From positions 2,221,357 through 2,274,679 of the forward strand of contig NZ_NMUQ01000001.1 of NCBI RefSeq assembly GCF_002233675.1: a stretch of DNA of 53,323 nt. Reading direction: 5' to 3'. The notes under the pieces were generated by a model. The model did not search any database, was not told where the DNA came from, and saw only the letters and a list, made by a program, of their open reading frames with translations. Of the stretch, positions 1 through 53,323 are shown piece after piece. A program made the position numbers and the translations under genes. Position 1 is the stretch's first letter; each line of letters begins with the position of its first letter. This stretch comes from Paenibacillus herberti (lineage in GTDB: Bacteria > Bacillota > Bacilli > Paenibacillales > Paenibacillaceae).

Positions 1-1
1 G

Positions 2-211
2 CTTGCAGGCGTGCCAGTCGTTCTCGTTGATCCATGCAGCACAAGCCGAGAATGTCCACAGTGCGGGCACATTGCCAAAGAGAACCGCAAAACGAGAGAT
101 TGGTTCCGTTGTCAGGCTTGCGAGTACGCTGCTCCAGCCGACAATGTTGCTGCTCTGAATATTCGGAGCAGGGCACTCGTCAGCGTGCCGAACGTAGGAG
201 TCGCTATCTAA
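2..211 (+). CDS. tnpB: TnpB-family RNA-guided nuclease, C-terminal fragment (5' end outside window)
   Basis: This is the last roughly 70 codons of an IS200/IS605-type TnpB; the frame is open through the left window edge, so the internal GTG at 11 is not the true start. What is visible is the four-cysteine zinc ribbon (CPQCGH then CQAC) followed by ADNVAALNI, which carries the last RuvC catalytic aspartate. TnpB is a compact endonuclease guided by an omega RNA made from the 3' end of its own gene and the right end of the element. A palindrome typical of such right ends follows at 226-257. Family assignment is firm; whether the complete gene is intact cannot be seen. Confidence 0.9.
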   Translation, partial: LAGVPVVLVDPCSTSRECPQCGHIAKENRKTRDWFRCQACEYAAPADNVAALNIRSRALVSVPNVGVAI

Positions 212-265
212 GGACTACTTACAAGCACCCACCTCTAAGCGTAACGAAGGTGGTGTGTAGTTGAC
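212..265 (+). mobile_element. IS200/IS605-type right end / likely omega-RNA scaffold
   Basis: Immediately after the tnpB stop lies an imperfect palindrome (CACCCACCT at 226-234 against AGGTGGTGTG at 248-257) followed by GTAGTTGAC ending at 265. Subterminal hairpins of this kind mark the right end of IS200/IS605 elements and form the scaffold of the TnpB omega RNA. The bases after 265 would then act as the guide. The boundary at 265 is inferred from the hairpin and the tetranucleotide-like end, not proven. Confidence 0.65.
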
Positions 266-310
266 TTGAGCTCTATTGTACCTGCACTTACAGAATCGAG
301 GCCTGAATAC

Positions 311-1189
311 ATGAAAAAATTCAAAAAATTCTATATAGAAGTTACGAGTGTATGCAACTTGGCTTGCACATTTTGTCCGCCAACCAAGCGGGAAGCTAGC
401 TTTATTAAAGTAGATGATTTTAAGAAAAGACTGGATGAAGTGAGACCACATACGGATTATATTTACTTACATGTCAAAGGTGAACCGCTGTTGCATCCCA
501 AAATCGATCAGTTGCTGGATCTAAGCCATGAGCGCGGGTTTAAAGTTAATATCACGACTAACGGCACGCTAATTACAAAAAATAAAGCCAAACTGCTGAA
601 TAAACCTGCGCTGCGTCAGATGAATTTCTCGTTGCATAGCTTTGACGGCCATATCGGCTCCACCAATAAAGAAGCTTATGTGACCACGATTATTTCATTC
701 ATCAAGGAAGCTTTGGAAACGACGAATATCTTATTTTCGCTGAGATTATGGAATCTGCATACCGATAATGCCACAAACCAGGAAAAAAATCGAAATCGCC
801 AGGTGCTTGAAATTTTGGAGCGTGAATTCAATCTCGATTACCAGATTGAAGAGAAATTTGAACGTGGAAGCGGCCTGAAAATTGCCGATCGTGTCTATTT
901 AAATCAGGATCATGAATTCGAATGGCCGGATCTGAACGCCGAGGAGGATGACGGTAAGGGCTTCTGCCATGGGCTGCGCAATCAAGCGGCGATTCTGGCC
1001 AATGGCACTGTTGTGCCTTGCTGCCTGGACGGTGAAGGCATCATTAATCTGGGCAATATTAATCAGAAACCTTTTGCCGAGATTATTGAAGGTGAACGTG
1101 CGAATAAGCTGTATGACGGCTTTTCACGCAGAGAAGCGGTTGAAGAATTATGCCGTAAATGCGGGTATCGCAAACGGTTTGGCACTTAA
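311..1189 (+). CDS. radical SAM/SPASM domain protein
   Basis: A 292-residue protein. The radical SAM motif CNLACTFC places the three 4Fe-4S cysteines at residues 15, 19 and 22. The C-terminal third has a SPASM-like auxiliary cluster region (FCHG, then VPCCLDG, then LCRKCG). Such enzymes use S-adenosylmethionine radicals to modify peptides or small molecules; the substrate cannot be told here and no precursor peptide is adjacent. The frame is open up to a TTG at 266, but 266-310 is flanking DNA at the edge of the TnpB element. The ATG at 311 begins the conserved fold (KFYIEVTSVCN) and is preferred. The mobile element end 46 bp upstream may have separated the gene from its native promoter. Confidence 0.85.
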   Translation: MKKFKKFYIEVTSVCNLACTFCPPTKREASFIKVDDFKKRLDEVRPHTDYIYLHVKGEPLLHPKIDQLLDLSHERGFKVNITTNGTLITKNKAKLLNKPALRQMNFSLHSFDGHIGSTNKEAYVTTIISFIKEALETTNILFSLRLWNLHTDNATNQEKNRNRQVLEILEREFNLDYQIEEKFERGSGLKIADRVYLNQDHEFEWPDLNAEEDDGKGFCHGLRNQAAILANGTVVPCCLDGEGIINLGNINQKPFAEIIEGERANKLYDGFSRREAVEELCRKCGYRKRFGT

Positions 1190-1207
1190 AACGCTCACTG
1201 AAATAGC

Positions 1208-1237
1208 AAAGAGGATCGTCTCTCAACGATCCTCTTT
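1208..1237. terminator. bidirectional hairpin terminator
   Basis: A perfect 12-bp stem (AAAGAGGATCGT / ACGATCCTCTTT) with a 6-nt loop lies between two converging genes. The A/T-rich base of the stem gives a short U-run in both directions. Confidence 0.8.
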
Positions 1238-1253
1238 GTCTTTCCGGCGATTT

Positions 1254-1676
1254 TCAACCTTCTGGATAAGTTTCCCTGAGGAACTTTACCGATTGGCGGA
1301 TGATCGCACTCAGTACATCCATATTAATGTCGTCCAGCTTGTTAATATAAACACAGGATTTTCCTGACGTATGTTTGCCGAAGTCCTTCAACAGCCCTTC
1401 ACGTTCCGTGTCGCCTGTCGCAAAGTACAGGCTGATTTTCGCTTTTCGCGGCGAGAATCCAACGAGCGGCGCGTCTCCCTCATGCCCTGTAGCATATTTA
1501 TAGTGATAGGCGCCGAATCCAATAATAGTTGGTCCCCACATTTTAGCGGGATATCCGGTCGTTTCCTCGAAAAGCTCCAACAGCTTGTATGCATCCTCAC
1601 GCTTTTTCAGGCTATCAACCTGTTCAATAAATTCAATGACGCTGGCGTCATTTTCTTTTGTTTTTGGCTCATACAC
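1254..1676 (-). CDS. DUF1801 (YdhG-like) domain protein
   Basis: A 140-residue soluble protein with the DUF1801 pattern: MWGPTIIGFGAYHYKYATG followed by VGFSPRKAKISLYF and GKSCVYINKLDDI. The fold resembles YdhG/frataxin-like small proteins; the biochemical role is not established. The GTG at 1676 is chosen because GAGGTGG lies at proper spacing just upstream. It is the last gene of the minus-strand run, 77 bp after the GH20 gene, and ends at a bidirectional terminator. Its link to glycan use is only positional. Confidence 0.85.
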   Translation of the reverse strand: MYEPKTKENDASVIEFIEQVDSLKKREDAYKLLELFEETTGYPAKMWGPTIIGFGAYHYKYATGHEGDAPLVGFSPRKAKISLYFATGDTEREGLLKDFGKHTSGKSCVYINKLDDINMDVLSAIIRQSVKFLRETYPEG

Positions 1677-1753
1677 TTTAGTCCACCTCTTCCACCGACA
1701 GGCCCAAACTAATGCTGGGAGCGATATTCTTCCCCCATCGTATCATGTCATCC

Positions 1754-3649
1754 TCATTGTGGACTAGCGGATATGATACGGCGATACTGGTTGGACCATC
1801 CCAGGACAGAGCCATGGGGTCTTTTGGGGCCGTCAAAATACAATCGTTCCGCTTCCAATTCCTCAATGGTATCAGTCTCTCCATCGAGATACTCCCGTAG
1901 ACGCTGCATCGCCGAGTCGATCCTCGCCAGCAGACCCCCATATCTTAGATCGATCACTTCCCAGCCGAAGGCTTTGTAAGTGCTGAACCATTGTTTGCGA
2001 TGAGCATTTCTCAGCTCCCTCACCTTAACCTCTAGAACAGGAAGCACATCCTGTACAATTTGCTGCAAGCTAATACGATCATCCTTGTCATAGCTTTTTT
2101 TGATCCGATTGCCGATATCCGCCTTGATCGCCAGCACTTCCGCTAGCTTATGAGGCATATCGAAAATAAACGCCCACGACTCATTTTGATCCCGATACCC
2201 TGCATACTTACTGGCAAGCGTCTCATAGTGGGGCCCAAGATTCATTCCATCCACTTGGCGATCGAACAAACCGATCAAAATATCCTGCCACAGTAGAAAC
2301 TTCGATGGGTTTGGCGGCAAGTGTTTATATTCCTCTGGATTGACCGGTGTAACGTCCATGGCGGTCAAATCCATAAATGCATCGGCGTCGGCCTTTGTGC
2401 AAAAAGCAAACCGCTTATAAAGCTTTTCCGTATCCAGCTCTCGGGAATAACCGTGTTCAGCATACAATTGCAAGCCGAGTAGTGCCGAGAATACATTTGT
2501 TTCCGTCCCGTTATCACCCCATAACGTAGCGAAAACTTCCTTGATGCCTTGGCGTTTGCAAGCGGTCAACCCTGAATTCGTCGTATTAAAGCTGATTTTA
2601 TAGTTGACCATCGTGCCGCTCCAAGTCCAGATGCCCCCTGCAAAAATAACATCACAGCCAAATTCCTTATGTTTGCTTATAAACGTCTCGTACTCTTCCG
2701 TATGCTGATGATAGTAGTCCCAATATACAAGCTGCGCATCCTTCGGCATATCCTTAATCATATCTTCCGTTATGACGGCCTCCGTATCATAGTAACCGCC
2801 AAATTGAGAAGCGAGCCGGAAATACATATCACTCCACAGCATCGGTTTAAGCCCCTTGTTCGAGACGATCTCCTTAACCCGAACAAGATGTTCGTTCATA
2901 ATATCATGTCTTTTGCGGTAACCGTTGATCGACAAATAGTTGCCCAGCCCCAGGCTCATCGCTTCATCCATGCCGATGTGGATCCGCTTGCTGCGGAAAG
3001 GCGCTGAAATGGCGTCAACCATTTCTTCAATAAATGTGTATGTTTCCTCGTTGCCAACGAGCAGAATATCGGCGGAATCCTTCATCGGCTCGGCAAAGCT
3101 CCACTTAAGCGCTTCCGAAAGATGAGCGAGTGTCTGCATACACGGAATCATCTCAATTCCGAGCAATACCGCATAATCATCACATTCCTTTAGCTCATCA
3201 TGTGTGTAGCGACCTCTCATGTAACCAAAATAGGGCCTTGATTTCACCTCAAACGTGTCCTCGGTATACAGCATCATCACGTTCAGACCCATCACAGCCA
3301 TGATGCGCAGCATCCGTTTGATCTCTTCCACCTTAATGACGCCGTTCCGGGACGAATCAATCATAATGCCGTTCATCGTAAACTGCGGCTCTTCCATGAG
3401 CTGGAACGAGTCCCCTTCCGCTAGCGCTTCTATGAACAGCCCTAATGCGCGGAAAAAGTGGATGTTTTCCTGGAATCGGATAAGGCCGTTTCCTTCGGTC
3501 AAAGAAGCTTCCAACTGTCCGGATGTTTTTTCAACCTTTATCGGCAAGCCGTCCTCTGCCCACTGGAACCCCATTTCCCCCGCCAAAATACCGATTCCTT
3601 GCTCTAATCCTTGAATATCGCCATGAAAAGCTACCGTTAATGCTCCCAT
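1754..3649 (-). CDS. glycoside hydrolase family 20 (beta-N-acetylhexosaminidase-like)
   Basis: A 631-residue enzyme without a signal peptide, so probably cytoplasmic. It would remove terminal beta-linked N-acetylhexosamine from imported oligosaccharides. The GH20 signature is RIHIGMDEAMSLG, with the Asp-Glu catalytic pair at residues 228-229. The upstream stretch GIMIDSSRNGVIKVEEIKRM is the usual start of the GH20 barrel. The ATG at 3649 is preferred over an upstream in-frame start at 3712 because AGGAGGAA stands 3 bases before it. The C-terminus (YRRIISASPQ) looks natural; the overlapping minus frame at 1678-1941 is a shadow. It follows the AraC regulator and ABC importer genes in the same direction, which fits intracellular trimming of an imported glycan. 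Confidence 0.88.
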   Translation of the reverse strand: MGALTVAFHGDIQGLEQGIGILAGEMGFQWAEDGLPIKVEKTSGQLEASLTEGNGLIRFQENIHFFRALGLFIEALAEGDSFQLMEEPQFTMNGIMIDSSRNGVIKVEEIKRMLRIMAVMGLNVMMLYTEDTFEVKSRPYFGYMRGRYTHDELKECDDYAVLLGIEMIPCMQTLAHLSEALKWSFAEPMKDSADILLVGNEETYTFIEEMVDAISAPFRSKRIHIGMDEAMSLGLGNYLSINGYRKRHDIMNEHLVRVKEIVSNKGLKPMLWSDMYFRLASQFGGYYDTEAVITEDMIKDMPKDAQLVYWDYYHQHTEEYETFISKHKEFGCDVIFAGGIWTWSGTMVNYKISFNTTNSGLTACKRQGIKEVFATLWGDNGTETNVFSALLGLQLYAEHGYSRELDTEKLYKRFAFCTKADADAFMDLTAMDVTPVNPEEYKHLPPNPSKFLLWQDILIGLFDRQVDGMNLGPHYETLASKYAGYRDQNESWAFIFDMPHKLAEVLAIKADIGNRIKKSYDKDDRISLQQIVQDVLPVLEVKVRELRNAHRKQWFSTYKAFGWEVIDLRYGGLLARIDSAMQRLREYLDGETDTIEELEAERLYFDGPKRPHGSVLGWSNQYRRIISASPQ

Positions 3650-3686
3650 TTCGTTCCTCCTCTTTGTGTTACATCCAAAAGCGAAT

Positions 3687-5893
3687 TTATGCAAGCACCT
3701 GAACGTATTCATCAGGCTTTATACCTTCGTATCGAACAAAGGCACGTTTAAAGGAGTACACGTTTTCGTAACCTATTCGGTGTGCAACGATTTCAATACC
3801 TGTTTTCTCTCGAAGCAGCTCTTTAGCCATTTCCATTCGGAGACGACATACATAATCATAGAAGTTGATACCGTTACTTCTTTAAACATTCTGGAGACGC
3901 TAGGTACAGACATCTCCAGCATTTCCGCGAGTTTTTTGAGCGACATATCCGCACTTGTATAATGCTGATTCACATAGAGCAACAGCTTGCTTCCAGCTTC
4001 CATCTCCGACGATGAGTTGGAGTAGCGAATCCTTTCGCAGATCAGCGTACCCACTTCAAATACATAGCTCCACATCGAGTCGATGTTTTCCAAGTTTGCT
4101 TTGATCTCAAATTGCCTCGCGTATATACCCGCATCAATATTCAGCTCGTACAGAACGCGCAGCATCGTCTCCATCAGCCGCGAAACCAATTGAACCCTGC
4201 CAGCCTCAGGCAACTGGCGTTTTTGGTTCTCTGTGTGGATTTCGTCCAAAATACGTGTCAGCGTTTCGAGATTCCCGATTTTCAAATTGTTAATCAGTTG
4301 GATCTCCCAGTCGGTTGGATAATAATAATGGTTATTTATATACGTTTCTTCCACTGCATCAGTCCGGAAGCCTCTACGCGAAAATAGCTTAACCTGCAAA
4401 CTTTCATTAGCGGCATAATACGACTTGCTGATGCCGAGCAGCCCTTTTTCAACCGTTCCAGTCAGCACCTCCGGCAGCATATTACAGGCTCGCTGGATGC
4501 TTTCGGCCATTTCGGACGAGATCTGCTTCACTCTCTCATCACCGAGGGGCTCGGAAGACGATACGATAATCGCCTTATCCGCATTCGTCACCTCGAACAG
4601 CTCGTAATGAAGCTGATGTCGATCCATAATAGTTTCAGCAACCATAATCGTGACAATCTCTGCTCTTCGCATCAGCTCCAAATCGGAGGGATCATCCATC
4701 GCATGAAAGCTAACCAACATCGTACAGTAATACTTCTCTTCCGTATAAGTAAGTCCAAACTTCTGCAACCCGTTCCTATGCTGGTCCTCTGTAAAATAAC
4801 CTTTCAAAAGGCGAAGCAACAAATTCGACTTGGCGGCGCTTTCATAATCCTTTATTGCCTGCTGCAGCGAATGGTTTTCGTCAATTAGACGATCGAAGGA
4901 CTTCTCAATCAACTTATATTCAGAGCCGAGATCGTCTTTACGGACAACACCAGAAAGTTTATTTAACAATACCTGCAGGGGCCGATAACTAATTATGGAT
5001 AACAGGAAAGCTGAGGCAGTGCCAATAACAACAGAAATTAAAATAGCCAGAAGTGAACTGAATAAATTTTGAATACCAATTACATTTTTGTCAGGGTAGG
5101 TTAACGTATACTGCCAATCGCTTACTTGGGATGGCACCCGTACTTCATACGTCGATCCTTGATTGCTGCCTACTTTAATATAATCATGCTGATAAACGAG
5201 AGCATCATTAGCCCTGATTGAAATTTTATTCGGCTCAACGCCGCCAAAACGTTCCATGTAATCGGTCAAATAAACGATATCAACAAATAGAAGCAACGAG
5301 GCACGCGGGTTATTTACGACTTCCAAACTTTGCAAAACCGGAATAACCCGCCTTTTTTCTGCTCCAAGCGTAATTGCAGTCGGCTGTAAAATATTGAAAT
5401 ATTCATAATTCGGAAAGGAATCATTAAGTTGCTCTCGTGTAGCTTCATCAAATGAGGCTACGGATGTAAAAAATTCGTCCTCTGCAAACTTGCCCCATGA
5501 GGAAATAACGAGCTTTTTTTGCGGAAAAACGACCGCTCCAAAGGGAAGAATACCTAAACTATTAACTGCATTCGTTAAATCCTTGCGAATCTCGATCAGC
5601 TTAACCAAGTCAAATTCCTGATCGTATACATCCGTATTCTGCATCAGCTTTTGAACCCATGATTGCTCACTCAGCATGTTGCTTAAGCTTTTCAATTGAG
5701 TTAATTTGCTGTCTACAACATCCGCGATTCTCTTAGAGTCGGAAACATGTTTTTCATTTGTTTTCCGCTGCTCCTCCAAAATATTTCTATGCATATTCAA
5801 AACACTGAACACGATAATGGGAATGATTAATATGGCCGTATAAGACATAAATGTTTTACGAAACGTACTGCTGGCGAAGTGTTTACTGCCCAA
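3687..5893 (-). pseudogene. membrane-anchored AraC-type regulator, frameshifted in the DNA-binding domain
   Basis: The product starts with a transmembrane helix (TAILIIPIIVFSVL), has a long extracellular sensor region, a second helix near SLLAILISVVIGTASAFLLS and a C-terminal AraC helix-turn-helix domain (MSLKKLAEMLEMSVPSVSRMFKEVT). After EVT the frame shifts and stops at 3773. One base further on, the minus strand reads GINFYDYVCRLRMEMAKELL, then GYENVYSFKRAFVRYEGIKP and a stop at 3687: exactly the missing half of the domain. Restoring one base at the GG of 3871-3872 (ACGG to ACGGG) repairs it to about 735 residues. The TTG at 5893 is preferred as start because GGAGGGG precedes it; the longer frame to 5986 overlaps the upstream gene. 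It probably regulated this importer operon. A sequencing error in the short G run is the alternative. Confidence 0.85.
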
Positions 5894-5945
5894 TGGCCGC
5901 CCCTCCTTCGCTCTATCTAATGCTGCCTGGAGATAAGATATCCAG

Positions 5946-7580
5946 TTATTGGATCTGATTATATCGGTCATGCAATTGCTGCTCAATTTCGATCAGCTGA
6001 TCCAGCCCAAGCTTCTTCAGCTCAGCGATATACTGATCCCAATCATCCAATGATTTCTGGCCGAGCGCCAGCTTCGTTGCAAGCTCCAGCGAATAGGTAC
6101 TCAAATTATTCATGATTTTCGTTTTTGCTTCCAGCTGTTCATCATTCGGGATTGCCAAATATTTATGATTCATATTGACGTAGTATGGCTTATACTCCAT
6201 AATCGCTAACTGATGATCCGCTTTATGTTTTGGCACATTGGTCAGCTCAGACTCTAAGTTGGCAAATTGCACACGTGGGAAGATGCCATCGCCGTATATC
6301 GCGCCCCCCGAAACCAGCTTGGATTTTTCTTTATCCTCATCGGTTCCATTATCAATAAAAACTTTTGCCCCACCATCAAACGTATAGGTTTGACCTTCGA
6401 TACCCCAATAGAGAAGATCCGCGTATTTTTCGGAATAAATGACATCGAAAAATTTGATCGCTGCCTCTACATCCTTCGCATCCTTCGTAATCCCATACTT
6501 CGACCAGACTAGGTAGGGATCTTCCAACTGAGCTGCCGGAGTAATGCCGTCAACCGCTTTAAGCGGCATGAGCGGAAGATATTCGCCCCCGCCTATAATT
6601 GTCGGTTCCAGCCACATTTCCAAATTATAATCACTTAAAGATGCGACCTTGTTGTCGGCTATTTTTTGCTGAACGAGCTCATTTCTCCCGCTAATTAAAC
6701 TTGTATCGATGATCCCTTCTTTCACTAGCTGCTGCATATAGCGGAAGTAGTCCTTAATACCGTCCTGGTACCACGGTGAAACGACCTTTTTGTTCTCCAC
6801 ATCAACAGCGGTTACTCCCGAGCCAAGCCCGAACCATTGTGCGATCGAGCCGGCAAAATTGCCGGGGTTGTAAACTAGAACCTCGTCCTTCTGCCCGTTG
6901 CCGTTGGCGTCTTGATCTTGGAACGCTTTCAAGGCTTTCCGGTATTCATCCGCAGTTGCAGGAACCGGGATTTTCAGCTTTTCAAGCCAATCTTTGCGGA
7001 TGAGCATCGTTAGGCCGACAGGTGCCGGTTTATTCTGTTGGTATGTTTTTTTGTGCAGATCACTGAACCAATACAATTTTCCATCAGGTGAAGTCGTCGT
7101 TTTTTCGGCAAAAGGAAAATCTTGATCATACATCTTTTTGATGTTTCCATTGCTGTATTTCTCGATTAGCGGTTTCAAGTCGAGCAGAACACCCTGCTTC
7201 GCCAAGTTAAGGACCGTCGTATCGTCCAGAGCGGATAAGTTCACGATGTCGGGAAGACTGCTCCCGGATGCCATTCTTGTTTTGATCACAACGTCATACT
7301 GCTCAGTGGGCACCCTCTCATATTCCAATTCCAAGCCGGCAGTGTCGAACAGCTTATCAAGTTCCTTCCAAACCGGATACTGCTCCCTGTCCTCAAATTT
7401 GATAATCTTATTCCCTTTAGTTGGACCGAGCAACCGAAGCTTACTCCCCTCTTTGCTCCCTCCTGTTGCGGTTGGTTCCTCGCTATTTTTCGGCGTATCT
7501 CCGTTGCTGCATCCACTTACGGCGGCAATCGCCAACGTCAAGACAACAGTGCAGGTGATTGAATTTTTCCACTTTACCAC
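5946..7580 (-). CDS. sugar ABC transporter substrate-binding lipoprotein (LplA-like)
   Basis: A 544-residue extracellular solute-binding protein. The N-terminus has basic residues, a hydrophobic core and the lipobox AVSGC, so it is a lipid-anchored receptor on the outer face of the membrane. Long binding proteins of this type work with LplB/LplC-like permeases to import oligosaccharides. The internal DQDANGNGQKDE stretch looks like a calcium-binding loop, common in this family. The GTG at 7580 has GGGAGG at good spacing. It lies between the two permeases and the AraC-type regulator in one operon; the ligand is not predictable, though GH20 downstream suggests an amino-sugar glycan. Confidence 0.9.
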   Translation of the reverse strand: MVKWKNSITCTVVLTLAIAAVSGCSNGDTPKNSEEPTATGGSKEGSKLRLLGPTKGNKIIKFEDREQYPVWKELDKLFDTAGLELEYERVPTEQYDVVIKTRMASGSSLPDIVNLSALDDTTVLNLAKQGVLLDLKPLIEKYSNGNIKKMYDQDFPFAEKTTTSPDGKLYWFSDLHKKTYQQNKPAPVGLTMLIRKDWLEKLKIPVPATADEYRKALKAFQDQDANGNGQKDEVLVYNPGNFAGSIAQWFGLGSGVTAVDVENKKVVSPWYQDGIKDYFRYMQQLVKEGIIDTSLISGRNELVQQKIADNKVASLSDYNLEMWLEPTIIGGGEYLPLMPLKAVDGITPAAQLEDPYLVWSKYGITKDAKDVEAAIKFFDVIYSEKYADLLYWGIEGQTYTFDGGAKVFIDNGTDEDKEKSKLVSGGAIYGDGIFPRVQFANLESELTNVPKHKADHQLAIMEYKPYYVNMNHKYLAIPNDEQLEAKTKIMNNLSTYSLELATKLALGQKSLDDWDQYIAELKKLGLDQLIEIEQQLHDRYNQIQ

Positions 7581-7619
7581 TGGTAATTCCTCCCTTGTTT
7601 ATGTTCTATTTTTTCGGAT

Positions 7620-8531
7620 CTATTCTTTTAATGAACCAAGCAGTGCTCCCTTCATGAAATATTTTTGAAAGAAAGGATAGGTGAAAATAACGGGCAGCGT
7701 CGTGAACACGATAATCGAATATTTCAATTGGATGTTAGACAGCATCGTAGCTACCGCATTGCGGGTTTCCTCAAGGGACAATAGCTTTAAATCAACCGTT
7801 TGCTGGACGACAACACGATATAAATACATCTGCAACGGATGAAGCTTTTCATTCGGCAAATAAACAAGTGCCTCAAACCAGCTGTTCCAAATGCCGACAA
7901 TGGTGTAAATGGCGATGACAGCAATGATCGGCTTCGAAATAGGCAGGATGATTTTGAACAGCAACTGTAAGTGGGATGCCCCATCGATAAAGGCAGATTC
8001 CTTCAGTGCCTCCGGGATCGTTGTAAAATAAGTTCGGACAAGGATGATATTCCAGATGCCGACCATCCCAGGAATGATAATGGCGAACATCGTGTTGTAA
8101 AGCCCAAGCTTGTTCACAAGCAGAAAGGACGGGATCAGCCCTCCTCCGAAATACATAGGGATCAGCAGAAATGCAATGATCCATTTGCGTCCCTTGAGAG
8201 TCCGTACGGTTAGCGGGTAGGCGCCCAATACAGCGGTAATACAGTTCAATAACGTCCCGGCGGCGACGTAGATGATCGTATTGGAATACGCCCACCACAT
8301 TCTAGAGTCCCTGATGATCAATTCATAAGAATCCAGAATAAAACCTTTCGGAAACCAATAAACGTTCATTGCCGCCACTTCTAATGGCGAGCTGACGGAC
8401 ATAATTACGACATAATAGAATGGATAAAGTGTGATTAAGCAAATAAAGAGCGCGATGACATAAAGAAGCACATCAACTGCAACAGAACCTGACTTGATCT
8501 TATTCGGATTTCTCCTGAACATGGCGGTCAT
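7620..8531 (-). CDS. carbohydrate ABC transporter permease (LplC/YtcP-like)
   Basis: A 303-residue polytopic membrane protein with about six transmembrane helices. The EAA loop that docks the ATPase is visible as ALKESAFIDGASHLQLLFKIILP. The opening FYYVVIMSVSSP and ending YPFFQKYFMKGALLGSLKE are typical of the LplC subgroup. It would form a heterodimer with the permease encoded just upstream (12-bp gap). No ATPase gene is present in the operon. Confidence 0.92.
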   Translation of the reverse strand: MTAMFRRNPNKIKSGSVAVDVLLYVIALFICLITLYPFYYVVIMSVSSPLEVAAMNVYWFPKGFILDSYELIIRDSRMWWAYSNTIIYVAAGTLLNCITAVLGAYPLTVRTLKGRKWIIAFLLIPMYFGGGLIPSFLLVNKLGLYNTMFAIIIPGMVGIWNIILVRTYFTTIPEALKESAFIDGASHLQLLFKIILPISKPIIAVIAIYTIVGIWNSWFEALVYLPNEKLHPLQMYLYRVVVQQTVDLKLLSLEETRNAVATMLSNIQLKYSIIVFTTLPVIFTYPFFQKYFMKGALLGSLKE

Positions 8532-8543
8532 TCTGATCCCCCC

Positions 8544-9479
8544 TTACCACAACGCGTAATCGGAATATTTTCGGCTCAGAGTATTGGCGATGTAAAGCAG
8601 AGCGAAATTGATGACAGCTATAAACAACCCAACTGCCGTACCCGCACTAAAATTACCGCCAAGCAGGCCATCGCGGTACAGATAGGTACCCACGACATCC
8701 GCTGTTTCAAGTACCATCGGATTGTAAATCAAAAGAATGAATTCACTGTTCGCCGATAACAAGCTGCCAATCGCGAATATGAGCAAGATGAAGATCGTGG
8801 GACGGATAGAAGGCAGCGTAATATGAAGCATTTGTTTGAACCGATTGGCTCCGTCCATTTTGGCCGCTTCATACAGATGAGGATCGATCGAGGACATCGC
8901 AGCCAAATATAAAATGCTGCTCCAACCGAATGATTTCCAAATGCTTGTAATGGTATAGATCGCCGGAAAATAAGCCGCTTCCGTATTCAGCGCGATTGGT
9001 TTCCCGCCGAATAGCTTCACCGCTTCGTTCACGAGGCCGTCCATATTAATGAATGACAGCACCATGCCGGCGACAACAACACTGGAAATAAAATGCGGCA
9101 GATAACTTGCTGTTTGGACATACTTTTTGAACAATCCACTCTTCAGCTCGTTCAGCAGAAGAGCGAATAGAATGGGTACCCAAAATCCAAAGGCAAAAAA
9201 ATAGAAGCTCAGCATGAATGTATTCCTCATCAGCCTAACGAAATAGGGTCCGTTAAAAAAATCGATAAAATGCTTTAGCCCAACCCAGCGAACGCTTTCA
9301 TTAAAGGAAAAAAAGGAGGCCCCCGGAAAATAATCCTGGAAAGCAATGATGATTCCGTACATGGGAATATAAGAGAATATTAGAATATGCAGTAAAACAG
9401 GAAGCATGATCAAGTATAGCTGCAGGTTCTCTAGATTGCGATAATGTGCATGCTTATTCAGGCGCGAGCTTACTCTCAT
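8544..9479 (-). CDS. sugar ABC transporter permease (LplB/YteP-like)
   Basis: A 311-residue inner-membrane permease, first gene of the minus-strand glycan operon. The EAA motif is YEAAKMDGANRFKQMLHITLP; the N-terminal helix LIMLPVLLHILIFSYIPMYGI and the C-terminal NTLSRKYSDYALW are typical of LplB-like subunits. GAGGAG lies before the ATG at 9479. It pairs with the LplC-like permease and the binding protein that follow. Confidence 0.92.
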   Translation of the reverse strand: MRVSSRLNKHAHYRNLENLQLYLIMLPVLLHILIFSYIPMYGIIIAFQDYFPGASFFSFNESVRWVGLKHFIDFFNGPYFVRLMRNTFMLSFYFFAFGFWVPILFALLLNELKSGLFKKYVQTASYLPHFISSVVVAGMVLSFINMDGLVNEAVKLFGGKPIALNTEAAYFPAIYTITSIWKSFGWSSILYLAAMSSIDPHLYEAAKMDGANRFKQMLHITLPSIRPTIFILLIFAIGSLLSANSEFILLIYNPMVLETADVVGTYLYRDGLLGGNFSAGTAVGLFIAVINFALLYIANTLSRKYSDYALW

Positions 9480-9629
9480 GATCGGCTCCTCTCATCAAAT
9501 CATCCATTGGTGCGGCAATGCCAGGCCCGTTCCGCATCTCCTATGTTAAAGCCGGGTTATTACCATAGCAATCAACATAATTTGTTGAGCTCCACAATTT
9601 TCTCAGAACAAAATAAACCCCTATAAACC

Positions 9630-9681
9630 AAAAAAAAGAACGGTCTACCGGAATCCCCTCTTCCGGTTTAGATCGTTCTTT
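9630..9681 (-). terminator. rho-independent terminator of the M23 lipoprotein gene
   Basis: A long stem (AAAGAACGGTCTACCGGA at 9635-9652 against TCCGGTTTAGATCGTTCTTT at 9662-9681, with small bulges) carries an eight-base A run on the plus strand, which is a U run in the minus-strand transcript. It lies just past the stop of the M23 gene. Confidence 0.88.
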
Positions 9682-9693
9682 CGTTCCAACCTT

Positions 9694-10722
9694 CTACTCT
9701 GCGATAGTAATCGTATCGCCCTGAAGCGGCTTCAGCCCATCCTTCCACTTGATATTAATGGAACGGGAGTTAAATAAATCGGCTCCGTCAGATAGCTGAA
9801 CATGCAGATGAGCCTCGCTGGAGTTGCCTGAATTACCGACCAAACCGATGACATCGCCTTTTTTGACCTTATCCCCCGGCTTGACGGTTGCTGAGCCTTT
9901 TTTGAAATGTGCCAAATGGCTGAACTCTCCGCCTCCATGGTCAATAACGACATTATTCCCTGCAGGCTGATTTGGGTTCATAACTCCCACAGGCTCGTTA
10001 TCCTTAATATCGTTCACAACCGATACAATCGTACCGTCCCCTGGGGCAATTATATTTTTGCCGAAGGCATAGTAGCTTTCATTTTTGAGCGGATCACCCC
10101 TGTAGGAGAACCCCTCCTTAACCTGGATCAAATCATAAGAGTATCGCTGCGCCTCATGTTCGTAATGATAATTTACGAGTACATTCTCACCACCCCAAAA
10201 TACAAACCATTCCCCCGGGAGTGGCCACGCATATTGTTGCTTGCTCAGCTTTTTATCGGTTTCAGGCCAAATGGTCAGCGGCTGAACCTGAATTGACATA
10301 ATCACGCCTTCAGGATCAAATACCCCGAGAAGCCCCTTTTTCCCGTCTTCACTTAGCCACAAACGCCGGTCGAATCCATTAAGCTGCATAGAAGAGGATT
10401 TCTCCAAAGTTTGAATCCCCTTCGTAAACTCATCTCCAATTTCTTTTAAATCGGCTTCGCTAACTTCATTCTTCAAAGGTTGGCTAAAACGAGCATACAT
10501 TCCCTTATACTTGCCATCCAGCAAGGCCTTTGGCAGCTCATCCGGTTTAAGTGGCTGGCTCGTTTCCTTAGACGGACTCATCGTTTGCTTCGCCCCCGTA
10601 TTTAAATTATCACCCTTGTCTCCCCCGCCACATGCTGCCAGCAGCAAGGCCAGCGATCCCGCAACTAAGACTGTTTTTGCAGGTGCAGCCAATCCATAAA
10701 TACGATTTTTCAACTTCATCAT
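9694..10722 (-). CDS. M23 peptidase lipoprotein with N-terminal DUF3887-like domain
   Basis: About 342 residues. The start MMKLKNRIYGLAAP, a hydrophobic stretch and lipobox LLAAC make it a lipoprotein. A DUF3887-like region follows (LLDGKYKGMYARFSQPLKNEVSE...), then a LytM/M23 beta-strand domain with PGDGTIVSVV, VIDHGGGEFSHLAHF and the zinc-binding HLHV near the C-terminus. M23 enzymes cut peptidoglycan cross-bridges; DUF3887-M23 proteins act outside the membrane. AGGGGG abuts the ATGs at 10722/10719; the frame also runs up to a TTG at 10776, so the start is uncertain. It is divergent from a two-component pair, a possible regulatory link to the envelope. Confidence 0.85.
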   Translation of the reverse strand: MMKLKNRIYGLAAPAKTVLVAGSLALLLAACGGGDKGDNLNTGAKQTMSPSKETSQPLKPDELPKALLDGKYKGMYARFSQPLKNEVSEADLKEIGDEFTKGIQTLEKSSSMQLNGFDRRLWLSEDGKKGLLGVFDPEGVIMSIQVQPLTIWPETDKKLSKQQYAWPLPGEWFVFWGGENVLVNYHYEHEAQRYSYDLIQVKEGFSYRGDPLKNESYYAFGKNIIAPGDGTIVSVVNDIKDNEPVGVMNPNQPAGNNVVIDHGGGEFSHLAHFKKGSATVKPGDKVKKGDVIGLVGNSGNSSEAHLHVQLSDGADLFNSRSINIKWKDGLKPLQGDTITIAE

Positions 10723-10908
10723 CCCCCTGTCGTACAACTGTAACAGGTGATGCTTTTTTCTACTTAAACGCAGCAATAACGCTGTCTTAACGATTCAAGC
10801 GAGTATAGGGAAGCGAATTAAGCCTCTGTTAAGGTTGCTTTGAACCCTAGTAAAAATAAATCATGTTATGATAAAAAAAGCAATTATTGAAAGGAGAGTC
10901 AGCACCAA

Positions 10909-11655
10909 ATGAATCAAGCCTCAATCTTACTTGTTGATGATGAGTATTCCCTGCTGGAGCTCTTGCAGACGGTTCTACATAAGGAAGGTTTTACATCGAT
11001 TGATACAGCTCAAACGGGTGAAGCGGCTCTTGATGCCTGCGCACTCAAAAAATATGATTTGATCGTACTGGATGTGATGCTGCCTAGGCGCAGCGGAATC
11101 GAGATATGTCCTTTTATTCGGCAAACGACGGACGCGCCAGTTCTGTTTTTAAGCGCACGAACGTCGGACTTTGACAAGCTGATCGGCTTTGCTATTGGCG
11201 GGGATGATTATATGACCAAACCTTTTAATCCGATGGAGGTGGTTGCTCGTATTAGAGCGCAGCTGCGGCGCTACTTGAGTTCGAGCGGTCAGCTTAGCAG
11301 TGGCATGTTCCCGATAGCACCCCTCCATAAACCAGGGAAAGTTTTTGATTACGGCCGCTTCAAACTGGATGAAACTGCTGGAGAATTGCTAGTAGAAGAG
11401 CAAGCTGTGTCCTGTCCGGCGCTTGTGTTCCAGCTGTTGCATTTTTTTTGCCAAAACCCAAATCGGCTATTCAGTAAAAACGAGCTATATGCGAAGGTTT
11501 GGGGCGAAGAAGCTTTCAGCGATGATAATACGGTCATGGTACATATTCACCGCATAAGAGAGCGCATTGAAGTAGATCCATCCAACCCAAAGTTTATCGT
11601 TAACGTCAGAGGTCTCGGCTACAAGCTTATTCGAGCGGAGCAGCTCGTTCCATGA
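10909..11655 (+). CDS. OmpR/PhoB-family response regulator
   Basis: A 248-residue regulator with a receiver domain (acidic pocket D10-D11, phosphoacceptor D55 in VLDVMLP, conserved lysine in MTKPFNP) and a C-terminal winged helix (LFSKNELYAKVWGEEAFSDDNTVMVHIHRIRERIE). AAAGGAGAG precedes the ATG. Its stop overlaps the kinase start by four bases (ATGA), so the two are translationally coupled. The divergent M23 lipoprotein is an obvious candidate target. The proline-rich linker after residue 125 is longer than usual. Confidence 0.92.
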   Translation: MNQASILLVDDEYSLLELLQTVLHKEGFTSIDTAQTGEAALDACALKKYDLIVLDVMLPRRSGIEICPFIRQTTDAPVLFLSARTSDFDKLIGFAIGGDDYMTKPFNPMEVVARIRAQLRRYLSSSGQLSSGMFPIAPLHKPGKVFDYGRFKLDETAGELLVEEQAVSCPALVFQLLHFFCQNPNRLFSKNELYAKVWGEEAFSDDNTVMVHIHRIRERIEVDPSNPKFIVNVRGLGYKLIRAEQLVP

Positions 11656-13403
11656 ATTTCAAACAACGGTTAACACTAAAATTCATCTTGCAGCTAGCAG
11701 TAGCAGGTTTAGTCGTACTGATAATTGCGGCAGTTACTGTCAGTTGGATGTTCAAAAGGTTCAATGAGATTAACATCGCGCGTGATTTTACGAGTGCAGG
11801 ACTCCCACAGCTTGTACAATCTTCCCAGCTTGGCAAGGATGGCATCCGCTTTGCTCCCAGCTTGCTGGAACAAGTGAAAAAGAATAAAGGCTGGCTGCAA
11901 AGCCTAGATGAAAATGGAGTAGTCGAGAGCGCCTATCATACACCTGCAGATGTTCCGATGCGATATGGAACTGGTGAACTGGTCGCCTACTGGACAGGAA
12001 CAAAACCGTTTCCCTACCATCTCGCTCTATGGATTCAAGAGAAGGATGGTCGGCTGTTCACACTGGTGTATGGGGTTCCAAACCAGTTAGAACCTCTGTT
12101 AAATGAAATTAGCAAAGCCACCATCCCCACTGCAGAAGGCAAGTTAAAACTTCCTGATTCGATAGCAGGGAAAACCAAAGTGGCCAAAGCCTTTGTTCAA
12201 CTGATAAATTCAGAAGGAGTCGAGCTTGCCTCCTATAACAAACCCAATGCGGTCCCATCGAAGTATACCGTTCAAGAGCTTGCGCTGCGCACGATGTACG
12301 CTCAACAGTATGGTTATCATATTGTCTCTTCGTATGATGAACAGACCGGGCGTACCTGGCTAATTGGAGAGCCAATCCCCGGAGGAGGAAATTCGAGCAA
12401 AGCAACGCTCATTCCAGAGGAGACTCAGGTGGTCATTGTTGGCTCCGCGGTTATGATTGCCGTGGTACTGGTGTTGTTCATGCTGCTTTCACTATGGCAA
12501 GCTCATCGCTTTGGAGCACCAATGCTCCATATGCTCGTGTGGCTCGATTCCATTGGGAAGGCCGTTTATAAAGAGCCTGTAGACCGCAATGGGCTGCATC
12601 GAAGCCGAACTCCAACCGGCAAATGGAGGCGAAGGTACCGTGTTTTCTCCGACGTGATGGTATCGATTGAAAAGCTGTCTGCTGCCTTGCAGAGAGATCA
12701 AACGATGCGAGAGCAGACAGAAAGCTTGCGAGAGGAATGGATTGCAGGCGTCACCCATGACCTAAAAACACCGCTTTCCTCAATAACGGGTTATGCCCAT
12801 TTGCTGGCGGAACCTGCTTATGCTTGGTCGCAGGAAGAAGTTCATAAGTTCTCAACGAAAATGCTGGATAAATCAGCCCATATGGACATGCTGATCAGTG
12901 ATCTTGCGATGACTTATCGGCTGAAGACAGGGATTCTCCCTCCTGAGACGATGGAGATTGAGCTGAATGCTTGGTTGCATGAAGCCCTTCAGCAGGCTGC
13001 TGCTGATCCCGTTTACGGCAACAATCGAATCGTATTTCATGCTGCCCCCATCGATGTTATAACGAAGTTATACACTCCGTGGCTGGAGCGCATAGTTAAC
13101 AATTTAACAGCCAATTCGCTGCTTCATAACCCGCCCGAAACTGTTTTGACCGTCTCGGTGTTGGCCCGCGAAGGGAGCAGCGGAATCACGATCCAGTTCG
13201 CCGACGATGGCGGTGGTATGGATGAACTAACATTAAACCGACTATTTGAGCGTTACTATCGGGGCACGGATACGGTGTCTACTTCCAATGGCTCCGGTCT
13301 TGGCATGGCTATATCCAAGGGATTAATCGAAGCTATGGGGGGACAAATCTCTGTTGAGACAACACCGGGAGAAGGTACAGTTATTAGCTTAATTTGGCGA
13401 TAA
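11652..13403 (+). CDS. sensor histidine kinase, partner of the upstream regulator
   Basis: A 583-residue membrane kinase. It has one N-terminal transmembrane helix (LAVAGLVVLIIAAVTVSWM), an extracellular sensor region of about 220 residues, a second helix (VVIVGSAVMIAVVLVLFMLLSL), a dimerisation box with the phosphorylated histidine in GVTHDLKTPLSSITGYAHLL, and an ATPase lid with FADDGGGMDE and GSGLGMAISKGLIEAMGG. The sensed signal is unknown. Confidence 0.92.
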   Translation: MNFKQRLTLKFILQLAVAGLVVLIIAAVTVSWMFKRFNEINIARDFTSAGLPQLVQSSQLGKDGIRFAPSLLEQVKKNKGWLQSLDENGVVESAYHTPADVPMRYGTGELVAYWTGTKPFPYHLALWIQEKDGRLFTLVYGVPNQLEPLLNEISKATIPTAEGKLKLPDSIAGKTKVAKAFVQLINSEGVELASYNKPNAVPSKYTVQELALRTMYAQQYGYHIVSSYDEQTGRTWLIGEPIPGGGNSSKATLIPEETQVVIVGSAVMIAVVLVLFMLLSLWQAHRFGAPMLHMLVWLDSIGKAVYKEPVDRNGLHRSRTPTGKWRRRYRVFSDVMVSIEKLSAALQRDQTMREQTESLREEWIAGVTHDLKTPLSSITGYAHLLAEPAYAWSQEEVHKFSTKMLDKSAHMDMLISDLAMTYRLKTGILPPETMEIELNAWLHEALQQAAADPVYGNNRIVFHAAPIDVITKLYTPWLERIVNNLTANSLLHNPPETVLTVSVLAREGSSGITIQFADDGGGMDELTLNRLFERYYRGTDTVSTSNGSGLGMAISKGLIEAMGGQISVETTPGEGTVISLIWR

Positions 13404-13458
13404 ACTAACACTGGATCCCCTACCGCCAGCAAAATATATTTTTGAAATAAAGCAGTAA

Positions 13459-13977
13459 ATGGATTCAGTTAGGGGTAGGGATAAGTTGGAGACGCAGTAT
13501 TATTTAGATAGAGCTGTGAATTTATTCAAAGAGGAAATGGGCCGCAATTTGGTCGGTGTTCATTTACATGGTTCTTTGGCAATGGGATGTTTTAACCCCA
13601 ATAAAAGTGATATAGATCTATTGGTTGTCGCCCAAGAAAAGCTATCTGCTGAAACTACGAAGCGCATTATTAAGAAACTTCTGAAATTCCATGAAAGCAT
13701 GCCCAACGAACGTGGGATTGAGTTAAGCATTATTCTCGAATGTTACCTAAAAAACTTTGTTTACCCGACTCCATTTGAGTTTCACTACTCTGACTATCAT
13801 CGGAATGTCCAATTCTGTCTTAATGAGTATATTGGAATTGCAAATAACACTGAATTAAAAATTGAAAAATTAACAGACTTTGCGAATTACATGATGGGTG
13901 AAATTAAAAATTCAATTGAAATTGACGATGATTTTAAATCAAAAGCTGAACCCGTGACGACGCCAAACCCAAAATGA
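13459..13977 (+). pseudogene. aminoglycoside adenylyltransferase-like protein with the middle missing
   Basis: The N-terminal half is a nucleotidyltransferase of the AadA/ANT(3'')-ANT(9) type: VGVHLHGSLAMGCFNPNKSDIDLLVV holds the GS and DxD metal-binding motifs. These enzymes transfer AMP to streptomycin or spectinomycin. Family members run to about 260 residues with a C-terminal DUF4111 domain; this one ends at 172. After FEFHYSDYHRN the sequence jumps to TELKIEKLTDFANYMMGEI, which resembles the very end of the family, so about 90 central residues appear to be lost in frame. It is probably inactive. A TTG at 13486 behind AGGGGTAGGG is a better start than the ATG at 13459, which has no clear ribosome site. 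Confidence 0.6.
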
Positions 13978-13991
13978 TTCATTTTGAGCTC

Positions 13992-14060
13992 GGGGTGACG
14001 ACCTCCTATCGCTTCGGTCAATCCCATCATGCCAAGACCGAAGCCAAGGAAGTCGCCCCC
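13992..14060. repeat. imperfect inverted repeat between converging genes
   Basis: Two GC-rich arms converge on a perfect 9-bp core (GCTTCGGTC at 14011-14019, GACCGAAGC at 14036-14044); outer bases GGGG and CCCC also pair. It lies just after the broken adenylyltransferase and 20 bp before the stop of the minus-strand PEP-hydrolase gene, so it may serve as a terminator for both. There is no U run. Confidence 0.5.
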
Positions 14061-14080
14061 GTATCTATAACTCGCTCCAA

Positions 14081-14911
14081 CTATTTCGTATTCAGCTGCT
14101 TAAATTTCTCCACCTGCCCAGTAATGGCAATTTCAGTAGGCAGGCGCTCGATGCTGGAGGCTCCAAAAAATCCTACAACTCCGGTTGTACGCTCCAGCAC
14201 ATAAGCTGCATCTTCTGGCTCGGATATTGGGCCGCCGTGACAGATAACCAGGATGTCGGGATTGACCGATTTGCCTGCATCATGGATGCGCTGCACCAAA
14301 TCCACGGATTCATCGAGAGTCAGCGCTGTTTTGGCTCCAATTGCGCCTTTCGTCGTCAATCCCACATGAGCCACAAGAACATCGGCTCCAGCTTCTGCCA
14401 TCTTGATCGCATCCTCCTCATTGAACACATAAGGCGTAGTGAACAGATCAAGCTCATGCGCTTTGCGAATCATCTCCACCTCAAGATCATAGCCCATGCC
14501 AGTCTCCTCCAGGTTCTGGCGGAACATGCCGTCGATCAAGCCAACGGTCGGGAAGTTCTGCACGCCGGAGAAGCCCATGTCCTTGAGCTGTTTCAAATAA
14601 ACGTCCATCAACCGGAACGGATCGGTCCCGCAGACGCCGGCAAGCACCGGTGTATCCTTCACGATGGTCAGCACTTCTCCGCCCATCTCCACGACAATTG
14701 CATTGGCATCGCCATAAGGCATCAATCCCGCCAAAGAACCACGACCCGCCATGCGGTATCTGCCTGAGTTATAAATAATAATCATATCGGCCTCGCCGGC
14801 CTCTGCACATTTTGCCGACAGCCCTGTCCCTGCTCCTGTTCCGATGAGAGCTTTGCCCTCATTGATTTGAGCGTGTAGCCGCGACATAATTTCACTTCTT
14901 GAAATCGCCAT
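14081..14911 (-). CDS. phosphoenolpyruvate hydrolase family protein (TIM-barrel, PF09370-like)
   Basis: A 276-residue cytoplasmic TIM-barrel. Recognisable family stretches are [44 protein letters not shown] and [11 protein letters not shown], with [11 protein letters not shown] and [12 protein letters not shown] at the end. The ATG at 14911 has AGGAGG. The gene follows the Tm-1-like gene with a 30-bp gap, and the two protein types correspond to the two halves of the plant Tm-1 protein. Last gene of the eight-gene catabolic operon; the chemical reaction is not known for this branch. Confidence 0.88.
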
Positions 14912-14941
14912 TCCCTCGTCCTCCTGTTCTAATCCTTGTAG

Positions 14942-16156
14942 TTATTTCATCATAACAAGCAATTGCTCTGCGATTAACGTAGCCACAGCCGGATCGTTAA
15001 TATCCGCTTCCGTCTCGATAAAAGGAATGTCTGCACGAAGATGATCCCTGATTCCTTTATAAAGAGCCTGACGCTCCTCAACACCATCGAACGCTTGCCC
15101 GGTTCGATCCAGCAAGGAAACTCCCCCATGCGGGAAAATAACGATCGTCCCGGCCTGGCTTTCATTCAGCTTCAGTGCAATTCGCCGTCCCAGCTCCGCA
15201 TTTTCCACAACCGTCGTTCTCATCAAAGTTGTTGTTGGATTATGAATGTAGAATTTCCGATCCTTAAACGATTGCGGTACGGTTTCGGGCGGACCGAAAT
15301 TGACCATATCCAGAGCGCCTACGGACACGACCTGAGGAATACCCATCGACGTGGCAGCTTCTAAACGGTCTGGCCCGGCGCTGAAGATTCCGCCAACGAG
15401 CTCATCGGCGAGCTCAGTCGTCGTAATGTCCGCAACTCCTTTTATAAACCCGGCTCGAATCAGTTCTTCCATCGCCATACCGCCAGCACCCGTAGCATGG
15501 AACACAAGAACATCATATCCCTGCTCCTCCAACTGCTCGCGGACACTTGTCACACATGGTGTAGTAACTCCAAACATGGTCGCGCCAATCATCGGTTTTT
15601 CCTCTTCGACATCTTGCTCCTGGCTTATTTCCCGCATCATTCCCGCCAAAGCGTAGGCCGCATTGCGAAGAATCCGCCGGGAGAGCTTGTTGATGCCCGC
15701 AATATCAACGACAGAGTACATCATCATGATGTCTTTTTCCCCGACGTAGGGCCGGGTATTACCGGATGCAACCGTTGATACGAGCAGCTTAGGAATGCCG
15801 ATTGGCACCCCTCGCATCGCTGCTGCACCAACCGTTGTCCCGGCTGTGCCGCCCATACCGTATACAGCTCCAATCCTATCCTTTTCCAGAAGCTGATTGA
15901 TCATCTTTGATACGCCTTCCATCATTACCGCAACGGCTTTACCGCGATCATTTTGTTTTTGCAGCTGTAGCAAGCTCATGCCACCAAGCTCAGCCACTTC
16001 GGCGCTGCTGACATCAGGTGTAAAGAGGGGAGTGCCTAAAACCCCTGTATCGATAACAAAGGTTTCTACGCCAAGCGATTCAATGACCCCTTTAACAAAA
16101 TGAAACTCCGTTCCTTTCGTATCCAGTGCACCAACCAGAATCGCTTTTTTAGCCAC
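14942..16156 (-). CDS. Tm-1-like ATP-binding domain protein (UPF0261)
   Basis: A 404-residue protein with the UPF0261 start KKAILVGALDTKGTEFHFVK and a glycine-rich stretch YGMGGTAGTTVGAAAMRGVPIG followed by KLLVSTVASGNTRPYVG. The family binds nucleotide; bacterial members cluster with TIM-barrel PEP-hydrolase-like proteins and sugar catabolic genes. The GTG start at 16156 overlaps the stop of the isomerase gene by one base (TAGTG) and is preceded by GGAGGAGGGG, so translation is coupled. Physical interaction with the next gene product is inferred from fusion in plants and fungi. Confidence 0.9.
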   Translation of the reverse strand: MAKKAILVGALDTKGTEFHFVKGVIESLGVETFVIDTGVLGTPLFTPDVSSAEVAELGGMSLLQLQKQNDRGKAVAVMMEGVSKMINQLLEKDRIGAVYGMGGTAGTTVGAAAMRGVPIGIPKLLVSTVASGNTRPYVGEKDIMMMYSVVDIAGINKLSRRILRNAAYALAGMMREISQEQDVEEEKPMIGATMFGVTTPCVTSVREQLEEQGYDVLVFHATGAGGMAMEELIRAGFIKGVADITTTELADELVGGIFSAGPDRLEAATSMGIPQVVSVGALDMVNFGPPETVPQSFKDRKFYIHNPTTTLMRTTVVENAELGRRIALKLNESQAGTIVIFPHGGVSLLDRTGQAFDGVEERQALYKGIRDHLRADIPFIETEADINDPAVATLIAEQLLVMMK

Positions 16157-17064
16157 TATGCCCCTCCTCCATTCACCAAGGATTCCATATGCACTTTTGT
16201 ACGTTTTACCACTTCTGCTTCACCGATCTGATCCTGCTGATAAAAGGAAGGATAGTGAGTATCGATCGTCATCATGGCCTGCGGATCATTTTTGGCTATA
16301 GCCTCTAATATCGGTGCATGGTCGAAATCGTCCTGCCCAGCAATCGAGAAATTGCCAAACAAACCATGCGGATTTTGTTCATCCCGCGAATTGTAAGCTC
16401 GATTGGCCCCTTTAAGATGCGTTTGCCATACATAACCTTTGACATGTTCATAGGCTTCCAATGTGGGAAACTCTCCGGCTCTCCAACCATTGATAATATC
16501 CCAATTGATTTTTAAATTCGGGTGATTCGCATATCTCATAAGAATTCCGAGTTCCTTGGCGTCTCTCGTCAACGTCGGAGGTTCATTTTCAACAAGGATG
16601 GTTTTGTTTCTGCTCCGAGCATGCTCGGCATGCCGAGTCAGAATCACTGCGTTATAGCGATAGGCGATATCCCTTTCGGGTATCGAGAGATGCTCGAACC
16701 CTTCCACACGGTGAAGCGAGTATATCCGAACATAAGCCGTTTCGAACAAATCTGCCAAATCAAACAGTCGATCGAGCACTTTGCTCATATCTTCATGATG
16801 ATTTTCATCATAATTATCGTATTTTGGGGGTCCCGAGAAAGAACAGGAGTTGACAGCCCATGAGCTTAAACAGCTTACTTTGAGACCAGCTTCGTCTAGT
16901 TTACGCTTGATATCATGAGCCGCTTCCATCGGGATATTATCCAGTGTGTAACCATCCAGCTTCGCTCTCAAATCTACATAAGAGAATCCTAGAGCCTTCG
17001 CCTGTTGCAGTGCCTCATCAAAAGATTCACAGCCGAGCATATCCGAGCACACACTAAAGTTCAT
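16156..17064 (-). CDS. sugar phosphate isomerase/epimerase (xylose isomerase-like TIM barrel)
   Basis: A 302-residue member of the AP-endonuclease 2 / xylose isomerase-like superfamily. Metal ligands are suggested by LVENEPPTL, KINWDIINGW, QTHLKGA and TIDTHYPSF. Such enzymes interconvert ketoses or inositol derivatives in catabolic pathways. It sits 12 bp after the Gfo/Idh/MocA dehydrogenase, a pairing often seen in inositol-type and rare-sugar pathways. The substrate cannot be assigned. Confidence 0.88.
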   Translation of the reverse strand: MNFSVCSDMLGCESFDEALQQAKALGFSYVDLRAKLDGYTLDNIPMEAAHDIKRKLDEAGLKVSCLSSWAVNSCSFSGPPKYDNYDENHHEDMSKVLDRLFDLADLFETAYVRIYSLHRVEGFEHLSIPERDIAYRYNAVILTRHAEHARSRNKTILVENEPPTLTRDAKELGILMRYANHPNLKINWDIINGWRAGEFPTLEAYEHVKGYVWQTHLKGANRAYNSRDEQNPHGLFGNFSIAGQDDFDHAPILEAIAKNDPQAMMTIDTHYPSFYQQDQIGEAEVVKRTKVHMESLVNGGGA

Positions 17065-17076
17065 CGTAATCCCTCC

Positions 17077-18159
17077 CTATTCAATCGTTATCCACTGATC
17101 CGAACGTTTTTTGTAGGCATCAAATATACGAGTTAAATGCACGGAATCTTTGAGCGTTGAACGAGTGATTTTCTTTCCTTCCAGCACATGGGTCGCAAAA
17201 TAGTTAACGCTTTGCACCATCCCTTGCAGCAGCAAGTTTTTGTTGTAGATTTGTCCAAGGGAATATTCCGGCTCCCAAATGACTGGACCATCAGCAGGAT
17301 CATCACCGATATAAATAGGTGCTTTTCCATACTCACCGCTGCCCTTTTTCCCTTTGTAGTAAATTAGCCGGGCGGCATTGTCGATCACCACATTTTGCTT
17401 GTCACCAATAACTTCGAACCGCTCCAATGGGCTTGTCTCCGCCTGGGTGGAAGACAGCTGCAGCGAGCCGATCGCGCCGGACTTAAACTTAAGCAGCGTC
17501 TGCACGTTTCCGCTAGGCTGATGCTCGATGAAGCACATTTCTTTTACATCGCCCATGAGATAGTGTATGCCGGACATCGGATGGCAAATATCTAAAAACC
17601 AGTGCAAACCTGTGCGGGTATTGATTTCGGGTTGGAATGGCGAAAGCGTCAGCGGATAACGTCCGTTGATCGACACCGCTTCCCCAAACTCAGGACGATC
17701 GATGATCTGCCTTGCCTTTTCGAACGTTGGATAGAAGTAACGTTTGTTCGCAACGAGTACAAATTGGCCTGATTTATCTTCAAGCTCCAGCAGACGCTCG
17801 GCTTCTTCCGCCGTATAAGCAACCGGCTTTTCGATCCAGACAGGCAAGCCGGCGGCAAGAATGTCTGGCACGATTTTGGGATAAAGCGGATGCCCGTTTT
17901 GATCAAAGTTGAGCACAACAAACACGGCATCCAGCTGTTCTTTTTTGAGCATTTCCATATGGCTGGTGTAGGCTTTTTCCGCTCCAAACCGTTTACGGTA
18001 AATTTCTGCACGCTCCGCATTCAAGTCGCATACCGCTACCAGATCGATCGGTGCATAGTCAAACGTTGGGTACACATTACGGAATGCATGAGCGCCACAG
18101 CCGATAAAACCTACTCTTATTTTGCGATCATATTCATAGTTAAATTTAATGTTGTACAT
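17077..18159 (-). CDS. Gfo/Idh/MocA-family oxidoreductase
   Basis: A 360-residue NAD(P)-dependent sugar or inositol dehydrogenase. The N-terminal Rossmann motif is RVGFIGCGAHAFRNVYPTF; the family EKP motif appears as VWIEKPVAYTAEEAERLLELE, and the histidine of the active site is likely in DICHPMSGIHYLMGDV. The frame also allows GTG at 18165, but ATG at 18159 has GAGAGG at better spacing. It works upstream of the isomerase gene in the same operon. Confidence 0.9.
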   Translation of the reverse strand: MYNIKFNYEYDRKIRVGFIGCGAHAFRNVYPTFDYAPIDLVAVCDLNAERAEIYRKRFGAEKAYTSHMEMLKKEQLDAVFVVLNFDQNGHPLYPKIVPDILAAGLPVWIEKPVAYTAEEAERLLELEDKSGQFVLVANKRYFYPTFEKARQIIDRPEFGEAVSINGRYPLTLSPFQPEINTRTGLHWFLDICHPMSGIHYLMGDVKEMCFIEHQPSGNVQTLLKFKSGAIGSLQLSSTQAETSPLERFEVIGDKQNVVIDNAARLIYYKGKKGSGEYGKAPIYIGDDPADGPVIWEPEYSLGQIYNKNLLLQGMVQSVNYFATHVLEGKKITRSTLKDSVHLTRIFDAYKKRSDQWITIE

Positions 18160-18189
18160 ATCCACTTTCCTCTCCGCTGAGTTTTATAA

Positions 18190-18546
18190 TTATTCGCCGA
18201 TTGTTTTCCGGTCAGGTGCAGAGTAAGCGATGATCATGCGGCAAGGCTCCCAGCTTGTCACCGTTGCGTTGTGAGGAACATTGCGCGGGATGCGCAGCAG
18301 CATGCCAGGCTTCAGATGGACTACTTCGTCTCCGAGAGTATGGTCGCATTCACCGGAGAGAACAAAAATAACTTCTTCACAGTTCGGATGAATATGGCGC
18401 GGATTCTCTATACCTGGGTGGATAAATACCATGCCGAAGGTCATTTCGCATTCCGGGTCAATTTCTTGTCCCATTAACCACTGGATTCCGCCCCACTCCA
18501 CAGGAAACATATATTTTTCATCATTTAAATTCGTAACCGTTGCCAT
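18190..18546 (-). CDS. small cupin-domain protein
   Basis: A 118-residue single-domain cupin. The first metal motif is HPGIENPRHIHPNCEEVIFVLSGE and the second is PGMLLRIPRNVPHNATV. Cupins of this size act as sugar isomerases, epimerases or small sensors. The ATG at 18546 with AAAGGAG is chosen over an upstream in-frame start at 18573. It lies between the second permease and the dehydrogenase. Confidence 0.87.
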   Translation of the reverse strand: MATVTNLNDEKYMFPVEWGGIQWLMGQEIDPECEMTFGMVFIHPGIENPRHIHPNCEEVIFVLSGECDHTLGDEVVHLKPGMLLRIPRNVPHNATVTSWEPCRMIIAYSAPDRKTIGE

Positions 18547-18580
18547 AGTTAACTCGCTCCTTTTACTGTACACGTAGATT

Positions 18581-19417
18581 TTATTTCACTGCCCCTTCGG
18601 ACATGCCTTCCACGAACTGCCGTTGGAAAATCAGGTAGACGATAATACTCGGAATCATACTAATTACTGTGCCGGCAAAGATCAGGCCAAAGTTGGTCGA
18701 GTTCTCTCCCTGGAAAGACAGCAGCCCCAGAGAAAGCGTGAATTTATCATTAGAAATCAACAACACGAGAGGAAGCAAGAAGTCATTCCAGATGCTCATA
18801 AACGTAAACACAAGCAGGGCAACGACGGCTGGCTTGGCAAGCGGCAGCATGATCGAGAAGAAGGCTCTCCATTCCGACGCACCGTCTACATAAGCCGATT
18901 CTCTCAATTCCTTCTGAATGTCTTTCATCGAATTACGCATCAAGAAGACGGAGAATGGGAGGGCTAGTCCCGCCGAAACGAGTACCACGCCGCTAAGTGA
19001 ATCGACAAGTCCGAACGTTTTTAACTGGTAGAATACAGGGATGATGATTGCTTGGACGGGAAGCGCCATTCCGAGAAGGAAGAGGTAAAAGAGCAGATTG
19101 TTTCCTTTGAACTTCATCTGGGCAAAAGCGTAACCTGCTGGGCAAGCGACAACGAGAACGAGCACCATACCGCCAATTGTAATGAGCGTTGTATTCCAGA
19201 AGTAGGAATTGAAGTTCCCTAGATTCCATGCTTTCACATAATTATCGAAGTTCCACGTTTTTGGCAGCGAGAAGGGCTGGTTGACGATCTCCATATTTGT
19301 TTTGAAGCTGGCTAATATCGCCCAGAAGATCGGAACCGTAACTATGGCAAGCAGCACCAGCAGGACAGCCCATAACAGGATCTGCGGGTTACGCCATGGA
19401 GCTACACCTGTCCGCAT
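18581..19417 (-). CDS. carbohydrate ABC transporter permease (MsmG/AraQ-like)
   Basis: A 278-residue inner-membrane permease with six predicted helices and the EAA motif ELRESAYVDGASEWRAFFSIMLPLAKP. The C-terminus IFQRQFVEGMSEGAVK is characteristic of this subunit. It follows the partner permease with a 3-bp gap. Confidence 0.93.
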   Translation of the reverse strand: MRTGVAPWRNPQILLWAVLLVLLAIVTVPIFWAILASFKTNMEIVNQPFSLPKTWNFDNYVKAWNLGNFNSYFWNTTLITIGGMVLVLVVACPAGYAFAQMKFKGNNLLFYLFLLGMALPVQAIIIPVFYQLKTFGLVDSLSGVVLVSAGLALPFSVFLMRNSMKDIQKELRESAYVDGASEWRAFFSIMLPLAKPAVVALLVFTFMSIWNDFLLPLVLLISNDKFTLSLGLLSFQGENSTNFGLIFAGTVISMIPSIIVYLIFQRQFVEGMSEGAVK

Positions 19418-19420
19418 GTT

Positions 19421-20368
19421 CTATTCCCCCTTATCTCGCCAGTAGTTGAAGGCAATCGTTAGTCCGATGACGATAATTCCGAGGACCACACTTCCGGCTG
19501 AAGCGTAGCTTACCTTATTCATACTGAAAGCCGCTTTGTACACATAGGTCGCTACGACCTCACTCTTGTAAAAGGGACCTCCCTGCGTCATGATCCAGAC
19601 GAGACCAAACCCTTTTAAGGCATGGATAACGACCATACTAACAACGACATTCATCGTGTTTCTCAAGCTCGGCACCGTAATATTCCAGAACTTGCGAATT
19701 GGTCCGGCGCCGTCGATGTCGGCGGCTTCATACATCGATTGATCGATATTTTGCAATCCTGCTAGAAAAAGAACCATGTACGTGCCGTAAAAGGCCCATG
19801 TGCTTGTGACGACCAGCGCGGGAATAACTACGGAAGGCTCTCCTAGCCAGTTCTGCGCCAAAGCTCCGAGCCCCACTTGCCTTAAAAATACGTTGATCGC
19901 TCCATAGTTTGGATCGTAAATTTTGGACCACAGCACGCCGATTACCGCCAGCGAAAGAACGGATGGCAGATAGAATCCGGCACGGAAAAACATTTTTCCC
20001 CGTTTCAGCTTTCCGATTAGAACGGATAGGGCCAATGTGGGTAAAATCATTAATAGGAGGGAGAGAAGCACCCAGTAGAAGTTGTTAACGAGGGATTTGA
20101 TGAAGATAGGATCTTGAGCCAATTGGGTATAATTATCCCCACCGACAAAGTTCATCGCTGGCGCCGCTCCATCCCAGTCGAAGAAACTGAGACGAACGGC
20201 ATCAGCCATCGGATAAAGCATGAACAAGATATAAAGGATCAGAGCCGGAGCGAGAAAGGAAAACACGACCAGCATTCGCTTGAAACTGCGCTTGCTTTTT
20301 CCTTTATAAGCAACCTTATTTGCACCGCTGACAGGAGAAGGATTCACCACCATGTTTGATGTACTCAT
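19421..20368 (-). CDS. sugar ABC transporter permease (MsmF/UgpA-like)
   Basis: A 315-residue membrane protein. A basic cytosolic N-terminus is followed by the helix MLVVFSFLAPALILYILFML; the EAA loop is YEAADIDGAGPIRKFWNITVPSL. GGAGGG precedes the ATG at 20368. A perfect 15-bp hairpin stands between this start and the binding-protein gene, which may set the usual excess of binding protein over permease. Confidence 0.93.
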   Translation of the reverse strand: MSTSNMVVNPSPVSGANKVAYKGKSKRSFKRMLVVFSFLAPALILYILFMLYPMADAVRLSFFDWDGAAPAMNFVGGDNYTQLAQDPIFIKSLVNNFYWVLLSLLLMILPTLALSVLIGKLKRGKMFFRAGFYLPSVLSLAVIGVLWSKIYDPNYGAINVFLRQVGLGALAQNWLGEPSVVIPALVVTSTWAFYGTYMVLFLAGLQNIDQSMYEAADIDGAGPIRKFWNITVPSLRNTMNVVVSMVVIHALKGFGLVWIMTQGGPFYKSEVVATYVYKAAFSMNKVSYASAGSVVLGIIVIGLTIAFNYWRDKGE

Positions 20369-20389
20369 TGTTATCCCTCCAAATGTAGA

Positions 20390-20438
20390 CTATATAAGTT
20401 GAAATTAGCGGGATCGTTACTACTTTCAACTTATATAG
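20390..20438 (-). other. perfect 15-bp intercistronic stem-loop
   Basis: CTATATAAGTTGAAA (20390-20404) pairs exactly with TTTCAACTTATATAG (20424-20438) around a 19-nt loop. It has no U run. Placed after the binding-protein gene and before the permease ribosome site, it probably stabilises the upstream mRNA or slows read-through. Confidence 0.75.
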
Positions 20439-20456
20439 CAACAGGTACACATTATT

Positions 20457-20470
20457 TTAAAGCGCTTACA
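20457..20470 (-). promoter_or_regulatory. candidate cre site (CcpA operator)
   Basis: On the minus strand this reads TGTAAGCGCTTTAA, one mismatch from the consensus TGWAANCGNTNWCA. It lies 40 bp after the binding-protein stop and before the stem-loop, so it could block or start transcription inside the operon. Only motif match supports it. Confidence 0.45.
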
Positions 20471-20509
20471 CTCTCATTTTTAAAACCTATTTATTCTAAG
20501 ATTCTAGAT

Positions 20510-21865
20510 TTACTTTTTCTTGACTTGATAGCCGGCAGCCCGATCCTTCGCTGCTCCCGCCTCGATATTATCCATAGCTTGCTTCGGCGTCACCAGACCG
20601 CCCACCAGACCTTGCAAATTCTGATAGTAAGCTTCCTTGGCTTCGGGTCCGATAAATACGGTCGGATTGTACCCAAATCCGTTTTCGATATCTTTGATCG
20701 CCTGGGCCAGTACAGGACCGGCAGGCTGGATTGTTGCTGAGCTGCTGGATGCAGGAATCAAGTTATACGTCGGATCGCCTAATGTGATAGCGCTGAAATC
20801 CTTGGATAGGACAAAGTTCAGCCAGGTTTCTGCCAGCTCTTCATCTTCAGCCTTCGTTGGCACAACCCATGTCAGTCCAACTCCGCCTGTAGGACTCGCC
20901 GTTTTCCCCTCGATAAAGGAAGGCATCGTGAATGTGGCAACGCTGTCCTCCAGCTTTTGATCCGCCAGATCGGAAATCAGATACGTTCCTTCCACTTCCA
21001 TAGCAGCCTTTTTACTCAGGAAAGAAAATTTCGAATCGGCTTGTGTAAGCGTTACGGCTTCTTTCGGAATAAAACCTTGATCGACCCAATCTTTCAGCGT
21101 TTCTGCAGCTTTAATGAACGCAGGATCATTCCATTTGCCATCCGCATAGATGAGCTTCTCGACTTCCTCGCGGCCAGCGACGGACTCCATAATATTCGAG
21201 AAAAGCCAGCCAATCGCATACCCATTTCTTGCGCCAACGGTGATCGGCGATTCACCAGCAGCTTTAAGCTTCTCGAGCATTGTCATAAACTCAGCTTGCG
21301 TTGCGGGAGCCTGCACTCCATGTTTTTCAAATATATCTTTGTTGTAAAATACCATAATGGCATCCAGGGAGTGAGGAACCTCATAGATCGTGTCATCACC
21401 TGCTATCAGCTCATATGCAGTTGGTCTCAGCTGTTCCTCCCATTTATTTTTCGTATATAGATCGTTCAACGGTTTAATTAAATTCACATCGGATAAAGTT
21501 TTGACTCGTCCCGGTCCGGCATTAATTAAGATGGCGTCCGGCGGCGTGACGCCTGATTGCAGCATCGTTGTCAGTTTCCCCGATTCAACTCTGACCTCGC
21601 CGGCAACAAGCTCCACTTGAATATCAGGATTTAGTTCCTTGAACTTGTTCACCACTTTTTCCCACAGCTTCTTCTCGGTGTCGTTATAGTAATTCGGAAC
21701 CAACAAATCCAATTTTCTATCGTCTGTTTTTGCCGAAGCAACCGGCTTTTCGGTTTCAGCTGCCGCTTTGTTAGTTGAACCACCACCAGATGGCGATGCA
21801 CATCCCGATAATAAAGCGATTACAAAAACGCTGCTCATTAACAATCGAACCTTTTGGTTTCTCAT
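20510..21865 (-). CDS. sugar ABC transporter substrate-binding lipoprotein (MsmE-like)
   Basis: A 451-residue extracellular binding protein with a signal peptide ending in lipobox LLSGC. The body (WEKVVNKFKELNPDIQVELV, then GVTPPDAILINAGPGRVKTL and EVPHSLDAIMVFYNKDIFEKHGV) is of the family 1 sugar-binding type. The ATG at 21865 follows GGGAGGGTAAGT; the frame is open to 21985 but has no site there. First gene of the eight-gene operon; the upstream region now ends at an inserted IS4-family element 160 bp away. Confidence 0.92.
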   Translation of the reverse strand: MRNQKVRLLMSSVFVIALLSGCASPSGGGSTNKAAAETEKPVASAKTDDRKLDLLVPNYYNDTEKKLWEKVVNKFKELNPDIQVELVAGEVRVESGKLTTMLQSGVTPPDAILINAGPGRVKTLSDVNLIKPLNDLYTKNKWEEQLRPTAYELIAGDDTIYEVPHSLDAIMVFYNKDIFEKHGVQAPATQAEFMTMLEKLKAAGESPITVGARNGYAIGWLFSNIMESVAGREEVEKLIYADGKWNDPAFIKAAETLKDWVDQGFIPKEAVTLTQADSKFSFLSKKAAMEVEGTYLISDLADQKLEDSVATFTMPSFIEGKTASPTGGVGLTWVVPTKAEDEELAETWLNFVLSKDFSAITLGDPTYNLIPASSSSATIQPAGPVLAQAIKDIENGFGYNPTVFIGPEAKEAYYQNLQGLVGGLVTPKQAMDNIEAGAAKDRAAGYQVKKK

Positions 21866-22015
21866 ACTTACCCTCCCTTGAATGTGGTTGACGGCCCGTC
21901 TTAAACCAACTATAAGTAATATAAACCGTGAGAACAATGGTACATTAAGTCGAAAAAAGAGTAAAAAAAGTGGTTCTTGCCGCATTGCTATTTCTAAATC
22001 AGACTGTTACATTGA

Positions 22016-22024
22016 ATTTACTCC
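22016..22024 (+). repeat. left copy of 9-bp target duplication
   Basis: ATTTACTCC borders the left end of the IS and is repeated exactly at 23472-23480, showing that the element arrived by transposition. Confidence 0.93.
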
Positions 22025-22153
22025 CACTAGCGTTGCATAAATAATTTCCGAATGTTCAAAATCTTCAGTTTCCCTATTTCGACACAAAAAAAGATCCTTT
22101 ACAATGGGTATGGGAGGTAGTTCCTGTCCATAATCCACTGAAAGGATCAGCGC

Positions 22154-23305
22154 ATGGATAAGGATACCCTATTTTCTTCATTTGGTAAATGGGTTGCACC
22201 CATTTTTTCAACAACGTTTTTAGATCAACTTGCTCAGAATCACGCAGATGCCTACGTCAAGAAGCTTACGGTTCCGGCCTATTTGAAACTATTCTTGCAT
22301 GCCCAGCTTCAACAGCGCGAAGGACTCCGGAGCATTGCAGATGATGTCCTGAGCAAAGACTTTCAGCAAGAACTGGGTTTTGAGTCCATCTCGTTTAGCC
22401 AGCTATGCCGCAAGAACAACCAGGTGAATCCTGCCTTGCTCGAAAATCTGTTTGAGCAGCTAGCCAGGAAGGTCCTACGTAGCGAAGGCGCCACGGCTGC
22501 AGATCGTAAAACCGTCCAGGTGATCGACTCGACCACCATTTCCCTGTGCCTGCAGAGATACAAATGGGCCGAATTCCGTCAAACCAAAGCGGGCATTAAG
22601 ATTCATCTACGTCTGGCGTTTATGGGGAAAGAGAGCGTTCTGCCTGAGCGTGCGACAATTACGACGGCGAAGAAAAACGACCGTACACAGATGGACGCCC
22701 TTATCGACGAGGAAGGCGCCACGTATCTATTCGATCGCGGTTATGTGGATTACAAGGCGTTCGATGATTACACGGAGCGCGGCATCCACTTCGTCACCCG
22801 GCTGAAAAACAACGCTGTCATTGAACCCCTAGAATCCTTCCCCATCCCGATGGAAAGCAGGGTGACGATGGATGAACGCGTACGGATCGGATCGGCGTCC
22901 AAGCGGGCTAAGCGGGAGTACCGCATGATTGAAACGGCGGATTCGGAAGGAAATCTGCTCATCCTAGTGACCAACCGCTTCGAACTGACGTGCGACGAGA
23001 TTTCGGATATGTACCGGAGCCGCTGGGCAATTGAAACGTTCTTCAAGTGGATGAAGCAGCATCTTCGAATCAAACGGTTTTACGGCACCAGCGAACGGGC
23101 CGTGCAAAACCAGGTCTGGATGGCGCTCATTGCCTACTGCCTGCTCGTGCTGGTGAAAAAAAAGACGCAGACGCCGCATTCGCTGCTGATGCTAAGCCGC
23201 TGGCTCCGGGTACTGTTGTGGAAGCCGGCAGAGCAATGGTTAAGGCGGATTCATCGGCCACCGAGCCGCAAGTCGGCAGGACGCCGAAGGTTGAATTCAA
23301 CCTGA
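22154..23305 (+). CDS. IS4-family DDE transposase
   Basis: 383 residues. Catalytic residues are in VIDSTT, LFDRGYVDYKAF and the YREK-type stretch YRSRWAIETFFKWMKQHLRIKRF, which defines the IS4 family. The N-terminal part (YLKLFLHAQLQQREGLRSIADD) is the usual helical domain. It fills the element and seems intact. Weak promoter elements lie in 22078-22105. Confidence 0.95.
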   Translation: MDKDTLFSSFGKWVAPIFSTTFLDQLAQNHADAYVKKLTVPAYLKLFLHAQLQQREGLRSIADDVLSKDFQQELGFESISFSQLCRKNNQVNPALLENLFEQLARKVLRSEGATAADRKTVQVIDSTTISLCLQRYKWAEFRQTKAGIKIHLRLAFMGKESVLPERATITTAKKNDRTQMDALIDEEGATYLFDRGYVDYKAFDDYTERGIHFVTRLKNNAVIEPLESFPIPMESRVTMDERVRIGSASKRAKREYRMIETADSEGNLLILVTNRFELTCDEISDMYRSRWAIETFFKWMKQHLRIKRFYGTSERAVQNQVWMALIAYCLLVLVKKKTQTPHSLLMLSRWLRVLLWKPAEQWLRRIHRPPSRKSAGRRRLNST

Positions 23306-23406
23306 GCAAAAGGGCCTGAGGCCTGTTGGTATTCACGTAGCAGAATATACATAAACTACCAAATGGACAGGACTACCTTTGAGAGGAGTTCGACCTTTTG
23401 GTTTTG

Positions 23407-23435
23407 TTGACATCGATAGTGTGTTTGAATATTCA
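23407..23435 (+). promoter_or_regulatory. outward-facing promoter at the right end of the IS
   Basis: TTGACA (23407-23412), a 17-bp spacer and TATTCA (23430-23435) lie inside the IS and point to the kinase gene whose start is at 23501. A consensus -35 with a fair -10 could restore or change expression of the two-component pair. Confidence 0.55.
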
Positions 23436-23471
23436 ATTTATTTTATTGTGAAGGTTTATGCAACGCTAGTG

Positions 23472-23480
23472 ATTTACTCC
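23472..23480 (+). repeat. right copy of 9-bp target duplication
   Basis: ATTTACTCC, identical to 22016-22024. Confidence 0.93.
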
Positions 23481-23500
23481 TAAGATTGAGGTGAGAAGTT

Positions 23501-25252
23501 ATGAAAATATCTCTTTCTTTATTTTCCAAGTTATTCCTTACTTTCTCATTATTAACATCATTCTCACTCATATCAACGGGGTATGTAACCAATCTTAATA
23601 TGGCCAAGACGTTAAATAATAAACTTGATAACGAGACAAACACAATTTTGAATCAAAATATGAAAGCGGTAACATTATTTGTGAATGACCTTGACCGCAT
23701 GGGCAGCTCCATTTCCCAAAGTTCATCTGTCTCCGATTTTTTGAAAAATAAGAACGAGGAAACCTATCCTTCTTACTTCAGAAAACTGGATGAGCTCATC
23801 GAAAGCATCCATGCCATTCGGCCAGAAAATATCGGCATTACGATCGTCAGCGATAATGGTTTTATTTATAATTTTGGCTATACCATCCTTAACCGTCATG
23901 TGCAGTTTAATCAGTTCCAATGGATTCCTCCGTTCAACACGTATGTTAATGACACTTATCTCACACCCGTGCATACTCGCTCTTATGTCGCAGTTAATGA
24001 AGAGCAGTCGGTATTTTCCTTTGTCCGCCAAATATCAAGCACTAATTTAAAAGATCAAGGGCTGCTTATTATCGATTTTCCTACGGATGTGCTGACTGGA
24101 TTATTCGACGCCCAAAACTCTACAGCAGAAAATTCAGGTTTCTTCGTGACCGATCAGAATGGTGTCATGGCCTATCCTTACCGCGATCCTTTTTTCACGG
24201 CGGCAGATTTGCAGACGATTAATGATTCTTCAAGAATCGTTAAAAACGATAAATTTTACAAAGTCATTCATAAACGTGATCAAGCGACCGGCTGGACGAT
24301 AGGTGCCTACTTTTCGGAAGATCAGCTCTACGCATCTATAAATCAATTCCGCAAATCGACAATCTTAACGGTTATCCAAACGATTTTTATCTGTCTGATC
24401 GCTTCTTATTTCATTTCACGGAGTATCGCTGGTCCGATACAAAAGCTCAAAAAGTTAATGAAGCAGTTCGGAAGCGGCGATTTTAATCCCTATTTTGAAA
24501 TCCGGCGGAAGGACGAGATTGGCGCGCTCGGCGTTGGCTTTAACCAGATGGTCAAACGAATTAAGGAACTAGTTCAGCTTGTTTATGAAGAACAGAATGA
24601 GAAGCGCAAGGCGGAAGTAGCTGCTTTACAATCGCAAATCAATCCGCATTTTCTCTATAACACATTGGAATCGATTAACTCCCTGGCTAGAAAAAATAAA
24701 GAGCCCGAAATCAGCAAAATGATCGTCATGCTCGGCAAGCTTCTACGAATGAGCATTAGTACCTATGACGATCTGGTTCGCATTGAGACTGAGCTGGAAT
24801 ATGTACGTTATTATTTGGAAATTCACAAATTCCGCCTGCAAAGACCAATTGATTATGAAATCAAGATCGATGCCGAAATTCGAGAATTATATACCGTAAA
24901 GTGGATTCTGCAGCCCATTATTGAGAACGCAATTATCCATGGTTTAGACCGTAAACAGCATGGCGGTAACATTAAGATCACCAGTTGGAGCGACGATGAC
25001 GATATCTATATCCAGATAACCGATCAAGGAGTTGGCGTTAGCTACGAGAAGTTGCAAATGATGCGATACGATTTGCAGCATCATGCGGATCATTTGACCA
25101 AGGTTGAAAGAAAGGTCGGGCTGTATAATGTACAGTCGCGCATTCAGCTTCATTTTGGCAGAAATTATGGTCTTTACTTGGATAGCGTCTTAAATGAGGG
25201 GATGAAAGTAACCGTCAAGATACCGAGGAGGACGTCAAATGGATCTCTATAA
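23501..25252 (+). CDS. sensor histidine kinase, YesM/LytS-like (His_kinase family)
   Basis: A 583-residue membrane sensor: N-terminal helix (LFLTFSLLTSFSLISTGYV), Cache-like extracellular domain, second helix (STILTVIQTIFICLIASYFISRSI), HAMP linker, then the histidine motif QINPHFLYNTLESINSLAR and the ATPase PIIENAIIHGLDRK and ITDQGVGVSYE. YesM-type kinases with a YesN partner control neighbouring sugar importers. GAGGTG precedes the ATG. Overlaps the regulator gene by 14 bp. Its native upstream region is interrupted by the IS4 element, so its expression is probably altered. Likely target: the divergent eight-gene operon. Confidence 0.93.
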   Translation: MKISLSLFSKLFLTFSLLTSFSLISTGYVTNLNMAKTLNNKLDNETNTILNQNMKAVTLFVNDLDRMGSSISQSSSVSDFLKNKNEETYPSYFRKLDELIESIHAIRPENIGITIVSDNGFIYNFGYTILNRHVQFNQFQWIPPFNTYVNDTYLTPVHTRSYVAVNEEQSVFSFVRQISSTNLKDQGLLIIDFPTDVLTGLFDAQNSTAENSGFFVTDQNGVMAYPYRDPFFTAADLQTINDSSRIVKNDKFYKVIHKRDQATGWTIGAYFSEDQLYASINQFRKSTILTVIQTIFICLIASYFISRSIAGPIQKLKKLMKQFGSGDFNPYFEIRRKDEIGALGVGFNQMVKRIKELVQLVYEEQNEKRKAEVAALQSQINPHFLYNTLESINSLARKNKEPEISKMIVMLGKLLRMSISTYDDLVRIETELEYVRYYLEIHKFRLQRPIDYEIKIDAEIRELYTVKWILQPIIENAIIHGLDRKQHGGNIKITSWSDDDDIYIQITDQGVGVSYEKLQMMRYDLQHHADHLTKVERKVGLYNVQSRIQLHFGRNYGLYLDSVLNEGMKVTVKIPRRTSNGSL

Positions 25253-26000
25253 ACTGCTTATCGTTGATGATGAATGGATGATATCGGATAGCCTACGGTC
25301 CATGGAAGAGTGGAAAGAACGTAACATCGAGGTCATCGGCACAGCTGCAAATGGAGAAGAAGCGATACAATTGCTGGAGCAACAGCATGTGGATTTCATG
25401 ATTACAGACATTCATATGCCGGATATGGACGGGCTGCAGTTGCTTCAGCATGTTTACGAACAGATGCCTAGCCTGCAGGTTGTCGTCATTAGCGGCCATA
25501 CTGAATTCTCCTATGCGCATAAGGCTTTGAAATACAAAGCCAAAGGGTATGTCCTCAAACCGCTTGATACGGATGAATTGCTGAGCATCATCGATGAGAT
25601 GATAGCAAATGCAGTGACTACTGCTGCAGCGACGAAATCGCATCCAATGGAGCCCATGTCTCTGACCTATCAGGAATCGATCGTACTGCGGGCCAAATCA
25701 TTCATTAAAGACCATATGGATCAACCTATCTCCTTGGTAGATGCGGCCGATGAGGTCCGTCTGACAGCGCATTACTTCGGTCAAATGTTCAAAGCTGTAA
25801 CCGGTGAAACCTTCCTCGCTTACTTGACCAAGGTTCGCATGAATAAAGCCTGCGAGCTTCTCAAAAATCCCGAGCTCAAGCTCTATGATATTTGCCGATT
25901 AGTTGGATATGTGGAAGCCAATTATTTCTCAAAAGTATTTCAAAAAACGAAAGGCCTGTCGCCTAAGGATTTTCGACAGAATTATCTTAATTCCCCTTAA
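25239..26000 (+). CDS. AraC-type response regulator, YesN-like
   Basis: 253 residues: receiver domain (D10, D11, phosphoacceptor D57 in ITDIHMPDMDG) and a C-terminal AraC DNA-binding domain (ISLVDAADEVRLTAHYFGQMFKAVTG, then LYDICRLVGYVEANYFSKVFQKTKGLSPKDFR). It starts inside the kinase gene, so the pair is co-translated. YesN proteins are usually longer; here the linker is short, about 35 residues. Confidence 0.93.
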   Translation: MDLYKLLIVDDEWMISDSLRSMEEWKERNIEVIGTAANGEEAIQLLEQQHVDFMITDIHMPDMDGLQLLQHVYEQMPSLQVVVISGHTEFSYAHKALKYKAKGYVLKPLDTDELLSIIDEMIANAVTTAAATKSHPMEPMSLTYQESIVLRAKSFIKDHMDQPISLVDAADEVRLTAHYFGQMFKAVTGETFLAYLTKVRMNKACELLKNPELKLYDICRLVGYVEANYFSKVFQKTKGLSPKDFRQNYLNSP

Positions 26001-26184
26001 CCGTATCGCAAAGAGCTTGCTATCCAATTCTCAAAACTATTATTCTACTGGGACAGTTGTCAGAGTTCATGTCCCTGCGCCCATCATACATTGTAGATAG
26101 GAAGTTCATCATGAGTTGATAGATCTTTCATAGGCTTAAGTCGTAACACCAAGTCAGTCTCGTATTGATGTGGGCATGCACAAT

Positions 26185-26360
26185 TTGTATGATTTTTCAC
26201 TCAACATGCATTCGGGCCGGGCTGATATTTTGGATATTGTACGATAAATCATTCAAAATGGCTGGGCATAGGCGACGAAAGCTCGGCTTTGTATGTTTTA
26301 TCACACAAAGTGTTGAAAAGAGGCGGCTATAAACCGAATTTTATACGATAAATCGTACAA
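26185..26360. repeat. four 20-bp palindromes at an exact 52-bp period
   Basis: Motifs start at 26185, 26237, 26289 and 26341: TTGTATGATTTTTCACTCAA, TTGTACGATAAATCATTCAA, TTGTATGTTTTATCACACAA, TTATACGATAAATCGTACAA. All fit the inverted-repeat consensus TTGTAYGATWWATCRYWCAA. Each spacer is 32 bp, GC-rich in its centre, and spacers 2 and 4 share CGAAAGC almost in register (26276-26282 and 26379-26385). The period equals five helical turns. The array follows the YesN-like gene and precedes a bidirectional terminator; 26001-26184 shows no gene. It may be phased operators or a degenerate tandem repeat. Confidence 0.85.
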
Positions 26361-26503
26361 AAAAAGTTACACCGCCCACGAAAGCCGAGTTCAAACCCTA
26401 TTCCATTCAAATCGAGAGGAGACGCACGCTCCGATAATCCCGAACAGCGCAGAATTACTCGGACGTTTTTCATCTACCTATATAGGCACCTAAGTAGTTA
26501 CAA

Positions 26504-26550
26504 CAAAAAAACGGCTATCTACGTAACTAACTCCGTAGTAGCCGTTTTTT
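26504..26550. terminator. bidirectional rho-independent terminator
   Basis: Stem ACGGCTATCTACG / CGTAGTAGCCGT (one bulge) with an A run before and six Ts after, between the YesMN/repeat region and the converging GH2 gene. Confidence 0.9.
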
Positions 26551-26561
26551 CATTCTCACTA

Positions 26562-28361
26562 TTACCGACCAGCTTCCTGACCCGTCATAATCTTCCGGAT
26601 TTCTTCGAGCGGCGCTTTGGGTTGTCGGTCATACGTCAACAGTCCGTTGATCTCCTGCTCGACGTCTGTCAGCTGCGTATAACAGAATCCCTGCACAACA
26701 GGTGAAGTGAACATCGGATTCACGACGGCCGCTAGTTTACGAAGGAAGTCCTCCTCGTTATCGGCACCGGAATAACCCCAGCCATCCCAATCGCTCTTTT
26801 TAAAAGCAATTCCACCAAATTCAGAGATAAGCATCGGCTGTCCTTGGTAGGATGCCCCGCCCACGAAGATTCGCCTGTTAGCTGGCATTGCGCTCAGCGC
26901 TGTATCCATCGTAGCATACCTCGCTTCTAGCACCTTCTGGCTGCTTTCATAGTCATGAATCGTTAGCAAATCTGTGGTCATCTGTTCCCATCCATCGTTG
27001 TACACGACCAATCTGGTCTCATCCAACGATTTCGTCAGATGATACATAGCCAGACCATGCTGCTGCTGACGTTTGTCAATTTGCACATTCGGAATGCCCC
27101 AGCTTTCATTCAAAGGGACCCATGTCACGATGCACGGATGATTGTAATCGCGCTCGATGATATCCATCCATTCTTTTGTAAACCGCCGGACATACTCTTC
27201 GGAATATTCATAAGCGTTCGCCGCTTCTCCCCAAACTAAGAGACCAAGTTGGTCGCACCAGTACAGGAAACGCGGGTCCTCCGTTTTCTGATGTTTTCGG
27301 ACACCGTTGAAACCCATCGCCTTTGTTAACTCCACATCTTGCTTCATTGCTTCATCGCTTGGCGCCGTCAAAACGCCATCAGGGAAGTAACCTTGGTCAA
27401 GTACAAGCCGCTGATAGTATGGACGGTTGTTCAGACACAGCTTTCCGTCCTCGACGGACACTTTCCGCATACCGAAATAACTGCTCACCTCATCTAGAGT
27501 CTGTGCTTTCTGAATCACCTTGAACGTTACATCATACAGATTCGGATGCTCCGGACTCCACAGCCGCCCAAGTCCGTGTTCGGCAAAATCCTTAAGGCCC
27601 ACAACCCGGCTCTCCTCGCCATGTTTGACCGTGTATACATCATCGGAAATAACCGTCCCCCGAAATGAAATACTCACCTGTAGCTGGCACTCTTTGCCCC
27701 CCTCAAGTCCTTCCACAAACGTCCGTAAGCGGATTTCGTTCCGATCAATGTCTGGCGTAAAGGTTACTTTCTTCAGATATACAGCACTGACAGGCTCAAG
27801 CCATACGCTTTGCCAAATTCCTGTTGTTCGTGTATAAAAGATACTTGCCGATTTTTCCAGCCAATACTGCTTGCCCCTAGGCAGCGTCAAGTCCCGGCTA
27901 AAATCCTCGGCACGCACGACTAGTGTGTTCACTCCTTCCTGAAGTAGAGAACCGATCGCAGCGGAGAAAGGAGTATGCCCGCCTTCATGCACCGCCGCAA
28001 GCTGCCCGTTCACCCATACCTTCGCACAATAATCCACTGCGCCAAAATGCAGAATGGTTTCTTTCCCCTTCCAATTGGCGGGAATCTCGAAGCTGCGTTG
28101 GTACCAAACGACGTCATGGAATCCAGGGTCCTCTATTCCGCTGAACTTGCTTTGAAAAGTAAAAGGCACTTGGATAGTCCGGTCAAATGAGCTACCGCCT
28201 AGACTGAGACTGTCCCGATACCAGCCCTGACTTTCCCCCACGTTGGCATCGTCAAAATTAAACGCCCATTCTCCATTCAAGCACAGCCATTGTTGACGGG
28301 TAAATTGGGGTCTTGGATATTCCATCCGTCTAGTTTTGATAGGATCCAGCATTTGATTCAT
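26562..28361 (-). CDS. glycoside hydrolase family 2 protein
   Basis: 599 residues, no signal peptide, so intracellular. Domains in order: sugar-binding jelly roll (about 30-180, with WYQRSFEIP and FGAVDYCAKVWVNG), immunoglobulin-like domain (185-295) and TIM barrel. The acid/base is E419 in PLNESWG and the nucleophile E514 in LISEFGG. GH2 enzymes release beta-galactose, glucuronic acid or mannose, and some act on alpha-L-arabinopyranosides; the specificity is not clear. AAGGAGAG lies 13 bases before the ATG at 28361. It completes the arabinan-like operon. Confidence 0.92.
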   Translation of the reverse strand: MNQMLDPIKTRRMEYPRPQFTRQQWLCLNGEWAFNFDDANVGESQGWYRDSLSLGGSSFDRTIQVPFTFQSKFSGIEDPGFHDVVWYQRSFEIPANWKGKETILHFGAVDYCAKVWVNGQLAAVHEGGHTPFSAAIGSLLQEGVNTLVVRAEDFSRDLTLPRGKQYWLEKSASIFYTRTTGIWQSVWLEPVSAVYLKKVTFTPDIDRNEIRLRTFVEGLEGGKECQLQVSISFRGTVISDDVYTVKHGEESRVVGLKDFAEHGLGRLWSPEHPNLYDVTFKVIQKAQTLDEVSSYFGMRKVSVEDGKLCLNNRPYYQRLVLDQGYFPDGVLTAPSDEAMKQDVELTKAMGFNGVRKHQKTEDPRFLYWCDQLGLLVWGEAANAYEYSEEYVRRFTKEWMDIIERDYNHPCIVTWVPLNESWGIPNVQIDKRQQQHGLAMYHLTKSLDETRLVVYNDGWEQMTTDLLTIHDYESSQKVLEARYATMDTALSAMPANRRIFVGGASYQGQPMLISEFGGIAFKKSDWDGWGYSGADNEEDFLRKLAAVVNPMFTSPVVQGFCYTQLTDVEQEINGLLTYDRQPKAPLEEIRKIMTGQEAGR

Positions 28362-28420
28362 TATAATAAGTACTCTCCTTTTTAGTAGCGCTCCTCTTTT
28401 TCCGTACTTTCCCATATGAA

Positions 28421-30424
28421 TTACTTCACGTAAAAAGTAGCGTCTTGTTTATCCAATGCAGTCGAAATCGAGGATATTTCTAACACGCCGCTCCGGTGCC
28501 TCATAAATGCTCCCGTAATGTTAAAGGACTCAAAAGAGGCCGCCCATGGGCTCGATAAACCAGTACGCAATTTCCATGTTGCATCCTGTTTAAACAAAGT
28601 CGTATTATTGCTCGGCTCAAGCCAAATCTTGCCGTCACGATGTCGGAGATAATGCCCTGGCGAGGATATGGATTCGATCGAAACTGCGGATGGATCGGCC
28701 AGTCCTCCAACCATTCTCCATTGCGATTCGGCATTGTACTGCCCTCCGTCGATCTTCCCTCGGCCATCTTGATAACGAATAAAGCTATTTGCGATATTAA
28801 AACTTTCCAACTGATTAACCGGGATTTCCACATCCGTACGCACCGTCTTCCAGTTCTGCGTATCCAGACTGTTGGCCGTCCATTGAATTACCTTGGTACC
28901 TGCTGGCGCTCCGCCTCCAGCGTTGTCCAGCATCAATCCACTGCGTTCGTTCATGCTCGTATAGTATCCATTGCCCTTGTACGTGAATTTCCACCTTTGT
29001 GTGTTCAACTCATTATTCGTCCACAAAACCACGTTTGTGCCAGGTGTAGTAGCTCCATTGGGATTATCCAAGATCAGGCCATTATTTATATTCATCGCCC
29101 GAAAGAAACCGCTGTTTCGGTAATCCAAACGCCAACGCTGGGTATCCAGTCCGAGATCATTCCACTGAATTACCTTGGTCCCAGCCGGCGAGCCGCCGCC
29201 ACCATTATCCAGAACGAGTCCATTGTTTTGATTGCTCAGTTTATAGATTCCTCCAGAAACAATAGAGGATTCCCTGTCTACCTGAGCTACATTGGCACGG
29301 ATTTCATTCCGACTCCCCATTTTTACGGTATTAACCTCAAGGAGCAATGATCCATTAAGCGGCAACAGCGTCCCGCTCCAGGCTGCCGGAGTGCTCTGAT
29401 TTGTCCCCTTTACGGTTAGCGGCGCATCCATTTGCGTCCAAGTTGCTCCGTAATCTCCACTCGTAAACATTTTGTTAGCTGAAGATACCACATCCGTCAT
29501 GCCCCGAACGTAAAATCGGCCATTAACTGTTCCATCATCGATGTAGGCAACCTCCGGGGTCTGAGATGCGCGATATATTCCCGTCCCTACTACTTTCCCT
29601 AAATCGGTTGGACTTCCCCAGTTGATGCCATCAGGTGAGGTTTTGAAGCGGACTGCAAAGTTAGGAGCAGCCCCCAGCATCTCAAAAAACATAAAATAAG
29701 TTCCGTTTTTCGCTTTTAACACCCTTGGCATACCGGGACGCCAGTTCCAATCTCCCTGATTACCCACAATGATGCTGTAATTCCCCCAAGTCAGTCCACC
29801 ATCACTGGAAATCTCCTGCGCGAGGGCTTGGTTATAACCTGGCTTGCGTTCATCCGAGTAATAACAGATCAATCGGCCATCATTTGTTACCGCAAACTCC
29901 GGTTCCCATGTGCGCTTCGTTCCCGCTGAGCCTCTGGCGGCCAAGTTGCTGTGGAACTGCCAGGTGGCGCCATTGTCCGTGCTTCGCCAAATATGAATCG
30001 TATACGGTGCAGAATTATCCCAATCTGTGGATGCGAACAGTAATGTTCCTGCTGGAAGACTCCCAACCTGCTGAGGCAGTACATACAAGGTTGTCATTCC
30101 TTGCTGGTCCCGGTTCAAACCATAATTGTTAGGATCAATTTCACTGATTTTAGACCAGGTTGCCCCGTTGTCCGTACTCTTGTAAAAAGGAAAAGGCTGC
30201 ATTCCCACCCAGCCTGCGTTTCCGGGAAACCGAGGTGTAAAAGTGGTCAAAATATCTCCATTACCAAGCTCCACCGCCCTCACATAAAAAGGCTCAGGTT
30301 CAGCCGGATTGCTATATACAACCGATCCGGTTGTAGCCGCATGTGCAGACGGTGCCACCATTAGTGACATGAGCATTGTGACAATTAATGCAAGTAACCC
30401 AATGCGTTTCAACCTATATTCCAC
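28421..30424 (-). CDS. secreted GH93-like exo-arabinanase with ricin-B and AbfB-type modules
   Basis: 667 residues. A signal peptide ends near SAHA at residue 29. Residues about 30-385 form a sialidase-like propeller with Asp-box motifs (STDNGATWSK, STDNGATWQF, SSDGGLTWGN), matching GH93 exo-1,5-alpha-L-arabinanases rather than true sialidases. Then a ricin-B beta-trefoil with three repeats ending in QRW, QRW and QNW (about 390-530), and an AbfB/CBM42-like trefoil that binds arabinofuranose (about 540-667; ESFNIANSFIRYQDG, SISSPGHYLRHRDGK, ESFNITGAFMRHRSG). The GTG at 30424 follows GGGAGG; a TTG nearby is possible. It would attack arabinan outside the cell and feed the importer. Confidence 0.82.
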   Translation of the reverse strand: MEYRLKRIGLLALIVTMLMSLMVAPSAHAATTGSVVYSNPAEPEPFYVRAVELGNGDILTTFTPRFPGNAGWVGMQPFPFYKSTDNGATWSKISEIDPNNYGLNRDQQGMTTLYVLPQQVGSLPAGTLLFASTDWDNSAPYTIHIWRSTDNGATWQFHSNLAARGSAGTKRTWEPEFAVTNDGRLICYYSDERKPGYNQALAQEISSDGGLTWGNYSIIVGNQGDWNWRPGMPRVLKAKNGTYFMFFEMLGAAPNFAVRFKTSPDGINWGSPTDLGKVVGTGIYRASQTPEVAYIDDGTVNGRFYVRGMTDVVSSANKMFTSGDYGATWTQMDAPLTVKGTNQSTPAAWSGTLLPLNGSLLLEVNTVKMGSRNEIRANVAQVDRESSIVSGGIYKLSNQNNGLVLDNGGGGSPAGTKVIQWNDLGLDTQRWRLDYRNSGFFRAMNINNGLILDNPNGATTPGTNVVLWTNNELNTQRWKFTYKGNGYYTSMNERSGLMLDNAGGGAPAGTKVIQWTANSLDTQNWKTVRTDVEIPVNQLESFNIANSFIRYQDGRGKIDGGQYNAESQWRMVGGLADPSAVSIESISSPGHYLRHRDGKIWLEPSNNTTLFKQDATWKLRTGLSSPWAASFESFNITGAFMRHRSGVLEISSISTALDKQDATFYVK

Positions 30425-30455
30425 CTCTATTCCTCCCTAAAATGAAATGGCTAAA

Positions 30456-31412
30456 TCACTCTCCCGATGGCACGGGGAGATTATGCATATCGCTCCAAGG
30501 AATTCCGAAATCTGGCGTACCATCCGCATTCCAACCGAACTTCTGAATACGCGTCGAGCGGACGCTGTCATTGGAATCAGGTGACGGAAGCGCATGGAAG
30601 ATGATCCAGTCCTCTTTATCATCCGGTGACTTCGAGAAGCTGTTATGTCCGGTCGCATAAACTCCGTTTTGTATACTTTTGCAGAATACAGGCTGTTTCG
30701 ATTTTGTCCATGAAGACGGGTCCATGGGATCGGCCTCTTCATCCATCGTTAACATACCTAGAGCATAATCCTCAGACCAAGTAGTACTCGCTGAATAAAC
30801 GAGAAAAATGCGACCGTTTCTATGCAGCGTGACCGGGCCTTCATTAATAGCCATTCCGCCTTGTTGTTCCCATGTAAGTGTTGGAGCCGTTAACAAGACA
30901 TGTTCCCCTGACAATGTCCAAGGGTCAGCCATTTGCGCAATATATATAGCAGATCCATATTCGGGAAAATGTCCGTAACCGGCATACATAAAATAAAGCT
31001 GATTCCGTATCGTCATTACAGTACCATCCAAGCCAGGAACAGGGGTTTTCAACGCCCCTTTCCAAATCCAATCACCTTCCAGCGGATCACTATTTTCGTT
31101 CTCCAATACACATAAAGTGCGAGATTCATCTCCGCCGCCATCGTTAGCTGTGTAGTAGATGTACCATTTGTCATTCAAATAGTGAATTTCTGGCGCCCAC
31201 AAATTGTGGCTGTAGGGACCTTCCGGCTCGGGAGTCCAGATTGTTTTTTTTCGGCCCTCAGCAAGTCCGGTTAAGCTGACGGATTGGGTCAGCTCCAGAG
31301 AACGCGGCTGTGTGTACATAAAGTAATAGTAACCATCAGTGTGCTTCAACACCCAAGGATCAGCTGCTTTGGGTACGATTGGATTGCAATACGTAGTAGC
31401 GTTGTTTGACAT
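30456..31412 (-). CDS. glycoside hydrolase family 43 protein (arabinanase/arabinofuranosidase-like)
   Basis: 318 residues, no signal peptide. The GH43 triad is visible: D18 in KAADPWVLK, D129 in PGLDGTV and E191 in INEGPVTLH, with the five-bladed propeller length of a single-domain enzyme. It probably acts in the cytoplasm on imported arabino-oligosaccharides, releasing arabinose; xylosidase activity is possible. It follows the second permease by 13 bp; AAAGGAGAG precedes the ATG. Confidence 0.9.
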   Translation of the reverse strand: MSNNATTYCNPIVPKAADPWVLKHTDGYYYFMYTQPRSLELTQSVSLTGLAEGRKKTIWTPEPEGPYSHNLWAPEIHYLNDKWYIYYTANDGGGDESRTLCVLENENSDPLEGDWIWKGALKTPVPGLDGTVMTIRNQLYFMYAGYGHFPEYGSAIYIAQMADPWTLSGEHVLLTAPTLTWEQQGGMAINEGPVTLHRNGRIFLVYSASTTWSEDYALGMLTMDEEADPMDPSSWTKSKQPVFCKSIQNGVYATGHNSFSKSPDDKEDWIIFHALPSPDSNDSVRSTRIQKFGWNADGTPDFGIPWSDMHNLPVPSGE

Positions 31413-31425
31413 GTTCTCTCTCCTT

Positions 31426-32268
31426 TTAACCTTTCATTCCAGTCAAAGTAATGCCTTCAACAAAGTACTTTTGCGAGAAGAAAAATAATAACAGGGTAGG
31501 AATTAAAGCTAGAACGGAGCCGGCCATAATATAGGTCCATTGGGAGGTATAAAATCCTTGGAAGGAAGCAAGGACCAGCTGTAGCGTAAACTTCTCCGGT
31601 GTGTTGATATAAATCAGAGGACCCAGATAATCGTTGTAACCCGCTAGAAATCCGAGCAGCCCTTGTGTAATCAAAGCCGGTTTGGATAAAGGCAGTATGA
31701 TGCGGATAAAAGTCTGGAATGGATTCATTCCATCCACCTTGGCGGCATCCTCCAATTCTTTGGGGATGGTCATAAAAAACTGCCGTAACAGGAATACCGC
31801 AGCAGCAGCCCCGAACATTCCTGGCACGATCAGCGGCAGCCAACTGTCGATCCAGCCGATATTTTTGAACAGGATGAAGGTGGGAATCATCGTAACGACG
31901 CCGGGAATCATCATCGTGGCTAGCAATAAGGTGAAGAGCAGGTTTTTAGCAGGAAACTGCATTCGACCGAACGCATAAGCCGCCAGCGCACTCGTAAACA
32001 AACCTACCAGGCAGGGTAATAAAATAACTAAAAGCGTATTGAAAAATCCTTGGACAATGTCCGATTCCAACAACACAAAGCTGTAATTGCTCCAATCGAA
32101 GTTTGTAGGAATCCATTGAGGAGGAAATTCAAATTCCGATCCCGCCGGCTTCAGCGATGTGGAAACCATCCATAAAAACGGAATGGCCATCATAAGGGCA
32201 CCTATGGATAGGAACAGGTACGCAAAGCTTTTGCGGACCCATTCGCTCGTCTGTTTTTTGCTAAACAT
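31426..32268 (-). CDS. carbohydrate ABC transporter permease (AraQ/MsmG-like)
   Basis: 280 residues, six helices, EAA motif ELEDAAKVDGMNPFQTFIRIILPLSKP and the ending FFSQKYFVEGITLTGMKG. The ATG at 32268 is favoured because TAGGAGGAG stands nine bases before it; the upstream ATG at 32289 would place the ribosome site inside the gene. Partner of the next permease upstream. Confidence 0.92.
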   Translation of the reverse strand: MFSKKQTSEWVRKSFAYLFLSIGALMMAIPFLWMVSTSLKPAGSEFEFPPQWIPTNFDWSNYSFVLLESDIVQGFFNTLLVILLPCLVGLFTSALAAYAFGRMQFPAKNLLFTLLLATMMIPGVVTMIPTFILFKNIGWIDSWLPLIVPGMFGAAAAVFLLRQFFMTIPKELEDAAKVDGMNPFQTFIRIILPLSKPALITQGLLGFLAGYNDYLGPLIYINTPEKFTLQLVLASFQGFYTSQWTYIMAGSVLALIPTLLLFFFSQKYFVEGITLTGMKG

Positions 32269-32281
32269 CCCCGGACTCCTC

Positions 32282-33148
32282 CTATTCATAGTGGACCCAG
32301 CGCTTAGACAGATAAAAATTCAGCACTGTAATCGCCAAAATGATGAACCCGAGAATCCACGCCATAGCTGAGGCAAATCCCATTTCCATATAACGAAATG
32401 CATTCTGGAACAGGTAATAAACGATCGTTGTTGTGGAATAATTCGGCCCGCCCTCCGTCATAATCTGAAACCGCGGGTAATCTTGCAGCGCTCCAATAAT
32501 CGAAGTAATAAGCACAAAAAGCGTTGTGGGAGATATGCAAGGTATCGTGATATGACGAAATTTATCCCATCGATTACCTCCGTCGATTTCCGCAGCTTCG
32601 TAAAAGCTGCTTGGCACACCTTGCAGCGCCGCTAAATAAAGCACGATATTAATGCCCAAGCCGCCCCATACCCCTTGAATAATCATCGCCGGCATCGCCC
32701 ATGTTTCGCTGCTCAGCCAAGCCGGACCTTGAATCCCGATGTATTGAAGAAGATAGTTCAACAGACCGTAGGTATCATTAAAAATCCATTTCCACAGCAA
32801 GGTGAGTGCTATGATGGAGCTGATCGTCGGCAGAAAAAAAATCGTTCTGAAAAAACGGATACCCCGAATTTTTTGATTAAGTGCCGTTGCAAAGCCCAAA
32901 GCCAAGGCCATGCCAATCGGAATGCCTAACGCCGCGTAAAATGTATTCAGCAGCGTTTTCCAGAACAGTTCGTCGTTAATAAGTCTGACATAGTTATCCC
33001 CACCATTTAATACGGGTGCTTTGTAACCGCTATAATCGGTGAAGCTGACATAAACGGAATAACTGATTGGAATAAACGCAAACAGCATAAATCCTAGAAT
33101 TGGCGCAGCAACGAATAAATACGCCCACATATACTCTTTGTGTTTCAT
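32282..33148 (-). CDS. sugar ABC transporter permease (AraP/MsmF-like)
   Basis: 288 residues, six helices. N-terminal helix YLFVAAPILGFMLFAFIPI; EAA loop YEAAEIDGGNRWDKFRHITIPCI. Directly follows the binding-protein gene by 11 bp. Confidence 0.93.
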   Translation of the reverse strand: MKHKEYMWAYLFVAAPILGFMLFAFIPISYSVYVSFTDYSGYKAPVLNGGDNYVRLINDELFWKTLLNTFYAALGIPIGMALALGFATALNQKIRGIRFFRTIFFLPTISSIIALTLLWKWIFNDTYGLLNYLLQYIGIQGPAWLSSETWAMPAMIIQGVWGGLGINIVLYLAALQGVPSSFYEAAEIDGGNRWDKFRHITIPCISPTTLFVLITSIIGALQDYPRFQIMTEGGPNYSTTTIVYYLFQNAFRYMEMGFASAMAWILGFIILAITVLNFYLSKRWVHYE

Positions 33149-33159
33149 CGTTGTCCACC

Positions 33160-34506
33160 CTATTTGAACAATTTAGGATTGCCTTCTTTAATGGCGGTAT
33201 CGATTTTAGGTTTAAGCTCGTTTAATGTTTCCGCAGCGGTTTTTTTGCCTTCACGTACTGGTCCCAGTCCTTGATTGAGCATATCAAACCACTTCGCGTT
33301 GGGAAGATTAGTCCATGGTCCCGCAACTTGCGTCTCAGCTGCCTTGATAAAAACCTCTGCATGCTCCGGTTTCTGGTCAGGCTGGAGGAATACATCCGTG
33401 TTGGCCATGGATTTGAAGCTCGGGATGGAGAAGCCCATTAGTGACTGTTCCTTCTGACCTTCTGGCCCTCCTAAAAACTCTACCAGTTTATAAGCCGCCT
33501 CCACTTGTTTGGTCTTGCTGTATATTCCTAGCCCTACGGAGCCGCTCGTTCCTCCCCAATTGTCGGCTGGAAGCGGGGCAACATCCCAATCAAAGCTCAC
33601 TTTACGGAAATCCGGTACTGCCCACCGTCCGGTAATCATCATGGCCAGCTTGCCGCTTTTGAACATTTGAGTGTCATTTAAGTCCTTCAAAGCTGCCGAA
33701 CTTGGGACGACTCCGTGTTTATTAGTAAGATCAGATATAAATTGCAGCGCATCGGTTGTCTCTTGGCTATTGCCGATAAACTCCTGTTTGTTTTCACTGA
33801 GGAATTTGCCTCCCTTCGCCAAGACGAAGCCCTCCCACCAGATCGGTCCCATGCCGTACTGCGTTGTTTTACCATTGTTGCTGACAGTCAGTTTTTTTGC
33901 TGTATCAAGCAGTTGCTCCGAATTCATCGGTGTTTCCGAATCAGGGAACGGGACATTCATTTTCTTAAACAGATCTTTATTGTAAAAAAGTACAGTTGGC
34001 CCAATATCCTTCGGCAATGCATAAAGCGGCCCTATCCCATTAGTCGCGCCATCATAACGATACCGCTCAAGACCCGAGCTCCACATATCGGCGGTATCGA
34101 TGTTGCTACTCTTCACAAATTCTTCAATGGGCAACAGCAGATCCTGACTGACCCATCTTCCAAAGTCTCCATCTGGCACATAAAACACATCCGGAGCATT
34201 GCCCCCTGCAAGAGTCGTGTTCATTTTACCGACGTAATCACCTGGAATATGCAAATAGTCGACTTTGATCCTCGGGTTCCTCTCTTCAAAAACTTTAATC
34301 AGCTTTGTAAACACTTCTTTTTCCGACGGGTCTCCCCATCCTGCAAACTGGATTTTGACATTGCTTCCTGAATTCGATTTACCACCAGATCCTGACGATG
34401 CAGGTTCAGATTCTCCTTGAGCGCATCCCAGCAAACTGCCCGTGAGCAGGGTGAAAGATAGGAGCACTACAGACCTTTTGCTGAATCTACTTTTCAACAG
34501 ACTCAT
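33160..34506 (-). CDS. sugar ABC transporter substrate-binding lipoprotein (arabino-oligosaccharide type, inferred)
   Basis: 448 residues with a signal peptide and lipobox SLLGC. Family features: KEVFTKLIKVFEERNPRIKVDYLHIPG, LAGGNAPDVFYVPDGDFG and FYNKDLFKKMNVPFPDS. It lies directly before the two permeases and the arabinan-type hydrolases, so the ligand is inferred to be an arabino-oligosaccharide. No ATPase gene is linked. A candidate cre site lies 75 bp upstream. Confidence 0.9.
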   Translation of the reverse strand: MSLLKSRFSKRSVVLLSFTLLTGSLLGCAQGESEPASSGSGGKSNSGSNVKIQFAGWGDPSEKEVFTKLIKVFEERNPRIKVDYLHIPGDYVGKMNTTLAGGNAPDVFYVPDGDFGRWVSQDLLLPIEEFVKSSNIDTADMWSSGLERYRYDGATNGIGPLYALPKDIGPTVLFYNKDLFKKMNVPFPDSETPMNSEQLLDTAKKLTVSNNGKTTQYGMGPIWWEGFVLAKGGKFLSENKQEFIGNSQETTDALQFISDLTNKHGVVPSSAALKDLNDTQMFKSGKLAMMITGRWAVPDFRKVSFDWDVAPLPADNWGGTSGSVGLGIYSKTKQVEAAYKLVEFLGGPEGQKEQSLMGFSIPSFKSMANTDVFLQPDQKPEHAEVFIKAAETQVAGPWTNLPNAKWFDMLNQGLGPVREGKKTAAETLNELKPKIDTAIKEGNPKLFK

Positions 34507-34580
34507 CTTTTCGACACTCCCTTTGGCTTAGTTTTTTTTATATCTCTAATTATCCGGGACATATTCGTGGCAAACAATTA

Positions 34581-34594
34581 TGAAAACGCTTTAT
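34581..34594 (-). promoter_or_regulatory. candidate cre site upstream of the binding-protein gene
   Basis: The minus strand reads ATAAAGCGTTTTCA, 12 of 14 positions of the cre consensus, just before a possible TTGTTT-N17-GATAAT promoter. Catabolite repression of the arabinan-like operon would be expected. Motif evidence only. Confidence 0.4.
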
Positions 34595-34683
34595 CGACCA
34601 TGCAAAAAAAAGCAGTACTGAATCGTTTTCGACGGTCGAAAAAGAGAGCCGCTCTGATCGAGGGGCTCCATAAACAATTCCAT

Positions 34684-35517
34684 TCATTGATTCTGCTTAC
34701 GCCATTCGAGTGGTGTAACACCTGTCAATTTGATAAAAAACTCATAAAACCGGCTGGAAGAAGTGAACCCCACTTCGGCGGAGATCCATTCTATAACCTT
34801 ATTTGTTTGTTGTAAGAGCCGTTTTGCCTCCATCAAGCGAAGGTTGATAATGTACTGCTTTGGCGATACACCGTATGATTCCGAGAATTTCTTGCGAAGA
34901 TTGCTTTCGGAAAGAAAATGACGCGCTGCGAGTTCGTTAACCGTGATTTGAGTATGGTAGCTGCTATGAATTTCTTTTAATATCTCTTCTATGACCAACT
35001 GATCAGCATTTGTTAGCCGCATCGGCGTTCCCTTATTACGCTGGAATACCAGCAGTGTTGTCTCAAAGGCAATCCGCATCAAGTTATAGGAGTCGATGTC
35101 TCGCCTCTCTGACTTCCATTCTTTCTCCAATTGAAAAAAACTGATTTCCGCCCAGCGCATATCGTCATCTTGGAGATGGGCGCTGCGAATCCGATGCGGC
35201 TCGCGCTCTGTTTCATGAAAGAGGTACTGGCAATGCGCCGGAAGCTTATCGTGAAAGAAATGAACGGAAATCCCTTGCCAAGGTTTCGTACAAACGAAGC
35301 CATGATGCAGCCGTGGAGGGATTAGAATAATATCGCCGGCAGCTACTTTGATATTCTGGTCAGAAGAGCTGTAATAGCCTTCCCCATCCAAAATAAGAGT
35401 CAACTCATCATATTCATGGGAATGAGACATAAACAGGCCTTCGCCCTGCTCCGCCTGAAAGGTGTGAGGCTTAAAGTGCTCCATACTGATTACAAAGCTC
35501 TTTTCACTGTTTTCCAT
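34684..35517 (-). CDS. AraC-family transcriptional regulator with N-terminal cupin
   Basis: 277 residues. Cupin ligand-binding domain at 10-110 (MSHSHEYDELTLILDGEGYY, AAGDIILIPPRLHHGF), AraC DNA-binding domain at the C-terminus (ITVNELAARHFLSESNLRKKFSESYG, then VIEWISAEVGFTSSSRFYEFFIKLTGVTPLEWR). GGAGGTGAATC precedes the ATG. It reads toward and probably activates the importer and hydrolase operon that starts 178 bp downstream. Confidence 0.92.
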   Translation of the reverse strand: MENSEKSFVISMEHFKPHTFQAEQGEGLFMSHSHEYDELTLILDGEGYYSSSDQNIKVAAGDIILIPPRLHHGFVCTKPWQGISVHFFHDKLPAHCQYLFHETEREPHRIRSAHLQDDDMRWAEISFFQLEKEWKSERRDIDSYNLMRIAFETTLLVFQRNKGTPMRLTNADQLVIEEILKEIHSSYHTQITVNELAARHFLSESNLRKKFSESYGVSPKQYIINLRLMEAKRLLQQTNKVIEWISAEVGFTSSSRFYEFFIKLTGVTPLEWRKQNQ

Positions 35518-35693
35518 GATTCACCTCCCGCTTCCCGCTTCTCCAGCTCTTTACATTTGATTCTATGAAGTCGACCATACCCCGTCAACATCACGTTAAG
35601 TTATGAAGAATTATTCATAAATTCAATAATTGGATATTAAGATTTTCCAATTATAATGAGATCAGCCAGTATTCAAGGGGGAAAGAGCAATAG

Positions 35694-36386
35694 ATGGAGC
35701 AGCGTGTGGTGCTTATCGTCGACGACGATAAGGAAATACGAGACGGCATTGAGATTTACTTGAAGCACGAAGGTATTTCCGTCTTGAAGGCCAAAGACGG
35801 ATTGGAAGCGATGGAGATGCTAGAGTCAAGCGAGGTACATCTCATCATACTCGATATTATGATGCCGAGACTTGATGGGATAACGGCAACTTTTAAAATC
35901 CGAGAGCGTCGCAATCTTCCCATTCTCATTTTAAGCGCCAAAAGCGAGGACAGTGACAAAATACTGGGATTACATGTAGGAGCAGACGATTATGTGACCA
36001 AGCCATTTAATCCCATGGAGCTTGTTGCCCGGGTGAAGTCCCTTTTAAGGAGATATGTTAATCTGGGCTCTTTTGAAGGTGCAAAAAAGACTATTAATCT
36101 GCAAGATCTTATGCTAGACCAGGAAGCTAAGGAAGTATCCGTCAGTGGCGAAGCTGTCAGGCTGACGCCTATCGAGTATAAAATTGTGGAGCTGCTAATG
36201 TCGCACGCGGGACGAGTCTTCTCGATTCAGGAAATTTATGAACGTGTTTGGAAGGAACCGGGTTACAACGCCGAAAACACGGTTGCTGTCCACATCCGCA
36301 AAATCCGTGAAAAAATTGAGATTAACCCGAAAAACCCAAGATATTTGAAAGTGGTGTGGGGAATTGGATACAAAATGGAGAAGTAA
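35694..36386 (+). CDS. OmpR/PhoB-family response regulator
   Basis: 230 residues: receiver with D10-D12 and phosphoacceptor D54 in ILDIMMP, lysine in VTKPFNP, and a winged helix (FSIQEIYERVWKEPGYNAENTVAVHIRKIREKIE). Its stop lies within the start of the kinase gene, a 23-bp overlap. Confidence 0.93.
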   Translation: MEQRVVLIVDDDKEIRDGIEIYLKHEGISVLKAKDGLEAMEMLESSEVHLIILDIMMPRLDGITATFKIRERRNLPILILSAKSEDSDKILGLHVGADDYVTKPFNPMELVARVKSLLRRYVNLGSFEGAKKTINLQDLMLDQEAKEVSVSGEAVRLTPIEYKIVELLMSHAGRVFSIQEIYERVWKEPGYNAENTVAVHIRKIREKIEINPKNPRYLKVVWGIGYKMEK

Positions 36387-38601
36387 AACTCGTTTTATTT
36401 TGTTTGCGCTCTTGTTGGTCATTGGTCTGAGTGGGCCGCTAACGTTATTGAATCAAGGAAGCTATTACCTTCAACGTGATTACTTCAGTACACAGGAATT
36501 CCGTCAGGAGCTGAATCAATTTTCCTCCCATTTGAGTCTGTTTGAGTTGAACTCACTCTCACAGCAAGAAGCGAAAACGTCCATTACGGTGGAGAAGGAT
36601 GAGATTGTTAATTATCGCAACCAATTTGGCTCTCTTACGAACCAGGTTAACTCTATCCACGACGAATACGAGACGCTCATTCAGGATGCGCGTGCCGGTA
36701 ACAACAACACTGTAGCCAACTTTTACGCAGCTCAGAGAGATAGCAAGGTAGAAGATCTTATGAAGCTATTCCAGGATGATGAGAGCGCCATCGCTCAGAT
36801 CCGTAAGGAGAAGGAGCATAAAATAGACCGCTACTATAGATTAAGGGAGCAATACCGTCCTGAGTACAATCGTTTGCTGGATGAGTTCGATTACTACATA
36901 CGAAATACTTCGAAGGGCAAAGTCCATTCAAACATGAATGTTGAGGGAGAGCGGCCAGCTCGCAACAAACTTTCCGACAGAGGTTATGTTTATGCTACCG
37001 ACTATACTATAGACACCACTAATTCACTGCATAGCTCGATTGAAGGGCACGAACTACTAGCCGCTTCGTTCAGCCCTTATCAGGGCTGGATCGCGGTGTC
37101 AAAGGACAGTCCACTGCAGGAAGCTGCAAAGAGATACAGGTGGGAGCAGCTAATCCTGTTCGCTTATGTCCTCACAAGCAGTGTTCTACTTGTCGTAAGC
37201 TTAACTCGCTTCAAAAGCATTATGTCTACACGAGATGAGGCAAGCTGGTGGGCGATTGGCTATCGCAAGCTTCCTTTAGATGTAAAGATGTTATTTATTA
37301 GCGGAACGGCAGCACTGACGGTCAGCTTGCTGAGCAACTTCGCGAGTTATTACCCTTCCGTATACGATATACCTTTGATTTACGGCGGAAAACTGCTTGT
37401 TTCACTGACAATTGCGGCAATCAGCATGGCGTTGACCCTTCTTCAAGGGAAGCTCCTTGTTAACGGACTTCGGAGTTGGAATGAGGTAGGAAAAGAATGG
37501 TCTCATTCCTTATTACATCGAAGCGGTTCGCGTGTGAAAGCGAGCTTTGTACAAACCATGAATCAATTTAAAGACTCATTCATTTATAAAAGCACTGGAA
37601 TTCGGCTGTCCCTTTTTACTATTATTTTTATCGGATCGGGCTTTATTGGAGGATGGGCGGCGTTTACGAACAATGATACCTTATATGCACTACTTGCACT
37701 GACTACGGCAATTGGGATTGCCGCATTCTTTCTATTGTTCCGACAACTGGGGTACTTGAACCGGATCGCCAAGGCTGCGGATGAACTGGCCGCCGGTCGA
37801 ATGCCCGACGCGCTTCCCCAGTCAGGAAGTGGCGTAATTACTTCTCTAGCGATCAATATTAACGCATTAAGGCAAGGCGTCAGCATGCTTCAGAACGAAC
37901 AAGCCAAGAGCGAGAGGCTGAAGACAGAACTGATTACGAATGTCAGTCATGATCTGCGAACTCCCCTCACCTCCATAATTACTTACACAGAGCTGCTGAA
38001 GTCAGAGGAAGTAACAATGGAAGAACGCGCAGCATATGTCGAGATTATCGACCAAAAATCGAAACGCTTAAAAACGATGATTGATGATTTGTTCGAAGTG
38101 TCGACCATGACCAGCGGCAATGCGAATTTACTTTTGCAGAAAACCGATCTCGTCCAGCTTATGCAACAAGCTGTAGGAGAACACAAGGAAGCTATGGACA
38201 ATTCAGACGTTCAATTTCGTATTTCATTGCCGGAATACCCGATATATTCTCCTGCAGATGGACAAAAGTTATGGCGAGTTTTCGATAATCTGATCGGTAA
38301 CATGTTGAAATATTCTCTTAATCATACTCGCGCCTATATCTCCATGCAGCTGTCGGAACAAAAAGTGACGATTACATTCAAGAATGTATCCAATTATGAA
38401 ATCAACGATAATGCCGAGGAGCTCTTCGAGCGCTTCAAACGCGGGGATACGTCTCGTCACACCGAGGGATCAGGCCTCGGACTAGCGATTGCCAAAACTA
38501 TCGTTGACCTTCATGAAGGCCGCTTGATTCTGGAGACCGATGGGGATTTGTTTAAGGCTTCTGTTATTCTTAAAGTTGAAGAGGCTTCAGTTGGGATTTA
38601 A
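36364..38601 (+). CDS. sensor histidine kinase, multi-helix type
   Basis: 745 residues. An N-terminal helix (FILFALLLVIGLSGPLTLL) and a charged extracellular segment of about 240 residues are followed by six or so membrane helices (260-470), a HAMP-like stretch (LAAGRMPDALPQSGSG), the histidine box NVSHDLRTPLTSIITYTELL and ATPase motifs with GSGLGLAIAKTIVDLHEG. The ATPase core lacks a clear DNGxG box, with FKNVSNYEINDNAEELFERF in its place, as in some kinases of this group. The TTG at 36364 is the likely start. It is an isolated pair; no ABC transporter or other target lies next to it. Confidence 0.88.
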   Translation: MDTKWRSKTRFILFALLLVIGLSGPLTLLNQGSYYLQRDYFSTQEFRQELNQFSSHLSLFELNSLSQQEAKTSITVEKDEIVNYRNQFGSLTNQVNSIHDEYETLIQDARAGNNNTVANFYAAQRDSKVEDLMKLFQDDESAIAQIRKEKEHKIDRYYRLREQYRPEYNRLLDEFDYYIRNTSKGKVHSNMNVEGERPARNKLSDRGYVYATDYTIDTTNSLHSSIEGHELLAASFSPYQGWIAVSKDSPLQEAAKRYRWEQLILFAYVLTSSVLLVVSLTRFKSIMSTRDEASWWAIGYRKLPLDVKMLFISGTAALTVSLLSNFASYYPSVYDIPLIYGGKLLVSLTIAAISMALTLLQGKLLVNGLRSWNEVGKEWSHSLLHRSGSRVKASFVQTMNQFKDSFIYKSTGIRLSLFTIIFIGSGFIGGWAAFTNNDTLYALLALTTAIGIAAFFLLFRQLGYLNRIAKAADELAAGRMPDALPQSGSGVITSLAININALRQGVSMLQNEQAKSERLKTELITNVSHDLRTPLTSIITYTELLKSEEVTMEERAAYVEIIDQKSKRLKTMIDDLFEVSTMTSGNANLLLQKTDLVQLMQQAVGEHKEAMDNSDVQFRISLPEYPIYSPADGQKLWRVFDNLIGNMLKYSLNHTRAYISMQLSEQKVTITFKNVSNYEINDNAEELFERFKRGDTSRHTEGSGLGLAIAKTIVDLHEGRLILETDGDLFKASVILKVEEASVGI

Positions 38602-38745
38602 GCGGAACTAAGAAGATCGTTGGAAAACAATGTTAAACGACATTTTTTCCCAATTAAGGATTCGACTGAGATCAGATTCGTCTTATCATTGTGGGTGACC
38701 AGGAACACTTTTATAGCCATTTTTGTTCTATATAAAAATCAAAAA

Positions 38746-38765
38746 GCACCGGGAAATCCCGGTGC
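38746..38765 (-). terminator. terminator downstream of pseudo-tRNA-Ala
   Basis: GCACCGGGA / TCCCGGTGC stem, followed on the minus strand by TTTTTGATTTTT. Confidence 0.88.
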
Positions 38766-38780
38766 AGTAAGGTTTTAATT

Positions 38781-38856
38781 TGGTGGAGCCTAGGTGGATC
38801 GAACCCCTGACCTCATCGCTGCCAGCGATGCGCTCTCCCAGCTGAGCTATACACCC
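38781..38856 (-). pseudogene. degenerate tRNA-Ala(GGC) copy
   Basis: The body, D arm, anticodon GGC and CCA end match tRNA-Ala, but the 5' acceptor strand reads GGGTGTA against the 3' strand AGGCTCC, leaving only G1, G2, wobble G3 and a wobble at position 6 able to pair. The T stem carries CACCT instead of CCCCT, breaking one more pair. It cannot fold normally and is probably inactive. Confidence 0.8.
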
Positions 38857-39078
38857 AATAAATCAGATTGTAGGTCAGCGAAAAAGGGGCAAGCACGACT
38901 GTAATCGCCTGCAAGCCCCTCCCTACTTATCTACATGATTGTCATCAATGTGCAGCCCTAGCTTTCGCAGGTTGCTCCTTTTTAATGTATATATGACTAT
39001 ATTAATGTGTAATTCACCTACATCAACGAGTATCAATCCCATTAAATGCGTAGATGTCTTACCTCCACCAAACACGTA

Positions 39079-40959
39079 TTAACCTACTTCTTCCTCGCCC
39101 TCAGAGAACTGGCTGTTGTACAAGCTTTCGTAGAAGCCGTCTTGAGCTAACAGCTCATCATGTGTGCCTTGCTCGATAATATCACCATCCTTCATAACAA
39201 AAATGAGATCGGCATCGCGAATTGTCGACAGACGGTGAGCAATTACGAAGCTGGTACGTCCTTTCATTAGGTTCGCCATCGCTTTCTGAATGAGAATCTC
39301 AGTGCGCGTATCAACCGAGCTTGTCGCTTCGTCCAAAATAAGCATTTGTGGATTCGATAAGATCGCACGCGCGATTGTAAGCAACTGCTTCTGGCCTTGT
39401 GACATATTGCTTGCTTCCTCGTTAAGGACCATATCATAGCCGTCTGGCAGTGTACGAATGAAATGATCCACTTGAGCAGCCTTAGCTGCTGCGTAAATCT
39501 CTTCATCAGTTGCATCGAGCTTGCCATAGCGAATATTTTCCTTAACCGTATTGTTATACAACCAAGTATCCTGCAGCACCATACCGAACAGCGATCGCAA
39601 GTCGTTGCGAGCGAAGTCACGAATGTCGGTCCCATCGATCATGATTGCACCATCTTGAATATCATAGAAACGCATTAACAACTTAATGATCGTTGTCTTA
39701 CCAGCACCTGTTGGTCCAACGATAGCGACTTTTTGTCCTGGCTTTACACTCGCAGTAAAGTTGTTAATAACTGATTTCTCTGGATTATATCCAAAGTGTA
39801 CATTTTCAAACGTAACAGAGCCTTTTACATGAGAAGCACTTGCTGGTGTTGTCGTATCTGCAGGCTCTTCTTCTTCAGCCAAAAATTCAAATACGCGCTC
39901 AGCGGCTGCAGCTGTCTGCTGCAAAACGTTCGAAATATTCGCAACCTGTGCAATTGGCTGTGTGAACTGACGCATATATTGGATAAAAGCTTGGATATCG
40001 CCGACAGAAATTCGGCCATTTACAGCCAAGTATCCGCCGAGAATACAAATCGCTACATACCCAAGATTACCGATAAAGCTCATTATAGGCATCATCATCC
40101 CGGACAGAAATTGTGATTTCCATGCGGATTTGTATAGCTCCTCATTATGCTCATCAAACTTTTGAAGAGACTGTTCCTCACCATTAAATGCCTTCATCAC
40201 CATATGGCTGCCATACATCTCTTCGATATGTCCATTAACATGTCCGAGAGACTCTTGTTGTGCAACGAAGTGCTTCTGCGATTTTTTTACAACTAGCATA
40301 ATTAAGATAAAAGACAGTGGCAAAACGCAGAGCGCCACTAACGTCATCTGCCAGCTAATCGTGAGCATCATAATCAAGATCCCAATAATACTCGTTACCG
40401 AGGTAATAATCTGGGTCATACTTTGGTTCAAGCTGTTGCTGATCGCATCGACGTCATTCGTTATATGAGACAGCACTTCACCATAATTTTTTTTATCAAA
40501 ATATTTCAAAGGCAGCTTATGAATTTTCTCAGAGATATCACGTCTCAAATTATAAGTAACCTTCATCGCAACATTAGACATGATATAACCTTGAATATAA
40601 GCAAACAATGCACTAATGATATAGAGTGAAACTAGAATGATCATTATTTGGCCTACAAAACCAAAGTCAATGCCATCACCAGTACCCGAGATTACATTCA
40701 TGACACCTTCGAATACTTTGGTTGTCGCTTCACCGAGTATTTTGGGACCCAATATATTAAATATGGTAGATCCAATAGCAAACAGGATGACAAAGGCTAC
40801 TGCAATCTTATATGGGCCCAAGTAAGAAATTAGCTTTCTAAAAGTCCCTTTAAAATCCTTCGCCTTCTCGCCTGGCATCATCATCCCTGGTCCACCAGGT
40901 CCTCCGCCCATCGGCCCTTTATTCTTCGGTTTTTTAAACTTGGAGGCTTTATCGCTCAT
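39079..40959 (-). CDS. heterodimeric ABC exporter subunit with canonical Walker B (YfiC/LmrD/TM288-like)
   Basis: 626 residues: six-helix exporter domain and ATPase domain. Walker A is GPTGAGKTT, signature NMSQGQKQLL (LSGGQ altered to MSQGQ), Walker B ILILDEATSSVD with the catalytic glutamate. The N-terminus has a GGPGGPGMMMPGEKAKD glycine-rich stretch typical of this subunit. Starts by a 4-bp ATGA overlap with the partner gene. Together they form a drug- or lipid-type exporter, with a MarR repressor gene upstream. Confidence 0.92.
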   Translation of the reverse strand: MSDKASKFKKPKNKGPMGGGPGGPGMMMPGEKAKDFKGTFRKLISYLGPYKIAVAFVILFAIGSTIFNILGPKILGEATTKVFEGVMNVISGTGDGIDFGFVGQIMIILVSLYIISALFAYIQGYIMSNVAMKVTYNLRRDISEKIHKLPLKYFDKKNYGEVLSHITNDVDAISNSLNQSMTQIITSVTSIIGILIMMLTISWQMTLVALCVLPLSFILIMLVVKKSQKHFVAQQESLGHVNGHIEEMYGSHMVMKAFNGEEQSLQKFDEHNEELYKSAWKSQFLSGMMMPIMSFIGNLGYVAICILGGYLAVNGRISVGDIQAFIQYMRQFTQPIAQVANISNVLQQTAAAAERVFEFLAEEEEPADTTTPASASHVKGSVTFENVHFGYNPEKSVINNFTASVKPGQKVAIVGPTGAGKTTIIKLLMRFYDIQDGAIMIDGTDIRDFARNDLRSLFGMVLQDTWLYNNTVKENIRYGKLDATDEEIYAAAKAAQVDHFIRTLPDGYDMVLNEEASNMSQGQKQLLTIARAILSNPQMLILDEATSSVDTRTEILIQKAMANLMKGRTSFVIAHRLSTIRDADLIFVMKDGDIIEQGTHDELLAQDGFYESLYNSQFSEGEEEVG

Positions 40960-43178
40960 TGCAATTCCTCCTTCGAAAGCTGAGACAAAGCAATTTCTAA
41001 ATATGTCGGGCTGTTCTGAAGCAGTTCTTCATGCGTACCGATTCCGACAATCTTACCTTCATCCATTACAATGATTTGCTCTGCATGGCGAATCGTATTT
41101 ACCCGCTGTGCAACGATAAGAACGGTGCTGTCTCCTGTATATTTCTTCAACGCGTGTCTAAGAGCGATATCGGTCTTATAGTCCAGCGCGGAGAAACTGT
41201 CATCAAAAATATAGATAGGTGACTTCTTCACAAGAGCGCGTGCAATCGATAGACGCTGTTTCTGACCACCGGATACATTGGCGCCGCCTTCTGATATATT
41301 TTTCTCAAAGCCGGCCTCATCCTTAAGAATAAAGTCTGTCGCTTGAGCGATATCGGCAGCTAAATGTATTTCCTCATCAGAAGCTTCTTTTTTCCCATAA
41401 CGCAGATTGCTTGCAATCGACCCTGACATCAGTTTACCCTTCTGAGGCACAAAACCGATTTGTTCATGAAGATCATACTGTGTTACATCTTTTACATTAA
41501 CTCCGTTGACTATAATCTCACCCGAACTAACATCATAGAAGCGTGGTATCAAGTTAATGAGCGTAGATTTCCCTGAACCTGTTGATCCTATAAATGCTGT
41601 TGTTTCACCAGGTTTGGCTGTAAACGAAATATTAGTCAGCACATCTTCCGGTGCATCCTGGTAATGAAAGCTAACATTACGGAATTCGACTATACCCCTC
41701 TTGTCGGAATTAAATGGCTTCACCTGAGCAGGATCTTCAATAGTTAGCTTCGTTAAAAGCACTTCGGCGATACGCTGAGCAGATACCGCAGCACGCGGCA
41801 CCATGATGAACATCATTGAAATCATTAGGAAGGACATAATAATCTGCATAGCATATTGCATGAAGGCCATCATATCACCGACCTGCATAGCCGATTCAGC
41901 AATCTGCTTGGCACCCACCCATACAATAAGGAGAGTAATGAGGTTCATAATGAGCATCATCGCAGGAAACATAAATACCATAACACGGCTTACGAATAAA
42001 TTCGTTTTCGTCAAATCCTGGTTTGCATTATCAAAACGTTTCTTCTCAAATTGTTGTGTGCTGAATGCACGAACAACTGTAAGACCACTTAGGCTTTCTC
42101 TCGAAACGAGATTTAATTTATCAATAAGCTTCTGGATGATCTTGAACTTCGGCATCGCCAAATAGAATACAACTCCAATTAACGCAATCAGCAGGGCAAC
42201 TGCCAGACCAATTATCCAAGTCATGGAGTTATTTTCTCTCATAACCATGATGACGCCGCCCACTCCTAAGATTGGAGCGTAGAACAAGATGCGGATACCC
42301 ATAATAATAAGGGTCTGAATCTGTGTAATATCGTTTGTTGTTCGTGTAATTAATGATGAAGTTGAGAACTTATCAAACTCATCGTTTGAGAAACTTTCAA
42401 TTTTACTGAACACATCACGACGAAGTTTTTTGGCAACACCAGATCCAACTCGTGCAGATAGATAACCGACACCAACCGCAGCAGCGGCTCCGCCTAAAGC
42501 AATCAGAAGCATAATTAATCCAGTCTTGATAATAAACGTGCTCTGAATCTTGCCTACATCCATTCCAAGCTCGCCGTACAACAGCTTAACAAAAGCTGTT
42601 CCCGTCTGAATCTGTATAGCAGAATCCATCCCATTAGCAGCTGCGATTGCTTCATCCAGCTTATCGGCAGGAAGCTCTTGGAATACTGGAATTAGTGCAT
42701 ATAACTCATTGAGATCAATATTGGACATATCCATCTCTTTGGAAGGAGCAGCCTCGTCACTTGATGTTGAAGCTAACTGCTTCGAGACTTGGATGAAGGT
42801 TGAAGCAGCCCTGCCGAAGATTGGATTTAATTCCTCAATAGCATGGCTATCCATGTCCTTCAAAATATAAACATTGTTACTTTCCAGAAGGGGATACTTA
42901 TCGATGAAATTCTCTTCCCCTGCGTTGACAAGTGAGTAATGCCGCTCAACGATCGCTTTGTCCTGCTCCTTCATTAAGGAGGTCATCAGCGCAAAGCCAT
43001 CCTCACTGATTGCTTCTGGTACAGCACTTTCAATACCGCTCTGCTGAATGCCTGTATTAACGATGTTAGACATATATTTAGGAAGATTTAAATCAGACAT
43101 CGCTTGCCCAAACAATAAGGCTATAGCTCCAATGATCATCACTGTAAAGGGTTTTAAATATTTAGCGAGTTTTACCAT
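40956..43178 (-). CDS. heterodimeric ABC exporter subunit with degenerate Walker B (YfiB/LmrC/TM287-like)
   Basis: 740 residues. Walker A GSTGSGKST, signature NVSGGQKQRL, and Walker B YIFDDSFSALD where aspartate replaces the catalytic glutamate, as in TM287, LmrC and BmrC. Thus one ATP site of the dimer is degenerate. An extra segment of about 160 residues between helix 1 and helix 2 (residues about 40-205, with DKYPLLESNNVY and NEL-rich parts) makes it longer than the usual 570-580 residues and would lie outside the cell. Confidence 0.92.
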   Translation of the reverse strand: MVKLAKYLKPFTVMIIGAIALLFGQAMSDLNLPKYMSNIVNTGIQQSGIESAVPEAISEDGFALMTSLMKEQDKAIVERHYSLVNAGEENFIDKYPLLESNNVYILKDMDSHAIEELNPIFGRAASTFIQVSKQLASTSSDEAAPSKEMDMSNIDLNELYALIPVFQELPADKLDEAIAAANGMDSAIQIQTGTAFVKLLYGELGMDVGKIQSTFIIKTGLIMLLIALGGAAAAVGVGYLSARVGSGVAKKLRRDVFSKIESFSNDEFDKFSTSSLITRTTNDITQIQTLIIMGIRILFYAPILGVGGVIMVMRENNSMTWIIGLAVALLIALIGVVFYLAMPKFKIIQKLIDKLNLVSRESLSGLTVVRAFSTQQFEKKRFDNANQDLTKTNLFVSRVMVFMFPAMMLIMNLITLLIVWVGAKQIAESAMQVGDMMAFMQYAMQIIMSFLMISMMFIMVPRAAVSAQRIAEVLLTKLTIEDPAQVKPFNSDKRGIVEFRNVSFHYQDAPEDVLTNISFTAKPGETTAFIGSTGSGKSTLINLIPRFYDVSSGEIIVNGVNVKDVTQYDLHEQIGFVPQKGKLMSGSIASNLRYGKKEASDEEIHLAADIAQATDFILKDEAGFEKNISEGGANVSGGQKQRLSIARALVKKSPIYIFDDSFSALDYKTDIALRHALKKYTGDSTVLIVAQRVNTIRHAEQIIVMDEGKIVGIGTHEELLQNSPTYLEIALSQLSKEELQ

Positions 43179-43196
43179 AACATGTTCCTTTCCTCT

Positions 43197-43679
43197 CTAG
43201 GACTGGCGTTTTTTGATGTCATCAATGATCTCGTACAGCTGATCACATAGGGTAATGAGCTGTTCTGTTTCCTCATTCCCAAGTCTTGATACAATTTCAT
43301 CTGTAAAGGTTAAGAACGCTTTTTTGGCTCTCTTTAAAGCTGCTTCTCCCTCTACATCGAGCATAATATATACAACTCTTCGGTCATTTTTGGTTGTAAC
43401 TCGCTTAACATAACCTTTCTCTTCCATTCCATTGATCATCTGTGAAACTGACGGCATCGTAATCTGCAAGAGCTCACTGAGTTCGGACACTTTAATGCCT
43501 GGCGTAGCAGGCTGCTCCTGTTCGAGGGAATGTTCGCAATGCATTCTGCTACTAATGATCCCCAATACATGGAATTCGCGCTGTTTAACAATGTCTGCTA
43601 GTTGATGTTTTGATGATACACGTCTTATTTTTGACATGACCTCAATCAGCCGTTTACCTTGACTATGCTCCTGTTTCAT
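43197..43679 (-). CDS. MarR-family transcriptional regulator
   Basis: 160 residues with the MarR winged helix (ISELLQITMPSVSQMINGMEEKGYVKRVTTKNDRRVVYIML in the family; here VSELSELLQITMPSVSQM). It precedes the exporter genes by 18 bp, so it likely represses its own operon. GGAGGGGG lies before the ATG. Three TAGTTAG repeats stand upstream as likely operators. Confidence 0.93.
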   Translation of the reverse strand: MKQEHSQGKRLIEVMSKIRRVSSKHQLADIVKQREFHVLGIISSRMHCEHSLEQEQPATPGIKVSELSELLQITMPSVSQMINGMEEKGYVKRVTTKNDRRVVYIMLDVEGEAALKRAKKAFLTFTDEIVSRLGNEETEQLITLCDQLYEIIDDIKKRQS

Positions 43680-43716
43680 GTTCCCCCTCCATTCTACATG
43701 GATTCATCCTTCAAAC

Positions 43717-43756
43717 TAGTTAGCCAACCTAATTAGTTAGATATACTTTTAGTTAG
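43717..43756 (-). promoter_or_regulatory. candidate MarR operator repeats
   Basis: TAGTTAG occurs at 43717-43723, 43734-43740 and 43750-43756, at 16-17-bp spacing, and the centre CCTAATTAG is near-palindromic. Upstream of the MarR gene, where autoregulation is expected. Confidence 0.45.
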
Positions 43757-43860
43757 TTTACCTAAATATATTCACGATGTAAATATAATTATTCACTTTT
43801 TGAGATGGAAATTATACGCTACCATAATTGATTTGTAGCCTAACCATTAACTAAACAGAA

Positions 43861-43883
43861 AACCACGTCCAATGGACGTGGTT
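43861..43883 (-). terminator. terminator after tRNA-Ala copy 2
   Basis: AACCACGTCC / GGACGTGGTT around a 3-nt loop; the minus strand continues with TTTTCTGTTT. Confidence 0.85.
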
Positions 43884-43896
43884 GATTTGTTTATTA

Positions 43897-43972
43897 TGGT
43901 GGAGCCTAGGGGGATCGAACCCCTGACCTCATCGCTGCCAGCGATGCGCTCTCCCAGCTGAGCTAAGCCCCC
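43897..43972 (-). tRNA. tRNA-Ala (GGC), with one acceptor mismatch
   Basis: 76 bases including encoded CCA, anticodon GGC, intact D, anticodon and T arms. The 5' strand GGGGGCT pairs with AGGCTCC except for a G-G at position 5-68, so function is likely but reduced or uncertain. Confidence 0.85.
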
Positions 43973-44104
43973 AAGGTCATTCTTACTGCTGGTCCTTCAT
44001 TTTTTGGAACGTGAGAATGCTACATGCCGTGCTCCCTCCCATGAATAGTCTTTTACACAGCTACAAACGCTCGGCAAGGAATTTGAATTGATACTGCAAA
44101 GCAG

Positions 44105-44132
44105 TTGACACTGTTATATACTGTTGTATACT
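44105..44132 (+). promoter_or_regulatory. promoter of the GntR/ABC operon
   Basis: TTGACA (44105-44110), 16-bp spacer, TATACT (44127-44132), 28 bp before the GTG start. Overlapped by three tandem repeats. Confidence 0.75.
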
Positions 44133-44139
44133 GTTTATT
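44110..44139 (+). repeat. three 10-bp tandem repeats, likely operator
   Basis: ACTGTTATAT, ACTGTTGTAT and ACTGTTTATT follow each other without gap, one helical turn each, across the promoter spacer and -10. Confidence 0.75.
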
Positions 44140-44160
44140 AGATAGGAGGAGCGATTTGAA

Positions 44161-44535
44161 GTGAACATAATCATTCAGCATTCATCTATGGTTCCAATTT
44201 ATGAACAAATTATTGATCAGTTTAGAGGACAAATCATTAAAAACAAGTTAATTGAAAACGACCCCTTACCTTCTGTAAGAAGTTTAGCCAAAGAACTCAA
44301 TGTTAGCGCATTAACTGTCAAAAAGGCCTATGACGTTCTTGAAACATCCGGATTAATCGTGACGGTTCATGGAAAAGGCAGCTTTGTAGCCAAATTAAAT
44401 CCGGAAATAGAAAAAGAACATCAGCAAAAGGAAATTCAAACTGGTATCGAGTCCATTGTAAAAAAGGCCAGACACTACGGGATTTCCAACGATGATTTAC
44501 TGGGGCTATTTAAACTATTACTGGAGGAATCTTAA
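44161..44535 (+). CDS. GntR-family regulator (YtrA-like)
   Basis: 124 residues. Winged helix VPIYEQIIDQFRGQIIKNKLIENDPLPSVRSLAKELNVSALTVKKAYDVLETSGLI-type pattern (visible in pieces), then a short helical tail as in YtrA repressors. The GTG at 44161 follows AGGAGGA. It likely represses this operon through the tandem repeats at the promoter. Its stop overlaps the next ATG by one base. Confidence 0.9.
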   Translation: MNIIIQHSSMVPIYEQIIDQFRGQIIKNKLIENDPLPSVRSLAKELNVSALTVKKAYDVLETSGLIVTVHGKGSFVAKLNPEIEKEHQQKEIQTGIESIVKKARHYGISNDDLLGLFKLLLEES

Positions 44536-45386
44536 TGTTAGAAATAAAAAACTTAAAAAAGAGGTATGGCAACTTTGAGTTGGATTGTTCCTTTCATATT
44601 GATAACGACCAGGTTATTGGATTAGTTGGTCGAAATGGTGTGGGAAAAACGACTATTTTTCGTTCGATCTTAGGATTGCTCCGTCCTGATTCAGGCGAAG
44701 TCCATTTGTTTGGAAAACCTGTTTCTCAGCTTTCCGCAAACGACAAGGGACGTATCGGTGTTACCTTTCCGAATAGCTTTATCTCAGAGGGATTTACAAT
44801 TACTGATGTTAAAAAAACTCTGTCCGCAACGTATTCAGCTACATTCAATATTTCTGAATTCGAGCAAAAATGTGAGCAGCAAAAATTACCCGTCGATAAA
44901 AAAGTGAAACACTTTTCAACCGGCATACAAGCTAAATTAAAATTATTGTTGGCTCTGTCGCATGAAGCCGACTTTCTGCTGTTAGATCAACCAACATCGG
45001 GATTAGACGTGATTGTAAGAAAAGAGCTTCTAGCTATGCTGCAAGCTTACCTTGGCCAGAAACACAATCGAAGTGTATTAATAAGCTCTCATATCTCCAG
45101 TGATTTAGAGCAAATATGTGATTTCATTATTTTAATTGATGATGGAAAAATTATTTTACAGGAAGAAACCGATCATCTTCTGAATAATTACGGTATTTTA
45201 AAGGTACCCGCAGAAGAGTATCCCTCGTTGGATAAAGAATTTATTCTGGCAACTAAAAAAAGAAAATACGGCTATGCTTGTTTAACGAATGAAAGAAGGT
45301 ACTACCAAGAGAATAATCCAAAACTTGCAGTAGAAAAAGCTTCTGTTGATGACGTGTTGGAACTACTCATAAAGGAGGAAAAATAA
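44535..45386 (+). CDS. ABC transporter ATP-binding protein
   Basis: 283 residues. Walker A GRNGVGKTT, Walker B LLLDQPTSGLD (catalytic position glutamine instead of glutamate), H-loop SSHIS. The signature is atypical: HFSTGIQAKLKLLL. The first helical part is short. It would energise the small permease that follows, overlapping it by one base. Export of an antibiotic or envelope-stress compound is the usual role of YtrA-type operons. Confidence 0.9.
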   Translation: MLEIKNLKKRYGNFELDCSFHIDNDQVIGLVGRNGVGKTTIFRSILGLLRPDSGEVHLFGKPVSQLSANDKGRIGVTFPNSFISEGFTITDVKKTLSATYSATFNISEFEQKCEQQKLPVDKKVKHFSTGIQAKLKLLLALSHEADFLLLDQPTSGLDVIVRKELLAMLQAYLGQKHNRSVLISSHISSDLEQICDFIILIDDGKIILQEETDHLLNNYGILKVPAEEYPSLDKEFILATKKRKYGYACLTNERRYYQENNPKLAVEKASVDDVLELLIKEEK

Positions 45387-46060
45387 TGAAGGGGTTATGG
45401 GTAAAAGATTTATTGTTCTTAAGGAAGCAAATGTTGGCCGCCATATTAACCTTGATTTTAGCGATACTCAGTTTGGCTTTTTTTAGTCAAAACGGCATTA
45501 TGATCGGAATGGCTATATTTTCGGTAACCGTCTCCTTCCTCATCTTAAACTCGTTAACTTTAGATCAGCAAAATCATGGATTCATGTATTTAATGACCCT
45601 GCCATTTAAAAAGAAACAATACGTCATCCAAAAATATTTATTGCTATTGTTTACCATAATATGCTCTGTGATCCTTATGACGATAATCTCTGTTATCTTC
45701 GCTGAAATAACGGATTGGAACCTTAATTTATCGGATATTTTTGTTCGTGTTTATGGTGTTGGACTCGCTATTTTATTAATTTTAATCGTTACAACTCAAT
45801 ATCAAATTAAAAATGGTCCCGAAAAAGCACAAGTCGCAATGTCCCTGATTGGGGCGATTGTTGCGGTTGTTGTTGGAGGGGTAATCGCATTAGTAAAATA
45901 CACTGAATTGGGCTATAAAGTTTTTAATCAAATTTATACGTTTTATATGGACTATGGCAGCATTCCCTTTTTAGTTCTCTTTACAATCGTAGGGGCTGCT
46001 GTAGTTAGTACATCCTGTAAAAAAAGTATTCAGATGCTGGAGACTATGGAGATTCAATAG
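45386..46060 (+). CDS. ABC-2-type transporter permease
   Basis: 224 residues with six hydrophobic helices (for example MLAAILTLILAILSLAFFS, LLLLFTIICSVILMTIISVIF, SIPFLVLFTIVGAAVVST). No recognised substrate. Last gene of the three-gene operon. Confidence 0.85.
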   Translation: MKGLWVKDLLFLRKQMLAAILTLILAILSLAFFSQNGIMIGMAIFSVTVSFLILNSLTLDQQNHGFMYLMTLPFKKKQYVIQKYLLLLFTIICSVILMTIISVIFAEITDWNLNLSDIFVRVYGVGLAILLILIVTTQYQIKNGPEKAQVAMSLIGAIVAVVVGGVIALVKYTELGYKVFNQIYTFYMDYGSIPFLVLFTIVGAAVVSTSCKKSIQMLETMEIQ

Positions 46061-46162
46061 TGACTATGCCGGCTTGGCAAACGTGCTCACGTAAACTTTA
46101 AATATCTTTAGTTGCGAAGATCGATTTCATACAAAGTTATAGCCCTAAACACAGCGCTATTC

Positions 46163-46226
46163 AGCTCTATAAGCATGAAGAACGACAGCCAATTCACCGA
46201 CTATCGTTCTTCATGCTTATAGAGCT
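46163..46226. terminator. perfect 23-bp inverted repeat between converging genes
   Basis: Arms at 46163-46185 and 46204-46226 pair without a mismatch around an 18-nt loop (arm begins AGCTCTATAAGC). There is no clear U run, but the position between converging genes suits a bidirectional terminator. Confidence 0.65.
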
Positions 46227-46256
46227 ATTGTTACCATTAGCAATATAGATTCTACT

Positions 46257-48296
46257 TCAATTAGATGCAAACCATTCTGGTAACAGTATTCTTTTTAGAC
46301 AATGGTCGAACCACACTACAACCCTATTTAAATAGTCTCTTTGATACTCTTGATTCCATCCGCCCCCATGAGCGGCTTTAGTATAACATACTAAATAAGT
46401 TTCAATTCCGAGACCCTCTAGACCCAAGAATAGAGTCCTTGCTTCACTAGTCCAATGTGCGCCGTCCCATTGCATCTCACCCCCTGTTTCAATGAACAAG
46501 ACAGGTGTTTTAATCGATCCGATATTCTCTAGTGACGATAGTTACTTATACATTTCAGGCCTGAGCCACATATCCTTTGGACTAGCTTCCCCTAATCGGC
46601 TGGGCCTAAAAGCATGAAAAGGAACTCCATAATTACGATCCTGGTGCAGGAAGTCGTGAATCCCGCAAATCCCAATCGCTCCCTTAAAACGATCCGTCTG
46701 TGAAACGATCCATGTCGAAAGTCCACCACCGTAACTGAACCCATAAAGTCCGACTGCATCAGGATCAGCAATTCCTTGTTCTATCAAATAATCCACACCT
46801 GCCATTACATCCTTAAAAGGATTTCTCATGATCTGCAGGTTTCCAAGTTCCTTTTGAAATTCTAAGCCGTAACCGCTGCTCCCCCTAAAATTCGGAATGA
46901 ACACAGCGTATCCTTGATTGGCGAGGAAAAAAGCTGCACTTTGTCCTCCCGCGCAGTTCAACTCTTTAAAATCTGCAATAATTGTCCCTTCAGGTCCGCC
47001 GTGTAAAAACACAAGTGTAGGGACATGACTTCCTGATTCATAAGCAACGGGAAGAACAAGAAGTGACTCGATAATCCAGCCGTCCCTCTCATATTTAATA
47101 ACCTTCACCTCAGGGATTGGGTAAGTAATTACCCCATCACTGAAGTGACTTAACTTCTCCATATTTCCTGTTTCAGATCTCTTCCAGATTTCCATAGGTT
47201 CGCTTGGACCGCTGTATGGGAAAATCACGGAATGTTCTTTGTGAAAACACTTCACCCCAGCAGTGTGATGATAGGAATAGATAACCCTTGTTTCATCTGT
47301 CAACTGCTTCAGCTCTCCTGTGGAAGTTTCTATTGAGAACATATAATTAGATAATCCTCTTTGCGCTGTAAGAAATACATGTGAGGCATCAAAACTAAAA
47401 TCATGGAGTTTAACTTCATATCCTGGAATTTCTACTCTGCAAAGTTGCTGCAGCTTACCCTTATCCTGAAAATTGATCTCAACCGAGGAATGCAACACGG
47501 AAGCGATATATAAGCTCTGACCTTTCATTTTGATTAGATCTGCATCTCCCGAATACAAAAGTTTTTGCCCGGATCCAGAAACGAAAACTTTCTTCAGTTC
47601 ATCATTTTCTTTGACTACTATCGTACCTCCGTCACCCCATCCGATTATATCCATTTCTCCATTCGAATAATGGGTCAACCGCCTATTTTCTCCAGTAATC
47701 ATGTCGATCATATGCAGCTCGCATCGGTATAAAGAAGAAATGTAATCAACGTAGTCCTTATTATTCTGTTTCCTAGTTCTAAAAACCATAATATCTGTTG
47801 AGGGCTTCTTCTTCTTGTAATTATAAATCAGGGAATTTCTGGATCCATTTGGCATAAGCCTGTAAGCAATCCATTTCCCGTCTGGAGACCAGCAAAGCTT
47901 TGTAAATTGAAATGGATTTTGGACGGAGGAATGAGTACTAGAAACTTGTCTTTTCCCAGAACCGTCTTGATTCATTACCCAAATTTCCGTTTTTCCAGAA
48001 ATACAAGATAGATAAGCGATCTTACTTCCATCAGGAGACCAGCTTGGAGCATGGGCATCTTCATCAGAGGACAAAAGCTCAGTGTAAGCACCGTCATTAA
48101 GGTTTAGGAGCCGGATTGAACGATTACGCCTCCCCTGTTCATATTCTTCTTCAGGCATATCATGATTTCCGAAAACGATCAGAGCTTGCTGGTCATCTGG
48201 CGAAATTGACAATTCTTCATAATCAAAGTAGTTAGCCGCTATTACATCATTTTTTAACTGCTCACTGATTAATGAGTCGTCGGTAACCTTATTCAC
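46257..48296 (-). pseudogene. S9-family (prolyl oligopeptidase-like) peptidase, interrupted by an in-frame stop
   Basis: Residues 1-about 340 form a WD40-like propeller with PSWSPDGSKIAYLS and LCWSPDGKWIAYR; then an alpha/beta hydrolase domain with the oxyanion stretch LVFLHGGPEGT and serine in GFSYGGGLS. The frame stops at TAA (46542-46544) right after PEMYK, yet continues in the same frame with LSSLENIGSIKTPVLFIETG and the expected catalytic histidine in KAAHGG, to a stop at 46257. The TAA could come from CAA. Without the last 94 codons the catalytic triad is incomplete. GTG at 48296 follows GGGAGGT. Sequencing error is possible but less likely than for a frameshift. Confidence 0.85.
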
Positions 48297-48402
48297 CTAT
48301 ATTACCTCCCACTTCAAGTAGAAAGAACATACATTTTCCACGAAGTGAAGCATTCCTCTTTTCACTGGCTTTCATTTAGCGGTTGTTAATTTAAAAAAAA
48401 TG

Positions 48403-48432
48403 TTGACATGGTTTTGGTCAGCATGATATGAT
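48403..48432 (+). promoter_or_regulatory. promoter of tRNA-Ala
   Basis: TTGACA (48403-48408), 18-bp spacer, TATGAT (48427-48432), about 60 bases before the mature tRNA. Confidence 0.75.
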
Positions 48433-48498
48433 CTTTCTTGTCGCAGTAATCATTTTCAAAAAGAAAATGGATTGAATACATACGACATTCATTTATAC

Positions 48499-48574
48499 GG
48501 GGCCTTAGCTCAGCTGGGAGAGCGCATCGCTGGCAGCGATGAGGTCAGGGGTTCGATCCCCCTAGGCTCCACCA
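48499..48574 (+). tRNA. tRNA-Ala (GGC), intact copy
   Basis: 76 bases with CCA encoded. Acceptor stem GGGGCCT / AGGCTCC pairs fully (one G-U). Anticodon GGC at 48532-48534. Own promoter upstream and terminator downstream. It is the parent-like copy of the two minus-strand versions. Confidence 0.95.
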
Positions 48575-48588
48575 AATTAAAACCTTGT

Positions 48589-48614
48589 AGCACCGGGAAA
48601 TCCCGGTGCTTTTT
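48589..48614 (+). terminator. terminator of tRNA-Ala
   Basis: AGCACCGGGA / TCCCGGTGCT stem with AA loop, then TTTT GATTTTT. Confidence 0.92.
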
Positions 48615-48660
48615 GATTTTTATATAGAACAAGAATGGCTACAGATGCGTTCTTGGTCAC

Positions 48661-49009
48661 GCGTCTGGTCACATGAGTTGAATTTTCATTGCTTTTATAA
48701 AGCTAAACAGTTGATTGCGCGATGGTTTGTGTACACTAATTTTCGAAGCTAAGAGTTCTCGTAAGCTTAATGCTACGATTGCGATCCTTCATTCTTAAAA
48801 AGCATATCTCCGAACTGAAGTGCGGTCTCTTTGTGAACTGAAGGCAAAATGGTTAGCCTATTGCCGAGCATCCTATTATACAGACAGACAATGGTTGGGA
48901 GGGAATGGAACTCTTGGTCGAATGAAAGCCGATGGAGATCAAGACGAAGAAGGTCTACAACGTCACCGAAGGTCTGTACGCATTCAATTTCTAATCAAGC
49001 GTTATGGGG
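48661..49009. other. no recognisable gene
   Basis: About 350 bp without a supported gene. A weak plus-strand frame at 48820-49044 has no ribosome site and no familiar motif; it may be a decayed remnant. Confidence 0.5.
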
Positions 49010-49034
49010 GAGAGCGGGTCACCGCTCTCTTTTC
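49010..49034 (+). terminator. rho-independent terminator
   Basis: GAGAGCGG / CCGCTCTC stem with GTCA loop, followed by TTTT. No clear gene precedes it, which hints at a lost or decayed gene. Confidence 0.75.
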
Positions 49035-49079
49035 TATTGCATGAAGCGTGATAAAAATAAGGAATCAGAAAGAGGGAGT

Positions 49080-49361
49080 CTATTTGCTCTTCAGATTCTC
49101 CTCATCATTTTTCTTATTTTGGGTTAATTTTATTTTGTTTTGTCGAGAGTAAGTTGATATTGAAACAATCAGATTTAATATTCCGACTAGAATCGTCCCT
49201 ATCATTAAAATAAGTTGAACTGTAGTAGGTCCAGGTACTGTCCCGTCGCCAACTGCTCCAGTTCTGGGTTGTTTCATATCCCAATAACCATATAATAATC
49301 CAATCAGAGGGACCAGAATCGTTACAACGCTCGCCACCATGTATGCCACATACTTATTCAT
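49080..49361 (-). CDS. small membrane protein with two helices
   Basis: 93 residues from the ATG at 49361, which follows GGAGGAG. Two hydrophobic helices (YMVASVVTILVPLIGLLYGYW and VQLILMIGTILVGILNLIVSIS) and a basic, lysine/asparagine-rich C-terminal tail. Divergent from the exported protein gene, 155 bp away. Not recognised; an immunity-like or holin-like role is only a guess from size and position. Confidence 0.7.
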   Translation of the reverse strand: MNKYVAYMVASVVTILVPLIGLLYGYWDMKQPRTGAVGDGTVPGPTTVQLILMIGTILVGILNLIVSISTYSRQNKIKLTQNKKNDEENLKSK

Positions 49362-49516
49362 TTTATCTCCTCCTAACAATTAAATGATACTACACATTAT
49401 AACCTCGTAGTACCTAAAATGGAAAAAAGGGACCTTAGTACTATATATTCCCTTACCAAATTCAGGTTAAAATATTTTTGTAAATATTAGAAAATTCTTG
49501 TTTTTAAGGAGGAATT

Positions 49517-50752
49517 ATGTCAAAGAACAGAATTAAGAAACTTGTCGTGGCAATGAGTCTAGGTTCACTACTAAGTTTAACAGTGCTTCAACCGATTTCG
49601 GCTGAAAACTCATCTGTGAGTAATATCGAGAAAAAATCGCCGATCACAACTGTGGAATCATACATAATTGAAACTTATTCTGATACACAAAATTCTGAAG
49701 GTTATTTTGAGAAAATTGGATATGAAGTTGTCAGTGCTACAACGAAGATCGTTGAGGGTACTGATGATACGATCGAAGCTGAGACAAGTTCCGTTTCTGA
49801 TTTTTACAGCAATGATGGATCTTATATCAAAACGGTAATCAAAAATGATCACGCAACAAACAATTATTCAACGGGTAAAGCTCTCGTTAAAAATCAAAAT
49901 GTTACTACATCCTCGCCTGCGAACGATAATTCTCAACTTGCTTCTTTTATTAAGAACAAAGATACATTTGAGAAGAACACTTTAGATACGGATCAACAAT
50001 TAAAACTTTCCAAAAAGATTGAAGAGCGGGTCAAACTCCTTCCTGATGCCGAATCTCGAGAAGTAAAGGGAATATCCCGTGACGAGCTAGAGAAGGTAAA
50101 ACAAAAAATTGCTGAGCAGACGTCAAAGAGAACAGTGTCGAATACCACAAGTGACTCGTTCGTTGATACCACTCTTCCGTCAGTTGCGGATCAGTCGAAT
50201 TTTTCCACTAGCAGTTCAATGATGGTAAGTACGTGTCCATCTAACACCAATGGTGTTGAATCTTGTGGGGCATGGGATAATTATTATCGGCATAATATAT
50301 TAAATGGGGATTTTACTGTGCAAGTCTTGGGGCATGCTGGAGAAGATAGCATGTATTCGAGATTGCATGGTAGTATTGGCACGGACACTGCTAAGGCTAC
50401 AAGACTTTCCACGTTTAAACAACAAATTAATACCTATGAGAGATATATCGTAGATGATCTTGAGGCAGGAGTATTTTGGGAGATTGTTGGTTGGGCATCG
50501 GCGCTTGCTTCATTCATTCTTTTGGTACAAGGCTTTGGAACTGGACCCGTGGGATGGGTAGCGGTGGTAGCGCTCTACTCGAATGCGATCCTTACGTTTG
50601 CAGGCTTTACCTCTTCAGCATATGCAACCAATGCCAGGCTGCAAATAAGCAAGAATGCAGCTTCACAACTAAGCAATGCTAAAACTACTCATTACAACAT
50701 GTTATACAATTTTGATCATAATTACGGTTCTGTATATGAGTCTGGATTCTAA
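49517..50752 (+). CDS. exported protein of unknown function with C-terminal hydrophobic hairpin
   Basis: 411 residues. A signal peptide (KKLVVAMSLGSLLSLTVLQ) is cut likely after PISA. Residues 30-235 are charged and serine/threonine-rich. The C-terminal 175 residues begin with a cysteine pair (TCPSNTNGVESCG), have conserved-looking DNYYRHNILNGDFTVQVLG, and two hydrophobic helices joined by FGTGPVGW (about 325-375). AAGGAGGAA precedes the ATG. I do not recognise a family. The layout, a long pro-region and a membrane-active hairpin, is compatible with a secreted toxin or envelope protein. AT-richer than the chromosome genes to its left and set in accessory DNA. Confidence 0.75.
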   Translation: MSKNRIKKLVVAMSLGSLLSLTVLQPISAENSSVSNIEKKSPITTVESYIIETYSDTQNSEGYFEKIGYEVVSATTKIVEGTDDTIEAETSSVSDFYSNDGSYIKTVIKNDHATNNYSTGKALVKNQNVTTSSPANDNSQLASFIKNKDTFEKNTLDTDQQLKLSKKIEERVKLLPDAESREVKGISRDELEKVKQKIAEQTSKRTVSNTTSDSFVDTTLPSVADQSNFSTSSSMMVSTCPSNTNGVESCGAWDNYYRHNILNGDFTVQVLGHAGEDSMYSRLHGSIGTDTAKATRLSTFKQQINTYERYIVDDLEAGVFWEIVGWASALASFILLVQGFGTGPVGWVAVVALYSNAILTFAGFTSSAYATNARLQISKNAASQLSNAKTTHYNMLYNFDHNYGSVYESGF

Positions 50753-50994
50753 TTTTAATAAACCCGCCCATGACGGAGAGTGCTTAAGCTAAGGCATGGA
50801 AATGGTTCTCCGTTTAGTAGTGTAGAGACTGCTGCTTTTCTTGAATTATTCAAAAATGGAAATATTTTTCGGCATTGTCTAACCAAAGTTGATTTGCTCC
50901 CCTTTAAGTAGACAAGTTAAAAAATAAACCGGCTACTTGGAAGTCACTGAAGAACTCACCAGTTTTACATTTCGGTTGCACATATAATTGCAAT

Positions 50995-51036
50995 GAAGAC
51001 ATCCGTCCAACGATTGGACGGATGTCTTCTCTTTTA
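50995..51036 (+). terminator. strong hairpin, likely terminator
   Basis: GAAGACATCCGTCC / GGACGGATGTCTTC, a perfect 14-bp stem with a 7-nt loop, then TCTCTTTT. It stands 240 bp after the exported protein gene; the space between shows no gene. Confidence 0.75.
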
Positions 51037-51331
51037 GGAGCTGAATCGGACTGTATTTACCGTTGTTTTTGTCGATTAACTTAAGGTTCACGGCAAATAT
51101 AGGGCTGATCTGCTGTTCGTAATCCTGTTGCATTTTCGGCGTGATGCCTTTTCGATCGTCTACAAACAACTGAGAGTGGTTCTGAATCGCTTCCGTCCTT
51201 CCATCGGGTGAGGACATTGGCATGAATGCCATGTCATCTGCGAGCTGGGAAAATGACTATTCTTCTTTCAAAACTTCTAGCACTAGATGTGCTTTTTCCT
51301 CGGGAGTGAACTTCCTTCCTGTAGATTTCAT
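51030..51331 (-). pseudogene. IS3-family transposase orfA remnant
   Basis: From the ATG at 51331 the frame reads MKSTGRKFTPEEKAHLVLEV, stops at TAG after LKEE, and continues with SFSQLADD, then EAIQNHSQLFVDDRKGIT and MQQDYEQQI, all typical of IS3/IS911-type orfA. The end is scrambled and orfB is absent. A decayed element. Confidence 0.8.
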
Positions 51332-51449
51332 ACAACTAAGATACTCCTTTTTCGATGTTTAGTTTCTATGTAGCATTATAGATAATGGATCTTTTATTGG
51401 TCGAGTAGGCGGGGACTTTCCGTCGCGGATTGTACCCCTACTCCTCACA

Positions 51450-51482
51450 GATCCGTACGGGCGCATTTTACGCATACGGCTC
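51450..51482 (-). ncRNA. group II intron domain V
   Basis: The minus strand reads GAGCCGTATGCG, TAAAAT, then CGCCCGTACGGATC: the catalytic hairpin of group II introns, as in Ll.LtrB (GAGCCGUAU...GUACGGUUC). It is 12 bp after the maturase stop. Confidence 0.85.
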
Positions 51483-51634
51483 TTCACATCATCCTTACAG
51501 CTTTGGCATGTCGTAGATATTGACGTAGACGCGCGGTTTGGGCAGCTTGAAGTTCTTTAAGACTTCGAAAAATCTCTCCTTCGTGAAACTCTTTTTCTGG
51601 CTTCTGCAATTTAGCCATTTCAGCATCAGGTTAA

Positions 51635-51641
51635 TCGTTAT
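51635..51641 (+). repeat. left copy of 7-bp target duplication
   Basis: TCGTTAT, repeated at 53014-53020. Confidence 0.88.
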
Positions 51642-53013
51642 CTATAAATGAGCAAATTCACTTCCAGTAAACTGTAAAACAAAAAAGAAGAGAGACAAAG
51701 CGTTCTCCTTGTGGTAAAAAGTAGTCACCACAACTGATTTTCACCAAGGAGAAATTGCTATGTCTCATACTTTCATCCTACCCGATCATGCCGCGCTTCG
51801 CAATTACTTGTTACAACACCGGTTACCGCTGTATTTTTCTAAGCCGGTCGTGGCGCATATCGAGACCTACATGGCGGCGGCTGCAGCGAAAGATTTTCGT
51901 GGCAAGGTAGTGGATCTAGCCGAGTATAGTAGCTGCCACCGTACGACACTTGGGCATTTTCTGGCCGAAGGCAAGTGGGATGAAGCGGTGTTGCAAAACA
52001 AAGTCAAGGTCGAATCACTTCGGTACGTGGTTCAAATAGCCAAGCAGACAGCAGAGCCGCTGTTTGTTATTCATGATGATACGATCTCCAAGAAGACAAA
52101 GCCTTCGTCACAGGCGCAATCTCCGATGGAGCAGACCGGGTTTCATCATTCTCACTTGGAAGGAAAAGTGGTTTGGGGCCATCAAGTTCAAGCGACGGTG
52201 GTCCAAAGTAACGACACTTCTTTGATCCATTCCATTGACTTGTACGACAAAACGAAAACGAATCCCGACGGCACGGTGTATACAAAAATAGATCATGTGT
52301 GCGATATAGCCGCTACGCTGCCTCTTCCGCCTCATGGCGGTTACGTGCTTGTGGATTCTTGGTTCACTTGCTCTCGCGTAATCGACAGCTACGCCTCTGC
52401 TGGCTACCATCTTATTGGTGGTCTTAAAACCAATCGGATTATCTACCCGCAAGGGATCCGTATCTCCCTAAAGGATTTTTCCGCCCATATCCGCAAAGAA
52501 GACGTTCGCCTTGTGACCGTGAACGGAACTTCATACTGGACATACCGATATGAAGGCGCCTTGAACGATATTGAAAATGCTGCCGTTCTGCTGTGCTGGC
52601 CGGAGCAAGCGTTTGGTGTGCCTAAAGCGCTACGCGCTTTTTTGTGCACGGATGTTTCCTTGGATACGGAAACGATTTCCATGTATTACAGCAAGCGTTG
52701 GCCCATTGAGATTTTTTTCCGCCAGTCCAAAAACAATCTTGGCTTCGATACCTACCAGGTTCGTTCAGCAACGGCATTTACCCGCCTATGGGCGTTGCTG
52801 GCTTGGACACATTTGTACTGTACTACAGGGTTAGGGCAACCCTGCCCTTTTGGCGAAGGATTGCGTACGGTTCGGAAGCAAGTCCAACTGGACCGACTTC
52901 AGTTTGTCTACGATTGCGGCAAGAACGGCATTCCATTTCACGTAGTTCGTGAACAGTTCAAGTTGGCTTGACCTATTTTGGGATTTTTTGTATCCGTTTT
53001 TGCTCATTTATAG
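51642..53013 (+). mobile_element. intact IS4/IS701-like insertion sequence, 1372 bp
   Basis: Perfect 15-bp ends: CTATAAATGAGCAAA at 51642-51656 and its complement at 52999-53013. Flanked by the direct repeat TCGTTAT. One transposase gene fills it. It lies in the maturase gene of a group II intron and is a different IS from the one at 22 kb. Confidence 0.9.
51760..52971 (+). CDS. IS701/IS4-like DDE transposase
   Basis: 403 residues. Likely catalytic residues: D in FVIHDDTISKKT, D in VLVDSWFTCSRV and E in SKRWPIEIFFRQSKNNLGF. The N-terminal part (VDLAEYSSCHRTTLGHFLAEGKWD) is the helical DNA-binding domain. AAGGAGAAA precedes the ATG. Appears intact. Confidence 0.9.
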   Translation: MSHTFILPDHAALRNYLLQHRLPLYFSKPVVAHIETYMAAAAAKDFRGKVVDLAEYSSCHRTTLGHFLAEGKWDEAVLQNKVKVESLRYVVQIAKQTAEPLFVIHDDTISKKTKPSSQAQSPMEQTGFHHSHLEGKVVWGHQVQATVVQSNDTSLIHSIDLYDKTKTNPDGTVYTKIDHVCDIAATLPLPPHGGYVLVDSWFTCSRVIDSYASAGYHLIGGLKTNRIIYPQGIRISLKDFSAHIRKEDVRLVTVNGTSYWTYRYEGALNDIENAAVLLCWPEQAFGVPKALRAFLCTDVSLDTETISMYYSKRWPIEIFFRQSKNNLGFDTYQVRSATAFTRLWALLAWTHLYCTTGLGQPCPFGEGLRTVRKQVQLDRLQFVYDCGKNGIPFHVVREQFKLA

Positions 53014-53020
53014 TCGTTAT
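53014..53020 (+). repeat. right copy of 7-bp target duplication
   Basis: TCGTTAT, identical to 51635-51641. Confidence 0.88.
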
Positions 53021-53323
53021 ATCATAATAGGCGTGTACCCTCTCGAAATTATCCGTAATTCCATAATATCGGTAGTGCCCTGCCAGTTTGGCCCGGAGCG
53101 TTTTGAGAAACATCTTCTGTTCCATATGACGATTAGCCTTGATCCATGTTTTCATCGCTTTAACCTTTTGTTTGAATTTTTTTCCACTTGTTTTGCGTTT
53201 AACCCGAAACATACCGCCGTCCAGTAAGCCAAAAACCATCTCAACGAGCTCATTCTTGCTAAGCCTCATCGCTTGCTCCCGGGCTAGTTTCATGAGATCT
53301 CCTCCGTTGTATTCCTTGTTAAG

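Follow-up and report, generated by a model that had tools for sequence, protein, structure and literature searches.

The array in the window and its surroundings

The window, by which we mean the whole stretch of 53,323 nucleotides of Paenibacillus herberti DNA analysed here, holds an array of four palindromic units with a 52-bp period at 26184..26361, and placed on the plus strand after clade A relatives, in which the array is followed by its cognate gene in that direction. The four dyads, of 20 bp each, are TTGTATGATTTTTCACTCAA (26185..26204), TTGTACGATAAATCATTCAA (26237..26256), TTGTATGTTTTATCACACAA (26289..26308) and TTATACGATAAATCGTACAA (26341..26360), none of them being given a strand of its own, and their starts at 26185, 26237, 26289 and 26341 are exact 52-bp steps that leave spacers of 32 bp. 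The dyads are imperfect, with at least two mismatched positions in sites 1 to 3. A search of both window strands with the consensus, allowing up to three mismatches, returned 10 matches, eight of them in the array, against 0.15 expected, and none of 100 shuffles of the window reached that number, so that the four regularly stepped motifs which an earlier note on this DNA had described are borne out.

On one side of the array a YesN-like regulator gene ends at 26000, at a distance of 184 bp, and on the other a gene of the opposite strand ends at 26562, the two genes being convergent. Features of transposon origin lie on either side of it on the plus strand, namely what remains of an inner right terminal repeat of the IS66 family (26130..26147) and the outer right terminal repeat of an IS66-derived MITE, ATATAGGCACCTAAGTAGTTAC (26480..26501). 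Because homology with the other copies begins only at about 26125-26130, the MITE copy of the window is taken to be truncated on its left. A decayed intrinsic terminator lies 3' of the array (26422..26469, plus strand). Its long hairpin, absent from the list of the terminator scanner and shown by folding, is intact in P. pasadenensis MER37, in the copy linked to the gene (-30.1 kcal/mol, z -8.0), and not in the window (-8.5 kcal/mol, z -0.5). The MITE copy stops just before a further inverted repeat, seen by eye at 26504-26551 between runs of A and T and between the convergent genes, which is likely a two-way terminator. Farther away, the window ORFs at 22154-23305 and 51760-52971 presumably resemble IS4-type transposases.

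Copies in the genome and in the family

A consensus search of the genome and its relatives, which the earlier note had proposed, proved productive, as it gave 82 forward-strand matches in the genome itself, compared with one for a reversed-pattern control. BLAST with the 321 bp of array surroundings gave 24 matches in the same genome, about 20 of them separate arrays, and the 20 arrays fetched, together with the window copy, make up the set of 21 copies considered below. The 52-bp spacing is strict in all 18 aligned four-unit copies, and 17 of the 21 copies are clear of every ORF of at least 100 aa.

At least one MITE end is found on 15 of the 21 copies (inner right end in 15, outer right end in 10, left end in 7). 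The five complete MITE copies, four of them 607-638 bp long and the fifth 294 bp, are built in the same order, that is, the left end GTTACTACTTAGGTACCT, a piece of TnpC coding sequence, the inner right end, the array, the terminator-like hairpin and the outer right end. The left end matches the autonomous IS66 element L075 over 30 bp with 96.7% identity, and an autonomous IS66-family element with matching ends and without the array is indeed present in this genome. Five array copies contain a relic of the IS66 transposase that scores above the PF03050 cut-off, one of them only with its neighbours in frame, and the TnpC relic, a part missing from the window copy, is 82% identical at the nucleotide level to the autonomous IS66 copy. 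In their autonomous-type IS66 terminal repeats, their TnpC relic and the perfect 8-bp target duplication seen in two of the five complete copies (the other three have none), these elements are like other IS66-family MITEs, from which they differ in bearing the array as cargo between the inner and the outer right end. In view of the MITE ends on 15 of the 21 copies, the duplications and the autonomous IS66, we therefore consider the array in this genome to be largely cargo of an IS66-derived MITE. Six copies (L027, L028, L031, L032, L033 and L035) show none of the three MITE ends by pattern, the inner end being diverged in L033, and other routes of spread therefore exist. The IS66 copies L075, L076 and L079 of this genome have runs of N and short duplications in near-identical copies, which are perhaps assembly joins, the details being uncertain.

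The palindrome was also found in three of seven other genomes of the genus, in one of them weakly. Across the Paenibacillaceae, its 22-bp form with up to two mismatches occurs in 53 of 394 genomes and in 9 of 19 genera, some of these genomes having a single site only, and, together with the roughly 20 copies in this genome, this distribution bears out the idea of a repeat family of Paenibacillus and its kin. One family genome has as many as 422 sites, while the reversed control never exceeded one per genome. Arrays of 2-14 units were seen in 18 of the 20 regions read, from several genera and with spacers that are often unrelated within one array; the largest have 19 units of the window-type palindrome and, in G255, 25 units of a related palindrome, and the repeat units are variable in many arrays and near-identical in some. 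In the phage and plasmid collections searched, none of 50,697 and one of 72,556 records, respectively, gave a match.

The spacing was counted in loci picked by motif or gene and not by spacing, with related copies and tandem duplicates counted separately, and these loci contain 348 distinct neighbour pairs within 300 bp, 332 of them within 80 bp. In 327 of these 332 pairs the spacing is 51-53 bp (264 at 52, 58 at 51 and 5 at 53), the remaining five having distances of 50 bp (two pairs) and of 49, 61 and 72 bp (a single pair for each). The selection on spacing suspected in the earlier note is supported by these numbers, while the exact locking to 52 bp that it had described holds for the aligned four-unit copies of this genome and gives way, in the family, to values that include 51, 53 and a few others. 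Such constancy between spacers that are often unrelated makes this an unusually clean natural case of helical phasing under selection. The palindromes were more conserved than the spacers in all four sets compared, among them nine copies from G005 (0.880 for palindrome columns versus 0.621 for spacers, p 4e-13) and the copies from G000 (0.959 versus 0.882), where this is so although the partner is gone.

The gene beside the arrays

In the Paenibacillaceae, arrays of dyads of about 22 bp with a period of 51-53 bp adjoin genes of one undescribed protein family. In a comparison of ORFs over 20 regions, one shared ORF adjoins the array in G040, G021, G013 and G054, and a relic of it lies in another contig of G040. 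Relatives of this candidate partner were found in 300 of the 394 genomes of the family, which often have several of them. Intact homologues are, for instance, those of Cohnella terricola (L118:4981-5673) and of P. pasadenensis MER37 (L205). When close homologues are defined as those of at least 340 bits, a cut that was chosen after the list had been inspected, the palindrome is found in 18 of the 19 genomes that have one and in 35 of the 375 others (p 2e-16); the best-matching 18 genomes are all palindrome-positive, and the nineteenth, G080, is below the threshold but has weaker sites flanking the gene. Six genomes with at least 15 sites are without a close homologue (G000, G043, G173, G315, G317 and G343), and in G343, G315, G317, G043 and G173, which have 15-266 sites, the partner was either lost or is a different one. 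Large arrays also occur at L124:4388-5029 (13 units) and L135:2666-3363 (14 units), with units of 51-52 bp that resemble one another, and the ORF comparison gave no nuclease ORF for either region.

A scan that uses no motif, and that chains similar dyads at 49-54 bp near partner genes and in shuffles, found arrays near 19 of 36 genes in a first set, against none of 36 shuffles, and near 42 of the best 80 of 353 named relatives, against none of 80; the two sets overlap, and two of the 42 arrays are far from the gene (L259 and L273). For the other 38 of the 80 relatives no array was detected at the scan threshold. No array adjoins the gene of G009, and that of G328 lies 1.3 kb from the gene. Over 14 segments of the window, the only array returned by the same scan was that of the four palindromes.

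The clades of the protein have their own palindromes. In clade A, where the palindrome is TTTGTAYGA-TCRTACAAA, the array usually precedes the gene, with L209 (downstream) and L213 (both sides) as exceptions, while in the clades with half-sites of the TATATGA- or TGTATTCGA-type, and in a distant clade with mostly the GCA-type, it is usually downstream; in G053, G080, G052 and L253 arrays stand on both sides of the gene. The genome studied here has a second, distant pair of its own (L168, C7:274500-280500), in which 17 units of TCAAGTAGTCAAAGCTACTTGA with a 51-52 bp period lie just downstream of a minus-strand gene at C7:277346-277996. A similar pair is found in G007 (L177), and two pairs with different motifs are present within one genome in G007, P. 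piscarius and P. sedimenti. Motif and protein co-diverge (Mantel tests on 40 loci, r 0.77 and 0.62, p 0.0005), a correlation that could come from shared ancestry alone. The winged helix of the protein is a candidate for palindrome recognition, one that is not singled out by the partial Mantel test, which gave a partial r of 0.00 for the winged helix and of 0.58 for the nuclease domain. In G062, the gene-linked arrays at L195:2926-4018 and L196:3341-3845 consist of higher-order units of about 155 bp with three different palindromes, the outer arms of which differ yet remain complementary.

As to the protein itself, we read its approximately 228 aa as a putative DUF559/Vsr-like nuclease domain plus a winged helix, on the strength of weak matches. 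In a Pfam search of 33 members with E values up to 0.1, AbiEi_4, which is of the winged-helix type, matched 17 (best 5.9e-5) and DUF559 matched 11 (best 5e-5). Against the PF04480 cut-off of 20.6 bits, L180 scored 23.6, L165 17.2, L167 13.6 and L118 14.6, and the only one of the ten rescored members to lie above the DUF559 cut-off is the distant L180, beside whose gene no array was found; none of the ten had a winged-helix match above that family's own cut-off. Searches of PADLOC, PHROGs and NCBIfam gave weak matches only (best 0.00063, 0.00094 and 0.0041, respectively), and a PDB profile search gave winged-helix regulators, none better than 0.024. Among the invariant columns are D70, H90 and R94, with D70 and H90 present in all 33 aligned members and E83 in at least 90%. 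D70, E83 and H90 are presumably the catalytic residues. The D..E..H core pattern is shared with DUF559/Vsr-like nucleases and with TnsA, the latter presumably being a nuclease plus winged helix as well. The protein differs from all of these in its weak matches, with one scored member above the cut-off, and in its association with palindrome arrays.

Many arrays stand without the gene. At 43 of 48 array loci there is no trace of it; in the other five, L057, L083 and L121 are gene-linked themselves, L133 has a relic and L182 a weak match (0.008). Decay of the gene as the origin of solo arrays is not supported, given the 43 of 48 array loci with no gene trace. Comparison of L027 with G007 gave no boundaries for the solo arrays outside MITEs, the intergenic stretches being too different, and among duplicate genes the G062 pair alone was informative, its right edge entering a low-complexity tract. 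The gene also carries stops in G013, G007 and G367. With regard to more distant relatives, 46 of 398 genomes of the class have a match, 20 of them outside the Paenibacillaceae. Among 20 distant loci, two of them from genus g5 of the family and the other 18 spread over 17 genomes that do not belong to it, a search with relaxed period found chains in only three, two of them G+C-rich simple repeats, and therefore the array partnership looks, as far as tested, like a trait of the Paenibacillaceae.

Fate of the partner gene here and interpretation of the array

In G007 the nuclease locus consists of the array and a gene with one stop, and its flanks are 90% identical to C1:2268837-2269927, which is the right end of the window, and 95% identical to C1:2275211-2276553, just beyond it. 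The place syntenic with the array and nuclease gene of G007 thus starts within the window (48571..53323, plus strand), where other DNA is found here, including the transposase-like ORF at 51760-52971 and an IS66 fragment, the ORF at 52973-53293, whose beginning resembles that of the L075 TnpC. What is left of the gene, its last bases, lies at C1:2274849-2274895, about 170-216 bp past the window end and next to an IS66-family left end. The match, which covers the gene's last bases and the sequence that follows, is of 47 bases with 81% identity and is weak (E 4e-4), and it is therefore carried by its position. Synteny with G007 and this remaining 3' tail together indicate that the partner gene has been lost here, a loss that would most simply be explained by insertion of an IS66 element followed by later changes. 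The MITE cargo has its match in the G007 locus over a segment that runs from the array to the gene start (query 1190-1499), and the natural inference is that an IS66 copy at the nuclease locus gave rise to the MITE.

We consider it probable that the window array is an orphan brought to its place by a transposon, one copy of a phased array which, elsewhere, lies beside a nuclease/winged-helix gene and presumably serves as its binding site; the dyads indeed look like the phased protein-binding sites that the earlier note had predicted. Each dyad would be read by a dimer of the partner protein and, since a period of 52 bp amounts to some five turns of the helix, the dimers would stack along the same side of the DNA in a regular nucleoprotein assembly, which in turn might position or restrain the nuclease. 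Gene and array could further behave as a selfish unit, with arrays that last longer and spread farther than the gene does, this being the least certain of the steps proposed. The window copy is probably left without a partner and may now be inert. Since a candidate partner is at hand and both protein and palindrome vary in nature, recognition, phasing and activity are directly testable.

A more ambitious version of this reading, which we put forward tentatively and hold to be possible but not likely, is that of a selfish element without transposase or integrase, in which a nuclease/winged-helix protein assembles on an array of its own, phased at five turns, arrays multiply and outlive the gene, and many orthogonal protein-palindrome pairs coexist in a family; multiplication could possibly result when cuts guided by bound arrays are repaired with array DNA as the template. 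Should the pair prove to be a selfish or defensive system, it would be an additional type beside CRISPR, TIGR and partition arrays. The two-part system departs from CRISPR, TIGR and ParB arrays in defining features that were tested, and no description in print of a palindrome array with this partner protein was found among titles and the openings of abstracts, a survey outside which most subscription journals lie. With CRISPR the arrays share short palindromic repeats, spacers of about 30 bp and an adjacent nuclease-like gene, and they differ in repeats that vary within an array, those of the window at several positions, and in spacers that are copied, drifting or unrelated. The shared adjacent protein gave weak matches to CARF, CasR and Cas11 (best 0.0059) and none to Cas families in Pfam or NCBIfam, so that the doubts already voiced about a CRISPR array were justified, the neighbour not being Cas by the libraries searched.

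Among the alternatives, a centromere-like or chromosome-organising site, at which the protein or a host factor would condense or partition DNA through the arrays, and for which cutting would not be the role, seems to us rather unlikely. The geometry does recall sopC of the F plasmid, where twelve repeats of 43 bp each contain a 16-bp inverted repeat to which a ParB dimer binds (PMC9178275). Both are tandem repeats of some tens of bp with one short dyad each, beside a gene for the binding protein (candidate here; dimer binding is known for sopC, according to PMC9178275), and the position of 17 of the 21 copies of this genome outside sizeable ORFs, as well as the persistence of arrays past gene loss, would suit such a role. 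The present arrays differ in their 51-53 bp period, free spacers, solo occurrence across the chromosome and nuclease-like partner, and the linked protein gave no match to a ParB family at E 0.1 or better in Pfam and NCBIfam. The patchy presence in 53 of 394 genomes and the stops in the gene are unlike a housekeeping function, and pairs with two different motifs in one genome and the invariance of D70 and H90 in all 33 members also speak against it.

An RNA reading, according to which a transcript of the array supplies the adjacent nuclease with guide or antitoxin RNA in the form of hairpins or spacers, much as in TIGR arrays or type III toxin-antitoxin repeats, is unlikely as well. It draws on the location of arrays directly up- or downstream of a nuclease-like gene, on the strong terminator between array and gene in P. 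pasadenensis, on a dyad centre that is mostly a run of A or T, and so loop-like, and on the covarying outer arms of G062. RNA hairpins would be expected to show wobble pairs on one strand, with both arms changing together. Read on the gene strand, however, gene-linked arrays have 66 G.U against 53 A.C pairs (11 arrays versus 10), which is no strand bias. When arms were permuted within genomes (398 units, 34 genomes), their pairing was near expectation at most positions, the deviations being a small positive coupling at distances 5 (z 2.9) and 4 (z 4.7; 0.970 versus 0.967) and a negative one at distance 6 (z -3.4), and the dyad centre is strongly non-palindromic because of the A or T runs. Covariation was strong at several positions when pooled over all genomes and was gone or smaller within genomes, and is therefore mostly clade structure. 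In the window, each site has one A.C on the plus strand, which in all four becomes G.U on the minus strand, and on that strand units 3 (-5.0 kcal/mol, z -3.0) and 4 (-5.7 kcal/mol, z -3.9) have folds more stable than those of nearly every shuffle; units 1 and 2 there, like all four on the plus strand (none beyond z -1.9), fold weakly. The serial RNA hairpins that the earlier note had entertained are thus not favoured for the family, these two units being what speaks for them in the window. Hairpins would also need no 51-53 bp spacing, and a search of 25900-26700 of the window against Rfam gave three matches, all far below the gathering scores. Wobble balance and arm independence, in our view, point to a protein dimer on DNA rather than to RNA hairpins. 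TIGR-Tas arrays, which have repeats of 8-12 nt with 9-nt spacers and a Nop-domain protein, likewise stand up- or downstream of one gene, variably between loci, and are followed by a terminator (PMC12045711). Here the dyads are of 22 bp and the spacers of about 30 bp, and the partner protein gave no Nop-domain match in Pfam up to E 0.1. For type III toxin-antitoxin systems, in which tandem RNA repeats are followed by a terminator and then by the toxin gene, the order of array, terminator and gene in P. pasadenensis is a possible parallel, but in other clades the array is mostly downstream.

It is quite unlikely that the array is an inert repeat, a mere MITE passenger whose regularity was inherited from one event of tandem duplication. 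The MITE parts on 15 of the 21 copies and the absence of the partner gene here are in line with that idea, but palindromes and period persist across genomes while spacers are unrelated even inside one array, and the palindromes are the more conserved part. Finally, a phased operator for the neighbouring YesN-like regulator, for which the short distance to that gene's end would speak, is extremely improbable, since about 20 copies lie elsewhere in other surroundings, the window copy bears MITE ends and stands between convergent genes, and the recurrent neighbour of the arrays is the nuclease/winged-helix gene.
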